Source: a virus. From it: a stretch of DNA of 64,000 nt. Under the pieces are notes generated by a model. The model was given only the letters and a program-made list of their open reading frames with translations. It was not told the DNA's origin and did not search any database. Location: IMG/VR virus record IMGVR_UViG_3300042344_000236, positions 1-64,000 of that record, one strand, 5' to 3'. This document shows, one piece after another, positions 1 to 64,000 of the stretch (position 1 is its first letter; each line of letters begins with the position of its first letter). Both the position numbers and the translations under genes were made by a program.

Positions 1-1
1 A

Positions 2-2977
2 AGTAGGATACAGAAAGCTAATATAGATGGAATGTCTATAAAAGACAAGGCCAAACTAGTTGAGATGCTTGACAACTTTTTGGTCAACTTTGCTGTTGGT
101 GGTCTTGATTCAGTACTTGAGGTAATAGAAGGAAACAACCAAGCAAAAAATATATATAATTCTGGTAAAAAGGCTAGACCAATAAAATATTTTTTCAGCA
201 AAACTTTAGGTAATCTAAGATCTATAGCACTAGTTACAGCACCAGAAATGTTTAACTTAATTTTTAATGGAGTAGTAGCAGGGACTAAGGTAATGGACAG
301 AGCTGGATTTGGTAAAGTAATACTTGGTGCAAACAAGGCAAGAAATACAAAAAATGCTCTAGAAAATGAATACGCAGAAAAATTTGGAAAACAAAAGAAC
401 TTCTGGAATATAGACAACACAATAGAAAGGGGAATGGTTGCATTCTTGGCAAGATTTGACAAGCAAGAGAACATGCAATCAGAACTCAATAGAAGAGTTG
501 AAATGATAAACTCAGCTATTGAAACGCTTAAAAAAGGCACAAAGGAAGAGCAGAAATTAGCCAAAACGTATCAGCTTGTTGCAGATAGATTAAATATAAA
601 TAGCGTTGACCGTGAAACTATATTTAATAATTCAAAAACAATGAATAAAGATGCTGTTGGATGGATGATGGACAAGTGGGCAGATATATATGGAGACCTG
701 TCTTTTGTATCATTGTCAGTGTATAACACAATGCTCTCAAAAGATCAATACTACACTACAGATAGATATAAAAAGACAGAGATGGCTAGCTCTATAACAG
801 GTGCTGAAGAAATACCTACATCTAGGTCATCGTATGTTATGAACTCTGATACTCTTATAAATAAAACAGAAACTGGAGTTTTGATGCCAAATACTAAACC
901 TAGTCCATCAACAATAGAGAGTCAGGGCAGGTATATAGATCTAAGTTTTGAGATGAATAACTTCTCAGCAATGGAGGGTGCCTTAGTTGACATCGAGACA
1001 GCTGCTGCTATTAGAAGAGTTGACGCATTTATGAACTCTAAGTATCTATCTAAAGTTATAACAGATCCCAAAGACCTAGATATAATTAAAGGAAAAGTAT
1101 CTAAATATATTGCTTCAATTAAAAATAGATCAGTAATAAGCAATAAACAATATCAAAAAGTATTAAGGGATATACAAAAAAAGATTGGTTTAAACTTTTT
1201 AGGTAAAATAGGATACAGTCTTGGATTAGGAAGTATTTTTCAGCCAATAATGCAAACAGTTCCAGTTGTTTTAAATACAGCAATTCAGGGAGGACCAACT
1301 AGTTTTATAGATTTATTTAGAACTGATAGTAAGTTTCAACAATGGCTTAATAAATCAGGTGCAGGCGTTTCTAATAGAGGACAAGAAGCCGTAACAGCTA
1401 TTGAGTCTGCTGATAGTAAAATAAAAACATTTGAAAATTATACTGATAAAATATCAGACGGGATATCTAAATTTTTTAATTTAAAACTAAAATATTTACT
1501 ATCAAAACCAGATATTTGGGTGGCTCGTGGTGCGTTTCTTTCTTACTATAAACAGTATCTAGAAATGAATAACATTGATAGCTCAAAAATAAACTGGGAT
1601 ACTTGGGATCAAGAAATAAAAGATAATAAATTAGAAGATATAAATAAAGAGGCAATACTATATGCAGACAATATGGTTAATAGAAATCAAAACGTGTCTG
1701 ACGAAAGATTGGCTGGTGAATTACTATCATCTCAAGATGAAGTAATGAAAATAATTAGAAAGACCTTATTTCCTTATGCTTCTTTTAGTATAAACTCAAG
1801 GGCTAAAATTGCTACCGATGTAGCTACTATATACAATTGGAAACGAGTAGATTTTAAAGACGTAGCCATAGCTTCTAAATCACTACTTGGTACACTTGCT
1901 GAACAAGCTGCATTTCATACATTAAATATGTCTAGGCTATTTTTATTAGGGACTATAGCAAGTCTAATATATGGAGACGATGATGATGAAACTGAAGAAG
2001 AAAGAGAAAAGAGGCTGAAAAATGCATCAAAGTTTCCTATAAAATCATTCATGGGAGACTTAGTATCTCCTGCCCCAGTTTTAGATGAAATTTTAGTTGA
2101 TGTGTTTGATATGTTTTCTGATGACCTATCTGTTACAGAAAAAGATGTTAATGATGCCGTAAATAAAGAAAATGAAAGAAGAGCACTTAACTATATTGGA
2201 AATGCAGGATCTAAATTCAAAATGAATCCAGAAGAGGAAAGAAAATTTAGAGAAAAATATTTAAGAGATCATTCATATAAATTAGGAACTGATTATCCAG
2301 GAGCTAAAGATTCAGGAAAATACGGATTATTCTCAGTAGGATATGATCAGTGGAAAAGATTCGTAGACAGGTATGAGATGGCTACAACTGGAGAGTATAT
2401 AGTAACTGATCAGTTTGGAAACACAACAAAAAAATATCTTGGTGATCAAGATAAAAATTTAGTTAAATTAGTATACTTCATAGGAGATTTACCAGCAATA
2501 ATTGGTGGATCATTTAAGGAAGGTTCTCAAATATCAAACAAAATTTATAAAAAGATTGAAGAAAATTCATACACGTATGAGCAGTATGGAGTTTACAAAG
2601 AATTTAAGAAAAGATATAAAAGAGAACCACAAGCATGGGAGAGTATGTTAATTAGAGAAAATATTAATTTCCTTCCTACCGAACAATCTAAGAAAAGCAT
2701 TACAGAGGTAGTTGATTACATAAAAGATTTAGGTGGTTTTACAAACAAAGAAGGAAAAGAATTTGTAAAAGCTTTAGGGAAAATCACTGAAAGTTATGAC
2801 TGGAATCAATACTATAAAATGATTAAGTCTGGTAAAAAATACGAAGACTTGCTAAACTATAGTTTAAAAATAAGAAAAGAAGCCATTAAAAAGCAAGAAG
2901 AGGAAGATAAAAAATTAAAACAACTAGAAATGGAGCAACAAAAAGCAATGGAAAACTTTGTTCCTCCTCCTCTTTAA
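2..2977 (+). CDS. Giant internal virion (polyvalent) protein, C-terminal part, 5' end outside window
   Basis: The frame is open from base 2, so the ATG at 32 is probably not the true start and 992 codons of a longer gene are visible. The protein is Lys/Glu/Asn-rich and mostly helical. A hydrophobic segment lies near residues 640-655, followed by an acidic DDDDETEEE patch. The style matches C-terminal parts of large polyvalent phage proteins carried in the virion and thought to be ejected with DNA. It probably continues the open gene at the right end of the window: same strand, same style, and downstream of the same module if the genome is circular. Its TAA overlaps the stop of the convergent gene on the other strand, with no visible terminator between them. 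Specific function unknown. Confidence 0.75.
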   Translation, partial: SRIQKANIDGMSIKDKAKLVEMLDNFLVNFAVGGLDSVLEVIEGNNQAKNIYNSGKKARPIKYFFSKTLGNLRSIALVTAPEMFNLIFNGVVAGTKVMDRAGFGKVILGANKARNTKNALENEYAEKFGKQKNFWNIDNTIERGMVAFLARFDKQENMQSELNRRVEMINSAIETLKKGTKEEQKLAKTYQLVADRLNINSVDRETIFNNSKTMNKDAVGWMMDKWADIYGDLSFVSLSVYNTMLSKDQYYTTDRYKKTEMASSITGAEEIPTSRSSYVMNSDTLINKTETGVLMPNTKPSPSTIESQGRYIDLSFEMNNFSAMEGALVDIETAAAIRRVDAFMNSKYLSKVITDPKDLDIIKGKVSKYIASIKNRSVISNKQYQKVLRDIQKKIGLNFLGKIGYSLGLGSIFQPIMQTVPVVLNTAIQGGPTSFIDLFRTDSKFQQWLNKSGAGVSNRGQEAVTAIESADSKIKTFENYTDKISDGISKFFNLKLKYLLSKPDIWVARGAFLSYYKQYLEMNNIDSSKINWDTWDQEIKDNKLEDINKEAILYADNMVNRNQNVSDERLAGELLSSQDEVMKIIRKTLFPYASFSINSRAKIATDVATIYNWKRVDFKDVAIASKSLLGTLAEQAAFHTLNMSRLFLLGTIASLIYGDDDDETEEEREKRLKNASKFPIKSFMGDLVSPAPVLDEILVDVFDMFSDDLSVTEKDVNDAVNKENERRALNYIGNAGSKFKMNPEEERKFREKYLRDHSYKLGTDYPGAKDSGKYGLFSVGYDQWKRFVDRYEMATTGEYIVTDQFGNTTKKYLGDQDKNLVKLVYFIGDLPAIIGGSFKEGSQISNKIYKKIEENSYTYEQYGVYKEFKKRYKREPQAWESMLIRENINFLPTEQSKKSITEVVDYIKDLGGFTNKEGKEFVKALGKITESYDWNQYYKMIKSGKKYEDLLNYSLKIRKEAIKKQEEEDKKLKQLEMEQQKAMENFVPPPL

Positions 2978-4095
2978 AACAAATGTGTTAACCTAGCAAC
3001 TTGACCATTCTCTGGGTGATGTATAAATCCCTCAACTGCCTTTGGAGAATACTGGTATCCATTTCTGTGGTGCCAACTATCAGCAGCTGAAGGAGATCTT
3101 AATGTCTCTACATTGACAGACATGTAGTCTTTCGATGATTTGTGATGTATGTGGTGACCATAAATATATCTGTACTTGCAGTTGTGCCACTTATCACTTG
3201 CCTCGTGTGCCATAAGTAGTGGTAAGTTCTCCACCTTGGCTCCGTCCATGTGAGTTGATCCTATTAGATTTTTTCCATACACAGTATACTTCCTGTGCCT
3301 CATATCATTGTCAAATGTTACGTTCTTGCAATTATTGAACCATGCCTCTACACACTGCAACAACATAAATCCAGACATAAAATCGTGATTGCTTGGATTG
3401 TATACAACATGAACGTCAGCAACTGTCATGAGTGTTTCTATGACATTAACTAAAAGCTTTTTAGCCATTACAAAGTTGTCATACCACATTCCGTCAGTAT
3501 CCTGTGGAGTTCCTGCGGTTGTTTGTCTTTTTGGATTGTCTATGTGGAGTATGTCGTTTCCTGCAATGAATATTATCTTATCTATGTTGTAACCTGACGT
3601 TCTTCCAATTATACCATGAAGACCATCCATAACTCTGTTAACAGCTATCTGTTGATTATAATCTTCTCCCGTTTCGAATGATGATGACAGCTTACCAATA
3701 TGTATGTCTGCTGGGTCAAAAACTAGACAGTGTGGGTCCTTACTCTTTTCTCTTTTTATTGAGCTATAGTTGGGTGACCATTTTTTTATCTCAGATATGA
3801 GTTCAGTCTTAAAATCATCAAAGTTAAACTCTTCAGTGTCACCATTAACGTTTATACTATAGTGCTTTCCTTTGTACCAATAGTTTTTTACTTTGTCAGA
3901 ATCTATACCTACTCTTTCACACTCATCATATAAGGCCCTATTTTTCTCATATCTCCTTATAGCCCTCTTCACTACTGCCCTTGAGTTCTCATCACCACTA
4001 CCCAAAATCCTTCTGGCTATCTCTGTCTTGTTGGTTACTCCAGACTTATATAAGTCCAGGATCTTGTTGAAATGTTCCGTGGCTCTTCTTAACAT
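2974..4095 (-). CDS. Calcineurin-like metallophosphoesterase with N-terminal HTH
   Basis: A 373-residue protein. Residues 10-50 look like a helix-turn-helix (KSGVTNKTEIARRILG). From residue 120 it carries the metallophosphoesterase signature set: DxH at D130/H132, GND at 179-181, NHD at 236-238, an isolated H282 and GHHIHH at 313-318. This family hydrolyses phosphomono- or diesters with two metal ions. In phages such genes usually sit in nucleotide or DNA metabolism modules, consistent with its place at the distal end of the replication block. The start overlaps the upstream small gene by about 50 nt but is kept because the HTH begins immediately after it. The substrate (DNA, nucleotide or protein) cannot be told from sequence. 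Confidence 0.85.
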   Translation of the reverse strand: MLRRATEHFNKILDLYKSGVTNKTEIARRILGSGDENSRAVVKRAIRRYEKNRALYDECERVGIDSDKVKNYWYKGKHYSINVNGDTEEFNFDDFKTELISEIKKWSPNYSSIKREKSKDPHCLVFDPADIHIGKLSSSFETGEDYNQQIAVNRVMDGLHGIIGRTSGYNIDKIIFIAGNDILHIDNPKRQTTAGTPQDTDGMWYDNFVMAKKLLVNVIETLMTVADVHVVYNPSNHDFMSGFMLLQCVEAWFNNCKNVTFDNDMRHRKYTVYGKNLIGSTHMDGAKVENLPLLMAHEASDKWHNCKYRYIYGHHIHHKSSKDYMSVNVETLRSPSAADSWHHRNGYQYSPKAVEGFIHHPENGQVARLTHLF

Positions 4096-4201
4096 CCTTT
4101 AAAATTTTGATTAAAATATCTATGCTTTTATTTAATTCATCTGTGTCGTTGTCCACTAACGACTCGTACAATGTATCTGTTAGGTCGTTTATGTCGGCCA
4201 T
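4046..4201 (-). CDS. Small acidic hypothetical protein
   Basis: A 51-residue reading starting MADINDLTDTLYESL. An in-frame upstream ATG at 4237 would add 12 residues, but a TATATTTG promoter-like box at 4247-4240 would place transcription start at about 4235-4231, so the later ATG (or the one at 4231) is favoured. The C-terminal part overlaps the phosphoesterase start by 50 nt in another frame. No recognised family; the sequence looks like a short helical Asp/Leu-rich protein. Confidence 0.5.
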   Translation of the reverse strand: MADINDLTDTLYESLVDNDTDELNKSIDILIKILKDVKKSHGTFQQDPGLI

Positions 4202-4239
4202 TAATACGTTTATGTATGTTAGTCTACTCATGTACAAGA

Positions 4240-4247
4240 CAAATATA
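4240..4247 (-). promoter_or_regulatory. Promoter -7 box TATATTTG
   Basis: On the minus strand this is an 8/8 match to TAnnTTTG, in the short gap between two genes, and would start a transcript of the small gene and metallophosphoesterase. An upstream TTG lies at 16-nt spacing, slightly short for a -33 element. Confidence 0.5.
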
Positions 4248-4257
4248 AGACTAATTT

Positions 4258-4539
4258 CTACAACTCAGACATCCAATTATTAAAAATTCTTCCCATATTG
4301 ATTACCTCGTTATAGAATTCTCTTACCTCTTGGTCGTTCTCTTCATCAATCTTTGCGTATATGGTATCTCCAAGCTTGTATACCTCACTCACAAAATCAT
4401 TGCCTGCTTTTTTAATTTGTTTTCTATAGAGTTGTGGAAAGTCATCCTTTATATCCTCCATGTAGTCCATCAGAACTGGCAAAATACCTACCAAGCACGC
4501 CAGCTTTTTCTCTTTCGAGATAGATTTGTTGTTCGTCAT
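4258..4539 (-). CDS. Hypothetical protein
   Basis: A 93-residue, mostly helical, charged protein (MTNNKSISKEKKLACLVG...). Its first 98 nt overlap the end of the upstream gene at 4442-4801 in a different frame, unusually long for this compact block. Either both are translated, or the true start is an internal Met near residue 24. No family recognised. It ends just before a candidate promoter for the next gene. Confidence 0.6.
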   Translation of the reverse strand: MTNNKSISKEKKLACLVGILPVLMDYMEDIKDDFPQLYRKQIKKAGNDFVSEVYKLGDTIYAKIDEENDQEVREFYNEVINMGRIFNNWMSEL

Positions 4540-4801
4540 AGCTTAAGTCATTAAAATTAAAATTATAGTTTTCAGTTAGTAAATCTTCTTCGTTAAAATA
4601 AGTTTCATCCTTGTTACCTAAGATTGTTTGAACAGGTTTGTTTGTGAAGAATGAGTTAAATCTTGATGAGTCTACACCAAGAGTTCTTAGTATATTTTCA
4701 ATTGGTGTACCCTTTAGTATAAGAGACATTATAAATTGATGGTTGTCTTGTATGTACAAGCTCTTATCCATCGCTTTCTTGTACCGAAGTTTTAATTCCA
4801 T
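4442..4801 (-). CDS. Hypothetical protein
   Basis: A 119-residue protein starting MELKLRYKKAMDKSLYIQ. It overlaps the VRR-NUC gene upstream by 38 nt and the next gene downstream by 98 nt. It contains an SLILKGTPIENILRTLGVDSSRF segment that could form a small helix-turn-helix, but the match is weak. It sits between a nuclease and unknown genes at the end of the replication block. Function unknown. Confidence 0.6.
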   Translation of the reverse strand: MELKLRYKKAMDKSLYIQDNHQFIMSLILKGTPIENILRTLGVDSSRFNSFFTNKPVQTILGNKDETYFNEEDLLTENYNFNFNDLSYDEQQIYLEREKAGVLGRYFASSDGLHGGYKG

Positions 4802-5009
4802 GCTCGTTTAGTTCCTTCATCCTGTACTCCTGAAGTGGTGACGGTTTATTACCAGGTCTTTTTACTTCAATAAATTCAACGTTAGAGTTTTTGGGTATTG
4901 CCACCAAGTCAGGAATTCCAGGTTTATTTGTTTGTATTAGTTTTATTACGTAATATCCTTTAGACTCAAGCTTCTTTATTATCTTCGTTTGTATCTTCTG
5001 CTCTGTCAT
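4764..5009 (-). CDS. VRR-NUC (PD-(D/E)XK) nuclease
   Basis: An 81-residue protein almost entirely made of one VRR-NUC fold: an N-terminal helix (TEQKIQTKIIKKLESKGYYV), GIPDLVAI with the catalytic Asp, VEFIEVKRPG with the Glu-x-Lys pair, and SPLQEYRMKEL with the conserved Gln. These stand-alone nucleases are known in many phages; related ones cut Holliday junctions or flap structures. Placement beside the SNF2-type helicase and primase fits a role in processing replication or packaging intermediates. It overlaps both neighbours by about 40 nt. Confidence 0.85.
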   Translation of the reverse strand: MTEQKIQTKIIKKLESKGYYVIKLIQTNKPGIPDLVAIPKNSNVEFIEVKRPGNKPSPLQEYRMKELNEHGIKTSVQESDG

Positions 5010-5226
5010 TGAAGTTGCAATAGTACCTGCTAAGGTACTTTGTTACCTTCTCAAGATTCGCAAATCTAACAAAATTAAAATCAGAATCCAAAACTTTTAT
5101 CTCTTTTATTACAATTGCACCATTCTCATATCCGTACTTACTTATCTCAAGTATGTTCTGTTCTGGTGTTTCAAGATCAAACTTGTCAATCAACAGCTTG
5201 ATCATTGGGTCGTTCATTATTTTCAT
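4966..5226 (-). CDS. Hypothetical protein
   Basis: An 86-residue protein beginning MKIMNDPMIKLLIDKF, with an acidic C-terminus that overlaps the nuclease start by 44 nt. A second Met at residue 4 is an equally good start. No domain recognised. It is the first gene after a roughly 105-bp AT-rich spacer that separates it from the helicase stop at 5332; no convincing promoter was seen there. Confidence 0.6.
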   Translation of the reverse strand: MKIMNDPMIKLLIDKFDLETPEQNILEISKYGYENGAIVIKEIKVLDSDFNFVRFANLEKVTKYLSRYYCNFNDRAEDTNEDNKEA

Positions 5227-5331
5227 TACGTTACAATTTTTATTATTATAGACTTATTCAACCATCCAATAACTAATAATCTTTCTCCTTTAATTTTAGT
5301 GTATGCTAAAACTGGCAATAAAAAAAACATT

Positions 5332-6570
5332 TTATCTTCCATAATCTTTCTTAAATATATTTAACGTGTAACTCTTTTTTGATTTAACTGCCTTGTATAT
5401 CTTCTCCTCTATGCTACCCTCTGTAAAAATCCAGTAAACTTTGTTGGCTAGCCTGTCCATTGTGGTCATCCTATCTCTTGCCTGCCAGTAGCTAACAGCA
5501 CTAAAATCAATGCTATAAAAAACTAGGTAGTCAGCATTTTTTAAGCTTATACCCTCACGACCAGACACAATTTGTAAGGCAATAACCTTAAAATTACCAG
5601 TGTTAAACTCATCTAAATCCGTGGTCATATCGTCTCCATACACTTTCTTCAGTGCATTTAGCTCCTCCTTGAACTTATAGAACACCCCTATTTTTGTGGT
5701 CGCAAATTGCGACTTCAAGAACTCAGCCTTAAAGGTTGACAAAACCATAGATCTACCACTCTCAAACTTTATCGTTCCACCTGCTAGCTGGTGCATCTTC
5801 TGCATTAACTTGGCAGGAGTATCTGCTAGTATTACATCATTGTTACCCTCAACCACTAGGTCTTTCTCAAGTTTGTCGCTTATCTTTTTTATTATATCAG
5901 GCATCTCCACAGTTAGTATTTCCTCCTCAATCTCTGTTGAGAACCCAGCCTCTTTCTGTGTGTATGTTATTATATATGGAGACACAACGGACATTATCTC
6001 TCTCTCCTTGCCATAAGAATAGTCATTTACCATCAAACCATTTATCTTCTTCTGGAACTTGTTGACATAAACATCTGCCCACCTGTAGAAGTTTGTGAAC
6101 CCGTTAAATGGATTAATGGGGTGCACCCAGAACTGATGGTATATCTGAGAGTAAGACTCTGGAGTTATTGTTCCACTTAATAGTATAACCCTTGGCATGC
6201 CACACTTTATAACTAGATTCCTAACCTGCTTTGTTCTTAAGCTAGGCTTTGGGAATGCGCTCATGGTGTGTGACTCGTCACATATTATTACATCAAAGTT
6301 ACTTCGATTGACCTTGTGTATACTCTCGTAGTTAATTATAACAATGTCATAGTTTGGTACTATCTTTTGGGCATCAGACTCTATGGAAGATATTGCCTTT
6401 TTCTTAGTTAAAAATAGTATTGACTCATAACCAAGCTTGCGACATATCTCAAGGGATGTAAAGGTTTTACCTAGCCTAACCTCCATAGCCAAACAAAGTA
6501 TGTAGTTATCCCTAAGTATCTGTGCACCCCTTGAAGATATATCTATCTGATAATCACGCAGTTGCATCAC
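5332..6570 (-). CDS. SNF2/DEAD-like superfamily 2 helicase
   Basis: A 412-residue two-domain ATPase. An RDYQ motif is at residues 5-8, and the P-loop is the variant VRLGKT (K35). Motif II is DESH at 98-101, motif III SGT at 132-134, and motif VI begins QARDR at 363. The C-terminal part retains the SREGISLKNADYLVFYS segment typical of SNF2 helicases. At about 410 residues it is a minimal phage version, close to small SNF2-type helicases found in replication modules. It overlaps the upstream gene by 17 nt, so the two are probably translationally coupled. Likely role: DNA remodelling or unwinding in replication or recombination. Confidence 0.85.
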   Translation of the reverse strand: MMQLRDYQIDISSRGAQILRDNYILCLAMEVRLGKTFTSLEICRKLGYESILFLTKKKAISSIESDAQKIVPNYDIVIINYESIHKVNRSNFDVIICDESHTMSAFPKPSLRTKQVRNLVIKCGMPRVILLSGTITPESYSQIYHQFWVHPINPFNGFTNFYRWADVYVNKFQKKINGLMVNDYSYGKEREIMSVVSPYIITYTQKEAGFSTEIEEEILTVEMPDIIKKISDKLEKDLVVEGNNDVILADTPAKLMQKMHQLAGGTIKFESGRSMVLSTFKAEFLKSQFATTKIGVFYKFKEELNALKKVYGDDMTTDLDEFNTGNFKVIALQIVSGREGISLKNADYLVFYSIDFSAVSYWQARDRMTTMDRLANKVYWIFTEGSIEEKIYKAVKSKKSYTLNIFKKDYGR

Positions 6571-6847
6571 ATATGTTTTTGATGCACTCGGTCATCTCAT
6601 CAACATCATCCTTATAAAACGTAATCATACTCTTTTTATATTTCTGGAACTCTAGCAGCTCCACCGCCACGTCAGTCTTGTAACTAAACTTGTTAATAAC
6701 ACCATCAATGAATAGTATGGTGTTGTGTAGATCTTGCATCTTGTCAAGTATTTGCCCGTAAGCCTTGTCATCTTTTTTAGTGATCTTTAGGACTATCTCA
6801 AAGAACACTATCTTTTCTTCTAAAATTGATTTGCAGATTTCACTCAT
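6554..6847 (-). CDS. Hypothetical helical protein
   Basis: A 97-residue protein (MSEICKSILEEKIVFFEIVL...), predicted all-helical with no recognised motif. It is wedged between the primase-helicase (2-nt gap) and the SNF2-type helicase (17-nt overlap). The position suggests an accessory subunit of the replication machinery, but that is inference from context only. Confidence 0.65.
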   Translation of the reverse strand: MSEICKSILEEKIVFFEIVLKITKKDDKAYGQILDKMQDLHNTILFIDGVINKFSYKTDVAVELLEFQKYKKSMITFYKDDVDEMTECIKNICDATA

Positions 6848-6849
6848 AA

Positions 6850-9204
6850 TTAAAATAATAAATCGGGGTTATTTTCTTCTGTTATAAATTCTACCATCTT
6901 GCCCATGGCTCCTCTGTATATCTTAGGTCTGCTCTTGTATTTAAACTCTCCCAAAGAATCAAGCCATCTGTAGAACCTGTTGTGTGATAACTTCCATCTA
7001 CCATACGTTCCATAGTCTGGGAACTCTTCAACGAATCTGTTGTACATGGACATTCCTGGAACAGCAACGTTAATCTTCATGAAGTCATTGTCACTTGATG
7101 TGGCCCACTCCCAAAATTCTGTAGATGTCTCAGCTATGAACTTACGTGTCTTGAGGTTCATGAAGTCACACCTAACAAGATTGTTTGACAGGTAGCTCTG
7201 TAGATTGGATATCATATAGTTGTCAAATCTAGACCACTCATCTCTGCTCCAACCAACGAACAACATGTGACCAAACTCAGTCTCAGGAGTAAACATCTTT
7301 GTATAGTACTGCTTAAACTCTAGGTCCCACTTTCTACGTTCAAAGCTGTTTCCTGCTCCCTTTATTGCGTAGTTTGTTGTTATGACAATCTTTGGTGAGT
7401 TCTCAAATGGTATGTGTATTTCGTCCTTGTTCTTTTTCTCCAACGTAATACCCTCGGTGATTACACTGAATAGTCTCTCGAAGTCAAAGTTCTTTGCTAC
7501 ATCGTCAAAAACAAGAGTCTGTGTGTCTACCTGTACACGTTGATATGGAAATGATTTCTGAAAACTGAATCCCTTTCCGTCAATTATTACCATCTTCTTT
7601 ATGTATGATATAGACTTAACAAATATACCCTTCCCTGTACCTCCCTCTGGGTTGTCACTAATCACCTCATCGTTTAGAATAACAGCAGGACAATAACTGG
7701 CTGGCTTGTAGCTGTGCAAAAGGTAGCCAATTGTTGATTCCATGGACTTAATCCTTCCTGAATTATTTCCGCTTATGTTTGAAACAAATCTCTTAAACTC
7801 ACAATCATCAAACTTTGTAACTCTAAAGTCTCTGTCTATCTTCTGCTTCTCCCAAACATATCCACCTAAATCTCTGTAGTCTATCATATCTATGCTGTCT
7901 GATGTAACCTTAACAGCACAGTTTCTATAGTACAGATAAGACTCGTTAATGGTGTCAACCATAAATACTGGTTCTATCTTGGCTACGTAGTTTAGAAATG
8001 ATTCCTGAAAGAACTTAGTGTTCATTGCAAAGAAGTTATAAACGCTCATGTCGTTTGACTTCATTAGATAGTCTAACACAAAGTCCTTTATCATGTCCTC
8101 GTTGGTGTCGCTAATTATATTGTCAACAATCCTTACAAAAACAAAGTTATTAGAACCATTTGGGTAGTACTTATAGAACCCGTTTCCCTTTAGATAATCC
8201 CTAAAAAGATGTGGTATCAAGTCAATCTTACCCTTACTGCTCTTGGACCAAAATGTATTGTACTCCTCAGTCTCAACCATTTCATTTATAATGTTCTCGT
8301 CAATGTCTGGGTAGTAGTTCTTTACATCCTTTATTGGAACACCTTTCTTTATGTCGTTCTTTATAGATGTTGTTTTGTCTATGTCCTCGTAGTGCTTTGT
8401 CCCGTGATCAGACACATTTTTGTATGCAGACCATACTATAGTCTTCATCTCAGAAGCCATTGACCCGTCATCGTATGACAACAACACATTTAGAGCCTCA
8501 TCTTTATTGATTCCGTATTGATTGAGTGCTGATGCTAAGATAAATAGATTGTTGTTCCTGTATCCTACAACCATACCATGCTTCTTCTCCCACCACATAC
8601 AAAGCCTTTTTATAACTTCGTTTGAGTCACTGATTCGTATCATAGGTGGAGGCTTGATGTTGTCATTTGTGTTAACCATCTCAGACCATACCTCAGACAG
8701 CTCGTTTACATATATGTCTGGGTCCCAGCTCTCGTAACATACACGAGATATATTCTTGCATGACTTGTCAAACTCATCACGATTGTAGTAGTTTTGTAAC
8801 GCTAAGAAATACTTCTTGTGATTTGAAGCGTCTTGTGGAATTCTAACCAACAACTTTATTCCATCTCCAGATGGTGACATGAACATGCAGTAAGTATACT
8901 TGTCGTTAAACAAGAACATTCTCATTTCTTGTAAATCTTCCTCACTCTTAAATCCATCAAAGTCTATACATATTATACCGCTGTGATTAACTATAGCATT
9001 GTCTGCCCTTCTAGAAAACTCTCCTGAAAAAAGTATTGCAGGTAGTAGTTTCTTTATGTTGTTCCTCTCCTCCTTTGTATCAGCAGAACGAATCTTTTTT
9101 ACTATGTCCTTTGATTTGCCAAATTTTATCCTGTCAATGGCAACATCAATGTCAACGTAAAATGGTTTGTCCGTATCGTTTATTGATTTGAAGTAGGTTA
9201 TCAT
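6850..9204 (-). CDS. Primase-helicase (VirE_N/BT4734-like primase plus P-loop helicase)
   Basis: A 784-residue fusion. The N-terminal part resembles BT4734/VirE_N-type primases: ICIDFDG at about 79-84 supplies acidic metal ligands, SPSGDGIKLLV is at 110-119 and SRVCYESWDPD at 153-163. The C-terminal half is a D5/superfamily-3-like helicase: Walker A GGTGKG with K525, Walker B LVFDD with D567/D568, and an ITTNY sensor motif. Such fusions prime and unwind DNA at the fork. As no DNA polymerase is visible in the window, host polymerase is probably recruited. It overlaps the next upstream gene by 4 nt and is the largest gene of the leftward block. Confidence 0.85.
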   Translation of the reverse strand: MITYFKSINDTDKPFYVDIDVAIDRIKFGKSKDIVKKIRSADTKEERNNIKKLLPAILFSGEFSRRADNAIVNHSGIICIDFDGFKSEEDLQEMRMFLFNDKYTYCMFMSPSGDGIKLLVRIPQDASNHKKYFLALQNYYNRDEFDKSCKNISRVCYESWDPDIYVNELSEVWSEMVNTNDNIKPPPMIRISDSNEVIKRLCMWWEKKHGMVVGYRNNNLFILASALNQYGINKDEALNVLLSYDDGSMASEMKTIVWSAYKNVSDHGTKHYEDIDKTTSIKNDIKKGVPIKDVKNYYPDIDENIINEMVETEEYNTFWSKSSKGKIDLIPHLFRDYLKGNGFYKYYPNGSNNFVFVRIVDNIISDTNEDMIKDFVLDYLMKSNDMSVYNFFAMNTKFFQESFLNYVAKIEPVFMVDTINESYLYYRNCAVKVTSDSIDMIDYRDLGGYVWEKQKIDRDFRVTKFDDCEFKRFVSNISGNNSGRIKSMESTIGYLLHSYKPASYCPAVILNDEVISDNPEGGTGKGIFVKSISYIKKMVIIDGKGFSFQKSFPYQRVQVDTQTLVFDDVAKNFDFERLFSVITEGITLEKKNKDEIHIPFENSPKIVITTNYAIKGAGNSFERRKWDLEFKQYYTKMFTPETEFGHMLFVGWSRDEWSRFDNYMISNLQSYLSNNLVRCDFMNLKTRKFIAETSTEFWEWATSSDNDFMKINVAVPGMSMYNRFVEEFPDYGTYGRWKLSHNRFYRWLDSLGEFKYKSRPKIYRGAMGKMVEFITEENNPDLLF

Positions 9205-9416
9205 ATATTACTCTTTAATTTTTCTACGTATATTATAGCATCCATGAGCTCCTCCTGTAAATGATTGAGCCAGTCAATGTTTGACAAATCATTTCTGTCC
9301 ATTGTTGTGTTGTACTTCTTTATTCCAACATTAGACCTTGACCTAATTTTAGAGATAACACTCTCTACTACACTATCGACAACTATGTCGAAAGTGGACG
9401 TTGATTCCCATTTCAT
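9201..9416 (-). CDS. Hypothetical protein upstream of primase
   Basis: A 71-residue protein starting MKWESTSTFDIVVDSV. The start at 9416 is chosen over an in-frame start at 9497 because a strong intrinsic terminator (9466-9437 on this strand) lies inside the longer version. An AATTTGT box (7/8 to TAnnTTTG) ends directly before this ATG. The mRNA may restart here, with this gene leading the primase operon. No family recognised. Confidence 0.65.
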   Translation of the reverse strand: MKWESTSTFDIVVDSVVESVISKIRSRSNVGIKKYNTTMDRNDLSNIDWLNHLQEELMDAIIYVEKLKSNI

Positions 9417-9436
9417 ACAAATTAATTTTAGATTAT

Positions 9437-9466
9437 AAAAACACACACCTGCCATACCAGTGTGCG
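9437..9466 (-). terminator. Intrinsic terminator
   Basis: On the minus strand CGCACAC pairs with GTGTGTG (one G-U), with TG/CA extending the stem past a bulged G, around a GTATGG loop, followed by TTTTTAT. It lies just after the stop of the 77-residue gene at 9504 and just before the primase operon, so it ends the transcript that carries the tRNA and small genes. Confidence 0.75.
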
Positions 9467-9503
9467 TAGAGTTTTTACCCGTATGGAGGCTAACCACAGA
9501 ACC

Positions 9504-9737
9504 CTAACTGTAATCAATGTTGTTCCTTCTGTAATCAAGAATTTTATTAAGCAAATTTTCGTTATAGTTCGTCCAAAACTTTTTGTCTATTATTCTATTC
9601 TTATACACTGGTCGTTCACTGACCAATGGACTTATTGTTCTCGCAATTCCGAACTTAATAACCTGATTTTTCTGATCGGTTACAATTGTTTTAAAATTAA
9701 ATCCAAGAACAGATTTGATTAATTGTCTATCTATCAT
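9504..9737 (-). CDS. Hypothetical protein
   Basis: A 77-residue basic protein (MIDRQLIKSVLGFNFKTIV...) located between the tRNA gene and an intrinsic terminator. No recognised family. The codon pattern and AT content match neighbouring genes. Confidence 0.6.
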   Translation of the reverse strand: MIDRQLIKSVLGFNFKTIVTDQKNQVIKFGIARTISPLVSERPVYKNRIIDKKFWTNYNENLLNKILDYRRNNIDYS

Positions 9738-9757
9738 GTTGTATAAATTAAGGTTAG

Positions 9758-9831
<74 letters not shown>

Positions 9832-9833
9832 AA

Positions 9834-9920
9834 TTAAAGTATTGCATTTAGTGTCAGAGCAATTCCTATCATTATTCCTAATAATATTCCGTACACTAGA
9901 CCTAAAAGAAATCCACTCAT
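9834..9920 (-). CDS. Tiny membrane protein
   Basis: A 28-residue ORF, MSGFLLGLVYGILLG..., that is one hydrophobic segment from end to end. The upstream gene's TAA overlaps its ATG (TAATG), the coupling pattern used throughout this block, and it ends 3 bp before the tRNA. If real it is a single-pass membrane peptide. The Gly-rich hydrophobic composition is hard to explain by chance, but the length makes this tentative. Confidence 0.5.
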   Translation of the reverse strand: MSGFLLGLVYGILLGIMIGIALTLNAIL

Positions 9921-10141
9921 TACTTGTTTAATTCAATATGGTTATCATTTAGTATCTCATAGAACTTGTCTCTGATTCTCTCAACCATATTCCACTCCTC
10001 CTCACTGAGCTCCTCATACTTCCATAGTGTTCTGATCTCCTGAGATATATCCCATAGAGCTAAGTACATCTTGCTACCTTGTATAGCAAGGTCAAATTCA
10101 TGCTGGTCATCGGGTAGGTTAAATTCAAGTGTTGCTTTCAT
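9920..10141 (-). CDS. Conserved small phage protein (MKATLEFNLP type)
   Basis: A 73-residue acidic protein. The N-terminus MKATLEFNLPDDQHEFDLAI matches a small protein I recall from many Bacteroidota and other phages, always with this EFNLP...EF pattern, function unknown. It overlaps the upstream gene by an ATGA and the downstream tiny membrane protein by one base. Confidence 0.75.
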   Translation of the reverse strand: MKATLEFNLPDDQHEFDLAIQGSKMYLALWDISQEIRTLWKYEELSEEEWNMVERIRDKFYEILNDNHIELNK

Positions 10142-10329
10142 TGTTCTTTAATTATAATTCTCAACTCAATTTTTTTATCTTGCATTAATAAGTATAAGGC
10201 ATTTTCTATACTTTCCTTTAGCATAAAATAATCACTTGCATTTATTGGTTTTGGTGTTTGAGTATTAAAATACTGTTCAAAATAATTCTTACCATTTTCG
10301 TTGCTATAAAATTCACTTTGTATTTTCAT
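10138..10329 (-). CDS. Hypothetical protein
   Basis: A 63-residue ORF (MKIQSEFYSNENGKNYFEQ...) with no recognised domain. Its stop overlaps the start of the next gene as ATGA, supporting genuine translation. Confidence 0.55.
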   Translation of the reverse strand: MKIQSEFYSNENGKNYFEQYFNTQTPKPINASDYFMLKESIENALYLLMQDKKIELRIIIKEQ

Positions 10330-10372
10330 ATCATTTCTATTTTATTTATGTGGCAATTTTTACCCCTTATCA

Positions 10373-10582
10373 TTAATTGATTTGTTCTTGTTGTTTAGTT
10401 AGTCCATCCTTCCACCCTCTCATATATTCCGCATGGTTTTGCTCTTTTTCCATTTCTTTGGCTTGTTCAATTAACTTTACTCTTTTGATACCATAATCTA
10501 ATTGATTAATTTTATTTGCTAAAAAGTCAAGAGTTAATTTTATTTCTTGCTCTGTATACCACTCCACTGCTGTTTGTTTCAT
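10373..10582 (-). CDS. Conserved small phage protein (MKQTAVEW type)
   Basis: A 69-residue protein starting MKQTAVEWYTEQE, with a central EQAKEMEKEQ segment. This pairing is a recurring small phage protein of unknown function in Bacteroidota phages. The start at 10582 is preferred to the upstream in-frame codon at 10615 because the family begins MKQTA. It overlaps the previous gene by 4 nt. Confidence 0.75.
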   Translation of the reverse strand: MKQTAVEWYTEQEIKLTLDFLANKINQLDYGIKRVKLIEQAKEMEKEQNHAEYMRGWKDGLTKQQEQIN

Positions 10583-10803
10583 AATTTTTCTATTTCTTGT
10601 TTTACTTCTTCCCAATAGTCATAAAATGTATCCGCATCTTCTTCTAGAATAGGCAAGTCCATTTCTAATATTTCATTAACTGTTATTAGTGCACATTGTT
10701 TAGCATTATATTCATCAGTAATGTAACCATCCACGTCATCCCATTGCTGTGTTGGGGCAATAAACTTCCTAAATAGTTCTTTTGCTTTCTCTCTTGGTGT
10801 CAT
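10579..10803 (-). CDS. Conserved small phage protein (MTPREKAKEL type)
   Basis: A 74-residue protein beginning MTPREKAKELFRKF and containing AKQCALITVNEIL and DYWEEVKQEI. I recall this pattern in many flavobacterial phage proteins, function unknown. The start at 10803 is chosen for the family N-terminus; the longer frame from 10836 uses a non-ATG codon. Confidence 0.75.
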   Translation of the reverse strand: MTPREKAKELFRKFIAPTQQWDDVDGYITDEYNAKQCALITVNEILEMDLPILEEDADTFYDYWEEVKQEIEKL

Positions 10804-10832
10804 AACTATATAATTAAATAACTTACTTGGTA

Positions 10833-11102
10833 TCACAAATTGTGATCTTTATTCTGTTCATTCACATGATTAACAGCATCATTTAAGTTTGGTATAAACA
10901 AACCTATTGCTTCTTTTAAAGAATTATATATGTTCTCAGCATTCTCTCCCCAATACATATCGCAAGAAAAACCGCCTTCATTTATGTGAAATGGTGGTTC
11001 TAAAAAATATGATTGATGAAACTCATGAGGCTTTTGCGTGTATCTCTTACACGCTGACTTCAGTGGGCAGTCAATCCCAGGACACATTGTTATATCGCTC
11101 AT
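10833..11102 (-). CDS. Small Cys-rich, probably zinc-binding protein
   Basis: An 89-residue protein with CPGIDCPLKSAC near the N-terminus and FSCDMYWG near residue 45. The four clustered cysteines could bind a metal. I recall similar short CPG-DCP proteins in other phages, but the function is unknown. The last codons contain a perfect inverted repeat (ATCACAA/TTGTGAT at 10832-10846). Confidence 0.7.
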   Translation of the reverse strand: MSDITMCPGIDCPLKSACKRYTQKPHEFHQSYFLEPPFHINEGGFSCDMYWGENAENIYNSLKEAIGLFIPNLNDAVNHVNEQNKDHNL

Positions 11103-11353
11103 TTTAATTTAAATTTTCTTGTTTCTACTTGGCCATTGCTGTATAGCTCTACTTTATATTTACCAGACACAATGTCGTGAAAGTATATTACACTTGCGCT
11201 GTCTAGTGGTATCTTTGGAATGTACATCTTACTATATCTGTACACAGCTATTGAGTCGTACTCAACGCCTAGATTAATTGAATATGCGTCACACTTTTTT
11301 GCAGTACTGCAAGACACAAGTAACGCAGATAGTATTATTGTTACGTACTTCAT
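11099..11353 (-). CDS. Small lipoprotein
   Basis: An 84-residue protein starting MKYVTIILSALLVSCSTAKK. The hydrophobic stretch ending LLVSC is a lipobox, so it is probably lipidated at Cys15 and anchored in the envelope. The mature part is a short beta-rich domain. The start at 11353 is chosen because it begins the signal peptide; the longer frame adds residues before it. A hairpin lies just upstream. Possible roles are superinfection exclusion or envelope modification; no family recognised. Confidence 0.75.
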   Translation of the reverse strand: MKYVTIILSALLVSCSTAKKCDAYSINLGVEYDSIAVYRYSKMYIPKIPLDSASVIYFHDIVSGKYKVELYSNGQVETRKFKLK

Positions 11354-11363
11354 ATTGATTAAA

Positions 11364-11389
11364 TTAAAGTGGGTAGCATGACTACCCAC
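11364..11389 (-). terminator. Hairpin, probable weak terminator or attenuator
   Basis: A perfect 8-bp stem (GTGGGTAG at 11369-11376, CTACCCAC at 11382-11389) with a 5-nt loop, followed on the minus strand by TTTAATTT. It sits between the SSB-like gene and the lipoprotein gene, about 15 nt before the latter's start. It may reduce read-through into the lipoprotein gene. Confidence 0.55.
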
Positions 11390-11405
11390 CTTGATTAGCA
11401 GCAGA

Positions 11406-11726
11406 TTAAAACGGTAACGGCTCCTCCTCGTTTACTGGTGTTGCCTTTGGGGCTTCACCTAGAGACTCAACTCTCCAAGCCTCAATGTTGTTAAAGTATT
11501 TGCCGTTATACTCTCGTCCACGAATTCTAAACGATACCTCAACCTCTTGTCCCTCCACAAACTTGTCAAGAACGTCAACATTCTTTTGAGTTAGCTGAAA
11601 CAAAATATCCTGTGGATACTGATCGTGTGGCTCGTTCAATACGAACTCTCTCTTTGTGAACTTCTCGCTCACTTGTACTGATGGGTTTATAACCTTTAAA
11701 ACCCCCTTCATTTTAAAATCACTCAT
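11406..11726 (-). CDS. DUF3127 single-stranded DNA-binding-like protein
   Basis: A 106-residue OB-fold-like protein. The pattern KVINPSVQVSEKFTKREFVL, then ILFQLTQ, VSFRIRGREYNGKYFNNIEAWRVE is the signature of DUF3127, a family widespread in Bacteroidota and their phages and related to SSB. The C-terminus EEEPLPF mimics the acidic DDDLPF tip that SSBs use to recruit partner proteins, supporting an SSB role. It overlaps the upstream nuclease by ATGA, forming a recombination module with that gene and the next. Confidence 0.85.
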   Translation of the reverse strand: MSDFKMKGVLKVINPSVQVSEKFTKREFVLNEPHDQYPQDILFQLTQKNVDVLDKFVEGQEVEVSFRIRGREYNGKYFNNIEAWRVESLGEAPKATPVNEEEPLPF

Positions 11727-12508
11727 TTGTTTTTATTATTTAGGTAATTAAAATACATTTTTGCATACTCCTCAGCCAACCTCAACTGACCATCCATCCA
11801 AACAATGTCATCGTCTGTTAGCTCTACTTTCACAATCGTCACTCTCAAGTTATCACTCAACTCATCCATGTAGTGCAAAACATCTGTCTCGTTGTCTGGA
11901 ATCAACTCCTCTGGCGTGTTGCTCAACACAAACGCAACCTCTCCGTCTCTCCATTTTTGGCCCGTTGTTTTTTCAAGCATGTAAAGATAGTGTTTTACTT
12001 GCCAATCGTAACCACTTTCTTTAACTTTTTTTAGTGCCTTGACATCGCTCTTAGGCATTGTCTTCTTAGACCACGGACTCTTTATGTCAATTACCTTGCG
12101 TAAGATAGGGTCAACAATGTCAGGGTGACCAGTAGATATTCCGTATGATAAGAATCCATACTCGTCAATTGGCATTAGCTTCTCATAGTCTGTGAACATG
12201 ACCCTGTTGTACACGTTGATAGACTCGTCCTCAACCATTGTACCCTTGGTCATCTCTCTGGTATTCACGGTAGTTCTAAAGTCGTACACCCTCTCGTCAA
12301 TCATATCCTCTATGTACGTCTTAGCACCATCGCTCAACTCATCTATCCTGTTCATCCTGTCAGTTAGTCCGTTCATCTCCTCGGTCTGCTTGAACGTTCT
12401 GTCTTCCTTAGACATCAACATGTCTAGCTTTTCTTTCTGCTTGTCTGTCAGTCCTCCCCGTTTTCCAGAGAAGAGTGGGTGACAACTTGATGATCTTACG
12501 TTAATCAT
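11723..12508 (-). CDS. PD-(D/E)XK nuclease (RecB/YqaJ-like)
   Basis: A 261-residue protein. The core GHPDIVDP...KVIDIKSPW holds the catalytic Asp and the D-x-K pair, and DWQVKHYLYMLE supplies the Gln-containing motif of RecB/YqaJ-type exonucleases. The N-terminal third is charged and helical. Nucleases of this kind act with an annealing or SSB partner in phage recombination and end processing, and here the SSB-like gene follows with a 4-nt overlap. It starts 8 nt inside the upstream gene. Confidence 0.8.
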   Translation of the reverse strand: MINVRSSSCHPLFSGKRGGLTDKQKEKLDMLMSKEDRTFKQTEEMNGLTDRMNRIDELSDGAKTYIEDMIDERVYDFRTTVNTREMTKGTMVEDESINVYNRVMFTDYEKLMPIDEYGFLSYGISTGHPDIVDPILRKVIDIKSPWSKKTMPKSDVKALKKVKESGYDWQVKHYLYMLEKTTGQKWRDGEVAFVLSNTPEELIPDNETDVLHYMDELSDNLRVTIVKVELTDDDIVWMDGQLRLAEEYAKMYFNYLNNKNK

Positions 12509-12980
12509 TGCTAAACATTTTTAGTTGGTCCTCAGTAATGATGTACTGTTTCTTGATTTTATCAATCGTTGTTCGCCCAGACTTCACAGCGTCAATAGCC
12601 TTTGTCAACTGATCGTCAGTAAGTAAAGGAAGCTCCTTCTTTGGCAACGGACGAGTGCTGAATCTCAGCGCATCGACCAGTCCTTGAGGACTCTTGACCT
12701 TCTCAGTTGTTATTACGATTGTCTTGCCAACGTAGTCGTTCGGGTCGAAAGAATTAAAGAATGTCTCAAGCCTCTTGAAGTTTGAGCGATTGCATACCAT
12801 GGGCTTCTCAAACTCTTTGAGCTTGACGAACACCTTGTCCTCCTTGCCCATCTCTCCCACAAACGTGTCTTGATAGATTTTGTCAATTGTTACTTCTTTC
12901 GGCTCATACTTGCCGTTTACCTCCAAGTCCCATGCTCCCATGTACTTGTTGTCTTTCATTAGATTTCTCCAGTGTGCCAT
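12501..12980 (-). CDS. Conserved phage protein of recombination module
   Basis: A 159-residue protein beginning MAHWRNLMKDNKYMGAWDLE. The MAHW-N-M...LGAWDL opening, a central beta-rich KPMVCNRSNFKRLE segment and VDALRFSTRP recall a phage family common beside exonuclease and SSB genes, function unproven. The C-terminal half is Lys-rich. Likely a DNA-binding accessory protein, from context only. Confidence 0.7.
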   Translation of the reverse strand: MAHWRNLMKDNKYMGAWDLEVNGKYEPKEVTIDKIYQDTFVGEMGKEDKVFVKLKEFEKPMVCNRSNFKRLETFFNSFDPNDYVGKTIVITTEKVKSPQGLVDALRFSTRPLPKKELPLLTDDQLTKAIDAVKSGRTTIDKIKKQYIITEDQLKMFSND

Positions 12981-12995
12981 ATTATATTTAATTGA

Positions 12996-13400
12996 TTACA
13001 AAGATTTTAAAATTTTCTCTAATCTCACAAAAAAACTTTCTTTTTTTACAGAAAGTTTTAAGCTCCTACGCTTAAGGCTCTCAATGTCGTAAGACCCTGG
13101 GTTGAACTCAGATATGCGAATCATATTGTTTATGATGCCCAACTTCCTGTCACATACGTCAATGTTAACCTTAAGACAACCAGCCTCCCACCCTATATTC
13201 TCAAAGAACAAAGACTGCTCACCAGTTATCGGCTCGTAAAAATCAGATGCCGTCATCGTGTTCATTATCCTAACAGAGCCGTCCTTGTCAAACTTCTCTA
13301 TCTTCACTCCGTTGTCAATGAACCAAGAACTATCTAGTGTTCTGAATATTCTATTCTCAGGGTCGGAGACTATTCTGTCCCATACTTTCTCAGTACTCAT
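12996..13400 (-). CDS. Hypothetical protein
   Basis: A 134-residue protein starting MSTEKVWDRIVSDPENRIF, probably cytoplasmic and beta-rich with a Lys-rich C-terminus. The start at 13400 is chosen because the longer frame overlaps the upstream exported-protein gene by over 100 nt. A 10-bp perfect AT-rich inverted repeat (13032-13041 and 13050-13059) lies inside its 3' end. No family recognised. Confidence 0.65.
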   Translation of the reverse strand: MSTEKVWDRIVSDPENRIFRTLDSSWFIDNGVKIEKFDKDGSVRIMNTMTASDFYEPITGEQSLFFENIGWEAGCLKVNIDVCDRKLGIINNMIRISEFNPGSYDIESLKRRSLKLSVKKESFFVRLEKILKSL

Positions 13401-13818
13401 GATTCTTTCTTTTATTTTTTTCAGGGTCAAAATATAGCATGTATCCGTCACTAACAAAGAAGTCAATGTACTCAATGTAGCATACCAAGAACACACTCTC
13501 GTAACCAGTAACGCCTCTCGTTACTAATGTTACATAAACGTTGTCAGTATTTTCTTTCTTGTAGAAGAATGAGAATATCGGAGTGTTTGGAAACTTCTTG
13601 TAGTTGACTACGGTCTTTGTTGTATCGACTCCGTTCATGTACAGGGCAACCTTGTGAGCCCTAATTGCATCGTAAACGTTGTCAAACTCCTTGTGGTACT
13701 CCCTCTCTATTCCGTTCTCTCCCATCTCAACAGACTGGTATCCTGACGGAAGTTTTAACTGAGCATTACCAATGTAACTTATAAGCAACATCGGTAGAAT
13801 TAATTTAATTGTTTTCAT
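13390..13818 (-). CDS. Secreted/periplasmic hypothetical protein
   Basis: A 142-residue protein with a clear signal peptide (MKTIKLILPMLLISYIGNAQ, probable cleavage after Ala-Gln), then a beta-rich mature domain. It is one of a run of exported or membrane genes between 13.4 and 15.5 kb. No family recognised. Likely acts in the periplasm or at the outer membrane of the infected cell. Confidence 0.7.
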   Translation of the reverse strand: MKTIKLILPMLLISYIGNAQLKLPSGYQSVEMGENGIEREYHKEFDNVYDAIRAHKVALYMNGVDTTKTVVNYKKFPNTPIFSFFYKKENTDNVYVTLVTRGVTGYESVFLVCYIEYIDFFVSDGYMLYFDPEKNKRKNHEY

Positions 13819-13828
13819 TACTTTTTTT

Positions 13829-14284
13829 TTAATCGTTTAACATAAATGTGTGGGCAGACTTACTGCCAGACATACTGAACTCGTATGTGTCAGACTCGCA
13901 CGTGATGTCTCCCGTCCTGATAATCATCTTGGTTGACTTGTGGAAGTCATCAACAAATCCCTCCTTGCTGTTCATATCTAGAAATATGTATACAGACTTG
14001 TGGTCCTTTGATACCATCGATGCAGACTGGTACTTCTTGTAAGAACCATTGACCACGAGTGCCATCTCAACGAGAGACTGCTCGTCACAAACGTATACGT
14101 TGGTTATGTAAAGAACTACGTCTCCGTTGATGTTCTCCATCTTGAGTATGGAGCTACCTGTTCCTGAGTTGTACGCTATCTTGTACGGATCGTCAATGCC
14201 GTTGTCTACCTTTTGATATTTCCACTGGGACATGGCTTGTGTTGTTACTAGCGATAGTGCTAGCGATAAAATTAGATTTCTCAT
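13829..14284 (-). CDS. Secreted/periplasmic hypothetical protein
   Basis: A 151-residue protein starting MRNLILSLALSLVTTQAMSQ, a signal peptide, followed by a beta-rich domain with NGDVVLYITN and AHTFMLND. The start at 14284 is preferred to an in-frame codon 12 residues upstream, since it opens the signal peptide and lies one base after the upstream stop. Second exported protein in the run; function unknown. Confidence 0.7.
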   Translation of the reverse strand: MRNLILSLALSLVTTQAMSQWKYQKVDNGIDDPYKIAYNSGTGSSILKMENINGDVVLYITNVYVCDEQSLVEMALVVNGSYKKYQSASMVSKDHKSVYIFLDMNSKEGFVDDFHKSTKMIIRTGDITCESDTYEFSMSGSKSAHTFMLND

Positions 14285-14285
14285 G

Positions 14286-14441
14286 TTAAAATAGTTTACT
14301 AAATGATATAATAATTCCAAACGTACATATGGTTGTAACTAGAAGAAAAACTAGTGTTAGCTTACCTGAAATGTGTATGCTCTTGATGGATAGTATGTAC
14401 GAGACTGCCCAACATAGAGTCCATAAAAATAAATCTCTCAT
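14286..14441 (-). CDS. Small two-segment membrane protein
   Basis: A 51-residue ORF (MRDLFLWTLCWAVSYILS...) with two hydrophobic stretches at about 3-18 and 28-48. Its stop is immediately followed by the start of the exported protein at 14284 (TAACATG). Too short for family assignment. The spacing and hydrophobic pattern support a real gene. Confidence 0.6.
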   Translation of the reverse strand: MRDLFLWTLCWAVSYILSIKSIHISGKLTLVFLLVTTICTFGIIISFSKLF

Positions 14442-14445
14442 TGTG

Positions 14446-14637
14446 TTATTTTTTTAGTTCATCAATATATCCTAACACGAATCCAATCGCCACGAGGAGA
14501 TTCATTCCTGCCGACATTATTACCTCGTGGATGTCCTCGTATACATTCAACGATAGGTGTACGTGCCCTACAACCCAGAACGGGATGCTTAAATTTTGAC
14601 TTATCCATAGTAATGTGTATTTAATTAGTTTAGACAT
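14446..14637 (-). CDS. Small membrane protein
   Basis: A 63-residue protein starting MSKLIKYTLLWISQ, with a C-terminal transmembrane segment (MNLLVAIGFVLGYIDELKK). The start at 14637 is preferred because the longer frame from 14742 lies inside the upstream 58-residue gene. It belongs to the envelope-directed run. Confidence 0.6.
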   Translation of the reverse strand: MSKLIKYTLLWISQNLSIPFWVVGHVHLSLNVYEDIHEVIMSAGMNLLVAIGFVLGYIDELKK

Positions 14638-14801
14638 GGCTTCTGAGTTATTATCTGTACGACAGCCCTCTCTATTGATATTACCTTCGCTAGAGGTAGT
14701 GCCATCTCGAAAAATACTAGTGCCTGACTCTTGCCATAGCACATGATGTACAGGGTGGACTCCTCACCATCCTGCGTGAACCTTATCAGATATCTTTTCA
14801 T
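14625..14801 (-). CDS. Small hypothetical protein
   Basis: A 58-residue ORF, MKRYLIRFTQDGEESTLYIM.... The start lies in an ATGA overlap with the upstream gene's stop at 14798, and the end overlaps the next start by 13 nt. The beta-strand-like pattern suggests a small folded protein. No family recognised. Confidence 0.6.
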   Translation of the reverse strand: MKRYLIRFTQDGEESTLYIMCYGKSQALVFFEMALPLAKVISIERAVVQIITQKPCLN

Positions 14802-15067
14802 AGCTCTAGTGTTACTTCGGTTATTACACTCTCTTCGTAAAACGGCAGGTCGTGGTCCTCAACTATGTATGCCGATACCATGTTGTTTAGCCAGTCCTTA
14901 TCGTTTCTAAAGTTATCCCTTGCGTGGTAGTCAAAACACACATCATACGTTTTGCCCCTTAGTTCAACCCTTGACCACTCGTTCAGGTTGTCAAAAAATA
15001 TCTCTACAAAGTCATCACATACAGATAGGATTATTGATCGGTAGAACGGATTTACTTTTGCTTTCAT
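14798..15067 (-). CDS. Small hypothetical protein
   Basis: An 89-residue acidic protein (MKAKVNPFYRSIILSVCDDF...). It is preceded by an unusual leader with four copies of AACCAACA-like repeats and an AT-rich spacer (15115-15311), so it may begin a transcript. Function unknown. Confidence 0.65.
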   Translation of the reverse strand: MKAKVNPFYRSIILSVCDDFVEIFFDNLNEWSRVELRGKTYDVCFDYHARDNFRNDKDWLNNMVSAYIVEDHDLPFYEESVITEVTLEL

Positions 15068-15311
15068 AATGTTGGTTTGTGTTGGTTTATGTTGGTTTTG
15101 TGTTGATTTTTTTTTCTTAAACCCTTGATTTTACTAGGTTAGTGTTAAAATGTTAATTTTTATACCCTAATTCGAAAATAAAAAAAAATATATATATATA
15201 GTATAGTAATATATAGAAAAAAATATTTCTGAATATTTTGGGCAAAAAATTGACATTTCGACATTTTTAAGCGTAAGTCCTTGTAAATAAAGGTTTTAAG
15301 TTGTGTTGATT
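15068..15311. other. AT-rich spacer with tandem CCAACA leader repeats
   Basis: This 244-bp gap holds no ORF. The part next to 15067 reads, on the minus strand, as four tandem AACCAACA-like units. Further out is a very AT-rich stretch (15180-15240: poly-A, alternating TA and TATAGTATAGTAATATATAG). Such sequence could be a promoter or a DNA-unwinding element. A matching TAnnTTTG box was not found on the minus strand here. Confidence 0.5.
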
Positions 15312-15473
15312 TCATTTAGAATCAACATCGGTCAACACTAGAAACATTATCGTTATTCCTAAAAGACTGATAGTCAGATAGTTATGCGTATCTTCAGGAA
15401 TGTCGATTTTTCTTTTGCTTAGAATCCATACAAATAGTACGAATATCATGGTCATTTTGCCTATTGTTTTCAT
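15312..15473 (-). CDS. Small membrane protein
   Basis: A 53-residue ORF (MKTIGKMTMIFVLFVWILS...) with two hydrophobic segments at about 5-19 and 33-47. Its ATG overlaps the upstream stop (ATGA). The end of the gene carries a GTTGATT/AATCAAC inverted repeat at 15304-15326. Function unknown; probable inner-membrane protein. Confidence 0.65.
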   Translation of the reverse strand: MKTIGKMTMIFVLFVWILSKRKIDIPEDTHNYLTISLLGITIMFLVLTDVDSK

Positions 15474-15739
15474 GGCTGTAGTTTTGATATGAATAAATAT
15501 AGATTGTCTCCACTAGTTCTGGAGCATAGGTAGTAGTCGTGGTCAACCAACAGGTCTATCTCTTGGTAGATGTAACTTCTGACGTGTTGACTGACTGATT
15601 GATTGTCTGTGAACTTGTAGCTGACCATTGTGTCTTCTTGAATTTCAAAGATTCCTTCGTGATGGTCTTCTCCGAGAGGGATGGAGAACATCGCTCCACC
15701 CTCTTCGAAAGTTTTTTGTGCAAATTTTATTAGATTCAT
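15470..15739 (-). CDS. Small early hypothetical protein
   Basis: An 89-residue acidic protein (MNLIKFAQKTFEEGGAMFSIP...), beta-rich. It ends in an ATGA overlap with the membrane gene. No family recognised. Confidence 0.65.
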   Translation of the reverse strand: MNLIKFAQKTFEEGGAMFSIPLGEDHHEGIFEIQEDTMVSYKFTDNQSVSQHVRSYIYQEIDLLVDHDYYLCSRTSGDNLYLFISKLQP

Positions 15740-15749
15740 TTCACAATCA

Positions 15750-15974
15750 TCATTTAAGTTCTACAATCGTGTTTAGGTTAATCATCCTAAACTCTTTCTT
15801 GTGCATGTCGAACACAACCATCAATCCCTTGTCAGATGGATTGAACGACATACCTACTCCCTTTACTCCCTTTCGAACTCCTAGCCTTGCGACCATTCTT
15901 CTAAGAGAACCATCCTTCTTGATAAAGGTTACAGAAAACATCCTGTTGCCCTTTGCTAAAATTTGATCTTTCAT
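15750..15974 (-). CDS. Small early hypothetical protein
   Basis: A 74-residue basic protein starting MKDQILAKGNRMFSVTFIKK. The start at 15974 is chosen because it sits in an ATGA overlap with the upstream 47-residue gene; the longer frame to 16040 runs through that gene. A compact beta-rich pattern with several Arg/Lys (RRMVARLGVRKG) is compatible with nucleic-acid binding, unproven. Confidence 0.65.
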   Translation of the reverse strand: MKDQILAKGNRMFSVTFIKKDGSLRRMVARLGVRKGVKGVGMSFNPSDKGLMVVFDMHKKEFRMINLNTIVELK

Positions 15975-16114
15975 TTTGATTCTATTTTGGTTATTAATTC
16001 TTTTAACTTTTCTTCTGGAACATCCTTCGATAGTTCGCACACTAGCTCCAACAATTTTGTTGAGTTGCCAGTTAGGTCTATTAGCTCAATTAAGAACTTT
16101 GCTCTTGTTGTCAT
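15971..16114 (-). CDS. Small early helical protein
   Basis: A 47-residue ORF, MTTRAKFLIELIDLTGNSTK..., amphipathic helical with many Leu and Glu. It is coupled to the next gene by ATGA. Too short for family assignment. Confidence 0.55.
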   Translation of the reverse strand: MTTRAKFLIELIDLTGNSTKLLELVCELSKDVPEEKLKELITKIESK

Positions 16115-16127
16115 AAGTTCGAAAATA

Positions 16128-16352
16128 TTAAAAGTTTAGTTTGTCAAATTCAGTGTACATGTCTGCATACTCTAATGGAAATCTATCCTTTAGTGCTTGG
16201 AGTAATACATCGTTGTCATACTGCTCATATCCATCTCGTTCTGCGTTAACGATTGGTTGTATGACCTCAGCTATTTGGTCATCGTCTAGAGTTGTTACTA
16301 GATAGAAGTCCTCTTCCATCCATGCCGTTGTGTTGATTCTAATTACTCTCAT
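16128..16352 (-). CDS. Small early acidic protein
   Basis: A 74-residue strongly acidic protein (MRVIRINTTAWMEEDFYLVTTL...). It starts after the GTAATC leader shared with other genes of this block. Function unknown; small acidic proteins of this kind are typical of phage early regions. Confidence 0.65.
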   Translation of the reverse strand: MRVIRINTTAWMEEDFYLVTTLDDDQIAEVIQPIVNAERDGYEQYDNDVLLQALKDRFPLEYADMYTEFDKLNF

Positions 16353-16354
16353 GA

Positions 16355-16591
16355 TTACTTTATTTTTTCGGTTATTATTTCTACGCTTACACCTATAGCA
16401 TAAAATATTTGCTCTATAGTGTATTCATTTGTTAGTGCCATGTCTAACGCTGTCATCTTTTGTTCGTCAGTTAGGCTATCATCCTTTACGTCATGGATGC
16501 TCCATAGATTGTCTACGTAGTACCCTGCTTGCTTTAAAACTAACTTTGCGTTAGCTATTGCCATTAGTCTTGAATCTGAGAAATTTTCCAT
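16355..16591 (-). CDS. Conserved small phage protein (NFSD..AIANAK type)
   Basis: A 78-residue protein, MENFSDSRLMAIANAKLVLK..., with GYYVDNLWSIHDVK and a C-terminal ALTNEYTIEQIFYAI. I recall this pattern from a recurring small protein of Bacteroidota phages with no known function. Start after a short A-rich leader. Confidence 0.75.
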   Translation of the reverse strand: MENFSDSRLMAIANAKLVLKQAGYYVDNLWSIHDVKDDSLTDEQKMTALDMALTNEYTIEQIFYAIGVSVEIITEKIK

Positions 16592-16596
16592 TGTTA

Positions 16597-16764
16597 TTAG
16601 ATTTTATTGATTAAAAATGATGACACATCGTTCCATGATGTTGTCGCTATTATATCCCTTGCGTATGCCTCAGCATCTTCGTAGCTGAACTGCTCAGTCC
16701 ATTTGACCATTAGCTCGTTCTGATTGTTGTCGTAGAAGACAACTTGAAATTTTGATAGTTCCAT
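16597..16764 (-). CDS. Small early hypothetical protein
   Basis: A 55-residue ORF (MELSKFQVVFYDNNQNELMV...) with the shared ACAAGTAACC leader directly before its ATG. The sequence FSYEDAEAYARD looks like a short beta-alpha fold. Function unknown. Confidence 0.6.
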   Translation of the reverse strand: MELSKFQVVFYDNNQNELMVKWTEQFSYEDAEAYARDIIATTSWNDVSSFLINKI

Positions 16765-16779
16765 GGTTACTTGTTTTAA

Positions 16780-17040
16780 TTATGATTTAAAGTATAGTTC
16801 TCCAACACTGAAGTATCGGTCTAACGATGGAGTCTCGACTATAGTTACTAGTCTTCCAGATTTTAATCCATCTATGTAGAACTCTGCATACTCATCGTCA
16901 GATTGTTCTAGTATCTTAATGACATTTGTGTTATCAACTCTCGTTACTCCGTACATTGGAGTATGAGTAAATGCCATTCTTACCATTGGGAATACATCTC
17001 CAATTATTTTTCTGTAGTGACCTGTGGGTGCTGTTTTCAT
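16780..17040 (-). CDS. Small early hypothetical protein
   Basis: An 86-residue protein (MKTAPTGHYRKIIGDVFPMV...), beta-rich. Its leader shares a 22-nt identical stretch with that of the gene at 17737, ending 2 nt before the ATG. Function unknown. Confidence 0.65.
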   Translation of the reverse strand: MKTAPTGHYRKIIGDVFPMVRMAFTHTPMYGVTRVDNTNVIKILEQSDDEYAEFYIDGLKSGRLVTIVETPSLDRYFSVGELYFKS

Positions 17041-17068
17041 GATTACTTGTTTTAAAGGTTAATTATTT

Positions 17069-17284
17069 TTACATTTCTATTCCGTACTCTATTGCTCTCA
17101 TCTCGTCTATGTCACCATCCTTGGTCAGTATGCCTGTATCGATTAATCGAGATGCCATCCTACCATAGTGTCCCTGTAGAGACCAAGCCATTCCGTTTCT
17201 TACTAGTTCTGCGAACAGGTACACCATACCTGCCCCGTCTAACATACCTTCTTCGTATGCTATTAGTTTATCAATCATGTCCAT
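17069..17284 (-). CDS. Conserved small phage protein (LQGHYGR type)
   Basis: A 71-residue protein, MDMIDKLIAYEEGMLDGAGM..., with the motif WSLQGHYGRMASRLID. The YE-G-L...LQGHYGR-A-LI-G pattern marks a small family very widespread in phages, function unknown. It overlaps the upstream gene by 14 nt. Confidence 0.8.
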   Translation of the reverse strand: MDMIDKLIAYEEGMLDGAGMVYLFAELVRNGMAWSLQGHYGRMASRLIDTGILTKDGDIDEMRAIEYGIEM

Positions 17285-17465
17285 TTATTTTGTCTATTTG
17301 TGTTAAATAATAGTCGTACCACCCATTGAATCTATCCTGTATTTCTTCAGTATAGTTCTCTCCGTCATACATGTCATCTTCATTATTGCAGATATCTCCC
17401 GATTCGTACAATGTTCTGCTGTGAGCTAGTTCACATGCTAGTTCTAATCTTTGTTCTGTTGTCAT
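17271..17465 (-). CDS. Conserved small phage protein
   Basis: A 64-residue acidic protein starting MTTEQRLELACELAHSRTLY, with YTEEIQDRFNGWYDYYL. The LACE-AH...YTEE-QD-FN pattern recurs in flavobacterial phages; function unknown. Confidence 0.7.
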   Translation of the reverse strand: MTTEQRLELACELAHSRTLYESGDICNNEDDMYDGENYTEEIQDRFNGWYDYYLTQIDKINGHD

Positions 17466-17470
17466 GATTT

Positions 17471-17737
17471 CTAGTTATTAAATTCGTTACCATCCTCATC
17501 GTACCAATCGTCCTCATCTACCTCCTCCCACTCGGTGTAGTAGTACAACTCCTCCTCGTAGTAGTGGTTCATCATTAATTTGTCTGATTTAAAGTTTAGG
17601 CTTTCTTCTTTAGCAACACCTTTCAACCATTCGATTAAGTGTTTCTTCTCAGAGAAGTGGAGGTCACCTGCTCCAACAACATAACCCTCGTTCATGCCCA
17701 CTCCTGTGGCATCACATTTTCTTGCATATTTTTCCAT
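17471..17737 (-). CDS. Conserved small phage protein (KCDATG type)
   Basis: An 88-residue very acidic protein. KYARKCDATGVGMNEGYV near the N-terminus and YYTEWEEVDEDDWYDEDGNE at the C-terminus are characteristic of a small phage family of unknown function. The extreme acidity suggests binding to a basic partner or a DNA-mimic role, which is inference. Shares a 22-nt leader block with the gene at 17040. Confidence 0.75.
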   Translation of the reverse strand: MEKYARKCDATGVGMNEGYVVGAGDLHFSEKKHLIEWLKGVAKEESLNFKSDKLMMNHYYEEELYYYTEWEEVDEDDWYDEDGNEFNN

Positions 17738-17748
17738 GGTTACTTGTT

Positions 17749-17973
17749 TTAAAGGTTAATTTCTTCTATGTATACTCGCTGTAGTCCATCGTCAAGGTGG
17801 ACATAAAAATCATCTTGTCGGTCTGTGTATACCTCCTCAATGAACAGGTGTTCCTGTATGCTGTTCTTTATTTCGGTTAGCCTATCGAATGCCTCAGCAA
17901 ATGATTCGAAATAATAGTGCTCGTTGTAGTCTAGACAATCGAACACGTGGTGTACTGCAAATAGTGTTTTCAT
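17749..17973 (-). CDS. Small early acidic protein
   Basis: A 74-residue protein (MKTLFAVHHVFDCLDYNEHY...), acidic and aromatic-rich. The start lies 2 nt after the stop of the upstream 49-residue ORF. Function unknown. Confidence 0.65.
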   Translation of the reverse strand: MKTLFAVHHVFDCLDYNEHYYFESFAEAFDRLTEIKNSIQEHLFIEEVYTDRQDDFYVHLDDGLQRVYIEEINL

Positions 17974-17975
17974 GT

Positions 17976-18125
17976 TTAATCAATTTTAAATACGTCCATA
18001 ATTTTTACTCCTTTTCTGTTCATAAGGAAATACCAATTGGTGAAATGCTTTTCGTCATTAAAGGTTTTCCTGTATGAGTGAAGACTCCCACATAAAGTCT
18101 TTTGTATTATATCATAAGTTACCAT
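17976..18125 (-). CDS. Small early hypothetical protein
   Basis: A 49-residue ORF, MVTYDIIQKTLCGSLHSYRK..., ending VKIMDVFKID. It starts 14 nt inside the end of the 78-residue gene and ends 2 nt before the next start, filling an otherwise empty 140-bp gap, which supports it. No family recognised. Confidence 0.55.
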   Translation of the reverse strand: MVTYDIIQKTLCGSLHSYRKTFNDEKHFTNWYFLMNRKGVKIMDVFKID

Positions 18126-18348
18126 TGAATCTATCTTTTGTCATTTGTAATAATTCATCCTCGCTGTGCTGTAGTAATTCATCTAGCTTGTTTCGATTGA
18201 CATCAATTATCCCATGCACTGGGTGTTTTATGTCATTGATACCCCTCCATTGCTTGTTGCGTTTTAATTGCTCAGTTATGGTCAATTGTCTTGTTGTTCC
18301 GTCTAACTTGCGGAAACCTACGTTGTCTAAAATCTTTCCTGTTTTCAT
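18112..18348 (-). CDS. Small early hypothetical protein
   Basis: A 78-residue basic protein (MKTGKILDNVGFRKLDGTTR...), with QLKRNKQWRGI in the middle. It could bind nucleic acid, but no family is recognised. Confidence 0.65.
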   Translation of the reverse strand: MKTGKILDNVGFRKLDGTTRQLTITEQLKRNKQWRGINDIKHPVHGIIDVNRNKLDELLQHSEDELLQMTKDRFNGNL

Positions 18349-18373
18349 GGTTTCTATTTTTTATTGGTTATTA

Positions 18374-18628
18374 CTATGCCTCAAATCCTCCCATGTATAA
18401 CTTTCCGTTCTCATCGAACCATGGTTGATATTCACCATGCTCTGCCTCCATGTCATCAGTCTCGAAGAATGTGCTGAAATCAGCTAGTTCTAGCTCGTGA
18501 CATACACATATTACTTGCATCTCATCACCATAGATTGGATGCTCGTAGAATTCAATTACTTGACCTTTGTCGTTCATCATTTTGCCGTAGCTTGTTGGCT
18601 TATGTGCCATTAATTTCTTGTAGTTCAT
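18374..18628 (-). CDS. Conserved small phage protein (HKPTSYGKM type)
   Basis: An 84-residue acidic protein. The string MAHKPTSYGKM, then VEFYEHP-like and DDMEAEHGEYQPWF, GKLYMGG is a distinctive small family I recall from Bacteroidota phage early regions; function unknown. It shares the CTAGAAATC leader with the gene at 17465. Confidence 0.75.
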   Translation of the reverse strand: MNYKKLMAHKPTSYGKMMNDKGQVIEFYEHPIYGDEMQVICVCHELELADFSTFFETDDMEAEHGEYQPWFDENGKLYMGGFEA

Positions 18629-18639
18629 GATTTCTAGAT

Positions 18640-18819
18640 TTAAATATTAGACTTTTTGATTAAAATTCCGCCTCCTACGATGCCAGCGAATAGTACATAC
18701 ACTACCACCATTGCGTGACCTTTGGTGTCCATTAGGAATCCCGTTACGCTAGATACAACAGGCAATACTATTCCGATTGTTGTCATTGCCATTCCGATTA
18801 AAAAAATTACTGCTTTCAT
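18640..18819 (-). CDS. Small two-segment membrane protein
   Basis: A 59-residue ORF, MKAVIFLIGMAMTTIGIVLP..., with hydrophobic segments at about 3-28 and 36-54. It is preceded by the block's CCAAATAATC leader. Probably an inner-membrane early protein. Confidence 0.65.
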   Translation of the reverse strand: MKAVIFLIGMAMTTIGIVLPVVSSVTGFLMDTKGHAMVVVYVLFAGIVGGGILIKKSNI

Positions 18820-18846
18820 GATTATTTGGTTTTATTGGTTACTTAA

Positions 18847-18957
18847 TTAACGATGCGAAAATGGGATGCGTACACGTTGTGTTCGGATTAGCACTCCATT
18901 GTTGAAGAATCCCCATACCTCGAAGACTCCATCAATTTTGATGATTTTACTTGACAT
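18847..18957 (-). CDS. Very small early protein
   Basis: A 36-residue ORF (MSSKIIKIDGVFEVWGFFNN...), the most promoter-proximal coding candidate of the leftward block, starting 25 nt after the last helix of the structured region. The leader AACCAATAAATCAAATGTAAT resembles those of its neighbours. Tentative because of its length. Confidence 0.5.
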   Translation of the reverse strand: MSSKIIKIDGVFEVWGFFNNGVLIRTQRVRIPFSHR

Positions 18958-18981
18958 ATTACATTTGATTTATTGGTTAGT

Positions 18982-19590
18982 GGTGCATTCGGTATCGCTC
19001 CGATAAACTAGTCATTCTAGATGCACCTATTGTTTTTGCATGCCACGTGAAACTGCATGCTCTCTTCTTTATCCCTATGCTATGCATGGTGTTGACATCA
19101 TCCACCTGAGTAGTGTAATGATTGTCGTAGCTTGGAGGAGTCTTTATACTTACCCCGTACTACCCTAGGTCTGACCTACCCCGTTGATGTTTATTGTCTT
19201 ACCAATATGTCAAAGAACGTCCCATCTCACATGTATGACTGAACTACTTTAAACCATCTGACCTTGTGTTGACCTCCGAAGAGCACCCTGTCATACTTTA
19301 TCGTTTCGTTCACCTGTAGCATACTGATTCGTCATCGTAACATCTAGAGGCTTGTCAAGTTTTCGATTGACGGATAAGCTAAGCGTTTCAGTCTATGTAG
19401 CTCGCTTATCGCAGTCATGTTCTTTCTCAGTAGGTCTCTCCTAAGCTCTTATTACTTTCATCTAGTCTCTGTCGCAATGACTGCTAGAACTAAGAGTCGT
19501 AATTGAGTCCCCCATGTGTGTCGCTTGTCAATCGTTGTTAGCTCGTTTGCTTGTTGTAAAGATAATGCGGAAAAGAGGTAAGTAGCACAC
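18982..19590 (-). ncRNA. Candidate large structured RNA (or very long structured 5' leader)
   Basis: About 600 bp without ORFs but full of nested complementary segments. Examples are GGTGCAT/ATGCACC (18982-18988, 19021-19027) enclosing two hairpins (TATCG-CTC-CGATA, CTAG-tcatt-CTAG); GCATGC repeats (19038-19043, 19055-19060); GTATGAC/GTCATAC (19233-19239, 19290-19296) enclosing a minus-strand C(UUCG)G tetraloop at 19274-19283; and CGATTGAC/GTCAATCG (19364-19371, 19527-19534) enclosing GATAAGC/GCTTATC (19373-19379, 19404-19410) directly abutting GCAGTCAT/ATGACTGC (19411-19418, 19477-19484). Unpaired parts are purine-rich on the minus strand, so the RNA probably runs leftward. Composition is less AT-rich than flanking genes. 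Whether it belongs to GOLLD, ROOL, HEARO or a new class cannot be told by eye. Confidence 0.6.
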
Positions 19591-19613
19591 TTTTTTCGTA
19601 GTTAGATTGCAAA

Positions 19614-19679
19614 TTACGTAGAACTACGTAGAAAGATCTACGTATAACTACGTAGTGCCATCTACGTATAACTACGTAG
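19614..19679. repeat. Array of six TACGTA palindromes (24-bp unit), probable operator or iterons
   Basis: TACGTA occurs at 19615, 19625, 19639, 19649, 19663 and 19673, with spacings 10, 14, 10, 14, 10. The array is three pairs of palindromes: one helical turn within a pair and a 24-bp repeat between pairs, with spacers GAAC, TAAC, TAAC. It lies between the leftward early block and the rightward late block, next to the presumed leftward transcription start. A cooperative protein-binding site (replication initiator or transcription regulator) is the best reading. Confidence 0.8.
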
Positions 19680-20132
19680 TTGACGGGTTATGTTCACGGG
19701 CATTTCGCTCTGAAACGTAAGCTAGGTAAGGCTTTCAGGATATTACATAATATTGGGTGTAAAAATGTAACTATCTTGGGAATTGGAATAGGTGTTGCCC
19801 TCCCTCTACAGGGATGCCAACAGGTACGCCAACACGCCAACCAACCAACAGCAAATGTTAACGAATGTTAATTCTATTTAACATAATGCAAATTATATAA
19901 CAGGCCTACCGACCGACCGACCGACAGGCCGAACGTCCGACAGGAAAGAATGTGTATGTATGTACATAAGTATTGTAACATATTGATGGGCATCACCATG
20001 CCAAATGGCATACAGGCAAAAAGCCAAAAAATCCGACTGAAAATCTGGAAATCAAGACCCCACCCATAAATTTCAAACGGTTTTCCGATCGGCCTGGCTC
20101 GCGTCAATCCCCCCTATTACCCAAAAATTCTG
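19680..20132. other. Divergent non-coding region, candidate origin/control region
   Basis: No ATG-started gene was found; a 63-codon frame at 19680 starts with TTG and is not supported. The stretch holds GCCAAC-type repeats (19818-19850), AATGTTAA repeats with an ATGTTAA/TTAACAT hairpin (19865-19884), four tandem CCGA units followed by an AGGCC repeat (about 19901-19930), TGCCAAATGGCA (19999-20010), and clusters of C (20107-20115). GC content is visibly above the flanking genes. Density of repeats suggests an origin or regulatory hub. Confidence 0.55.
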
Positions 20133-20140
20133 TATATTTG
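20133..20140 (+). promoter_or_regulatory. Promoter -7 box TATATTTG
   Basis: Matches the Bacteroidota TAnnTTTG element, 13 nt before the ATG at 20154. It is the first box of the rightward block. No clear -33 TTG. Confidence 0.65.
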
Positions 20141-20153
20141 ACAAAAAAAAGAA

Positions 20154-20300
20154 ATGGCAAGAGCTAAGAAGAAGCACCCAAAACCTAGGAGCAAAAGATC
20201 AATCAATAGGCTTTTGAAGATGATTAGTATTAATGACGAAAAAATAAAAGAGTATGCCAGTAGATACCAAGCCGAAGAGAAAGGTAGTAGAGAGGCTTGA
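20154..20300 (+). CDS. Small basic protein
   Basis: A 48-residue Lys/Arg-rich ORF, MARAKKKHPKPRSKRSINRL..., first gene of the rightward block behind a TATATTTG box. Its last 47 nt overlap the next gene in another frame. Probably nucleic-acid binding by composition; family not recognised. Confidence 0.6.
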   Translation: MARAKKKHPKPRSKRSINRLLKMISINDEKIKEYASRYQAEEKGSREA

Positions 20301-20670
20301 CAAGACCTTGATACAGACATCCCCAGGTAAGTTTGTGAGGATGCCACAGCTTCACGCTAAAGACAAAGACATTAAGATAACCACAAAGACGTATGGTCCG
20401 TCTGGCAATCTTAAAAAAACAAAAGAAGAAAGTCAGTACATATTTGAGGAGGGTCATGGTAAAGTTATAGGTGGCAAGTCTATAAGCACATCAAAGTATG
20501 ACAAGTCTGGAAACGTAAGAAAAAACGTAACAATTGGTTTTGATAAAAAGATTAGCAAAACTGGCAGCGAAACAGAAAACAAAAAGACTGTTACCAAAAG
20601 AGGCGTTACAAAAGAAAAGAACGTTCGTTCTGGAGATATAAGGCGTTTAAACAGGATGAATGTAAAATAA
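20254..20670 (+). CDS. Basic hypothetical protein
   Basis: A 138-residue Lys/Thr/Ser-rich protein (MPVDTKPKRKVVERLDKTLI...), probably largely disordered. It overlaps the preceding small ORF by 47 nt. A promoter box follows its stop by 9 nt. No family recognised; could be a minor virion or DNA-binding protein. Confidence 0.65.
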   Translation: MPVDTKPKRKVVERLDKTLIQTSPGKFVRMPQLHAKDKDIKITTKTYGPSGNLKKTKEESQYIFEEGHGKVIGGKSISTSKYDKSGNVRKNVTIGFDKKISKTGSETENKKTVTKRGVTKEKNVRSGDIRRLNRMNVK

Positions 20671-20678
20671 AAAAATAC

Positions 20679-20686
20679 TATCTTTG
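20679..20686 (+). promoter_or_regulatory. Promoter -7 box TATCTTTG
   Basis: TAnnTTTG match followed by TAAAA, 9 nt before the ATG at 20696. Confidence 0.65.
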
Positions 20687-20695
20687 TAAAAGAAT

Positions 20696-20833
20696 ATGCT
20701 TCTAGAAATTCATAACATGATACCTGTAGGACTCAACGTTGGTTTTGAGGTATATGGAAAGGAGGACGATTATGATTACTATGAAGTCCATATCAATCTA
20801 TTAATTTTAAAATTTGTGTTCAAATGGCAATAA
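20696..20833 (+). CDS. Small hypothetical protein
   Basis: A 45-residue acidic, aromatic ORF (MLLEIHNMIPVGLNVGFEVY...) directly behind a promoter box, overlapping the next gene by 10 nt. No family recognised. Confidence 0.55.
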   Translation: MLLEIHNMIPVGLNVGFEVYGKEDDYDYYEVHINLLILKFVFKWQ

Positions 20834-22275
20834 TGAAGTACGGGAGAACAACGTTAGCTCCCAAGTATATAGATCCTAAAACTGGAAACAGGATAGCCGA
20901 TCCAAACGTATATGGTAAAACTGTTGACTTATCACATTCTGGAGACATTAAGGGAACATACATTAGCTGGCCTGAATTCAGACAGAAATATCAATCTGGA
21001 GCATATAAAGATATAGAATTAGATAGAAAGGGAAGGGGTGTATCGCAGCAGTTTCCAGCAGATGTAAACAGATATCTTTCTGGTAAAACAGATAAACTTT
21101 CTGAGGAGTATGATGAGCCATTAGAGATGACAGAGATGACAACCTCTGGGGAGAGAGCATCTAGCTACGAGCTTAACTATAAGCCAGGTTCTAAGACATA
21201 TAAAACTAAGCTTTTTAAATATAATGCTGAGATGGCTTCAGCACCTAAAGAAGTTAGGCAGTCATTTATAAATCAAAGCCCAAAGAATAGTGAGCCTGCA
21301 TTCTCTATTGTAGCAGGAGATGTGAGATGGGGCAGACAAGACCCAAGAAAGATTCCAAATCCTGAATCAATGGAAGAAGTTGCAACAACACAAGCAACAG
21401 CTCCAACTCCAACTGAACCAACAAAACCTAAGAAGACTAAGGTTACTGAGAAGGTTGTAGAGGGGGTTGAGGGTTGGGACTTCAAAGAGCCAAAGTATAA
21501 ATCTAAGACTATAAGAGTAAAAGATAAATCTCCAAGAATAAAAGAATCTGGAGGTATTAAGAAATCATCTAGGACAGTGAAAACTACTTCACTTGTTCCT
21601 ATAGGTAAACATAATACTAGAGAAAGAAGGCTTTGGGAAACATACGAGGTAGGATCATATAAGGGTAAGGATTTTCGAGGTATGACCGAGGAGCAGTTAA
21701 GAGGTTTAACTAAGCAGGCTAGACAAGACAAGAGGGGTGCTATGTTTGAGGGAGACTTCAGTTACTCTAAGTCTGCCATTAAGAAAATAAAAGAGGCCAG
21801 AAAATATGCAGGAAGAGAGAACGTTGCTGGACTTTCAAGTGCTCAAGAGAAGGTTAATCCAATGCGAGTTTATGAGTCAAAAGTTTGGACTGGAGAGTAC
21901 AAGGATGAGTCTGGCAAGATTCTGCCTGGGAAATTCATGAAGAATGATGAGTATGGTAACCTTAGCCCACTTAATAAGGTAGTAACAAACAGCAAGGGAG
22001 AAAAAATAATAACAGAGAGAGAGAATACAGAAAACAAAATATATGACAGTGGATTTTTTGCTCTAAAAAAGGGAGGGCCATCTAAAAACAAACTATACAC
22101 AATAGATATGCAGCAGGGTTATGCAGGTTCAAAGCAATATGGAGAGGCTAAAAGTTCTTTTAAATCATCCATGGACAATGCTACCAACAGAAACTCGCTT
22201 CAGGCTAAGATTGTAACATCACTTAACAGACAAAAATTAGAAAGACAGAACAGAAGAAAAAGTTCTGGCAATTAA
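20824..22275 (+). CDS. Large basic, low-complexity protein
   Basis: A 483-residue, Lys/Ser/Thr-rich protein (MAIMKYGRTTLAPKYIDPKT...), mostly disordered, with a Thr/Pro hinge at about 188-205 (TTQATAPTPTEPTKP). It ends before a strong intrinsic terminator. No domain recognised. Its position ahead of the chaperonins and the virion genes suggests a virion-associated or assembly protein, but this is inference. Confidence 0.6.
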   Translation: MAIMKYGRTTLAPKYIDPKTGNRIADPNVYGKTVDLSHSGDIKGTYISWPEFRQKYQSGAYKDIELDRKGRGVSQQFPADVNRYLSGKTDKLSEEYDEPLEMTEMTTSGERASSYELNYKPGSKTYKTKLFKYNAEMASAPKEVRQSFINQSPKNSEPAFSIVAGDVRWGRQDPRKIPNPESMEEVATTQATAPTPTEPTKPKKTKVTEKVVEGVEGWDFKEPKYKSKTIRVKDKSPRIKESGGIKKSSRTVKTTSLVPIGKHNTRERRLWETYEVGSYKGKDFRGMTEEQLRGLTKQARQDKRGAMFEGDFSYSKSAIKKIKEARKYAGRENVAGLSSAQEKVNPMRVYESKVWTGEYKDESGKILPGKFMKNDEYGNLSPLNKVVTNSKGEKIITERENTENKIYDSGFFALKKGGPSKNKLYTIDMQQGYAGSKQYGEAKSSFKSSMDNATNRNSLQAKIVTSLNRQKLERQNRRKSSGN

Positions 22276-22297
22276 TTTTGAATAAAAACTACAAAAT

Positions 22298-22320
22298 GGG
22301 GGTCACTGACCCCTTTTTTT
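22298..22320 (+). terminator. Intrinsic terminator
   Basis: A GGGGTC/GACCCC stem (22299-22304 and 22308-22313) with ACT loop, followed by seven T. It separates the 483-residue gene from the chaperonin cassette. Confidence 0.9.
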
Positions 22321-22342
22321 GTTTTGTAAAGTAAAAAATTAG

Positions 22343-22350
22343 TAAATTTG
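22343..22350 (+). promoter_or_regulatory. Promoter -7 box TAAATTTG for groEL
   Basis: TAnnTTTG match 17 nt before the groEL ATG and just after an intrinsic terminator, making the chaperonin cassette an independent transcription unit. Confidence 0.7.
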
Positions 22351-22367
22351 GTGTAAAATTTAATAAA

Positions 22368-23930
22368 ATGATAGTAAAAGAGATTCATTTTGGCGATGAT
22401 GGCCAAAAAAAATTGAAATCTGGCATCAAAAAGATAGCTGGGGCAGTAAAAAGTACTCTAGGTGCTAGAGGTAGGACAGTATTAATAGAGTCTGAGAACC
22501 ATGTTGGTGGTATTACCGTAACAAAGGACGGTGTTACTGTAGCAAAGTCTATCAATTTGTATGATCCTACCGAGAACCTAGCCGTTATGATGATGAGACA
22601 GGCCGCTGACAAGACGGCAACTGTTGCTGGTGATGGTACAACGACATCAATTGTACTTGCAGAGGCAATTATTGACGCAGCTGACAAGTATTTAACACCT
22701 GAGCACAATGTAACTGAGGTGATACGTGGAATATCTGCGCTATCAAAGAAGGTTGTTGACAAGCTAGACAAGATGTCTAAGAAGGTTAACGGAAAGAGGC
22801 TTTACGATGTTGCGACAATATCAGCTAACAATGACAATGAGCTTGGCAAGATGATTGGAGATGCATTTTCTTGGGTGCCACTTGTTACTGTTGAGAACAG
22901 CATGAACTCTGAGACAAGGGTTGAGATAATAAATGGAATGAGAATCGAGAGGGGGTACACATCTCCATACTTTGTCACGGATCAAAAGAAGCAAGAGTGT
23001 GTCCTTGATAATCCGTATGTATTGATTTGTGATCACGAGATAAACAATATCTCCAATTTAGAGAAGGTGTTAGCACCAATCGTTTCTCAGGGTAAATCGT
23101 TACTAATCATTGGTAACTTAGGTCCAAACGCACTACAGACGTTAAACGTTAACGTGTACCAGGGCAAAATTAAGGCATGCAATATTATTCCTCCGTCATT
23201 TGGATACAGACAGAAAGACCTGTTAAAAGACTTAGCTGTAGCTCTTGGAGGCACATACTTTAGCGAGGACACTGGTGATGACCTATCAATAATAGGATTG
23301 TCTGACTTGGGCAAGGCATCAAAAATCATTGTTAAGAAAGACGTTACAGTGTTTATGCACCACGCAGACTTTAAGGATGACATTGACAAGCACATTGCTG
23401 ACCTTAAGGCAATGGTTGATCAGACAGACAACAAAGAAGAGAAAGACTTTATTAGAGAGAGGATAGCCAATATATCTGGCGGTGTTGGCGTTATATATGT
23501 AGGTGCACAGAGTGACATTGAGCAGAAGGAGAAGAGAGACAGGATTGATGACGCTGTGTACGCTGTTATGGCCGCACTTGAGGATGGTATTCTACCTGGT
23601 GGTGGTATTGCACTGTCTGAGTGTGCTGCAATGATTTACGATGAGTTTGATGTATCGGCAATGATTATGCATGACGCACTTCTAGCTCCATTTGATCAGA
23701 TACTCATTAACGCTGGCAAGAAGCCAACCGAGATAGCAATGGGTATATTTGATAAGGGATATGGATACGATGTAAAGGGTGAGCGTTTTGGTGACATGAT
23801 TAAGATGGGAATTATTGACCCGACTAAGGTTACTAAGAACGCACTACTAAACGCTGTATCTGTAGCAACAACTATTATGAGTACTAACGCAATTATAACA
23901 AACATTAGAGCAGATGAAAGTCCTAAATAA
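22368..23930 (+). CDS. groL: Chaperonin GroEL (Cpn60), phage-encoded
   Basis: A 520-residue group I chaperonin, alignable over its whole length. GARGRTVLI at 32-40, DGVTVAKSI at 54-62, the ATP-site GDGTTT at 88-93 with D89, and the equatorial ALEDGILPGGGIAL segment near 405 preceded by RIDDAV are all present. It is slightly shorter than the host type (about 548) and lacks the GGM-repeat tail, ending ITNIRADESPK. Phage GroELs are known and fold virion proteins. Here the next gene is a GroES, overlapping by 17 nt, so the order is EL-ES, opposite to bacterial operons. It has its own promoter and an upstream terminator. It could form a homo-ring for phage proteins or assemble with host subunits. 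Confidence 0.95.
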   Translation: MIVKEIHFGDDGQKKLKSGIKKIAGAVKSTLGARGRTVLIESENHVGGITVTKDGVTVAKSINLYDPTENLAVMMMRQAADKTATVAGDGTTTSIVLAEAIIDAADKYLTPEHNVTEVIRGISALSKKVVDKLDKMSKKVNGKRLYDVATISANNDNELGKMIGDAFSWVPLVTVENSMNSETRVEIINGMRIERGYTSPYFVTDQKKQECVLDNPYVLICDHEINNISNLEKVLAPIVSQGKSLLIIGNLGPNALQTLNVNVYQGKIKACNIIPPSFGYRQKDLLKDLAVALGGTYFSEDTGDDLSIIGLSDLGKASKIIVKKDVTVFMHHADFKDDIDKHIADLKAMVDQTDNKEEKDFIRERIANISGGVGVIYVGAQSDIEQKEKRDRIDDAVYAVMAALEDGILPGGGIALSECAAMIYDEFDVSAMIMHDALLAPFDQILINAGKKPTEIAMGIFDKGYGYDVKGERFGDMIKMGIIDPTKVTKNALLNAVSVATTIMSTNAIITNIRADESPK

Positions 23931-24171
23931 ATTTTTATTAATCGAGAAGATTGTAGAACAGAAGACTGCCAAGAGCGGTCTGATATTAAGTGGAGAGGAG
24001 TACCAGGACATGAGGTATCACTATGGAGTTGTTGTAGAGCCAGGAATAAACGTTGTTGGAATATCAATCGGTGATAAGATAATGTTCGATAAGGTTCACT
24101 CTTATGACGTTGTAATAGACAGCAACAGGTTTACTGTCCTTCAGGAGAAGGATGTTGTTTGCGTTCTTTAA
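23914..24171 (+). CDS. groS: Co-chaperonin GroES-like
   Basis: An 85-residue Cpn10-fold protein. A KFLLIEKI first strand is followed by a mobile loop carrying GLIL, the hydrophobic tripeptide that binds GroEL, then YGVVVEPG, IGDKIMF and a C-terminal FTVLQEKDVVCVL. The host version has about 95 residues. It starts 17 nt before the groEL stop, so the two are co-translated. Its 3' end overlaps the convergent minus-strand gene by 41 nt. Confidence 0.85.
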   Translation: MKVLNKFLLIEKIVEQKTAKSGLILSGEEYQDMRYHYGVVVEPGINVVGISIGDKIMFDKVHSYDVVIDSNRFTVLQEKDVVCVL

Positions 24172-24637
24172 AGTCAGCGTTAAACTTTCTTATAGCTTGG
24201 GCTAGCATCCTCTCTGAGTAAGAGCCGTTCGGTTTAAACACCTTGTTGCGTCTCGGAGTCTCAGGGAAGGGTTCTAGCCCAATTAGCTTTCTATACATAC
24301 TGGCTATCATTTTCTTTGATTGAAACGATAGTTCATACAGGTTGCTCTCTCCGTATTTTCTTTTTCTCCATATAACAATGAATCCTTCTCTCAATAGTCT
24401 ATCAAACTTATTTTTATCCCAGCTCATAAATGCTGAGTACTCTTTAAACCTTGATCTAGTGAATATCTTCTCTGAGTACAGAAATAGCAACATATCTATA
24501 TCGGCAGATGACTTAAGTCCATATTGAAACCTAGCCCACTTCCTAATTATACCCCAGTTCTTTAAAAAGTCGAACTTGGTGTCTCTTCCATAATATATTT
24601 TATCGACACGTTTTCTTCTTCTATTTATTATTTTCAT
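24131..24637 (-). CDS. Winged-helix-like protein, the only minus-strand gene in the rightward block
   Basis: A 168-residue basic protein. Residues 45-110 (DIDMLLFLYSEKIFTRSRFK...WDKNKFDRLLREGFIVIWRKRKY...LYELSFQSKKMI) have the helix-helix-wing pattern of MarR-type winged helices. Its start is divergent from the promoter at 24644 and its end overlaps groES by 41 nt tail to tail. A DNA-binding regulator, or a late gene switch, is plausible; similar wHTH proteins occur in phage genomes. Confidence 0.65.
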   Translation of the reverse strand: MKIINRRRKRVDKIYYGRDTKFDFLKNWGIIRKWARFQYGLKSSADIDMLLFLYSEKIFTRSRFKEYSAFMSWDKNKFDRLLREGFIVIWRKRKYGESNLYELSFQSKKMIASMYRKLIGLEPFPETPRRNKVFKPNGSYSERMLAQAIRKFNADFKERKQHPSPEGQ

Positions 24638-24643
24638 TTTTAT

Positions 24644-24651
24644 TATATTTG
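24644..24651 (+). promoter_or_regulatory. Promoter -7 box TATATTTG
   Basis: TAnnTTTG match 18 nt before the ATG at 24670, in a 32-bp divergent gap with the winged-helix gene on the other strand. Confidence 0.65.
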
Positions 24652-24669
24652 TATCGTAAAAACAAAGTT

Positions 24670-25239
24670 ATGAAAAATAGAACCACATCTCAAACTACAG
24701 GGCCAGATAAAAAGGCTAAAAGAGTAACATCTAATACAACTCCAGGTGTAAAAACTAATGGTACTAAACCAGCTAGTAATCAAACAATGGAGCCTGTATC
24801 AATATACAAAAAGAGGTCAAAAATAGTTCATTCATTTACTGAGCCTATTTCAGAATTAAGACGTACCGAGAAGATTATTCAAAAGCCATATATTCCAGTA
24901 GTAGATGCTATAGAAAGCGGAATGAAAGGCGCAATGATAGGCGGTATTCAAAAACGCATTGATGATAGAATGCAGAATGGCATTAATTATAATAATATAC
25001 CATTTAAGAATAATGCTATTGATGTTCTTAAAAGAAGAAAATACGATATTTCAAGCGAGTTTGATGGACAAGAAGTTCAAGGTACTCTGACCGAAAGACC
25101 TACTGTTGGTGGCGGAATGGTTGAGACAGAAAGATACAACATGCCTAGCGGAGGAAGTAGAATGGAGAGAACTAGATATAATCAAGAAGGTCAGCCTGTT
25201 AATAGAGTAATTAGAGATAAAAAAATAAATCCACGATAA
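24670..25239 (+). CDS. Basic hypothetical protein
   Basis: A 189-residue protein starting MKNRTTSQTTGPDKKAKRV, Lys/Arg/Thr-rich at the N-terminus with a more folded centre. The upstream in-frame non-ATG start lies inside the promoter region and is rejected. It is coupled by TAATG to the next gene. Function unknown; heads a run of six small basic proteins. Confidence 0.6.
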   Translation: MKNRTTSQTTGPDKKAKRVTSNTTPGVKTNGTKPASNQTMEPVSIYKKRSKIVHSFTEPISELRRTEKIIQKPYIPVVDAIESGMKGAMIGGIQKRIDDRMQNGINYNNIPFKNNAIDVLKRRKYDISSEFDGQEVQGTLTERPTVGGGMVETERYNMPSGGSRMERTRYNQEGQPVNRVIRDKKINPR

Positions 25240-25388
25240 TGAAAAAGATGGTGTCCGAAAAAAAGACTGGCGAAAAATATGCCAGCAAATCTGCCAAGAT
25301 GAAGCACGAAAAGTCTGAGTCTAAGAAAGAGATGATTAAGGAGTATGGCATGAAGGCCGCCATGAAAAAAATGGGCAAGAAAAAATGA
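25239..25388 (+). CDS. Lys-rich mini-protein
   Basis: A 49-residue ORF, MKKMVSEKKTGEKYASKSAK..., ending MKKMGKKK; 20 of its residues are Lys. It is bracketed by TAATG and ATGA overlaps. Short Lys-rich proteins are frequent in the virion regions of related phages. Probably DNA- or RNA-binding. Confidence 0.6.
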   Translation: MKKMVSEKKTGEKYASKSAKMKHEKSESKKEMIKEYGMKAAMKKMGKKK

Positions 25389-25687
25389 AAGACCCAAGGC
25401 TAGAAAGAGCTGGTGTTGAAGGTTTTAATAAACCTAAAAGAACTCCAAGTCACCCAACAAAGAGCCACATTGTTGTAGCGAAGCAGGGTGATGAGGTGAG
25501 AACCATTAGATTTGGACAGCAGGGAGTTAAGACCAATCAGACTGCTGGTCAGCGTGAGGCATTTAAGAGCCGTCACGCAAAGAACATTGCAAAAGGCAAG
25601 ATGAGTGCTGCATACTGGGCAGACAAGGTAAAGTGGTCACCAAGTAAGACTGCATCTCCAAGCAAGAAATGGGTTAAAGGTTCGTAA
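25385..25687 (+). CDS. Conserved basic phage protein (FGQQGVKTNQ type)
   Basis: A 100-residue protein with the strongly conserved string RTIRFGQQGVKTNQTAG, then REAFKSRHAKNIAKGKMSAAYWADKVKWSP. I recall this in many tailed-phage structural clusters; function not established. Starts in an ATGA overlap. Confidence 0.8.
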   Translation: MKDPRLERAGVEGFNKPKRTPSHPTKSHIVVAKQGDEVRTIRFGQQGVKTNQTAGQREAFKSRHAKNIAKGKMSAAYWADKVKWSPSKTASPSKKWVKGS

Positions 25688-25688
25688 G

Positions 25689-26078
25689 ATGTCTGTAGCT
25701 AAAAAGAAAAATCCAGAGTTATGGAGTCGCATTGTTTCTAGCGTTAAGTCTGGGAGCAAGGGTGGTGACCCAGGTCAGTGGTCTGCAAGAAAGGCACAGA
25801 TAGCTGTATATAAGTATAAAGAGGCAGGGGGTAAATATGCAGGAAAGAAGTCCGAGTCAAACAGCTTATCTAAGTGGACAAAGCAAGAGTGGACAACAAA
25901 GAGTGGCAAGCCAAGCAAAGAAACTGGTGAGCGTTATCTACCAAAGAAGGCAATTGAGTCATTAAGTTCATCTGAGTATGCTGCTACAACAAGAGCTAAA
26001 AGACAGGGAGGAGGAACTGGTAGCGTTGTAAAGCAACCAAAAAGAATAGCTGAAAAAACTGCAAAGTACAGAAAATGA
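25689..26078 (+). CDS. DUF5872-like basic protein
   Basis: A 129-residue Lys-rich protein. An N-terminal helical half (KNPELWSRIVSSVKSGSKGG) is followed by SKWTKQEWTTKSGKPSKETG, RYLPKKAIESLSSSEYAATT and a Lys-rich tail with QPKRIAEKTAKYRK. The KW-K--W-TKSGK...RYLP--A---L---EYAATT pattern is that of DUF5872, which as I recall is also found outside phages, including in large eukaryotic DNA viruses. No biochemical role known to me. Confidence 0.75.
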   Translation: MSVAKKKNPELWSRIVSSVKSGSKGGDPGQWSARKAQIAVYKYKEAGGKYAGKKSESNSLSKWTKQEWTTKSGKPSKETGERYLPKKAIESLSSSEYAATTRAKRQGGGTGSVVKQPKRIAEKTAKYRK

Positions 26079-26323
26079 TTATAATTAAAAAGCACTACGG
26101 ATTCGGAGACACCGTTCATGCTATAACCAAGGCAACTGGAATAGAGAAGGTTGTAAAGGCAGTAGCTGGAGAAGACTGCGGATGCAGCGAAAGAAAAGAA
26201 AAACTAAACAACCCAAACCTATTAATTAATAAGATATTCTATGGGACAGAGCAAGACATCCAAGTACTACGCAAGCAACCCGAAAGCAGCGGAGAAGAGG
26301 AGAGAGTATCAGAGGGAGCTTAA
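26075..26323 (+). CDS. Small conserved phage protein (GDT..ITKATGI..AGEDCGC type)
   Basis: An 82-residue ORF. The first 50 residues (GDTVHAITKATGIEKVVKAV, then GEDCGCSERKEKLN) match a small phage family I recall, with paired Cys in DCGC. The last 28 residues overlap the next gene by 83 nt in another frame and are compositionally odd, so they may be a run-on extension. Confidence 0.7.
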   Translation: MIIIKKHYGFGDTVHAITKATGIEKVVKAVAGEDCGCSERKEKLNNPNLLINKIFYGTEQDIQVLRKQPESSGEEERVSEGA

Positions 26324-26501
26324 TAAAAGCGAGTCTGAAAAGAACTACAGAGCAGAGCACACTAAAGAGAGGAGAAAGAGGGGTATTGACGGAAAAGGTG
26401 GTGCTGATGTTAGTATGAAAAAAAATGGTAAATTTGTACTTGAGTCTCCAACTAGGAATAGAGCTAGGAACGGAGCAAACGGAAAGAGTACTAAGAAATA
26501 A
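26241..26501 (+). CDS. Conserved basic phage protein
   Basis: An 86-residue protein, MGQSKTSKYYASNPKAAEKR..., with AEHTKERRKRGIDGKGGADV and FVLESPTRNRARNGANGKST. This pattern recurs next to structural genes in related phages. Basic and probably nucleic-acid binding. Starts 83 nt inside the preceding ORF. Confidence 0.75.
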   Translation: MGQSKTSKYYASNPKAAEKRREYQRELNKSESEKNYRAEHTKERRKRGIDGKGGADVSMKKNGKFVLESPTRNRARNGANGKSTKK

Positions 26502-26522
26502 TAACTTTATAAAAAGAAAGAC

Positions 26523-27152
26523 ATGCCAGTAAATATACCAGCAGGAACAAAGTTTGAGGCCATTAAGCCTACAACTAATGTGAACAGACGATCAGCGTTA
26601 GTTAACTCTAACGATCCAACATTTACCATTGAGGACTTTGCTCAGACTGTGTCTGCAGGGTTAACATTTCCAATTACATTAAACTACATTCCAATGGCAG
26701 ATGCTCTTGGTGGTCTTGTTGATTCAAACTTGTATCAAAATGATTTCGGTTATGGTACTGGCTTATTTGGAGATTTTATTGGGGGCATAGGTCTTAGTTC
26801 TTCAGGTACTAATTTAATTTCTGCAATTATTGATTCTATTAGTGGATATAGCTCTATATATATAGGGGATGTATTTGGTGCTTTAGGTCCTTCTTTTGGT
26901 ATTTCTATACAGTCAGTTCCAATCGGCTCAAGTTTAAATTTAAACACAAAAGGTGTTAATGTTTTTTCTTGTTTCGTTGATTCTGGAGCATACGATTTTG
27001 GTGGAATTTATACTAGATTCGGAATCGTCAATGGTGATACGCCTTCACCATCTTTATTTGTTAGTAATGACTTGGTAACTAACATTGGAGGCATTGAATA
27101 CATCAAGGTTATTTATAACGGAACTCCATATAAAATTCAATTAATACCTTAA
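26523..27152 (+). CDS. Probable virion/decoration protein
   Basis: A 209-residue Gly/Ser/Asn/Ile-rich protein, MPVNIPAGTKFEAIKPTTNV..., beta-rich and low in charge, typical of a phage surface or fibre protein. It precedes a set of small head/tail proteins. A weak TAACTTTA box lies just upstream (26512-26519). Confidence 0.6.
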   Translation: MPVNIPAGTKFEAIKPTTNVNRRSALVNSNDPTFTIEDFAQTVSAGLTFPITLNYIPMADALGGLVDSNLYQNDFGYGTGLFGDFIGGIGLSSSGTNLISAIIDSISGYSSIYIGDVFGALGPSFGISIQSVPIGSSLNLNTKGVNVFSCFVDSGAYDFGGIYTRFGIVNGDTPSPSLFVSNDLVTNIGGIEYIKVIYNGTPYKIQLIP

Positions 27153-27154
27153 TA

Positions 27155-27280
27155 ATGGATAAAGAAAAAGCATTAATGATAATTGAAAGAGCTTTAGATG
27201 AAGCTACAAAAAAAGGTGTGTATAGCCTTTCTGATGTTGCGGCTATTTTAAACGCTCTTAACACTATAAAAAACGATTAA
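27155..27280 (+). CDS. Small helical protein
   Basis: A 41-residue ORF (MDKEKALMIIERALDEATKK...), amphipathic helical, filling the gap between two structural genes (2-nt spacing on both sides). Function unknown. Confidence 0.6.
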   Translation: MDKEKALMIIERALDEATKKGVYSLSDVAAILNALNTIKND

Positions 27281-27282
27281 AG

Positions 27283-27543
27283 ATGGCATATCAAAAATTA
27301 CAACAAAGTAGAGCTGCTGCTGTAACTCTTAGCGACACTGACAACATACCATACGTTGGATACCCAACAGAGACTTGGCCATGTGTACTTTACTCTGGTT
27401 CTGGTGGTATTATTAGAGTTTTAACTGCTGGTGGTGATGACGTTACATTTAACGCTGTTCCTGCTGGAGTTGTTCTACCTATCCAAGTTATCAGAGTATT
27501 TGCATCTACAACGTCTGCAACTGGTATCGTAGCTCTTTGGTAG
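27283..27543 (+). CDS. Small structural protein (MAYQKLQ type)
   Basis: An 86-residue beta-rich protein starting MAYQKLQQSRAAAVTLSDTD. The MAYQKLQ-SRA-V--SD opening is common to small structural proteins of marine podoviruses and myoviruses, in which these subunits decorate head or tail. Here it lies two genes before a tail fibre. Confidence 0.75.
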   Translation: MAYQKLQQSRAAAVTLSDTDNIPYVGYPTETWPCVLYSGSGGIIRVLTAGGDDVTFNAVPAGVVLPIQVIRVFASTTSATGIVALW

Positions 27544-27544
27544 T

Positions 27545-27874
27545 ATGGCTCTTATTAGCAACGAAGGAACGGTTGGCTTAACTAGCACAATACTATACGA
27601 GTGTAGGTCTCAAAATGTTTGTGCTATAAATTATATAAGATTCTCAAACTCCGTAACTAATTATGATGTTCTTGTACAGAAGTATGTAGCTTCAACTGCA
27701 TCTACTGTAGATATATATTCATTATCATTAAATCATGGTGACACTATTACTGATGATATGGTTTATATACTATATGCTGGTGACCAGATACTAGCCACAT
27801 CAACTGACGCTAATACAACGTTTATAATAAGCGGAGAGGAAGGTCCAAACTTATCTTTCTTACGATGCAAGTAA
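27545..27874 (+). CDS. Small structural protein
   Basis: A 109-residue beta-rich protein (MALISNEGTVGLTSTILYEC...), probably a virion component. It ends 10 nt inside the tail-fibre gene. Confidence 0.6.
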   Translation: MALISNEGTVGLTSTILYECRSQNVCAINYIRFSNSVTNYDVLVQKYVASTASTVDIYSLSLNHGDTITDDMVYILYAGDQILATSTDANTTFIISGEEGPNLSFLRCK

Positions 27875-29283
27875 CTGATGGAAATGGTAATATATTTGGG
27901 CCTCATGGACTACAGGTAAACGGATCTGATGGTAAGCCAAAAGTAATAACTGGTGGTGGTGGAGGCTTTCCAAAAGGAACTGCAAGTGGGGTAAACACAT
28001 ATACAACTACAATATCAGGCGTAACATCTTACAACGATGGTGACGCATATCTAATTAGATTTACTACTGGAAACACAACTGGAGCCACTTTAGACATAAA
28101 TGGCCTAGGTGCGGTTCCACTTTACAGGAACAATGACGGACCAATAATAGGAGGTGATATTGAGGACGGGTCTGAAATGTTGTGTGTATATAATTCAACA
28201 CTATCTGCATTTCAGTTGATAGGAACATCTCCAAACACATTAATAGCATATGTAACTAATGCTGATTCTGTAACAATAACAAAAGGTCAGCCAGTATACG
28301 CATTTGGAGGCCAGGGAGACAGAATAACGGTAAAACTAGCATACAACACTACTGATGCTACATCAGCACAAACGGTAGGTATAGTGTTGTCTGCATCAAT
28401 TGGAGTTAATCAGAAGGGATTTATTATTATTTATGGCCAAATAGATGGACTTAGTATTTTTCCTACTTCTACATGGTCAGATGGTGACCCTGTATACTTA
28501 GGTCCAACGGCAGGGTCAATAACTAACGTAAAACCATCAGCACCTAATCACTTGGTGTATCTTGGTTATGTAACAACAGCAAACAATGGTAGTGCTGGAA
28601 GGATGTATGTTAGGGTTCAGAACGGTTATGAGCTTGAAGAGTTACATGACGTACAAATATCTGGACTTGCTGATAATGACATAATACAATATGATTTATC
28701 TACAGATCTTTGGCAGAATAAATCATTGTCAAACGCTGGAATACAGCCTACATTAGTTAGTGCAACAAATATTAAAACCATAAATGGCAATTCATTAGTA
28801 GGGTCGGGTGATTTGAGTATTATGCCTAAGTATCTAGGCCATTCAGCATCCACAGGATCATTGAGCGTTTCTACAGCCGTTACTATATCAAAAGCATTAA
28901 GAATACCAGCTAACACACTAACCAGCGACACATTGCTTGAGATACAGTGGAGACTTGTTAGAATAGTTGGTAATACTGGACAAATGTATACTAGATTGTA
29001 TATAAATACAAGCAACAGCATGACTGGTGCTACATTAATATCGGGTATAGCCACAATAAATGGAGGGAGTACTCAATATTCAATAAAATGCGATAAAACA
29101 ATAACGTGTAGAAACAATGGATTTGCATGGATGAATTCAAATTCCAATGAATTTACAGGCGTAGCTTTAAATGGATATAATCTTAATAAAGCAGTAGATC
29201 AATACTTATTGTTCACTGTTCAGTCGGCTACTAATGGTGAAACGTGTTTAGTAGACTTTTTCAGAGTGTTGCAATATGCTTAA
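27865..29283 (+). CDS. Tail fibre / receptor-binding-like protein
   Basis: A 472-residue protein, low in charge, rich in Gly/Thr/Asn. The N-terminal 110 residues carry TTGNTTGATLDINGLGAVPL, a repeat type found in tail fibres, followed by beta-rich repeats and a C-terminal domain (from about 325) starting after NGNSLVGSGDLSIMPKY, a common phage fibre hinge. Likely recognises the host surface. It overlaps the previous gene by 10 nt. Confidence 0.7.
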   Translation: MQVTDGNGNIFGPHGLQVNGSDGKPKVITGGGGGFPKGTASGVNTYTTTISGVTSYNDGDAYLIRFTTGNTTGATLDINGLGAVPLYRNNDGPIIGGDIEDGSEMLCVYNSTLSAFQLIGTSPNTLIAYVTNADSVTITKGQPVYAFGGQGDRITVKLAYNTTDATSAQTVGIVLSASIGVNQKGFIIIYGQIDGLSIFPTSTWSDGDPVYLGPTAGSITNVKPSAPNHLVYLGYVTTANNGSAGRMYVRVQNGYELEELHDVQISGLADNDIIQYDLSTDLWQNKSLSNAGIQPTLVSATNIKTINGNSLVGSGDLSIMPKYLGHSASTGSLSVSTAVTISKALRIPANTLTSDTLLEIQWRLVRIVGNTGQMYTRLYINTSNSMTGATLISGIATINGGSTQYSIKCDKTITCRNNGFAWMNSNSNEFTGVALNGYNLNKAVDQYLLFTVQSATNGETCLVDFFRVLQYA

Positions 29284-29305
29284 TTTTCATATAAATTAAA
29301 ATAAT

Positions 29306-29313
29306 TACCTTTG
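29306..29313 (+). promoter_or_regulatory. Promoter -7 box TACCTTTG, leaderless
   Basis: TAnnTTTG match with only 5 nt to the ATG at 29319, so the transcript of the lysis cassette is predicted to start at or next to the start codon. Confidence 0.7.
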
Positions 29314-29318
29314 TAGGT

Positions 29319-29810
29319 ATGAAGTATGTATCTGCATTCCTTTTATTATTAAGCTTTTACTCGTGTTCAATAGAGAAAAAACTAGCAAAGTATTGCCCTC
29401 TATGTCCTACAAAAGATAGCACAGTTACAGTTATCGCATATCGAGATACGACTATAAAAGTTCCTGGTGAAACTGTTTTTATAGAAGACACATTATTTTG
29501 TGATTCTCTAGGAAATGTATATGCATCAAGATTAGCTGAGAAAGATGGTACTATACTTAAGTTGCAATCAAGAGTCGTTGACAATAAGTACAAGGTTATA
29601 GCTAAAACTGACACTATATATAAAGTAGTTAAGGGAAACACTATATACAAAACTCAAACCAAAACTATAACAAAAACACTAAAGCCAGAAAAGATAAAGT
29701 ACGTTCCGTCATTTATTAATTTTTTAGCTTGGTTTGGAGGAATATTTTTAATCATAATTTTAATTTATATAACGTACAGAATTATTAAGTCACAACTATT
29801 AAAATTATGA
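29319..29810 (+). CDS. Unimolecular spanin (u-spanin)
   Basis: A 163-residue protein with a lipoprotein signal (MKYVSAFLLLLSFYSC, lipidated Cys16) and a C-terminal transmembrane segment (about 131-153, LAWFGGIFLIIILIYITY). The periplasmic part (20-125) is beta-strand-rich. A protein anchored in the outer membrane by lipid and in the inner membrane by its C-terminus is the definition of a u-spanin, which fuses the two membranes in the last step of lysis (model: phage T1 gp11). The holin and cell-wall enzyme follow directly. Sequence family not recognised; the topology is what supports the call. Confidence 0.75.
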   Translation: MKYVSAFLLLLSFYSCSIEKKLAKYCPLCPTKDSTVTVIAYRDTTIKVPGETVFIEDTLFCDSLGNVYASRLAEKDGTILKLQSRVVDNKYKVIAKTDTIYKVVKGNTIYKTQTKTITKTLKPEKIKYVPSFINFLAWFGGIFLIIILIYITYRIIKSQLLKL

Positions 29811-30235
29811 AAACAAAGCTATCTCTTTTTTTGATGTCTTTAATGTCCATTATATCCCCAGTTAAACCATTAGTTTCTATTGCAGTAGCATTTATTATTC
29901 TTGATTTATTTTTCGGTATATGGAGAAGCGTAAAACTTTATGGATGGAAAAGTTATAGATCTTATAAACTAACCCACACAGTGTCAAAGAGCCTTCTTTA
30001 TGCAGGGGCTATATTTGCTATTTTCTTTTTAGAGACATATGTGTTAGCAGATATACTAGGACTTTTTATAAGTGTTGACTTGATACTAACAAAAGCATTT
30101 ACATTCTTTTGTGTTTTTATTGAGATTAAAAGCATTAATGAAAGCTTTGAGGATGTAACTGGTAAAAATGTCTTGAAGTTATTTAAAGATTTTTTAACTA
30201 GAACAAAAAACGATTTAAACGAATTTAAAAACTAA
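29807..30235 (+). CDS. Holin
   Basis: A 142-residue membrane protein with hydrophobic stretches at about 18-40, 60-80 and 88-110 and a charged C-terminal tail (KDFLTRTKNDLNEFKN). It resembles the phage holin family with conserved LDLFFGIW near the first segment. It overlaps the spanin by ATGA and is followed after 2 nt by the cell-wall enzyme. Confidence 0.75.
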   Translation: MKTKLSLFLMSLMSIISPVKPLVSIAVAFIILDLFFGIWRSVKLYGWKSYRSYKLTHTVSKSLLYAGAIFAIFFLETYVLADILGLFISVDLILTKAFTFFCVFIEIKSINESFEDVTGKNVLKLFKDFLTRTKNDLNEFKN

Positions 30236-30237
30236 TT

Positions 30238-30831
30238 ATGTATACTAGAGAAAAAATAGAAAGCATTGTAAAATCAAAAGGATATAAGTGGTTTGAAGAC
30301 AATGCTAATAAGTCATATGATGTTAACATCGTTGGAGTTCGCAACAACGCCCCCAGTGTGGCTGACAAAGTTACCAACGTTTTTGATGACTACATAACAA
30401 TATCTTTTAAAGATGCGTCTGGTAATTGGCAGTTCTATTGTTGGAACGCAACCACGGACCCTGGCAAAAAGGGTGTTCAACAATTTCACAACAAGAAGGG
30501 TGTAGCTAGATTAGTGCCAGGGCAATATAGAGCTACATGGTGCATCGATAAACATCAGGGCAAATATGATGCACTATGCCAGAGGCTAGGAGAGGTTACT
30601 GTATGGAGGGATGGCAATAAGGATCTAAAATTCGATGAGGTTAAAACCGACAGGGGTATCTTTGGGATAAATATCCACAAGGCAGGAATAGATAGCACAT
30701 GGGTAGAGAACTGGAGCGAAGGATGTCAAGTTTTCAAGAGAGTAAAAGATTTCAATGAATTTATGTCAATATGTAAAAAGGCCGCTAAGATTCATGGAAA
30801 CAAGTTCTCTTATACTCTACTTGAGTTATGA
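30238..30831 (+). CDS. L,D-transpeptidase-like lysis enzyme
   Basis: A 197-residue soluble protein. GIFGINIHKAG (H147) and WSEGCQVF (S160, C163) form the H-x(n)-SxGC signature of the YkuD/L,D-transpeptidase fold, with catalytic Cys163. Its place after a holin and spanin suggests a cell-wall cleaving endolysin rather than a cross-linker. No signal peptide, so export depends on the holin. The family is known in phages of Bacteroidota as an uncharacterised peptidase type. Confidence 0.75.
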   Translation: MYTREKIESIVKSKGYKWFEDNANKSYDVNIVGVRNNAPSVADKVTNVFDDYITISFKDASGNWQFYCWNATTDPGKKGVQQFHNKKGVARLVPGQYRATWCIDKHQGKYDALCQRLGEVTVWRDGNKDLKFDEVKTDRGIFGINIHKAGIDSTWVENWSEGCQVFKRVKDFNEFMSICKKAAKIHGNKFSYTLLEL

Positions 30832-30980
30832 AGTTTAAAAGTCATTGGCTAAAGGAAATATGGGGATTCTTTAGCATTAGGCTTATAGTAGGACCATTAC
30901 GTGTATTTTGCATTGACATAGATGTGTACAGAAATTTTTATTCAATTACTTTTCTTAACTTTACAATTCGAAACAGATGA
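30828..30980 (+). CDS. Small hypothetical protein
   Basis: A 50-residue ORF (MKFKSHWLKEIWGFFSIRLI...), hydrophobic, bracketed by ATGA overlaps on both sides. Could be a membrane-associated lysis accessory. Confidence 0.6.
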   Translation: MKFKSHWLKEIWGFFSIRLIVGPLRVFCIDIDVYRNFYSITFLNFTIRNR

Positions 30981-31114
30981 GCAAGAAATCATTAGAAGTT
31001 AAAACATTCGAGAAGAGATACGTCTCTAGACCAGGTGTTCATGCTAAGACTAAAACATCAGGTCTAAAGGCATCTAAAAACTATAAGAAAAAATATAAAG
31101 GACAAGGACGATGA
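30977..31114 (+). CDS. Conserved basic mini-protein (RPGVHAKTKTS type)
   Basis: A 45-residue Lys-rich ORF with RPGVHAKTKTSGLKASKNYK and KKYKGQGR. Very short proteins ending in this string occur in many tailed-phage structural regions, which strongly supports it; function unknown. Coupled by ATGA on both sides. Confidence 0.75.
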   Translation: MSKKSLEVKTFEKRYVSRPGVHAKTKTSGLKASKNYKKKYKGQGR

Positions 31115-31515
31115 AAACAGGAAACTACCAAGCACAATCACCAAGCGTAAATGACTTATTGTTTGGTACTCAAAACTCAACAGGAGACACTGTTAACTTT
31201 AAAGTGCAGGATGTACTTAACTTAACTCAGGCTCCATCTGTTGTTACTACAAACACCTTGACAACTGCTACAATATCAAACATTAATACATACTTTACTG
31301 GTATTTCTGGAGCTAGTTTTGCAATTACTCTTCCTACTGCCAGTGCAAACATTGATGGTTTAAAGTATGTTATTATGTCTACAAATAACAGACCTACTAC
31401 TACATGGGTAACTCCTGGAGCAAATATCGTAGGAGCTCCAGCTGGTTTATCTGCTAATACTCCAATATGTTTTCAGTATAACAATGCTAATACTACTTGG
31501 TATATCTCTATGTAA
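31111..31515 (+). CDS. Probable virion protein
   Basis: A 134-residue beta-rich protein (MKTGNYQAQSPSVNDLLFGT...), low charge, ending NNANTTWYISM. Typical of small fibre or decoration proteins. It lies upstream of the terminase unit. Confidence 0.6.
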   Translation: MKTGNYQAQSPSVNDLLFGTQNSTGDTVNFKVQDVLNLTQAPSVVTTNTLTTATISNINTYFTGISGASFAITLPTASANIDGLKYVIMSTNNRPTTTWVTPGANIVGAPAGLSANTPICFQYNNANTTWYISM

Positions 31516-31526
31516 CGAATTTTCTT

Positions 31527-31534
31527 TATCTTTG
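31527..31534 (+). promoter_or_regulatory. Promoter -7 box TATCTTTG
   Basis: TAnnTTTG match followed by TAACAA, 22 nt before the ATG at 31557. Probably drives the terminase/portal genes. Confidence 0.7.
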
Positions 31535-31556
31535 TAACAAATAAAAATTAAATAAA

Positions 31557-31802
31557 ATGGCAAAAGAAAAAAAATTAGCTCAAGAAGAGCTAGATAAGTT
31601 ACGGTCTTTAAACCAAACTTACAGAGATCTTAAGTTTCAAATCGCTGACATTGAGGTTTCATTTGAAAGAATGAAGAGTCAAAAAATGTCATCACTAGCG
31701 AACCTAGAGACTGCTGCATTTGATTTGTCTCAATTTCAAGATGAATTAGTTTCAAAATACGGAGACGTAAAAATTAATCTTCAAACAGGTGAATATAATT
31801 AG
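31557..31802 (+). CDS. Small coiled-coil protein
   Basis: An 81-residue protein (MAKEKKLAQEELDKLRSLNQ...), a coiled coil over residues 5-65. First gene of the terminase operon. Function unknown. Confidence 0.65.
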   Translation: MAKEKKLAQEELDKLRSLNQTYRDLKFQIADIEVSFERMKSQKMSSLANLETAAFDLSQFQDELVSKYGDVKINLQTGEYN

Positions 31803-32013
31803 AAAAATATCTGTTGGTCCTGATTACATGAAGTCAATGCACTATGTTGTTGGTCAAGATGTATTGAGAGGTAGTGCCACTATTGATACTATATTGATGG
31901 AGACAGATAACTCTATATCAATATACATATTAAATCAAGACAAAGAGATTGTAAAGTGGAAGAGTTTTTCTAGTTCAATGCCATTATCTATTGAGTACAA
32001 CATAGATTTCTAA
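31789..32013 (+). CDS. Small conserved phage protein
   Basis: A 74-residue protein. It begins with a GTG codon (MNIIRKISVGPDYMKSMHYV); the family I recall starts with a similar KKISVG--Y--AMHY-VGQ string, so the GTG start is preferred over the internal ATG at 31828. It overlaps its neighbours by 14 and 1 nt. Function unknown. Confidence 0.7.
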   Translation: MNIIRKISVGPDYMKSMHYVVGQDVLRGSATIDTILMETDNSISIYILNQDKEIVKWKSFSSSMPLSIEYNIDF

Positions 32014-32573
32014 TGAAGTCTCCACATCATTTTATAGTCAAACCTTATAATGATAGGCGTTATGACAACATACGCAAGTATGGTGACATTGACTTTGTAA
32101 TAAGTTCTTCTCAGGAAGACCATACAGTGTCTAATAGAATGGGTGTTATAGTATCTGTTCCTATAAGTTACAATGGCCCAATAAAGCCAGGATACGAGGT
32201 TATTGTTCATCATAATGTTTTCAAGTTTTATTATGATATGAAGGGCAACCAAAAGAGTAGCTGGCATCATTTGTTTGATGATTATTTCATTATAGAGAAT
32301 GATCAGTTATTTCTTTATAGAGAATCTGGTGGCGAATGGAATGCAACCTATCCTTATTGTTTTGTTAGACCCATACCAAACGAAGATAAAATAATATCAA
32401 CTTCAGGGTCTAGGGAAGAATTGTGGGGTGAGTTAGTATACTTTAACGAACAATTACAAGATGTTTCAAAGGGTGATATTGTATCGTTTTCTCCAGATAG
32501 CGAATACGAATTTAGGATCGAAGGTGATTTATTATATAGAATGTATAATAAGAACATATGTCTAAAAAGATAG
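32013..32573 (+). CDS. Possible tandem GroES-like protein
   Basis: A 186-residue protein adjacent to terminase. It reads as two similar beta-barrel halves: RMGVIVSVPI...IKPGYEVIVHHN in the first, ELWGELVYFNEQL...VSKGDIVSFSPDSEYEFRI in the second. Both follow the GroES pattern (G-V--V, GD-V-F, then an E-F-I-G---Y-M ending). I recall homologues next to terminase in related phages. The GroES relationship is my inference from pattern, not from alignment. The plain call is conserved phage protein of unknown function. Confidence 0.6.
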   Translation: MKSPHHFIVKPYNDRRYDNIRKYGDIDFVISSSQEDHTVSNRMGVIVSVPISYNGPIKPGYEVIVHHNVFKFYYDMKGNQKSSWHHLFDDYFIIENDQLFLYRESGGEWNATYPYCFVRPIPNEDKIISTSGSREELWGELVYFNEQLQDVSKGDIVSFSPDSEYEFRIEGDLLYRMYNKNICLKR

Positions 32574-32839
32574 AATTAATACAGGCTGCAAAGGTAGCGG
32601 TGGATGAGTTAATAAAGGTATTAAGAGAGCCAATAATTACACACGCAGAGGATGACGTTTCTGCCGACAAACTTAAGAACGCTGCTTCAGCCAAGAGACT
32701 AGCATTCGAGGATGCTTTATATATGCTTGGTAAGATTGACGAAGAAGAAAATAAAGACACTCAGCCAGTAGTTGCTCAAGTTGATTTTGGTAAGTCTGGA
32801 TTTGCTGAAGGTAGGGCAAAAATAAAAAATGGAAAATAA
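32558..32839 (+). CDS. Candidate terminase small subunit
   Basis: A 93-residue helical protein (MSKKIELIQAAKVAVDELIK...), directly upstream of and overlapping the large terminase by 11 nt. The AEDDVSADKLKNAASAKRLAFEDAL segment is conserved in the same position in related phages. Terminase small subunits are often small helical proteins placed here. No DNA-binding motif is obvious, so the name is contextual. Confidence 0.5.
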   Translation: MSKKIELIQAAKVAVDELIKVLREPIITHAEDDVSADKLKNAASAKRLAFEDALYMLGKIDEEENKDTQPVVAQVDFGKSGFAEGRAKIKNGK

Positions 32840-35048
32840 TCTATATATAGTACTTGATGATTATGTAAGTAAGTCCATAGTTGTAAATAAAAACAAACGA
32901 AAGAACTGGGAGTACGGATATAATAAAGACTATGACCTCGTTGTTATATCTAAAGATGGAACTATAGGTGACATATATAATATAAATGGGGTAAAGATTG
33001 CATTGCCTTTAGTTCCAGATAAAGTAGATAATAGAGGAAACAAGTGGTCAGCAAATGAGTATCCAAAAGAGCTACAAAAAATAAAGACAATATTTGATTG
33101 GAACAGGAAAGATAATGCGTTCAAGATACAGTATGTAGATTATATAGAACAAGAATTTGAAAGAAGAGAGAATGGATACTGGTTTATAAATAATGGTGTA
33201 CCTACATACATTACTGGGACCCATTACATGTATCTTCAATGGACAAAGATAGACATAGGTCTTCCTGACTTTAGAGAATCTAACAGAATATTCTATATAT
33301 ATTGGGAGGCTTGCAAGGCTGACAACAGATCGTTTGGTATGTGCTACCTAAAAAATAGACGATCTGGTTTCTCTTTTATGAGTTCTGCCGAGTCGTGTAA
33401 TACTGGAACAATAGTTCGTGATTCTAGAATTGGAATATTATCAAAAACAGGTAGTGATGCAAAAAAAATGTTTACAGACAAGGTGGTTCCAATCGTTAGG
33501 AATTACCCGTTTTTTTTCAAGCCTATTCAAGACGGTATGGATAATCCTAAGACTGAGCTGGCTTTTAGGGTTCCTGCTAGTAAGATTACTAGGAAAAATA
33601 TGGACGAGGAAAAGACGGAAGATATCGAAGGTCTGGACACAACAATAGACTGGAAGAATACTGCTGACAACAGCTACGATGGTGAGAAATTGCTTCTTCT
33701 TGTTCATGACGAGAGCGGTAAATGGGAAAAACCAGAGAATATACTAAATAACTGGAGAGTTACCAAGACGTGTTTAAGGCTTGGTGCTAAAATCATAGGC
33801 AAGTGTATGATGGGATCAACATCAAATGCTTTGCCAAAAGGTGGAGAGAACTTTAAGAAACTATACAACGATAGTAATCCATCTACAAGATCAGCTAATG
33901 AACAAACTAAAAGTGGTTTATACTCTTTGTTTATACCAATGGAGTGGAACGTAGAGGGTTACATAGACGAGTATGGTTGGCCAGTATTTGATAATCCAGA
34001 AAAGCCAATAAAAGGTATAGATGGAGAAACAATAAGCACAGGGGTTATAACATGGTGGAACAACGAGGTAAACGCATTAAAGTCTGATTCAGACGCTTTA
34101 AATGAATTTTATAGGCAGTTTCCAAGAACAGAGTCACATGCATTTAGAGATGAATCAAAGCAATCTATATTTAACTTAACAAAGATATACCAGCAGATTG
34201 ATTATAATGATTCTTTGATAAAAGAAAAGTTCTTGACTAGAGGATATTTTCACTGGAAGAATGGAGAAAAAGATAGCGAGGTTATATGGACTCCAGACAA
34301 GAATGGAAGATTTTTAGTATCTTGGATACCCAAACCACACTTAAGAAATAACGTAATAGTAAAGAATGGAAAGAAGTATCCTGGAAACGAACACATGGGA
34401 GCATTTGGCTGTGACCCTTATGACATATCGGGTGTTGTTGGAGGAGGTGGTTCTAACGGTGCTCTCCATGGTATGACAACGTTTCATATGTCTGATGGTC
34501 CAACAAATGAATTCTTTTTAGAGTATATAGCAAGACCTCAGACGGCTGAGATATTTTTTGAGGATGTATTGATGGCTTGTCATTTTTATGGAATGCCTAT
34601 ATTAGCAGAAAATAATAAGGCTAGATTATTGTATCATTTTAAGAATAGAGGTTACAGATCTTTCTCGATGAATAGACCAGATAAGAACTTGGGCAAACTA
34701 TCTAAGACTGAAATAGAAATAGGTGGAATACCAAACTCTAGTGAAGACGTTAGACAGGCTCATGCTTCATGTATTGAATCATACATAGAAGAATATGTTG
34801 GTTTTGATACAGAAGGGACATACAGAGATAATGATGTAATAGGATCCATGTACTTTAACAAAACACTAGAAGATTGGGCCAGGTTTGACCCAACAAACAG
34901 GACAAAACACGATGCGTCAATTAGTTCTGGTTTAGCTATTATGGCAAACAGAAAGCATATGTTTGTTCCTGAGAGAAAAGAATCAAAAATTAGTATTAAA
35001 TTTGTAAGATATAATAATCAGGGCAGTCACAGCAAAATTATAGAATAG
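32829..35048 (+). CDS. terL: Terminase large subunit
   Basis: A 739-residue packaging ATPase-nuclease. The N-terminal ATPase has a divergent P-loop KNRRSGFS (175-182) and Walker B LLLLVHDE with D294 and E295. The C-terminal RNase H-like nuclease has D529 (FGCDPYD) and D695 (KHDASIS) as metal ligands. FFFKP and STSNALPKGG segments recall TerL proteins of crAss-like phages and relatives. Cuts and pumps the genome into the prohead. It is preceded by the candidate small subunit and followed after 1 nt by the portal. Confidence 0.9.
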   Translation: MENNLYIVLDDYVSKSIVVNKNKRKNWEYGYNKDYDLVVISKDGTIGDIYNINGVKIALPLVPDKVDNRGNKWSANEYPKELQKIKTIFDWNRKDNAFKIQYVDYIEQEFERRENGYWFINNGVPTYITGTHYMYLQWTKIDIGLPDFRESNRIFYIYWEACKADNRSFGMCYLKNRRSGFSFMSSAESCNTGTIVRDSRIGILSKTGSDAKKMFTDKVVPIVRNYPFFFKPIQDGMDNPKTELAFRVPASKITRKNMDEEKTEDIEGLDTTIDWKNTADNSYDGEKLLLLVHDESGKWEKPENILNNWRVTKTCLRLGAKIIGKCMMGSTSNALPKGGENFKKLYNDSNPSTRSANEQTKSGLYSLFIPMEWNVEGYIDEYGWPVFDNPEKPIKGIDGETISTGVITWWNNEVNALKSDSDALNEFYRQFPRTESHAFRDESKQSIFNLTKIYQQIDYNDSLIKEKFLTRGYFHWKNGEKDSEVIWTPDKNGRFLVSWIPKPHLRNNVIVKNGKKYPGNEHMGAFGCDPYDISGVVGGGGSNGALHGMTTFHMSDGPTNEFFLEYIARPQTAEIFFEDVLMACHFYGMPILAENNKARLLYHFKNRGYRSFSMNRPDKNLGKLSKTEIEIGGIPNSSEDVRQAHASCIESYIEEYVGFDTEGTYRDNDVIGSMYFNKTLEDWARFDPTNRTKHDASISSGLAIMANRKHMFVPERKESKISIKFVRYNNQGSHSKIIE

Positions 35049-35049
35049 A

Positions 35050-37479
35050 ATGGAAAAACCATCTGTTGTAATATATCAGAATCCGTTTCCTAGCCAAATG
35101 GTAACGGACGAAGAAAAACAAACTTATGAGTACGGCTTAAAGGTTGGTAAGGCCATTGAAGGAGAATGGTTCAAGCGAAAAAATAATACGTGTAGGTTTT
35201 ATGATCAGTGGGGAGAATACCACAGACTACGTTTATATGCTAGAGGTCAACAGCCAGTACAAAAATATAAGGATGAACTTGCTATAAACGGAGATATGTC
35301 TATGATGAACTTAGACTGGACTCCAGTGCCTATTATACCTAAGTTTGTTGACGTTGTTGTAAACGGAATGTCTGACAGACTTTTTGAAATTAGAACAGAG
35401 GCACAAGACGTTACGTCTGCCGAGAAGAAGAACATATTTCAAGAAATGATTGAGGCTGATATGATAGCCAAAGATTTCTTGACAATGACTCAAGAGCAGT
35501 TTGGAGTTAATGCTTTTAATGTTGATCCAAAAGACTTACCAGAAAATGACGAGGAGCTTGAGCTATATATGCAGCTTAAGTACAAGCCAAGTATAGAGAT
35601 TGCTAGTGAGGTAGCCATCAATACAGTGCTTGAGATGAATGACTATCCTGAGCTAAGAAAGTTAATAGATTATGATCTTGTTACATTGGGTGTGTCTGTT
35701 GCCAAGCATTCATTCTTAGTAAATGATGGATTAAGGGTAGAGTATGTTGACCCAGCTAACTGGATACATAGCTATACAGAGAAGAATGATTTCTCTGATT
35801 GTTATTACTTTGGTGAAGTAAAGCAAATGCACTACACTGAATTGCTTAAAATTGACCCTAACTTAACTGACGAACAATTAAACGAAATAAGAAGCACAAG
35901 CTCTGCTTGGTATACATATTTTCCTATAATACGAAACTATCAGGATGATTACTTTCTTAATGAAGTTGTCACTCTTATTTACTTCAATTACAAAGCTTCA
36001 AAGAAGTTTGTATGGAAAAAGAAGATGTTAGAGAATGGTGGTGAGAGAATTATCAGAAAAGGCGAAAACTTTAATCCACCTACAGAAGATGGTATTCCAT
36101 ATGAAAAGGTTGAAGCAGTAAGAGATGTATGGTACGAAGGTATTTTAGTAGCTGGTACCAATATTATTCTTAAGTGGGAGATGATGAAGAATATGGTTAG
36201 ACCAAAGTCTGCTAGTCAAAAGGCTTATCCTAACTATATTGCTTTTGCACCTAGAATGTATAAAGGAATAATGGAGTCTCTTGTTAGAAGAATGATTCCT
36301 TTTGCAGATCAGATACAGCTTACACACTTAAAGCTACAACAAGTTACGGCAAGAGTAGTACCAGATGGTGTATTTATTGATGCTGATGGTATTAATGAGG
36401 TAGACCTTGGTACAGGTGCTGCATATAATCCAGAGGATGCACTTAAGTTATACTTCCAAACAGGTAGTGTAATTGGCAGAAGCTATACTCAAGATGGTGA
36501 GTTTAACAATGCTAGAATTCCTATTCAAGAACTTAGCACTAATAGTGGACAAGCTAAAATGTCTTCTCTTATAAATAACTATAACCACTATCTTAATATG
36601 ATAAGAGATGTGACTGGAATCAATGAAGCTAGGGACGGTACAATGCCACATCCTGACGCTCTTGTTGGTATACAGAAGTTAGCAGCTCTTAACTCTAACA
36701 CAGCTACTAGACACATACTAGAGGCCAATCTAAACATAACAAAAAGAATGGCTGAGTGTATATCAATACGTATTGCTGACATCATGGAATACTCAGATTT
36801 TTCTGAGCAATTTTCAATGCAGATAGGCAAGTATAATTTAGCAATACTTGATGAAATTAGAGACTTATATTTATTTGACTTTGGTATATTTATAGACCTT
36901 TCTCCAGATGAGGAAGAAAGACAAATGCTTGAGGCAAATATTCAGGTAGCTCTTCAGCAACAAACAATTGATTTAGAGGATGCCATTGATATTAGAAATA
37001 TCAAGAACATCAAGATGGCAAATGAGTTGCTTAAAATGAAGAGGAAGAAGAGAATGGAATCTCAGCAACAACAGAAAGAGATGGAGTATCAGATGCAGAT
37101 GCAAACTAATATTCAATCACAACAAGCTGCTGCTGAATCTAAGGCTCAGTTGCTACAGATGGAGGCTCAGAGTAAAATTCAACTTAAAGAGGCTGAAGCT
37201 AACTATGAAATAATGAAGATGCAAGCAGAGGCTGAACTTAAGAAAGAACTAATGAATATTGAGTTCCAATATAATATGCAATTAAAAGGCATGGATGCTG
37301 AACAATTGAAGGTTAGAGAGGATGAAAAAGAAAAAGCTAAAGATAAAAGAATTGACATTCAAGCATCAAGACAATCTGAATTAATTAATCAAAGAAAGAA
37401 CAATCTTCCGCCTATTGACTTTGAAAGTACAGAAGATTCTCTAGATGGATTTGATTTAGAGTCTTTCGAACCTAGATAA
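35050..37479 (+). CDS. Portal protein
   Basis: An 809-residue protein directly after TerL. The middle (about 250-600) has the portal-like pattern (EYVDPANWIHSYTEKNDFSD..., YLNMIRDVTGINEARDGTMP) seen in crAss-like and marine podovirus portals. The C-terminal 150 residues are a long Gln/Glu/Lys coiled coil (from about 640) forming the inner barrel. Forms the dodecameric DNA channel. Length is large compared with classical portals (500-600) because of the coiled-coil tail. Confidence 0.85.
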   Translation: MEKPSVVIYQNPFPSQMVTDEEKQTYEYGLKVGKAIEGEWFKRKNNTCRFYDQWGEYHRLRLYARGQQPVQKYKDELAINGDMSMMNLDWTPVPIIPKFVDVVVNGMSDRLFEIRTEAQDVTSAEKKNIFQEMIEADMIAKDFLTMTQEQFGVNAFNVDPKDLPENDEELELYMQLKYKPSIEIASEVAINTVLEMNDYPELRKLIDYDLVTLGVSVAKHSFLVNDGLRVEYVDPANWIHSYTEKNDFSDCYYFGEVKQMHYTELLKIDPNLTDEQLNEIRSTSSAWYTYFPIIRNYQDDYFLNEVVTLIYFNYKASKKFVWKKKMLENGGERIIRKGENFNPPTEDGIPYEKVEAVRDVWYEGILVAGTNIILKWEMMKNMVRPKSASQKAYPNYIAFAPRMYKGIMESLVRRMIPFADQIQLTHLKLQQVTARVVPDGVFIDADGINEVDLGTGAAYNPEDALKLYFQTGSVIGRSYTQDGEFNNARIPIQELSTNSGQAKMSSLINNYNHYLNMIRDVTGINEARDGTMPHPDALVGIQKLAALNSNTATRHILEANLNITKRMAECISIRIADIMEYSDFSEQFSMQIGKYNLAILDEIRDLYLFDFGIFIDLSPDEEERQMLEANIQVALQQQTIDLEDAIDIRNIKNIKMANELLKMKRKKRMESQQQQKEMEYQMQMQTNIQSQQAAAESKAQLLQMEAQSKIQLKEAEANYEIMKMQAEAELKKELMNIEFQYNMQLKGMDAEQLKVREDEKEKAKDKRIDIQASRQSELINQRKNNLPPIDFESTEDSLDGFDLESFEPR

Positions 37480-37480
37480 C

Positions 37481-38113
37481 ATGGCATATATAGAACACAA
37501 CTTTTTTCCTTTAAAAGTATTTGTAAGGAATGAGTATATGTATCAATTTAAGAGTGGGCATGGTGAATTCACTCAAGGAGTTATAATGTCTGTTAGATGC
37601 ATGCCTGGTCAGGCTGCATTATTCCAAGTTCTTCTTGAGAACGGTGTAATGAGAGATAAGTTACCATCTCATGCACTTCTTACTAAACCTGAGTTACCAG
37701 ACCCAGATTTACCATTTCATTATTTACAGATATGGAATTGTTTTTCATATAACTTCACTTTATTGCACCTGTCTTATGTTTATGATACTAAAGTTGAGGT
37801 GTATATGAAAGATAGAAAATGGTACGAAGGAAGTTATTATGCAACAATAAATTGGGGATCAAATGACTTGAATACTGATTTATCTCTAGCAGAAGATCCA
37901 TTAGAGCATAAGAGTCATCACATTATATTGCTTGATAATGGACAGATAGCCTTACAACCAAACAATAGAATAAAATGGTCAGAGCCCTCTTTTGTTACTA
38001 AACCATTCCCTGAAAAACCAGATTATATGGTAAATACTGAATACTTTAATTCAGAAGGATATGAGAAATGGAATACAGAAGACTCTCAAGCAATGTTTTA
38101 CGAAAACGAGTAA
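37481..38113 (+). CDS. Conserved head-region protein
   Basis: A 210-residue protein (MAYIEHNFFPLKVFVRNEYM...) between portal and scaffold. LPFHYLQIWNCFSYNFT resembles a conserved protein at this position in related phages. Probably a virion or assembly protein; function unknown. Confidence 0.65.
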   Translation: MAYIEHNFFPLKVFVRNEYMYQFKSGHGEFTQGVIMSVRCMPGQAALFQVLLENGVMRDKLPSHALLTKPELPDPDLPFHYLQIWNCFSYNFTLLHLSYVYDTKVEVYMKDRKWYEGSYYATINWGSNDLNTDLSLAEDPLEHKSHHIILLDNGQIALQPNNRIKWSEPSFVTKPFPEKPDYMVNTEYFNSEGYEKWNTEDSQAMFYENE

Positions 38114-38125
38114 TATAATATTTAT

Positions 38126-38133
38126 TAACTTTG
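38126..38133 (+). promoter_or_regulatory. Promoter -7 box TAACTTTG
   Basis: TAnnTTTG match followed by TAAAAA, 21 nt before the scaffold ATG. Drives scaffold and capsid. Confidence 0.7.
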
Positions 38134-38154
38134 TAAAAATTAAATTAAATAAAA

Positions 38155-39273
38155 ATGGAAGGAGAAATTAAAGTAAGGCTTGTAGATGCCGAAGAAAAAT
38201 CAGTTGCTGAAGTAGAAGAACAACTACTAAAACAACATGAAGAATCTACAAACGCTACTAGTGAAACATCGGATACAGTAGAAACAACATCTGTTCCCGA
38301 CACTGTAGAGACAATTATTACTGAAGATAATTCGCCAACAATTGTTGACGATATTGATGATAATAAAGTTCTTTCATATATTGGTAAAAGGTACAATAGA
38401 GACATAAATAACTTAGATGAGTTATTTGAGCAGAGACAACAGAATGAGGAATTACCCGAAGATGTCTCTGCGTTTCTAAAGTATAAAAAAGAAACAGGAC
38501 GTGGAATCGAAGATTTTATTCAATTGAATAAGAACTACGATGAAATGGACGAGGAGTCTTTGCTTTTTGAATATCATCGAGAACAGAACCCAGAATTAGA
38601 ACCAGAAGATATTCGGTTTGATGTATCTGAAAAGTTTAGTTACGATGAAGATTTTGATGATGAAAAAGAAATCAAAAAGAAAAAATTAGCAAAGAAAAAA
38701 GAGCTCTCAAAAGCTAAGAAATACTTTAACGACCTAAAAGAGCAGTACAAAGTTCCACTTGAGTCAAGGGAATCGTTTGTTCAACAGGAAGATAAAGAAG
38801 AGTATGATGCTTATAAGAGATATAAAGAGTCCTCAAAGTCTGCGGAAGAAGACGGCAGAAAGAAAGCTGAGTACTTCTCTAAAAAAACTCAAGAACTTTT
38901 CTCTAATAATTTTGAAGGTTTCAAATTTAATTTAGATGAAAACAAGAAGTTGGTTTATAAACCTGGAGATCCAAAAGCTTTATTGCAAGAACAAAACGAT
39001 TTGAGAAACTTTGTTTCACAATTTCTCGATGACAATGGTTACCTTGCAGATGCTGAAGCATTCCATCGTTCAATTGCTATAGCTAAAAACCCAGATAAAT
39101 TTGCTAAATTTTTCTATGAAAAAGGAATGGCAGATGCGGTAGGTAGTGTTGCTAAAGAGTCTAAAAACATTGATATGACTCGACAGGCCACGCAGGTAAC
39201 TCCAAGTGAGGGTATGAAGATTAGAGTAATTGATCCAGACAGAGGAAGTAGATTAGTAATTAAAAAACGTTAA
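38155..39273 (+). CDS. Probable scaffolding protein
   Basis: A 372-residue, highly charged, acidic/helical protein (MEGEIKVRLVDAEEKSVAEV...), with a Glu/Thr-rich N-terminus and extended Lys/Glu helices at about 165-265, ending in a short basic tail (RLVIKKR). Composition, helicity and place immediately upstream of the capsid gene fit a scaffold, whose basic C-terminus would bind the capsid interior. No sequence family recognised. Confidence 0.65.
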   Translation: MEGEIKVRLVDAEEKSVAEVEEQLLKQHEESTNATSETSDTVETTSVPDTVETIITEDNSPTIVDDIDDNKVLSYIGKRYNRDINNLDELFEQRQQNEELPEDVSAFLKYKKETGRGIEDFIQLNKNYDEMDEESLLFEYHREQNPELEPEDIRFDVSEKFSYDEDFDDEKEIKKKKLAKKKELSKAKKYFNDLKEQYKVPLESRESFVQQEDKEEYDAYKRYKESSKSAEEDGRKKAEYFSKKTQELFSNNFEGFKFNLDENKKLVYKPGDPKALLQEQNDLRNFVSQFLDDNGYLADAEAFHRSIAIAKNPDKFAKFFYEKGMADAVGSVAKESKNIDMTRQATQVTPSEGMKIRVIDPDRGSRLVIKKR

Positions 39274-39292
39274 ACTTTTAAACTTTTAAAAA

Positions 39293-40693
39293 ATGGCTGG
39301 TACATTATCAGTGAGCCCTGGAGTAAATCTTACTCCTAGCTCAGTAAAGGCAACATTGCCTACAAATTATATTACAAATTTTGATTTCTTGAATCAGTAT
39401 CTTCCTGATACTTATGAGCAAGAATTCGAGCGTTATGGAAACAGATCTATCGCATCTTTCTTGCGCATGGTTGGTGCTGAACTTCCTTCTAACTCTGACT
39501 TAATTAAATGGGCAGAACAAGGTCGTTTGCATACAAAATACACAGGATTGACTTATGGAGCTCTTTCTTCTGGAACTCAAACTTTTACACTAGCTTCTGG
39601 TACATGTGTGTTTAGAGTTGGTCAAACTGTATTCTTATCTTCAGAAAGCATATCTTCTGAATCAGAAAAAGCCATCATTACGACAGTAACTAGTAATACA
39701 TTTACAGTTGCGTACTACAATAATGTTGCTACTACATTTACATCAGGTACTGTAACTGCATTTGTATATGGTTCTGAATTCGCAAAAGGAACAAACGGAA
39801 TGGTAGGCTCTTTAGAGGCTGAAGATGATTTCTTTGAATGTAAACCAGTTATTATTAAAGATAACTATACTGTATCTGGTTCTGATATGGCTCAAGTTGG
39901 TTGGGTTGAGGTTACTACTGAAAACGGGGCAACTGGTTACTACTGGTTCTTAAAGTCTGAGCACGAAACTCGTCTACGTTTTGAGGACTACCTTGAAATG
40001 ATGATGGTTGAAGGCGTACCTGCTGCGTCTGGTTCAGCTGCTGAAGCCGCATTATCTACTTCAACTCCTGCTGTTGGTGTTGTTAATGCTGGTACTCAAG
40101 GTATGTTTGATACAATTGAAACTAGAGGAAATGTTTGGTCTGGTGGTAATCCATCTTCATTGGCTGACTTTGACACTATTATTCAAAGACTTGACAAGCA
40201 AGGTGCCATCGCAGAAAACGTATTGTTCTTGAATCGTCAGTTCTCTTTCGATATCGATGATATGTTAGCTGCTCAGAACTCTTACGGAGCTGGTGGCACT
40301 TCTTACGGTCTATTTGATAATAGCGAGGAGATGGCATTGAACCTTGGTTTCTCTGGATTTAAGAGAGGATACGAGTTCTACAAAACTGACTGGAAATACC
40401 TTAACGATGCAACTCTTCGTGGAGGTCTAGTTGGTGGTGTAATTAACGGTGTATTAGTTCCTGCTGGAACAATGACTGTATACGATCAAATTCTTGGTAA
40501 AAACGCTAGAAGACCATTCTTACATGTTCGTTACCGAGCTTCTGAAGCTGAAGATCGTAGATACAAAACTTGGATGACTGGTTCCGCAGGTGGTGCTGCA
40601 ACTAGCGACCTCGATGCAATGCAAGTAAACTTCTTGTCAGAGAGAGCTCTTTGTACACTAGGTGCTAACAACTTCGTTATCTTCAAGGGATAA
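39293..40693 (+). CDS. Major capsid protein
   Basis: A 466-residue protein. The N-terminal NFDFLNQYLPDTYEQEFERYG, FLRMVGAELPS and WAEQGRLHTKY resemble capsid proteins of crAss-like and related marine phages. It has a beta-rich insertion (about 85-165, TLASGTCVFRVGQTVFLSS...) and a C-terminal region rich in Gly. HK97 fold is expected for the family. Translation is promoted by a nearby AT-rich leader and the gene ends with a strong terminator, consistent with very high expression. Confidence 0.85.
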   Translation: MAGTLSVSPGVNLTPSSVKATLPTNYITNFDFLNQYLPDTYEQEFERYGNRSIASFLRMVGAELPSNSDLIKWAEQGRLHTKYTGLTYGALSSGTQTFTLASGTCVFRVGQTVFLSSESISSESEKAIITTVTSNTFTVAYYNNVATTFTSGTVTAFVYGSEFAKGTNGMVGSLEAEDDFFECKPVIIKDNYTVSGSDMAQVGWVEVTTENGATGYYWFLKSEHETRLRFEDYLEMMMVEGVPAASGSAAEAALSTSTPAVGVVNAGTQGMFDTIETRGNVWSGGNPSSLADFDTIIQRLDKQGAIAENVLFLNRQFSFDIDDMLAAQNSYGAGGTSYGLFDNSEEMALNLGFSGFKRGYEFYKTDWKYLNDATLRGGLVGGVINGVLVPAGTMTVYDQILGKNARRPFLHVRYRASEAEDRRYKTWMTGSAGGAATSDLDAMQVNFLSERALCTLGANNFVIFKG

Positions 40694-40704
40694 TTGAAAA
40701 AATT

Positions 40705-40732
40705 GGGAGGGGCCTAGTGCCTCTCCCTTTTT
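40705..40732 (+). terminator. Intrinsic terminator after capsid gene
   Basis: GGGAGGGGC (40705-40713) pairs with GCCTCTCCC (40719-40727), one G-U, followed by five T. Ends the scaffold-capsid transcript. Confidence 0.9.
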
Positions 40733-40758
40733 ATTATTAATAAATTAAATTATATCAA

Positions 40759-41523
40759 ATGAAAACAACAAGAAAATCTGTATTAGAACCAAAAGATAGA
40801 GTCTATATCTTAAGGTCAGCAAAAACCCCATTAACTTATTTTTTAGCATCAAGAGATACACCTAGAAAAAGGTTATTACACTATGATGAGGAAACTAATT
40901 CTAATAGACCTCTTCGTTATGCTAGAAATTCAAATTCACCATTTCAAGATGAACAAGGAGATAATGTAATAATAGAACCAATTGTATTTGAAGATGGAGT
41001 ATTAAAAGTTCCAAAAACTAATCCAGTGCTTCAGGAATTCTTATATTATCATCCTGGAAATGGAAATGAATTTTATGAATTTGATAAAGAAAAAGACGCT
41101 CAAATAGACATAAAGAAGATGTATGATGAGCTTGATGCTCAGTTGATTGCTAGAGAAATGTCATTTGATGAGTTAGAGCCAATTGCAAGATTATTATTAG
41201 GTGGATCTATTGATAGCATGAAAACATCAGAAGTTAGAAGAGACATGATGATTTATGCTAAAAGATATCCTCAAGACTTTATGGAAGCAGTAAACGACCC
41301 AGGTATTAAAGTAACAAGTTTTGCGGCTAGAGCATTATCTGATGGATATTTATCATTTAGAAATAATAAGAAGGAGATTTATTTCAATCTTAAGGATAAT
41401 AAAAAGAAACTACTTACCGTTCCTTATGGTGAAGATCCAGTGTATTTATTGTCTGCTTATTTACAATCAGATGAGGGATTAGATTTATACAAGTTTTTAG
41501 AAAATAAATTTTCTGAAAATTAG
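40759..41523 (+). CDS. Conserved head-associated protein
   Basis: A 254-residue protein (MKTTRKSVLEPKDRVYILRS...). EFLYYHPGNGNEFYEFDKEKD resembles a conserved protein lying after the capsid gene in crAss-like and cyanophages. Probably virion- or assembly-associated; exact role unknown. Confidence 0.65.
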   Translation: MKTTRKSVLEPKDRVYILRSAKTPLTYFLASRDTPRKRLLHYDEETNSNRPLRYARNSNSPFQDEQGDNVIIEPIVFEDGVLKVPKTNPVLQEFLYYHPGNGNEFYEFDKEKDAQIDIKKMYDELDAQLIAREMSFDELEPIARLLLGGSIDSMKTSEVRRDMMIYAKRYPQDFMEAVNDPGIKVTSFAARALSDGYLSFRNNKKEIYFNLKDNKKKLLTVPYGEDPVYLLSAYLQSDEGLDLYKFLENKFSEN

Positions 41524-41531
41524 TATATTTG
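41524..41531 (+). promoter_or_regulatory. Promoter -7 box TATATTTG
   Basis: TAnnTTTG match overlapping the preceding stop region, 31 nt before the ATG at 41563. Drives a single gene that is followed by a terminator. Confidence 0.7.
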
Positions 41532-41562
41532 TAGCATTATTCACCCATTAATTTTTTACAAA

Positions 41563-41847
41563 ATGGAAAAGTTTTTATCTATCCCAGTTACTAACGAGCA
41601 AAATCAATTAGTGTCTTGCACAGACATTAAATTAATTGAGCAAAGTTCATCTACTACAGTTGTTATCACTTATGGTGGTGGTAAAGAAACTACAATTACT
41701 CACGCAACAGACCCAACAGCTGGATCAGAAGCAATGCGTGACGCTATTCAAAATGCAGTTATTGCAGCTCTTCAAACTGCATGGGCTCAACCAGCTTACA
41801 CTGTATCTGGTTTACCATTAGCTGTATCTGGTATTGCTATTGCATAA
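41563..41847 (+). CDS. Small, separately transcribed structural protein (decoration-like)
   Basis: A 94-residue beta/alpha protein (MEKFLSIPVTNEQNQLVSCT...), low charge with an Ala-rich C-terminal half. It is the only gene between a promoter box at 41524 and a terminator at 41867, so it has its own mRNA, as expected for an abundant protein. Placed after the capsid gene, it is probably a decoration or other high-copy virion protein. No sequence family recognised. Confidence 0.6.
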   Translation: MEKFLSIPVTNEQNQLVSCTDIKLIEQSSSTTVVITYGGGKETTITHATDPTAGSEAMRDAIQNAVIAALQTAWAQPAYTVSGLPLAVSGIAIA

Positions 41848-41866
41848 TAGTAATTAATTCATTAAG

Positions 41867-41897
41867 AAAGGCACTCTCACAAAGTGCCTTTTTTTAT
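41867..41897 (+). terminator. Intrinsic terminator
   Basis: AAAGGCACT (41867-41875) pairs with AGTGCCTTT (41883-41891), followed by further T. The next promoter box begins immediately at 41899. Confidence 0.9.
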
Positions 41898-41898
41898 T

Positions 41899-41906
41899 TA
41901 TCTTTG
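41899..41906 (+). promoter_or_regulatory. Promoter -7 box TATCTTTG
   Basis: TAnnTTTG match followed by TAAAAA, 14 nt before the ATG at 41921, and directly after the terminator. Drives the connector/stabilization genes. Confidence 0.7.
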
Positions 41907-41920
41907 TAAAAAGCATTCCT

Positions 41921-42676
41921 ATGATTAACGAGGTTCGTAATAGCGTTATGTTTATATTGAACAAAGATAATAGGGGATATATAACCCCTATGGAGTTCAA
42001 TGCTTACGCTAGACAGGCACAATTAGATATATTTCAAAAGTATATGTATGATTATAGCAACGCTATAGTCAAACAGAATGCTCGTTATCACGGAGAAGGT
42101 TACTCAAATATAGCACAAAGAATTTCAGAGGTAATAGATAGGCTTTCTGAGTATGATACGCTTCAGTATAATGCGCTTGGAGCAAACGTTAAAGTTCCAA
42201 TTAACTGTTATTATATTGAGAAAGTAGTATACAACAATAGTGTTGAAGTAAATAGGGTAGATCATAGTAAGATACTTAATCTTATAAATTCTAATTTGAC
42301 AGCTCCTACAGCTGATTATCCAGCATATATTTTGACTTCAGATGTTTCTGTTGGTCCAACTACATATACTCCAGGAGTTTTAACCGTATATCCTAACTCA
42401 TTAATGAATATCGTTAGTGCGCCTACTGCCACCAATTTACAGATTAGATACGTTAGACAACCATATGATCCTAACTGGACTTACACAACAATTGCTGGTG
42501 GAGAGCCAATATTTGACTCGACAAACGCTCAGTTTCAAGACTTTGAGTTGCCATATGATGAGTTACCTAATTTGGTAACCAAGATACTACAATACTCTGG
42601 TCTTTCTATAAGAGAAAGTGAAGTTGTACAGGATGCTAAGGCAGAGGAATTACAAACATTACAACAAACTCAGTAA
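41921..42676 (+). CDS. Head-tail connector / ring-type structural protein
   Basis: A 251-residue protein. The N-terminus MINEVRNSVMFILNKDNRGY, with ITPMEFNAYARQAQLDIFQK, is a pattern I recall from conserved structural proteins between capsid and tail genes in crAss-like and marine phages. Probably a ring or gatekeeper component of the connector. The function is inferred from position and family recollection. Confidence 0.7.
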   Translation: MINEVRNSVMFILNKDNRGYITPMEFNAYARQAQLDIFQKYMYDYSNAIVKQNARYHGEGYSNIAQRISEVIDRLSEYDTLQYNALGANVKVPINCYYIEKVVYNNSVEVNRVDHSKILNLINSNLTAPTADYPAYILTSDVSVGPTTYTPGVLTVYPNSLMNIVSAPTATNLQIRYVRQPYDPNWTYTTIAGGEPIFDSTNAQFQDFELPYDELPNLVTKILQYSGLSIRESEVVQDAKAEELQTLQQTQ

Positions 42677-42679
42677 GAA

Positions 42680-43588
42680 ATGTCATACATAACTAATTAT
42701 CAATATTACACCAATAATGGTACGGTTCCTCAAGACGCTAACTGGGGTAGTTATCAGTATGTTACTCTAAAAGACATAATTAACAACTTTATGTTAATGT
42801 ATGTTGGTAATGATAAGTTGGTAAACAACGTTGAAATATATACAGTCAGGTTCCACGCCAAAAGAGCGATACAAGAAATAAACTATGACGCATTAAGAAA
42901 TATAAAAGTCATGGAGTTAGAACTTGGAGAACAACTCAAAATGGTTCTTCCTCCAGACTATATAAACTATGTTAGAATATCATTGTTAAAGGGTAACGTA
43001 TTAATTCCTTTAGTGGAAAGTCGTAATGCGATAACAGCAAACGCATACTTGCAAGACAATAATCTTGACATTATTTTTGACTCCAATGGTGAAGTTGTTA
43101 CAGGGACATCTAAGCTAGATATACTAAGACAAGACAAGCAGTTATACACTGGAGCAGGACCGTATAATGGATACTATGGATGGGCATACGAAGGAGATTG
43201 GTATTTTGGATACAACGTGGGTAGTCGTTTTGGTTTAAACACCGAAGACGCAAACCAAAATCCTCGTTTCACAATCAACAAAGCTGCTGGCGTAATTGAT
43301 TTTACTAGTGGAGTTGAATATGGTAAAATTGTTTTAGAATATATATCAGATGGAATGGAAAACGGTGATGACTCTAAAATAAGCATAAACAAGTTAGCAG
43401 AGGAGTACATATATTCATACCTAAAGTGGGCTATACTTAACAACAAGACTGGTGTTCAAGAATACGCAATAAGAAGGGCTAGAGATGAGAAATCTGCCAA
43501 CCTAAGAAACGCAAAAATAAGATTAAGTAACATGCATCCGTCTAGACTCTTGATGAGCTTAAGGGGTAGAGACAAATGGATTAAATAG
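42680..43588 (+). CDS. Tail-tube/ring connector protein
   Basis: A 302-residue protein (MSYITNYQYYTNNGTVPQDA...). RFHAKRAIQEINYDALRNIK and LKMVLPPDYINYVRISLL are typical of connector proteins of the podovirus gp4/tail-tube A type (helical segment, then a beta barrel). It forms part of the stem between portal and stabilization protein. Overlaps nothing; 3-nt gaps on both sides. Confidence 0.7.
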   Translation: MSYITNYQYYTNNGTVPQDANWGSYQYVTLKDIINNFMLMYVGNDKLVNNVEIYTVRFHAKRAIQEINYDALRNIKVMELELGEQLKMVLPPDYINYVRISLLKGNVLIPLVESRNAITANAYLQDNNLDIIFDSNGEVVTGTSKLDILRQDKQLYTGAGPYNGYYGWAYEGDWYFGYNVGSRFGLNTEDANQNPRFTINKAAGVIDFTSGVEYGKIVLEYISDGMENGDDSKISINKLAEEYIYSYLKWAILNNKTGVQEYAIRRARDEKSANLRNAKIRLSNMHPSRLLMSLRGRDKWIK

Positions 43589-43590
43589 TT

Positions 43591-46500
43591 ATGGCTGAAA
43601 TTAGTAGAACATTTCAAAAGGGAGTAATGAATCAAGACCTCGATGAGAGGTTATTGCCCAATGGTTATTATCGATATGCTAAAAATATAACTGTAAATAG
43701 TTATGCGGCAGGAGATGTAGGTGCAATACAGAACGCCTATGGGAATTCTTTAAGCGGTGTAACGCCTCAATTTCCTAATGGAACACCAATATCCGCACTT
43801 GTTACGTCAGCTACTATTACAAATCCCATTGTTATTGGTGCAATCGCTTATGAACCAAAAAATCTAATTTATTGGCTTGTTACTTGCGATGAATTTGATG
43901 CAATATTTGAGCATAATGTATTAAGTCAACAGACAGTAAGGGTATTACAATGCTCTAAACCAAGCCCAGGAAGTCCGCTTAATTTTAGTCCCGATTATAT
44001 TGTGACAGGGATAAACTATATAGAAGGTCAGGATAACAATAATTATTTATTTTGGACTGACAATTATAATCCACCAAGAAGAATCAATATAAATAGATGT
44101 AAAGGATATACAGCTGATGATCCATCAATAGCTAATGACATAAGCGTTATAATGGCTCCTCCGTTAAATGCACCTTACATTATAATGTCTCAGGACAATA
44201 ACCCTGACTCTACTAACTTAAAAGAAAAGTTTGTTTATTTTTCTTATCGTTATAAATATACTGACAATGAGTACAGTTCGTTAGCACCTTTTTCAGCGGT
44301 TGGATTTAAGGCTGGTAATTTTGGAATAGATTACGAGACTGGAGATAATCTTGGTATGGTGAACAACATAAATAGAGTTGACATATATTTTGAAACTGGG
44401 AATGAGTTTGTAAAAGAAATACAACTAGTTGTAAGAGATACAAGAAGCTTAAACGTAATGATTATTGAGTCTTTTAACAAAGATGAACTAAGCATATCTG
44501 ATAACACTACATACTCATTTACATTTAGAAATAACAAGATATATTCAACGTTACCAAGTGATCAAGTAACAAGATTGTTTGATAATGTTCCACTAAAAGC
44601 TTTATCTCAAGATATTATTGGAAACAGATTGATATATGGAAACTACTTGCAATTTAGAAATATATCTGATTGTAATAATGTAGATATAAAGATTGATTTT
44701 ACGGTAAATTATTTTTCTGTCCCTGTTACTGGAACGGCTCCGCTAAGATCTTTTAGAAGTGATAGAGATTATGAGATAGGTATAGTCTATACTGATGAGT
44801 ACGGGAGAATGACTACGGTTATTACGCCTCCACTAAGCAATTCAAATAATAATCTAAGTAATGCTGTATACATACCTCCTACACAATCTAACTATGCGAA
44901 TAGTTTACATGTTGAAATAAAACATGCCCCTCCTTGTTGGGCCACAAATTACAGACTAGTTTTAAAACAAAGCAAAAAAGATTATTACAATATATTTCCT
45001 AGATTATATGTTAACCAAGGTCTTTTTAGATATTTTTTAATTAATGAATCAGATAGAGATAAATTTGGTGTTGGCGATTATATAATTATAAAAAAGGGAG
45101 CACCTACCACGCCTACATACTCAAATAGACAATATAAAATATTGGAAGTTGAGATGAAGCAAGCTGGATTTAATAATATAACAAATGCCCCAGCAGGATT
45201 ATATTTTAAAATAAAAATTGAGGCTAACGACACATCTATATTACCAGTAAATAGTTCTCAAATTTATACCAATACAACTCAAGGTACAAATCAAATATTA
45301 CCTACTAATTGTAGTGTAGGAAATCAAAGAAATTCTGTAACTGCATTAGTAAATGACCCTAGTGTTAATGCTTTTTATGGATATACATCAAAACCAGTAT
45401 TTTATGGTTCATTATCATCAGATGCTACAGCACTTTCAACTACCATAACATCATCATTCACTGGTAATACATCGCCAGGAGTTAATTTACCAATTCCTAG
45501 TAATCAAATAAATAAAAGATATTTTTATGGTAAGGATTTAAGATATACGATAGAAATAAAACCAGGTAATAAATTTAATTATACTGTAGACTTATTTGGT
45601 GTTTCCAACTGGATAGAAGTAAACGATATACCAATAGTAGTTGGTCAAGTTTATAGAATATTAACACCTACTGGAGTAGGATATGGGTCATTTCCAGGTT
45701 TAACTCTAAACAATACAGCTAATAATGCTGCATTTTTTATACAATTTAACAGTAATAATTTTGCCGTAGGAGATAAATGGAAAGTTGGAGGTAGAACAAA
45801 TAAGCCATTTCTTGGTTCATCATCTTCATGGGGAGCTAATTATTTTGGATCATCTTCAATAACACATTCAAGTGTATATGATTATACTGAAGGATTAAAT
45901 GGAGGTATGGCGGTATTGTCTGGTGTATTTTCTGGTCCAGTATATGCTGGAGCACAAATAACAATTCAAGTATTAAATGATAGACATAATAATAATGCAT
46001 ACGCTTCTCCACAGACATTCACTTCTCCTCAACAATATGAAAATATAGAGGAATGGTTTGTTGAGTCAGGTGCTTGGACATCGTTTATATCTAAAGGAGC
46101 TAATAACAATAGCAATAATCAAGGAGCAAAACCAATTTGGTTTCGAGAAACAACAGGGCCGTTATTGCAGATTAATCCTAATAATGGAAGTCAGACAAAT
46201 CAAATAATTTATAATCCAACTTCACAAAGAGTTTCAATGTTTATGATGGGTTATGGAAATAGAGATGGATGTAAACAAAATTTATTTGAAGTTAAATTTA
46301 GTATTAATCAAATTACTCCATCTAAATCAATAATTTGTGAAACTGTACCCATAGAAACAGATGTAGATATATTTCATGAACTATCTAGAACTTATCCTAT
46401 TAAGAATGGTAAACACATATCTAGATGGTATTTTGATGTCAGACAACCAGGTCCTCTTCTATCTACTAGATTAAAACAGACTAGTAAGGAGTGGGCTCAT

Positions 46501-47700
46501 TACTTCAGTATTGGTGATGTTATATATCTTAACACAAATGGTGTATCGTCAATTACCGCATATTCTGTTACAGGTATAAACGATAGATACTCTATAGATA
46601 TATTCCCAGCTATATCAACATCTCCATCTTTCCCTGGAAGTGTTGCATACACAACATACGAGCAAGACCAAACATCTGTAACAAATCCAGCTAAGATTCA
46701 ACTAAACTATCCTGAGTACTCTAATGGAGATTTCAATGCGTTCACTTATTCGTCTGGATTAGAAACCTATAGAATAAAAGATGGATTCAATCAGCCCACA
46801 ATGGAGTATAGTATAAGAACTACAACTTTAATTGAGGACTACGAAGAGGAACACAAGTTTGCATCATTAACATATAGTGGTGTTTTTCAGGCTACTACTT
46901 CTCTAAATAGATTAAACGAATTTAATTTATCGCTAGCAAACTTTAAAAATTTAGATAAAAGATATGGTAGCGTACAAAAGTTAAAGGCTAGAGATACTGA
47001 TTTATTAACGTTACATCAAGATAAAGTTACATCAGTTCTGTATGGTAAAAACTTATTGTATGATGCTGTTGGAGGAAGTCAGATAGCATCTATACCAGAG
47101 GTTCTTGGAAATCAGGTAGCGTATCCAGGAGAGTATGGAATAAGCGATAATCCAGAGAGTTTTGCTACATGGGGGGATGTTTGTTACTTTGCTGATGAAA
47201 AAAGAGGTTCTGTTTTAAAGTTAGTAGGAACTGAAGTTATTCCTATATCTAATCAAGGAATGGGTTCATTTTGGATTGACACTATGAAATATAATCCTAC
47301 TAACTATAAGTTTGGTGGTTTTGATCCTTACAATGGAACATATGTTCTTAGTGTTTCATCTAGATTAAAAGAATCATGTGATCTTAATTTAGTTCCAACT
47401 ATTAAGAGTGTAAATTCAAGCGTATCGGTTGGAGCCGTGTTTATGTTTTCAATAAATAGCATGACTAGTTGGTCTATTTCTATAGAAGATAATGGATTTG
47501 GAACTAGCTGGGTAAATTGTCAAACAATAAGCGGTTCATACTCTCAATTTATATATGCAGTTTATTCCTCTAATCCATCAAACGCACCTAGAAGCGTTAT
47601 ATTTAGAGTAACATATTGTAACAACTTAACAAAAGACTTTATATTAACTCAAGGAGGAGTAAGTGCTCCAATTCAATTAATACCACTAATAAACGGATAA
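43591..47700 (+). CDS. Tail stabilization protein (P22 gp10-like), with C-terminal BACON-like domain
   Basis: A 1369-residue protein. The opening AEISRTFQKGVMNQDLDERL, PNGYYRYAKNITV and DVGAIQNAYGN matches the stabilization proteins annotated in crAss-like phages, where F--G-MN-DLDERL-PNG is diagnostic. A long beta-propeller-like region follows. The last 100 residues (W1294 SISIEDNGFGTSWV, ..., RVTYCNNLTKDFILTQGG) have the hallmark Trp, the strand pattern and final QGG of BACON domains, which are typical of Bacteroidota surface carbohydrate-binding proteins. Stabilization proteins close the tail; the terminal domain could bind glycans. The BACON call is moderate. Confidence 0.8.
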   Translation: MAEISRTFQKGVMNQDLDERLLPNGYYRYAKNITVNSYAAGDVGAIQNAYGNSLSGVTPQFPNGTPISALVTSATITNPIVIGAIAYEPKNLIYWLVTCDEFDAIFEHNVLSQQTVRVLQCSKPSPGSPLNFSPDYIVTGINYIEGQDNNNYLFWTDNYNPPRRININRCKGYTADDPSIANDISVIMAPPLNAPYIIMSQDNNPDSTNLKEKFVYFSYRYKYTDNEYSSLAPFSAVGFKAGNFGIDYETGDNLGMVNNINRVDIYFETGNEFVKEIQLVVRDTRSLNVMIIESFNKDELSISDNTTYSFTFRNNKIYSTLPSDQVTRLFDNVPLKALSQDIIGNRLIYGNYLQFRNISDCNNVDIKIDFTVNYFSVPVTGTAPLRSFRSDRDYEIGIVYTDEYGRMTTVITPPLSNSNNNLSNAVYIPPTQSNYANSLHVEIKHAPPCWATNYRLVLKQSKKDYYNIFPRLYVNQGLFRYFLINESDRDKFGVGDYIIIKKGAPTTPTYSNRQYKILEVEMKQAGFNNITNAPAGLYFKIKIEANDTSILPVNSSQIYTNTTQGTNQILPTNCSVGNQRNSVTALVNDPSVNAFYGYTSKPVFYGSLSSDATALSTTITSSFTGNTSPGVNLPIPSNQINKRYFYGKDLRYTIEIKPGNKFNYTVDLFGVSNWIEVNDIPIVVGQVYRILTPTGVGYGSFPGLTLNNTANNAAFFIQFNSNNFAVGDKWKVGGRTNKPFLGSSSSWGANYFGSSSITHSSVYDYTEGLNGGMAVLSGVFSGPVYAGAQITIQVLNDRHNNNAYASPQTFTSPQQYENIEEWFVESGAWTSFISKGANNNSNNQGAKPIWFRETTGPLLQINPNNGSQTNQIIYNPTSQRVSMFMMGYGNRDGCKQNLFEVKFSINQITPSKSIICETVPIETDVDIFHELSRTYPIKNGKHISRWYFDVRQPGPLLSTRLKQTSKEWAHYFSIGDVIYLNTNGVSSITAYSVTGINDRYSIDIFPAISTSPSFPGSVAYTTYEQDQTSVTNPAKIQLNYPEYSNGDFNAFTYSSGLETYRIKDGFNQPTMEYSIRTTTLIEDYEEEHKFASLTYSGVFQATTSLNRLNEFNLSLANFKNLDKRYGSVQKLKARDTDLLTLHQDKVTSVLYGKNLLYDAVGGSQIASIPEVLGNQVAYPGEYGISDNPESFATWGDVCYFADEKRGSVLKLVGTEVIPISNQGMGSFWIDTMKYNPTNYKFGGFDPYNGTYVLSVSSRLKESCDLNLVPTIKSVNSSVSVGAVFMFSINSMTSWSISIEDNGFGTSWVNCQTISGSYSQFIYAVYSSNPSNAPRSVIFRVTYCNNLTKDFILTQGGVSAPIQLIPLING

Positions 47701-47703
47701 GAT

Positions 47704-50547
47704 ATGATGACCAAACAATCTTTTGAGTACACTGGAAGTAGCACTTACGAGATAAACAACGTTGTTGTTAGTAATAATAATATAGCATTATTTGATCAAC
47801 TTACTGGCGTTGGTGGTGTAGATTTTATGCCGTATGATGGTGCTACAGTAATAGTAAAGGCAGGTGACTCAACAGGTACATATCAAGACTTAGCTCCAAC
47901 CTTAAACAACAAGTTGTACTATCATGTATCAGACAAAATATATGATGCTAGAGATAAAGATACTTTGGTAAACATATCTACAGAGATACCTGTAATATAT
48001 TCAGGCGGAGAGTTTGTTGGTACTTTTGTTTTTGTAAACCCGAATGATTATCCATACTTATACTTGTTCTGGAATTATAATGATACGGCAGAAGGTAGTA
48101 CTAATATATCATATATAGGTGTAACAGATGAGAGAGTAATTGATTGGACTTTGGGTTCATATTTAGGAGTTGCTGGAATAAATTACAATTCATTAGATAC
48201 TCCAACTAGATTTCAAATAAAGTGGAACGGGGGTATAGTTTCTGATTCTGGTTATGTAGGATTAAATACATTGGCAAACTATAATGCCTTAATAAGTGCT
48301 GGAGTTAATCCAGACGATATTAAGTTATCGTTTCCTTATAATGGCTTAGTAAACAATGGAAACGGTGCGTTAAGATTTAAGAAAAACACAGACTTAGGTT
48401 ATGGAGAGATAATTGTGTCTTCTCCAATTGCAACATCCACATGGATTATAAATAAAGTTAATCCGTATCTAACTCCATTTTATATTGATATAACCGATGG
48501 AGATATCTCAAATGTTTGCACACAATGTCCTACATCTAACTACTACCATGATGGATTTAACTTAACTCCTGAAACTGGAGACAATATATATCTTGATCCA
48601 CTAGGAGCGTCTACATATGATGGAAATAATGCGTATCATATGGTTGATATAGTATCTTGTGCCGTTCCGAGTCCAACTAATAAATATTATGTTTTAGTAA
48701 ATGAGGATGGAGTTGTTGAATTAGTAGGGGTTTGTAACTGCCCAGAAACAGCTCCTCCAATGATTACGCAAGGTAATATATTTATAACTGTAGGAGAAGA
48801 AATAAGTATACCTTTATCGTCAATAGGTTCTCCAACTAGTTTTAACTTAATTGGCAGTTGTTACAATTATGTTTTAACAGGAGGTTCAAGATCTAGTGTG
48901 TTTAGTTATACTGACTGTAATGGAGATAGTAGATATATTTCAGTTAGCCCTTCTGTAGAAAGTGTGGTATGTGCATCTATTGCACCAGTATTAATATCTG
49001 GAGATGGAACCGCAACATCTTCTGGTCAGTGTTTTGAATATACATTAATTAATGGAATGAGTTTTTCTGATTCAGGTGTTTTGTCTGGAACAGCTCAAAA
49101 ATTAAAAGATTTCTCTTTTTCTGTAACTGCAACCAATTGTTTTGGTACAAGCCCTATATACGACATTAATGTATTTGTATCTAAAGGAGAGCTACTTACA
49201 CCATTTTCAGTAGATGTTGAACAGTATAAAGAAACTGCTAGTGATTGCTGTAGCATAACACCTACATTTTCAATACTATATTTTGAGGGAGAGTATTCTG
49301 TTCCAGACTTAAGAAATAGGGTCTACAAAGATCAACTGGCTGAAGAATATTTTGACGGAGGTAACTTCTGGTACTTTATTGATAAGTCTGATTATGTTAT
49401 AAAAATAGATAGAAACGGATACGTTGTTGAGACATCAGTTTGTGCAGGAAGTACTACCACAACAAGCACTACTAGCACCACAACTATACCTGTTGTTGGT
49501 AACTATTATGAGGCTGTATCATGTATAGATGGAGTTACAACTGCTATATTGATAGATGTTACATCAGCGGTTATTGTGCCAACAAACATTGTTAAAACTG
49601 CTGACGGAAATTGTTGGGAAATAACGTCTGTATCGCCAGGAGGATTTCCATACTTTTATATTGAAAACCCCGTAGTTATATACGCAGATTGTACAACGTG
49701 TACTGGTACTACTACCACGACAACAAGTACTACAACTACTACGCTTCCTCCAATAACAGCTTTTAATATAAGCCCATCAAATCCTGCAAATGACGCATAT
49801 ACGGCATGTAATTCAGCAGGTATATTTATTTCATACTATCATTTCGGTGCATATACAATGCCACTAGTGGGTGACATAGTATACACTGACCCACTATGTA
49901 CTACTTTATTTAATGGTGGATTTTTATGGTATATAGCCAATGATGGGGTAAACACTTATGCCATTCATATAGCTAATACGGGGCAGGTGTTACACATAAG
50001 CCCTTGTAGTATAGTAACCACAACAACTACTACTACTACAATACCAACATATTACTATGATGCAGAATTATGTACATCTCCTGGACCAACATACTTGCTT
50101 GCTTACCAAAGCTTGTATCCAGTAGTTGCAGGGGATATAGTAAAGGGAGATGATGGCAATTGTTATGAGATAATAACAACATCACTACCAGGCGTACAAG
50201 ATGCTAATATTTTATTTATTTTTGCTAACTGTTCTAGCTGCATAGGCACTACAACGACAACAACATCAACGACTACAACAACAACAACAACGACATCAAC
50301 CACAACCACAACTACAGTTAAACCTATTTATTCTGTTTTATGTAACTATGGCATAGAGAGTGTTGTTTGTAGTTCGCCTGTTGTTACGTTTTATACAGAT
50401 GGACCAATTGGAGATCCCATTAGTGGAATATGCATAGACGCAGCGTTTACTACTCCTGCTCCAGCTAACTACTACAAGGCATACACAAGCTCTGTAGCTT
50501 ACGAGTGGGATGGTGCGCTTTGGACTGGAAATATTAAAAATTGTTAA
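47704..50547 (+). CDS. Modular adhesin/tail fibre with poly-Thr linkers
   Basis: A 947-residue protein. After a beta-rich N-terminal half there are Cys-containing modules separated by Thr/Ser runs at about residues 583-595, 667-680, 772-780 and 848-871. Two module types alternate: one with DGNCWEITS or DGNCYEIIT and a paired Cys end (DCTTC, NCSSC), the other with TACNSAG...YTDPLCTTL...GFLWYIA. The linkers use mixed Thr codons (ACT, ACA, ACG, ACC), so selection is on the protein. It is probably a host-binding fibre. Thr/Ser linkers are targets for O-glycosylation in Bacteroidota, and a glycosyltransferase follows directly. Confidence 0.7.
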   Translation: MMTKQSFEYTGSSTYEINNVVVSNNNIALFDQLTGVGGVDFMPYDGATVIVKAGDSTGTYQDLAPTLNNKLYYHVSDKIYDARDKDTLVNISTEIPVIYSGGEFVGTFVFVNPNDYPYLYLFWNYNDTAEGSTNISYIGVTDERVIDWTLGSYLGVAGINYNSLDTPTRFQIKWNGGIVSDSGYVGLNTLANYNALISAGVNPDDIKLSFPYNGLVNNGNGALRFKKNTDLGYGEIIVSSPIATSTWIINKVNPYLTPFYIDITDGDISNVCTQCPTSNYYHDGFNLTPETGDNIYLDPLGASTYDGNNAYHMVDIVSCAVPSPTNKYYVLVNEDGVVELVGVCNCPETAPPMITQGNIFITVGEEISIPLSSIGSPTSFNLIGSCYNYVLTGGSRSSVFSYTDCNGDSRYISVSPSVESVVCASIAPVLISGDGTATSSGQCFEYTLINGMSFSDSGVLSGTAQKLKDFSFSVTATNCFGTSPIYDINVFVSKGELLTPFSVDVEQYKETASDCCSITPTFSILYFEGEYSVPDLRNRVYKDQLAEEYFDGGNFWYFIDKSDYVIKIDRNGYVVETSVCAGSTTTTSTTSTTTIPVVGNYYEAVSCIDGVTTAILIDVTSAVIVPTNIVKTADGNCWEITSVSPGGFPYFYIENPVVIYADCTTCTGTTTTTTSTTTTTLPPITAFNISPSNPANDAYTACNSAGIFISYYHFGAYTMPLVGDIVYTDPLCTTLFNGGFLWYIANDGVNTYAIHIANTGQVLHISPCSIVTTTTTTTTIPTYYYDAELCTSPGPTYLLAYQSLYPVVAGDIVKGDDGNCYEIITTSLPGVQDANILFIFANCSSCIGTTTTTTSTTTTTTTTTSTTTTTTVKPIYSVLCNYGIESVVCSSPVVTFYTDGPIGDPISGICIDAAFTTPAPANYYKAYTSSVAYEWDGALWTGNIKNC

Positions 50548-51461
50548 TGAATAAAATTAAATTTCTATCAGCACAACCAGCGATAGATTATTATGCATGG
50601 CAAGTTGAGGTGCAAATAATGAACTTCATGATTAATGGGTATAGCCCAGAGCAGATCAATGTAGTAGCTGGTTATCAGGATGAGATTCCTGAGTCTTGGA
50701 ATAAGTTAAGAAATCACTTTACTAGTGTAAACTTTTTCTTCTATGAAGATACTTTAGGTGAGTGCAAGTATCTTCCTGCTATTCAAGGACATATACTTAA
50801 AAAACACTTTAAAGAACACCCAGACAATACACCGTATTTTTTTGTTGATGCTGACTTTATATTTACAAAGTATCTAGACTTTAGTAAGTTCTTAAACGAT
50901 GATAAGTGGTACTTCTCAGACACGACATCTTACATTGGGTATGACTACATAGTAAGCAAGGGAGAAGAGGTTCTAGAGGCCATGTGTAATGTTGTAGGTA
51001 TATCTAAAGAAACAGTAAAGGAAAACCAAAACAATAGTGGTGGTGCTCAAAAACTAATGAAGAATTTAAGTGCTGAATACTGGGAGTTAGTTGAGAAATA
51101 TTCGTTTGAACTTTACGATACAGCGATGTCATTACAGCACGTTAGAAATGACGGAAGTAATCACGGAATACAGGCTTGGACTTCTAGTATGTGGGCAGAA
51201 CTTTGGACTGCCTGGAAGATGGGAATAGAGGTTGTTGTTCCAGAAGAGTTTGACTTCTGTTGGGCTACTTGTAACTCAAGAATGTGGGACAAAGTTTATT
51301 TTTTTCATAATGCTGGGGTTATGTCAGACAAGGATGGTATGTTCCACAAGGCTAAGTACATGGATAAGCTTCCATACAATAGTAATGACGTTGTTACAGA
51401 TAAGCAATGCTCTTACTACTATTACAAGCTGTTAAAGTCAATAGATAGCTGTTTGGTTTAA
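50547..51461 (+). CDS. GT-A type glycosyltransferase
   Basis: A 304-residue protein. A Rossmann-like N-terminal region (NVVAGYQDEIPESW) precedes PYFFVDADFIF, in which DAD (101-103) is the metal-binding DxD motif of GT-A nucleotide-sugar transferases. A C-terminal FFHNAGV follows. Cytoplasmic, no signal. The ATG overlaps the adhesin stop by one base (TAATG), so the two proteins are translationally coupled. The acceptor is unknown; the Thr-rich adhesin is the obvious candidate. An earlier TTG start 6 nt upstream is rejected. Confidence 0.75.
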   Translation: MNKIKFLSAQPAIDYYAWQVEVQIMNFMINGYSPEQINVVAGYQDEIPESWNKLRNHFTSVNFFFYEDTLGECKYLPAIQGHILKKHFKEHPDNTPYFFVDADFIFTKYLDFSKFLNDDKWYFSDTTSYIGYDYIVSKGEEVLEAMCNVVGISKETVKENQNNSGGAQKLMKNLSAEYWELVEKYSFELYDTAMSLQHVRNDGSNHGIQAWTSSMWAELWTAWKMGIEVVVPEEFDFCWATCNSRMWDKVYFFHNAGVMSDKDGMFHKAKYMDKLPYNSNDVVTDKQCSYYYYKLLKSIDSCLV

Positions 51462-51467
51462 ATTCAT

Positions 51468-51475
51468 TAAATTTG
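51468..51475 (+). promoter_or_regulatory. Promoter -7 box TAAATTTG, leaderless
   Basis: TAnnTTTG match ending 4 nt before the ATG at 51480. Confidence 0.65.
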
Positions 51476-51479
51476 TATT

Positions 51480-52316
51480 ATGATACCAGCACCATTAACC
51501 GCCTCTTATGCTGACGATGTTGAGGGATGGACTTCTTTTTGGAGTTACCTACCTGACTACATGGTTTATGTGAGCAATAGATTTTACAGCTTTAAGGGTG
51601 GAAATTTATACTTTCATAATGACCCTGCTGCTTCTAGAACTGTATACTACCCAAATAGCCCGTTTTCAAACCTACCAACGGCTACTGTAACTACAGTATT
51701 TAATGATGAGCCACTTGAGGTAAAGCTATTTAAGACTGTATCTCTTGAGAGTACTGCGCCATGGAATGTATCTGTTACAACTGATTTGATATCTGGAAAC
51801 ATAAATAATACGTGGTTTGATTTAAAAGAGGGTAGCTACTTTGCATTTATAAGAAGAAACTCAAACCCAGTTGGACCTGCATTAATAAGCGTATCTCAGT
51901 TAGACGATACATTGTCTACCAGAATTGTTGGAATAGGTAATGTTTTACAAACTGGTGTTGCTGCACCTCCTTATACAAACTATGTACAAATTGATAGCTA
52001 TCCACAGGATAACTTACAAATAAAAGACGTATCGCCTCCAGATCAGATATACATGTACTTTACAAGTGGTGCCTTAAGTTATGTTGGTGATGTTGGTTTT
52101 GTTGACAACAATGATCCATCTGGAAATCCAATTATTTATCTTAGCTCAACAGGAACTTTACCTCCATCAGGTCAGAACGTTTTAGCCATAAAAAGTTCTA
52201 CTGCTGAGTCATATGGAGCTCGTGGATACTACATGGATGTAACACTTACAACGAGCAATTCTTCCTTGGTGGAATTATTTGAGATAGGCTCATCAGTATT
52301 CAAAAGTTTTATGTAA
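51480..52316 (+). CDS. Tail protein resembling C-terminal part of the stabilization protein
   Basis: A 278-residue beta-rich protein (MIPAPLTASYADDVEGWTSF...). EGWTSFWSYLPDYMVYVSNR, FYSFKGGNLYFHNDP and PFSNLPTATVTTVFNDEP resemble a segment of large stabilization proteins in related phages, suggesting a separately encoded piece of the tail tip. Virion location is inferred. Confidence 0.6.
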   Translation: MIPAPLTASYADDVEGWTSFWSYLPDYMVYVSNRFYSFKGGNLYFHNDPAASRTVYYPNSPFSNLPTATVTTVFNDEPLEVKLFKTVSLESTAPWNVSVTTDLISGNINNTWFDLKEGSYFAFIRRNSNPVGPALISVSQLDDTLSTRIVGIGNVLQTGVAAPPYTNYVQIDSYPQDNLQIKDVSPPDQIYMYFTSGALSYVGDVGFVDNNDPSGNPIIYLSSTGTLPPSGQNVLAIKSSTAESYGARGYYMDVTLTTSNSSLVELFEIGSSVFKSFM

Positions 52317-52321
52317 ATTTG
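52314..52321 (+). promoter_or_regulatory. Promoter -7 box TAAATTTG, leaderless
   Basis: TAnnTTTG match that includes the stop codon of the preceding gene and ends 4 nt before the ATG at 52326. Confidence 0.65.
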
Positions 52322-52325
52322 TGAT

Positions 52326-52724
52326 ATGGAAGTCCGATACTTAAGTGAAGACGATTATCATATACTGTGTGACTGGTGGAAGGATTGGAGATGGCCAGTT
52401 ATATCTAGAGATTTCTTGCCAGAAAATGGTAAGGGAGGTTTTATGATATCGAATAAAGGGGTTGACATATGTGCAGGATTTTTGTACATGACAAACTCAA
52501 AAGTTGCTTGGATTGAATTTATAGTTTCAAACTTCCATTATAGAGAGGCAGACAGGCAAGACGCTATAGAGTACTTAATACACGTACTCGTTGAGGCTTG
52601 CAGACAAAATGGTTATGACTATGCTTTCTCTACGTTAAAGAATAGTGCGTTAATTAAGACGTATGAAAAGTGTGGATTTGAGAAAGGCTCAACGAACACT
52701 ACAGAAATGATTATAAAGTTATAA
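52326..52724 (+). CDS. GNAT-family N-acetyltransferase
   Basis: A 132-residue protein with the acetyltransferase pattern: VAWIEFIVSNFHY strand and acetyl-CoA-binding region (about 58-75), then LIKTYEKCGFEKG near residue 112. Transfers an acetyl group from acetyl-CoA to an amine. GNATs are frequent in phage tail modules, and the substrate (virion protein, glycan, host protein) is unknown. Cytoplasmic. Confidence 0.75.
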   Translation: MEVRYLSEDDYHILCDWWKDWRWPVISRDFLPENGKGGFMISNKGVDICAGFLYMTNSKVAWIEFIVSNFHYREADRQDAIEYLIHVLVEACRQNGYDYAFSTLKNSALIKTYEKCGFEKGSTNTTEMIIKL

Positions 52725-52727
52725 GAA

Positions 52728-53492
52728 ATGGCAGCAGTAACTGGAACAATAGTAGCCCTAGGTGGCATGGGTGTCAGTGCGGCACAAGCAATCAAGCAGA
52801 ATCAGGCAATGAAAAAAGCTGACGCTGCATCACAAAAAGCAAGTCAAGAGCTAAAGTCAATCAAGGAACAGAACGCATTTAAACAACTACAAGTCCCCAC
52901 TTTAGGTACACAATTAGCACAACAGTCTCAAGCACAGAGAGACGTTCAGGCTATCAATATGCTACAGGGTGCAGGTGCTGAGGGTGTAATTGGTGGAGTT
53001 GGTCAGTTGGCCTTAGCTGGAGAGCAGGGTGACTTACAAAATGCAGCAAGACTTGATGAGATGAAATATCAAAGAGATGCAATGCAGGCACAGGCACAGC
53101 AGGGAATTAATGCATCTGAGGCTGAGAGAAAGTTCTACATAGGAATGGGAGAGAAGCAAGATGCTGAATTGAGAAGAGCACAAGCTGAGGCAAACAGAAA
53201 TGCTGCAATTGAGGGTATTTTTGGATTTGCTGCTCAAGGATTAAAGTCGGCCTCAAAATTAAAGGGACTATATGGTAAATCAGATATGTCTGGTGCTGGT
53301 GAAATTACCGATATGCCTAGCACTGTAGAAAGCCCTGTTTTAAATCAAGAAAAATCTACACCAACCTTTAGAACAGATAGATTTACAAAAGAACTAGAAC
53401 TTGACCCATTAAAAATAGGAACTTATAGTTTAGCTAATCAAAATAAAAAAGGATCAAACGAATATTTAAACCAATATTATGGCCTTAAGTAA
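52728..53492 (+). CDS. Internal virion (ejection) protein
   Basis: A 254-residue Ala/Gln-rich protein. The N-terminal hydrophobic segment (about 3-22) is followed by long coiled coils (RDVQAINMLQ..., RDAMQAQAQQG). This composition matches internal ejection proteins of podoviruses of the gp14-gp16 group. It lies upstream of two larger virion proteins; the three probably form the ejected set. Confidence 0.7.
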   Translation: MAAVTGTIVALGGMGVSAAQAIKQNQAMKKADAASQKASQELKSIKEQNAFKQLQVPTLGTQLAQQSQAQRDVQAINMLQGAGAEGVIGGVGQLALAGEQGDLQNAARLDEMKYQRDAMQAQAQQGINASEAERKFYIGMGEKQDAELRRAQAEANRNAAIEGIFGFAAQGLKSASKLKGLYGKSDMSGAGEITDMPSTVESPVLNQEKSTPTFRTDRFTKELELDPLKIGTYSLANQNKKGSNEYLNQYYGLK

Positions 53493-55017
53493 TAAAAGTT
53501 ATTCAACATATGTTCCAGCAGCAGCAGTAGATTGGTCAAAAGCTATTGGCGGTCTGTATGGTGCTATAACAGAAATAGGTGAAGAGAGGGAGAAAGAGAA
53601 GAAGGAACTTGAAGACTTAATGACAAACTCTATTAAGGACATCAACAACCAAGAGATGTTAAAGTCTCAAAGCCTAAATGACTATATAGCTGTTGGTGCA
53701 GAGAGTGGAAGAAATACAATTGTTTCAGCAAACAAACAACTAAAGGCAGGTCAGATAACTCCACAGCAGTACAGGTCTATTGTAAATAATGTCAATACAA
53801 GCTGGTCAACAATGGCTAACAGCATGAAAAACTTTGATGCCACAAACCAGGAACTATTAAAAAGACAGCAGATTGACCCAAAGACAAATCAACCTTTAGC
53901 GTCAGAATATGAGGTTTATCTGTCTCAGCAACACGCATATCTTGGTGACTTAAAGAATCAAACATACATGTTTGACCCAACGACTGGTAATGGATACATA
54001 ACGAAGTATAATCCAGATGGTACTATTCAGAAATCAACAAACAGCATGATGATAGCTAACCCATCTAACATTACTGACGATTACTTTGATTTTGAGAAAG
54101 AGGTTGTAGATTTTACAAAGTCTTTGGGTGGTTATACTGATGAAAAAGGTAACTTTATAGTTAGTAATCCACTAGATAATCCATCGACTAAAAAAGCTTT
54201 AACTCAAAAGGTTTTAGCTTTAACCAGCAACGATAGGATGGTTTCACAAGTTTTAGCTAGATATAATGGAGCGAATTTTTATGGTGATGAAACTGAGTTG
54301 CAATCAAATATTGATGCTAATATAAGTCAAGAAGAAGAGTCTAGAAAATTATTTTCACAAAACACTGAAGTTATAAAAAGTATAGAGGCATTAGAAAAAA
54401 AAGGTAAAAACCGAACAAAAGCTGAAACGGCAGAGCTAACTAGATTAAAAGCTGAAACGGCTGCTTTAACTGACGATGAAAAGAAAAAAATTGCTGAAGA
54501 AGTTAGCGGCAAAATGATTTTTTCTGGAACTGGAGAGGGTAACACATATCAGCCTAAAATAACTGATGATCAAAGAGAGCTTGCTAGAAAAATTATTCAA
54601 GAACAAATTATGGGTAGAATTCCTTACAAGAGAGTTGAGGAAAATACAGAAATACAAAACAGACCTCAAGAGGTAAAGGTTACCGTGGCTTCACAGGGCG
54701 GTGGAGGAGGAGGAGGTCCCAAAGAAACACCTGCCGCTCAACAAGCTACACAGGCATTGTATAATGAAGCTCTTTCTTTATGGAATCAAGGTCCAGCACA
54801 ACTTACTCAAAAAATAAGACAAACCACAAATAATCCTAACTATGAAATAAAAGTGTCTAATGGTAAGTATGCGCTTTTCAAAAACGAATATCAAACAAAC
54901 ATAGCAACTGGAAAAAAAGACAAGTTAGTTCCTGTGTATCAATATACTATAAATGGTGTAAAAGATTTAGGAAAACTATTAGGTGCAAATGAAACATACT
55001 GGCAACTTATTAGATAA
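53479..55017 (+). CDS. Internal virion protein
   Basis: A 512-residue helical protein (MALSNKSYSTYVPAAAVDWS...) with a coiled-coil middle and a Gly-rich hinge at about 405-412 (GGGGGGG). It overlaps its predecessor by 14 nt and lies directly before the giant protein. Internal virion location is inferred from composition and order. Confidence 0.65.
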   Translation: MALSNKSYSTYVPAAAVDWSKAIGGLYGAITEIGEEREKEKKELEDLMTNSIKDINNQEMLKSQSLNDYIAVGAESGRNTIVSANKQLKAGQITPQQYRSIVNNVNTSWSTMANSMKNFDATNQELLKRQQIDPKTNQPLASEYEVYLSQQHAYLGDLKNQTYMFDPTTGNGYITKYNPDGTIQKSTNSMMIANPSNITDDYFDFEKEVVDFTKSLGGYTDEKGNFIVSNPLDNPSTKKALTQKVLALTSNDRMVSQVLARYNGANFYGDETELQSNIDANISQEEESRKLFSQNTEVIKSIEALEKKGKNRTKAETAELTRLKAETAALTDDEKKKIAEEVSGKMIFSGTGEGNTYQPKITDDQRELARKIIQEQIMGRIPYKRVEENTEIQNRPQEVKVTVASQGGGGGGGPKETPAAQQATQALYNEALSLWNQGPAQLTQKIRQTTNNPNYEIKVSNGKYALFKNEYQTNIATGKKDKLVPVYQYTINGVKDLGKLLGANETYWQLIR

Positions 55018-55020
55018 AAC

Positions 55021-58000
55021 ATGGCTGAAGAACTAGACACAAACCTGCCCATAGATGAGACTATAGACCAAGAGATTGTTCCTGTGTTTGAAGGAATAAA
55101 TCCAGAGATTCCAAGTGTTGATGAAAGCTCTTCAGTGGAAGGTGTTATACAATTTAAAAGAACTGATACCGATACCACTAAACCTCCTAAATGGACAAGA
55201 GAATTTTTAAAAAAGCAAATAATATATAAGCCAAATATTTCAAGTGCTAATAAAATTGTTAGTGGAAAAGAATTTTTAAGAAAATACAGCAACATTGATT
55301 TTAATAAAATAGTAAACGATCCAGAAAGTGTTTCTCCTGAGATGGCTCGTGATTATATAAATTTATTAAATCCTTATAGAACAAGATTAGCGGCAGGATG
55401 GAACGAATATGTAAAAAATGGATCTAGCTCCATATTAGATAGTTTATACGAAGAAAATCCTATATTATTTCAAGAGTTAAAAAAGTTTGAAATAACTACT
55501 AGCTCAAGGCCAAAAACAAAACCAGAAGAACAAAAATGGGTAGATGTTACATCTGGAGTAGCACCAAGAACTGAATATGAAGTAAAGTCTACTGATTATA
55601 AAGATTACTTACCAGAAAAGGGATTGTGGGCATATCAAGTTGTAGCTCAAGATCCATATACTGCATGGCTAAATGAATTTCCAGAATATTCAAATCTTTA
55701 TACTGATGAAGACTTTTTATATAAAGGTGTAGATGAAATATATCAAAGAAGATTTGGAATAAATAAAAGAGAATACGAGCAACTTTATGGCGATAAATTA
55801 ATGGCAAAAGATAAACTGCCAAACGATGCCATGACTCCTGCTGAAGTGTCAGAATATTTTAGGGCAAATCCTAATTTATTAAAAAATAAAACTCCAGAAC
55901 AAATTAATCAAATAAAAGAAAGATTATTTAGGGGTGCAGATATAAAAAATGATGTATTTGCTGATGTACCAGATTATGATTTCTGGAAACAAGTTCAAAT
56001 GGGTGTTGATCCCAGAAAATTAACAAGAAAATCTACATTTTCAAGGAGATATAATGAAGAAAAAAATATATGGGAAAAAAGAATTGAAAATTTTAAATTA
56101 ACAAGCTCTGATGAAAAAATTGCAGATTTAAAAACTGGAAGGTTAGAGAAAATAGCATTAGATAAGTATGTTTATTATGAACCTGTTACAGACCCAAAGG
56201 AGGTATATGCACTAAACAAAAGATACGGAAAACAAGCATCAACTAGTTCTAAATTAGACATTAAATCAGACTACAATGGAGAATACTATATAGATGGTAA
56301 TACTGGCCAGTGGAAGTATAGAGAACGTGGTAAAAAAGATTTTGTTTTTATAGACAATATAAAACAAATAAAAGATCTAAATAGTAAATATGGATTAAAT
56401 GCCAAAACACCTACAAAAGAAGTTCTTGATAAACAAAGAAAAGAAGAAGATTTATTATTTAAATATGGTGTAGATATAGATGATCTACTCAAAAACGCCC
56501 CTCAACACGCAAATACTACACTTGGATTTTCTGATGTTGATGATGAAAACTCAACATTAAGAATAGATAACTTAGGTAAATTAAATCAAAAATTAAAACC
56601 ATATGGCGTAAGGCTAAAATACAAAACAGCCGATATTAGTGATGCCACATTGGGTCTAACAAATATTTTAGGAATAACTGACAATCAGTTAGAAGTTACA
56701 TTTGAGAGAAATGGTAATGTAGTACACAAAGAAAGCTTTGTTTATGACTCTCCCAACTTATCTAAAGATGTATACAATTTATTAAAAGCATGGAACCCAT
56801 CTAAGGTTAATGCCGCATTTGATCTTCAAATGAAACGTCCAGATGCTTCAATAAATCAAGAAACTTGGTATAACTACTATAGCCGTCTAAGTGATAAGAA
56901 TAAAGATAGATTCATGAAGTTGTCTGATACTGAAAAAGAATTAGAAGCTTCTTCCGCTTATTATTTAAGTCCAACAAAAGAGGAATATGAACAACAAAAA
57001 TGGTATGAACAACTTGCTAGCATAGACGATACTTATTTTAAAAAACCTGATGAAACTAAGGCAGAAATTTTAGCAAAATCTTTGTCACCTGAAAAAACTA
57101 AATTAGAAGAATATGCCATACAAGGTATAATACCAACAGCAATACAGGCATCAAAAGAGCAAGAAGCAATAAAAAATTATGTAGATGTAGTCCAAAATTG
57201 GGCTATTGAAGATATAACAAGCACAGAGCCAAGTAATAATAAATTCTTCCCTACAGACAACAAGACAACTCAATTAGTAAATAATGAGGTAAAGAAAATT
57301 GGTAAATCTGGACAAGAATTAGAATTAGAAATTAAAAAATTTCAAGAAAAATTTAGATTGTTTGATGATTATAAAAAAGAATCAGAGATAGTTAACTCTA
57401 GACTAAGTCAAATATCTAAAGATATAGATCAGTTAAAATCAGAATACAACGCATATGAATCAGAAAAACAAATTGTTCAAAACAAATTACAAGCATTAAA
57501 TAAAAGATACGAGAATAAAGAAATATCACAATCATCATACTCTAAACAATTTAATGATATAAAATCAAACTTTGAATCTAATTGGTCTTTTATTAATGAT
57601 GAATATATTCAAAGTTTAAGTGAAAGAGAAAAAGAACTTACATCAGAATACAATAAAATAAAATCTGATTTTGATAATAAGTATTCAGATATTAATCAAG
57701 AATATTTAGATAATTTAAGCAGAGAGGGATCAGATATTTCTACAAAAATTACAATAAATAAGTTTGAAAATGCATCATTAAATTCGGCATTAAACGATAT
57801 TAATAGGGCAGTATCTATAAAAAATGCAGAATTATTTCAAAGAGGAAATTTGATTACTGGGAGTGTATATACTGCTTTAACTGGATTTTTAAAGGGATTT
57901 AGTTTACTTTCTGATCAAAGTAGTGAAGATATACAAAAAACAGTATCAGAATTACTTGGTCCGTCAATAGCTCCAGAATATTTGAGTGAGAAAAATTTAA

Positions 58001-61000
58001 ATTGGATTGAGCAAGCTTACTATGGAGTTCTAGGTACATATGCTACGGGGGTTGGTGGGGCTATAGCTGGGGCACCAGCTGGGCCTGTTGGATCTGCCAT
58101 TGGTATGGGTATAGCATTATATTCTAGCAACTATGTGGATTTTATGGAAACAGCTGACCAAATAGCTCCAGATATTCCACATTATAAAAAACAATTGCTA
58201 GGAGGTTTATATGGAATAACAGCTGGAGCATTAGATAGAATTGGAATTGGTGCAGTTCTACCATCTCTAGCTAAAAAGAATTTGATTTTTTCTATAATGA
58301 AGAATACTATAGATGGTATTCCAAAAAATGCATCAAAAGAAGCTATAGAAAAAATAATACAAGGCAATATAAAATATCAAGTAATTCAAGGAGGACTTAG
58401 TCTTTCATACGGATCTCTTGGTGAAGGATTAACGGGAGCACTTCAAGAGGTAGATAGAAGACTTGTAAATGAAATATTAGACAAGGCTACAGATAATGAA
58501 TACTTCAACAATGAAGGTGCTAAAGCCATAACATATGATGTATTAAAAAATGGCGCATTAGAAGCATTAGGGGGCGGACTTATGGATGTTGCTGTAAACA
58601 CATCTATTGCAATAAAAGATAAAATTTCCTTAAAAGCAAGTAATGAAAGGGCAGAGTCAATGGTATCTCTTGCTAGACAAAAAGACTTTTATAGTCAATT
58701 ATCTACTGCACTTCAAGTAAAAATACAGAAAAAAGAATTGTCTCTAGAACAAGCAAAAGAGATACAAAAAAACTGGAAAAGATTTTCTGATAAAATAAGT
58801 TTGGTTCCAGAAAATTTAAATGCAAAAAATACAATTGATGTAGTAAACTTGATGATAGAGAAGGATGTTATTAATCAAGAAATATCAGGAAAGGACCCAC
58901 TACTTACCTTGCCTCAGCAAGCTAGAATAAAAGAGATTAATGAACAAATAAAAACTATAGGAAATGCCGTACAAGAGCCAAGCACAGAGGGCGTACTTCA
59001 ACGCCAACAGGAAGGAGTTACAGAAACAGGGGGTGAACGTGGAGGAGTGGAACCAATCGTCCAAGGGCAAGAAGTTACCCAAGAAGGTGAAAAAAATAGA
59101 CAAGAAGATGAAATAGAAAGAAGAAGGCAAGAAGTAGAAAGTTATTTTAATGACAATACACGTTCAACAGAGGATACAAAGTATAATCCTGATTTATCTG
59201 GTGAAGGAGAATTTGCACTAAGAGAACAAGAAGAACAATTATTGCAATTAGGAGCAGATAGAATACAGGCACACGGAATATCAAAGGGTTCTATTGGGCA
59301 ACAGTTAAAAGACCTATTAAATATTTTAACAAAAGGATTAGATAAAAGAGGTGGTGGTCAACTTTATACAGCACCATTAGTTATGCCTGAAAATATGAGG
59401 GCAGGAGCAGGTGCTGCATTAGGAACAGGTGGAGGTACAGCATACATAGATGGTGGTTTTATCATATTAGCAAGGGCTGGTGTAAATGAAATAACAAGTA
59501 TTGATGATATAGGTGGTGTATTGGTAAATCAGGCAGTAGCAGACTCTTTGCCAGAATTAGTAAATAAATTAAAACAGTTGTTTCCAAATCTATCAATAGA
59601 TTCTTATTCTAATTCACCTAATGTTATTTCTGAAATAAATTCTAAATATGATGCAGAACTAGCTTCTTTAGAAGTTGCCCAAGAAGGTGAAGCCACAGCC
59701 GAAACCAAAGCAGAAGAAGTAGAAATTGATAAAAATACTATTCAAGAAAACTCAAAACCAGAAGTTGAAAGAGTTAAATCACTTACAAATGATGTTGAAG
59801 ATGGAGCTACTTTTAATCTAGATGGAACTAAATATGAAGGTAAAGGATTAATAGTTCCAGTTGTAAGTAAAAATACAACTGTAGAAGAAGTTACTCCAGA
59901 AATGATAGCTGATTTTATTGAAGAGCATAAAGATAAAATTGGAGACAATGAAACAGTAAAAGTAGGTATATATAAATTTCCTAATAGTAACAAGGTATCT
60001 ATAGACCTTAACATACTTGCTCCAGAATCATCTAGAGAACAGGCTATAGAATTTGGAAAAAATGCTGATCAGGAATCACTTTTTGACTTAGGTACATTTG
60101 AAAATGTTAAGACTGGTGGTACTGGAAATAATCCAGTTCAGTTTACAAACGATCAGTTTAAAGAAATATCTAAAGCTTTTTCAGAAGGAAGGTCACCAAA
60201 TGTTTTTGGTAATAATACTCCTACTCAAGTTGCCCCAGAAGTAACTATAACTCCAGAGACAAATCAGACAGTATCTGATAGAATTAATAAAGAAACAGAC
60301 ACCAAAAGAAAAAAAGTATTTACAGCCGTTCAAAAGGTATTATCTGCCATTCCAAATGCAAGGGTAATTTTGCACGACAGTACTGATGCATTTGTTGCTG
60401 GTGTTGCCAAGTCTGCTAACATAACAAACGATGAGGCTATTGCCCAGGGTGTTCAAGATAACAGAGGTTCATACGTTAATGGTGACATACATATTAACTT
60501 AGAAAAAGCAGGTGTATCTACTGTATTTCACGAAGCATTCCACGATCTTCTAGCTAAGAAAGGAGTGTCTACAGGAGCATTGTTAGACATGGCTAAAGGT
60601 CTTAAGTCAGTTATATCTGACAGAGGGTTGAAGCAAAGACTAGATGAATTTGTATCTAACTACGAGGAAGGAGAAAGAGGTGAGGAGTACACTACTGAAC
60701 TTGGTGCTATTATGGCCAAGGCCCAGAAAGAACTATCTACAACTAAGCTTCAACGATTTAAAACACTAGTCAATAAGATAGCCAAAAAGTTAGGTATGCC
60801 TGTTGTCTTTTCTGCTGCATCAACTGCACAAGATGCTGTTGACTTTATGAACTCAATGGCTGGTAAGCTTGGTAAGGGTGAGCAGATTGAGGTAGGTAAT
60901 GTATCTAAAGTTATTCCATCTGAAACAGATAAATATGGTAACTTAAAAAAACCTTCAGAATCATCAATAAAAAACATTAAAAATCAAAAACCAAAAATAG

Positions 61001-64000
61001 TAAATGATGCAAAGTCAAATGTAAAAGAGGGTAAAACTGTAAGCACTAGACTTCCTAAAAAAGATAATATACATTCTACTAGAGACTACATAGTAAGTAT
61101 GAAATCTCTAGAAGAAGATGCGTCTAAGGATAAAAAAATACAGGATCAATATATAAAAATAGCAAAAGAAATATCTTCATACGGTATATCAAAAATAAAA
61201 AACGTAGAAAATTTTAATGATGCTAAAAAAGTAGTAAATGATTTTAAAAATTCTGTAAAGTCTAACTTAAAATGGTTACATAACTCATTTGGTGTTGATG
61301 TAAGAGACATATCAAAGTTATGGTATGATGGAGCAAATATTATTTGTAATAAAATAGCAAATCAATATAATTATTCCTTAGAACAAGTATCTGGAGTAAT
61401 GGCTGTACTGAGTCCTCAAATGGATTGGTTTAGAAATTTATCATTAGGCGAAAGAGTAATAGATATTTATACTAATCAACAGAATTCTATTTTTGATTCT
61501 AAAATGATAGATTATGTAAATAATGCTACGTCTGGTACTGGTAAAAATAAAGTACCACTATTTAAAGATTCTAAAGAAATAATTTCAAGAGTAAAGAATA
61601 AAAAATTATCAGAATTAAACAATAAAGACAAAGCATATTTTATCAGAGTATTTGATGAGGTATATAATTCGAGAGAGTATAATAACATATCTCCTAATGG
61701 AGAAGTAAATGGATTAGTTAGAAAATCTGATGGATCTCCTGGAGCTTGTGGATGGGGAGCATTTCCTACAATAGAAAAATCAATATCAATACTTCAAGAT
61801 GGATCTATTGAAAATATATCTTCTAATCTTGGTAATATGCATAAGGTTAGAAATTTCTTTAACAATATATCTAATCCAAATGATCCAGATGCAGTTACTA
61901 TAGATACTCACGCAGTTGCTGCTGGATTACTTCTACCATTAAGCGGAAGCTCAAAGCAAGTGCTATATAATTTTGGTGGTGCAGGAAATGTAAATACTGG
62001 AATGACTGGAACATATCCAGTATATGCGGATGCTTATAGAGAACTAGCAAAAGAACTTGGATTGCTTCCGAGAGAAGTTCAAAGTATAACTTGGGAAGCT
62101 GTGAGAGGTTTATTTAAAGCTACATTTAAGTCAAACAAAAATAACGAGTTAAATATAAATAAAGTATGGGATGATTATAGTTCTGGATCTATATCTTTAG
62201 ATGAAGCTCATACTAAAATAGAAGATATTGCTGGAGGAATAAGTAAACCAGTGTGGTTTGAATATATGGCTGATGGAAATAAAATATCAATGGATGAAAA
62301 TTCAGCAGCTGTAGATCAATCTAATCTTGATAATGAATCCATAGAACCATCTAAAATCAAGGCCCAGAAAGTACTTCCAGAAAGTGTAGAGAAAAGACTT
62401 ACTGAAGATGGAAACGGTAACTATGTGTTCCATCACTACTCAAGCTCAAAGAGAGACTCAATAAAACCAACTACTGGTGACGGTAGCTTTATGGTTTCTA
62501 AGGAAGAGGCATCTGCACTAGCTAGTGTAAATGGTGTTGCACAGTACTACGCAATGGCTGATCAAAAAGAACAGGGAACTGGTAACGTTCAGCATACAGT
62601 ACTTGTTCCTATGGATGAGGTATACTACCTACAAGAAGACAAGTTAAACCTATACGATAAGGCAAAAGAAGAGTTCCAAAAGGCTAGACCAGGACAGGCG
62701 TTTAGTCCTAATTATCAAGCTGCATGGATTGGAAAGGTAGCCAACGACATGGGATATAAGATGCTTGTTAGCGAGTGGAGAAATGGAGAACTTAGAGCTC
62801 AAACAACACTAGAGTTAAAGCCAGAGTCCAATAATATAGAGATGAAACCTAGAGAAAAGGTGACGTTTAATGTTGGTGACAAGGTAAATGTATTTGGTGA
62901 AGATGCTGTTGTGACAGAAGTGAACGGTGATATCGTATCCTATAAGGGAGACAGATCATCAGGATCTATTAATGTAGTTCGAAGCAAGCAGTCAATCAAA
63001 AAGATACCATCAATTAAGGCCCAAAAAGAAAACACCAGACAAAATGCAATAGATGATGCAAAGGCCAAGTATGATTTGTCTGTAACTAGAAGACGAAACC
63101 CACATCAACAAGGTGTAGATGCCGCTCTAAATGATTTAAGAAAATCAGACTGGTATAAATCATCTGACGATACTCAAAGAGAAAATGCAGAAAGAGAACT
63201 AAAGAAGTTCTTCGGAGAAAAATTAAAGTCTGCTCCATCTGTAGAAAAGGTACTTGGCAAGAAGCCTCAACCTGCTACTTTCTCTGTAAGTGATTTAGGA
63301 AAGGCACTAAGAGATCAACTTAAAAATGCAGCCAAGATTGCTAGAGAGGCTAAAAAAGCGATATATGACTCAAGAAAATCATTAAACGAGTCAGTCAAAG
63401 AAGTTCTAAGATCTTACAAAGGAAAGATATCACTAGCACAAGCAAGAGCAATACTTAATAAATCAAATACACTAAACCTGCTTAGTCCAGAAAAAATTAA
63501 TCAGTTTATTAATTACGTTGAGCGTGTCGCACAAAATGCAAACTATGCTGAAAAAGTAAACAAAGCAGAACAAACTAAAAGAAGAATAAGAAGAAATTTA
63601 AAAAATGCTCAAGCAGAAAATAAAATGCTTGCTAAAAACTTCTTAAAGATAGACCCTCTTATGGTTGAGGACATTGATGATTATAACTCAATGGCAGATT
63701 CTATACTTGGGTCAATAGCTCCATCAAGAATAGTTAAAGGTAAACCACAACTCAAAACTCCTGTAGAAATAGCATCATTAAATGATAAGATTAATTATAT
63801 GCTATATAAACAAGAAGAATCAATGAAGAAATCAATGATGAGTTCTTATAGAGATCTTGTAGATTATGGTGTTATATCTGGAGACATGACGTATGCTCAG
63901 ATGCAAGACGTAATTAATAAGATAAAACAAGATGAGCTTGTTGAAGGATATAACGAAGACGATGTAAATAACTTGTTAGACTCAATGTTTAACGATAAGG
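55021..64000 (+). CDS. Giant polyvalent virion protein, 3' end outside window
   Basis: 2993 codons are visible without a stop. Domains in order: long helical N-terminal part, coiled coil about 760-900, a Gly/Ala-rich hydrophobic segment about 1010-1060 (GVGGAIAGAPAGPVGSAIGM), then an HEAFH zinc-metallopeptidase motif at 1837-1841. Next come a 280-residue segment with VTIDTHAVAAGL (about 2292) and REVQSITWEAVRGLF; an ADP-ribosyltransferase-like segment starting FHHYSSSKRDSIKPTTG (about 2475-2600); an SH3-like barrel (about 2613-2660); and a coiled-coil tail. It is probably an ejected capsid-internal protein carrying enzymatic domains. The C-terminal portion is expected in the left-end gene. 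Confidence 0.8.
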   Translation, partial: MAEELDTNLPIDETIDQEIVPVFEGINPEIPSVDESSSVEGVIQFKRTDTDTTKPPKWTREFLKKQIIYKPNISSANKIVSGKEFLRKYSNIDFNKIVNDPESVSPEMARDYINLLNPYRTRLAAGWNEYVKNGSSSILDSLYEENPILFQELKKFEITTSSRPKTKPEEQKWVDVTSGVAPRTEYEVKSTDYKDYLPEKGLWAYQVVAQDPYTAWLNEFPEYSNLYTDEDFLYKGVDEIYQRRFGINKREYEQLYGDKLMAKDKLPNDAMTPAEVSEYFRANPNLLKNKTPEQINQIKERLFRGADIKNDVFADVPDYDFWKQVQMGVDPRKLTRKSTFSRRYNEEKNIWEKRIENFKLTSSDEKIADLKTGRLEKIALDKYVYYEPVTDPKEVYALNKRYGKQASTSSKLDIKSDYNGEYYIDGNTGQWKYRERGKKDFVFIDNIKQIKDLNSKYGLNAKTPTKEVLDKQRKEEDLLFKYGVDIDDLLKNAPQHANTTLGFSDVDDENSTLRIDNLGKLNQKLKPYGVRLKYKTADISDATLGLTNILGITDNQLEVTFERNGNVVHKESFVYDSPNLSKDVYNLLKAWNPSKVNAAFDLQMKRPDASINQETWYNYYSRLSDKNKDRFMKLSDTEKELEASSAYYLSPTKEEYEQQKWYEQLASIDDTYFKKPDETKAEILAKSLSPEKTKLEEYAIQGIIPTAIQASKEQEAIKNYVDVVQNWAIEDITSTEPSNNKFFPTDNKTTQLVNNEVKKIGKSGQELELEIKKFQEKFRLFDDYKKESEIVNSRLSQISKDIDQLKSEYNAYESEKQIVQNKLQALNKRYENKEISQSSYSKQFNDIKSNFESNWSFINDEYIQSLSEREKELTSEYNKIKSDFDNKYSDINQEYLDNLSREGSDISTKITINKFENASLNSALNDINRAVSIKNAELFQRGNLITGSVYTALTGFLKGFSLLSDQSSEDIQKTVSELLGPSIAPEYLSEKNLNWIEQAYYGVLGTYATGVGGAIAGAPAGPVGSAIGMGIALYSSNYVDFMETADQIAPDIPHYKKQLLGGLYGITAGALDRIGIGAVLPSLAKKNLIFSIMKNTIDGIPKNASKEAIEKIIQGNIKYQVIQGGLSLSYGSLGEGLTGALQEVDRRLVNEILDKATDNEYFNNEGAKAITYDVLKNGALEALGGGLMDVAVNTSIAIKDKISLKASNERAESMVSLARQKDFYSQLSTALQVKIQKKELSLEQAKEIQKNWKRFSDKISLVPENLNAKNTIDVVNLMIEKDVINQEISGKDPLLTLPQQARIKEINEQIKTIGNAVQEPSTEGVLQRQQEGVTETGGERGGVEPIVQGQEVTQEGEKNRQEDEIERRRQEVESYFNDNTRSTEDTKYNPDLSGEGEFALREQEEQLLQLGADRIQAHGISKGSIGQQLKDLLNILTKGLDKRGGGQLYTAPLVMPENMRAGAGAALGTGGGTAYIDGGFIILARAGVNEITSIDDIGGVLVNQAVADSLPELVNKLKQLFPNLSIDSYSNSPNVISEINSKYDAELASLEVAQEGEATAETKAEEVEIDKNTIQENSKPEVERVKSLTNDVEDGATFNLDGTKYEGKGLIVPVVSKNTTVEEVTPEMIADFIEEHKDKIGDNETVKVGIYKFPNSNKVSIDLNILAPESSREQAIEFGKNADQESLFDLGTFENVKTGGTGNNPVQFTNDQFKEISKAFSEGRSPNVFGNNTPTQVAPEVTITPETNQTVSDRINKETDTKRKKVFTAVQKVLSAIPNARVILHDSTDAFVAGVAKSANITNDEAIAQGVQDNRGSYVNGDIHINLEKAGVSTVFHEAFHDLLAKKGVSTGALLDMAKGLKSVISDRGLKQRLDEFVSNYEEGERGEEYTTELGAIMAKAQKELSTTKLQRFKTLVNKIAKKLGMPVVFSAASTAQDAVDFMNSMAGKLGKGEQIEVGNVSKVIPSETDKYGNLKKPSESSIKNIKNQKPKIVNDAKSNVKEGKTVSTRLPKKDNIHSTRDYIVSMKSLEEDASKDKKIQDQYIKIAKEISSYGISKIKNVENFNDAKKVVNDFKNSVKSNLKWLHNSFGVDVRDISKLWYDGANIICNKIANQYNYSLEQVSGVMAVLSPQMDWFRNLSLGERVIDIYTNQQNSIFDSKMIDYVNNATSGTGKNKVPLFKDSKEIISRVKNKKLSELNNKDKAYFIRVFDEVYNSREYNNISPNGEVNGLVRKSDGSPGACGWGAFPTIEKSISILQDGSIENISSNLGNMHKVRNFFNNISNPNDPDAVTIDTHAVAAGLLLPLSGSSKQVLYNFGGAGNVNTGMTGTYPVYADAYRELAKELGLLPREVQSITWEAVRGLFKATFKSNKNNELNINKVWDDYSSGSISLDEAHTKIEDIAGGISKPVWFEYMADGNKISMDENSAAVDQSNLDNESIEPSKIKAQKVLPESVEKRLTEDGNGNYVFHHYSSSKRDSIKPTTGDGSFMVSKEEASALASVNGVAQYYAMADQKEQGTGNVQHTVLVPMDEVYYLQEDKLNLYDKAKEEFQKARPGQAFSPNYQAAWIGKVANDMGYKMLVSEWRNGELRAQTTLELKPESNNIEMKPREKVTFNVGDKVNVFGEDAVVTEVNGDIVSYKGDRSSGSINVVRSKQSIKKIPSIKAQKENTRQNAIDDAKAKYDLSVTRRRNPHQQGVDAALNDLRKSDWYKSSDDTQRENAERELKKFFGEKLKSAPSVEKVLGKKPQPATFSVSDLGKALRDQLKNAAKIAREAKKAIYDSRKSLNESVKEVLRSYKGKISLAQARAILNKSNTLNLLSPEKINQFINYVERVAQNANYAEKVNKAEQTKRRIRRNLKNAQAENKMLAKNFLKIDPLMVEDIDDYNSMADSILGSIAPSRIVKGKPQLKTPVEIASLNDKINYMLYKQEESMKKSMMSSYRDLVDYGVISGDMTYAQMQDVINKIKQDELVEGYNEDDVNNLLDSMFNDK

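Follow-up and report, generated by a model that had tools for sequence, protein, structure and literature searches.

What is specified by a stretch of about 600 bp in a phage genome that is overlapped by no open reading frame of at least 50 aa? The stretch, positions 18982-19590, belongs to a window of 64,000 nucleotides (the whole DNA analysed here, almost the entire length of a virus record of 64,228 bases) and was found to lie between a leftward operon, made up of small genes, and genes running rightward. Its longest open stretch is 46 aa, in agreement with an earlier note on this DNA, which had described the region as free of ORFs and folded into many nested helices and had suggested a large non-coding RNA or, at the head of the early transcript, a very long leader, possibly of a new class. 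The structural proteins of the phage were found to match phages of Flavobacterium, Cellulophaga, Maribacter and Tenacibaculum as well as the uncultured podovirus MW202828. The phage GroEL (520 aa), with the next ORF of 85 aa in the GroES position, was located at 22368-24171; an annotated pair is present in MW202828.

The modular leader and its predicted 5′ end

The minimum free energy of the minus strand was found to be -146.9 vs -145.3 +/- 7.5 for shuffled sequences (z -0.21) and the plus strand gave z +0.89, so that neither strand was unusual and nested helices alone would be no evidence of structure. The complementary words quoted in the earlier note do exist, but the fold they compose was not above chance by this measure, and the support for structure comes from covariation. 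The only Rfam match at the gathering score was a tRNA-Arg at 9758-9831, with nothing for the leader, and a permissive scan of 18800-20200 up to E = 10 gave weak unrelated matches only. The classes GOLLD, ROOL and HEARO and the group I and group II introns, proposed earlier for checking, were unmatched at the gathering score and up to E = 10, and so was OLE. The comparison with 50,697 phage records by blastn gave nothing, or a single short weak match (E = 0.6), and no report of the modules described below was found in the open-access literature searched, of which coverage was partial.

The phage GroEL protein was used as bait, and 79 related viral loci (L numbers below) were obtained. Similarity to these loci by blastn across the stretch was strong but broken, and five modules were resolved by iterated profile searches; extra loci came from scanning for patterns built on conserved words in A and B and on the T-arm-like module T. 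About 50 distinct loci were found to follow a fixed order, in which the promoter region E and a 5′ hairpin are followed by optional D and C modules, one of B, F, G or H, an optional T module, module A and the first ORF. B, F, G and H were mutually exclusive in the third slot and never occurred together in these loci. The domains were present or absent independently, as in L003 without D and C and L006 without C, and the domain sets span 260-800 nt across phages; a D fragment (positions 1-34) reported by the profile in some loci amounted to no more than the 5′ hairpin that E has as well. As judged from these alignments, the leader is not one nested fold but a mosaic, in which each domain has been gained or lost on its own. 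Inside the leaders of three loci (L016, L019 and L072), a second TAnnTTTG promoter was found, followed by another hairpin whose loop is of the AAACGA type, with the look of tandem units.

The promoter region of the window contains the element TATCTTTA at 19557-19564 on the minus strand, which deviates by one base from the TAnnTTTG type; the TAnnTTT[G/A] element is one that we take to be the Bacteroidota -7 promoter element. Of the 41 distinct leaders, 26 were found to have this element; its distance to the 5′ hairpin downstream is exactly 13 nt in 25 of them, window included, and 26 nt in L030. TTGACA-like words were often present further upstream in the leaders, and no clear -33 element was identified at the promoter of the window. 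The hairpin AGC-AAACGA-GCT at 19540-19551 (minus strand) follows. Its stem is AGC/GCT in 30 leaders, GGC/GCC in 10 and GGC/GCT in one, and its loop is AAACGA throughout the 41 leaders except for AATCGA in one. Since the -7 element stands 13 nt before the hairpin, an RNA of about 575 nt is predicted, starting at about 19551, running to 18976 and heading the leftward early operon.

Directly upstream of the promoter, six TACGTA palindromes at 19610-19684 (6 of the 12 in the window) form an array that may act as an operator, and similar arrays were found in relatives. Upstream of the early promoter, a minus-strand stem of 12 pairs at 19903-19930 resembles a terminator; it lies in a CCGA repeat. 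From the leader as far as position 2900, no terminator-like site was found on the minus strand.

Covarying modules and the first-gene boundary

Module A (18982-19027, minus strand) was found to be a three-way junction with a 7-bp P1 and a P3 loop that is mostly AGCGATA. Across 39 distinct homologues, counted with the relatedness of the sequences left in, 13 of its 15 pairs were double-changed and 99.7% of the cells were paired; the covariation score was reached by none of 500 shuffles, and slid versions scored far lower. Its P1 is the GGTGCAT/ATGCACC stem that the earlier note had picked out, and this stem held up well, with 99.3% of the cells paired and 6 of 7 pairs double-changed.

Module B (19036-19206, minus strand) was found in 21 distinct homologues with 24 of 36 pairs double-changed and 96.2% of the cells paired, and module C (19219-19354, minus strand) in 22 distinct homologues with 19 of 23 pairs double-changed and 90.1% of the cells paired, the relatedness of the sequences being left in here also. 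Both stand far above the shuffled and slid controls, the outer helix of C being less well supported. Module B contains several near-invariant U-G or G-U pairs, which fits an RNA read from the minus strand, since the complementary strand would have A-C mismatches in their place. Module D (19364-19534, minus strand), closed by CGATTGAC/GTCAATCG, has homologues in L006, L053 and L057, and shorter variants were found in L010, L014, L032, L052, L054, L079, L084, L088 and L095. The full-length copies are few and the covariation is slight; a resemblance to a group I intron, suggestive by eye, was unsupported by Rfam. The covariation above both controls in A, B and C, which the earlier note had named as the check in homologues, indicates that 18982-19590 is a structured RNA read from the minus strand.

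The individual helices highlighted earlier fared unequally, and two of the four were not conserved. GATAAGC/GCTTATC was broken at two pairs in L053 and L057, and most relatives were found to have a mismatch in GCAGTCAT/ATGACTGC, with which invariant alternative helices also compete. The CGATTGAC/GTCAATCG helix contained one compensatory pair among four full-length D modules but was absent in the other D types. The UUCG hairpin, which belongs to module C, kept a short stem with its basal C-G pair in 22 of 22 sequences, but not the 7-bp helix described.

Module A is followed on its 3′ side by a conserved ACTAACC (18975-18981, minus strand) and then, at a short and similar spacing among relatives, by a start codon. 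In the window this codon opens the ORF of 36 aa (18847-18957, minus strand) with which the early operon begins, and the DNA around that ORF is kept in relatives. The tRNA-Arg (tct) at 9757-9831, within the early operon, was found to have the same flank, CTAACC followed by a start codon. A hammerhead-core scan of the related loci gave 24 distinct type-I-like elements in 26 loci (L011, L012, L031, L042, L043, L046 and others), in the early operon on the minus strand, and none in the mononucleotide-shuffle control. A start codon was found 13-18 nt past the 3′ strand in each, and the 3′ strand is mostly TTAACC, most of the stems I being GGTTAA/TTAACC. Rfam gave no hammerhead at the gathering score in the 11 loci scanned; in L012, weak hammerhead matches below that score were found at two of three sites. 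A looser element before the second gene of L053 was seen by eye and stands outside the scan count.

Given the shared CTAACC flank and start-codon layout, module A, the tRNA and the hammerhead-like elements may play a similar role at gene boundaries. TAACC was also found 5′ of many other early start codons without such an element, and the motif may therefore be a general leader feature. Module A resembles the type I hammerheads of relatives in its place before a start codon, most of them with the 3′ flank UUAACC, but lacks the CUGANGA/GAAA core, and the core scan found none on the minus strand of the window, its early operon included. Likewise, it resembles a tRNA in its 7-bp stem, contiguous second arm and 7-nt loop followed by A-CUAACC as after the tRNA-Arg, whereas it has 46 nt, two arms only and the loop AGCGATA instead of TTCRANN; ARAGORN called only the tRNA-Arg (9757-9831).

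In other relatives, a module T was observed directly 5′ of A (L020, 2882-2927; L090, 8626-8669; others). It has a closing stem, variable among relatives, around a hairpin whose loop, GGTTCGATTCC, resembles that of a tRNA T arm; the window lacks this module. Inspection of MW202828 by eye suggested an A-like junction followed by ACTAACC (L101, from 14485); it was unmatched by the covariance model of A and was left uncounted. The same model gave no match in 296 Bacteroidota genomes, in a run made without a positive control.

The boxA element and its counterpart in host rRNA operons

Between modules B and C, the boxA element GTTCTTTGACAT was found at 19207-19218 on the minus strand, and identity with host spacers continues to about 19197. 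The 21 nt starting at 19218, GTTCTTTGACATATTGGTAAG, were found in two Bacteroidota MAG contigs directly upstream of 23S rRNA, both loci being rRNA operons. The 23S starts were aligned in 61 Bacteroidota genomes, with matches in 20, and the region upstream was scanned. The host loci with a placed 23S start were found to contain a site with at most two, mostly at most one, mismatches to GTTCTTTGACAT at 64-295 nt upstream; four loci, in which the 23S start word is absent, gave no result. A strict boxA-plus-23S pattern gave one match in 296 Bacteroidota genomes, probably because spacers and 23S starts vary. The common host variant is GTTCATTGACAT, and the phage leaders contain the same two forms.

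Either form of the 12-mer was found exactly in 19 of the 41 distinct leaders and with at most one mismatch in 26, compared with 1 of 820 shuffled leaders, and it is unpaired in the folded alignments. The boxA was retained beside B and H as alternative slot-3 modules, and G keeps 9 nt of it. It was weak or absent in F-type leaders (L030, L037), in D-type leaders (L010, L014, L032) and in L025 and L078, so that it is not indispensable to relatives that keep other modules. No boxA match was found in the early leader region of the cultured relative, Flavobacterium phage elemoA. This phage was observed to contain about 1.1 kb with tiny annotated ORFs only (L102, 19069-20173) and two TAnnTTTG-like sites, one of them followed by a hairpin; the region may be an unrelated analogue.

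The function of boxA in rRNA operons and in lambdoid phages is described (PMC5725501, PMC10250234). The leader resembles the rRNA-operon boxA, which acts with NusB-S10-SuhB, in the same 12 nt (21 nt in two host spacers) and in a promoter-proximal place ahead of a long operon, but here the boxA sits among 260-800 nt of swappable structured domains at the head of an early operon. Lambdoid nut sites, with boxA, boxB and the N protein, likewise place a boxA in a phage early leader. The present leader is far larger and matches the host rRNA boxA, and the likeness noted is in the boxA, no boxB-type hairpin or N protein having been noticed.

Candidate roles of the leader

We favour, at about even odds, a leader of the early operon that has swappable domains, ends in a three-way junction and would recruit the rRNA antitermination machinery of the host. 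This reading adds putative transcription, Nus-factor binding, antitermination and processing at A to the RNA structures, modular architecture, boxA identity and promoter-like placement established by the comparison of sequences. A 5′ leader RNA of about 575 nt would start on the minus strand at the Bacteroidota-type promoter with a small hairpin, fold into the separate domains D, C and B and present a boxA identical to that of host rRNA operons. The boxA would then bind the host NusB-S10 pair, through which an rRNA-type antitermination complex would be loaded onto RNA polymerase, and the polymerase would thereby escape Rho and transcribe about 16 kb of early genes. The Nus-factor and antitermination steps are suggested by the known role of boxA (PMC5725501, PMC10250234). 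The neighbouring domains could be accessory contacts swapped between phages, and the junction A could mark or make the boundary with the first mRNA, as the hammerhead-like ribozymes of relatives stand at a similar distance ahead of start codons. The boxA leaders known so far are short, and antitermination thus leaves the 260-800 nt of domains unexplained.

This size, together with a boxA dispensable in some relatives, makes trans-acting non-coding RNAs a serious rival, though one of clearly lower probability. In this view, the domains would be released from the mRNA by cleavage and would target the host, for example its ribosomes, Nus factors or defence systems. The boxA would serve as a bait or a processing landmark, and an arms race would lie behind the swapping of B, F, G and H. 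The mutual exclusion in slot 3, the tandem second promoters with AAACGA-type hairpins in three loci and the hammerhead-like elements of relatives, which could release RNAs, are in keeping with such a role, and large non-coding RNAs of phages have precedents in GOLLD and ROOL (PMC12286853). The leader shares size and phage setting with GOLLD, ROOL, HEARO and OLE but differs from them in having no Rfam match, in its modular mosaic, in its boxA and in directly heading an operon; it continues through module A into that operon with no terminator found, which speaks against free RNAs.

Regulation in cis, in which the leader would act on the translation or stability of the first early genes in the manner of a riboswitch or attenuator, appears unlikely. 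The short, similar spacing from A to the first start codon and the UAACC-N~16-AUG layout common to genes preceded by hammerheads and by the tRNA would suit it, but the first ORFs after A differ among relatives, which leaves no single regulated gene, and no riboswitch was matched in Rfam. A DNA-level element (an origin, packaging or control site) with palindromes that mimic RNA structure has very little probability, for although the TACGTA palindromes adjoin the promoter, covariation argues strongly against it for modules A-C, and the compensatory changes include G-U pairs that work only on the minus-strand RNA.

The suggestion of a large non-coding RNA or very long early leader, possibly of a new class, was thus borne out at the sequence level by the covariation, the promoter placement, the position at the head of the operon and the lack of an Rfam match. 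A more specific proposal is made tentatively, namely a new modular class of phage RNA with a fixed frame (from the 5′ AAACGA hairpin to A), alternative plug-in domains and a host-type rRNA boxA, in which A would be a new RNA-processing element replacing the hammerhead or tRNA at mRNA boundaries.

If the antitermination reading is true, Bacteroidota phages would use the host rRNA antitermination signal for their early genes, in parallel to lambda; no described case from this phylum was found in the literature searched. The swappable domains around boxA would provide a comparative set for finding the host factor of each domain, and the leader indicates that large structured phage RNAs can escape both folding-energy tests and Rfam.
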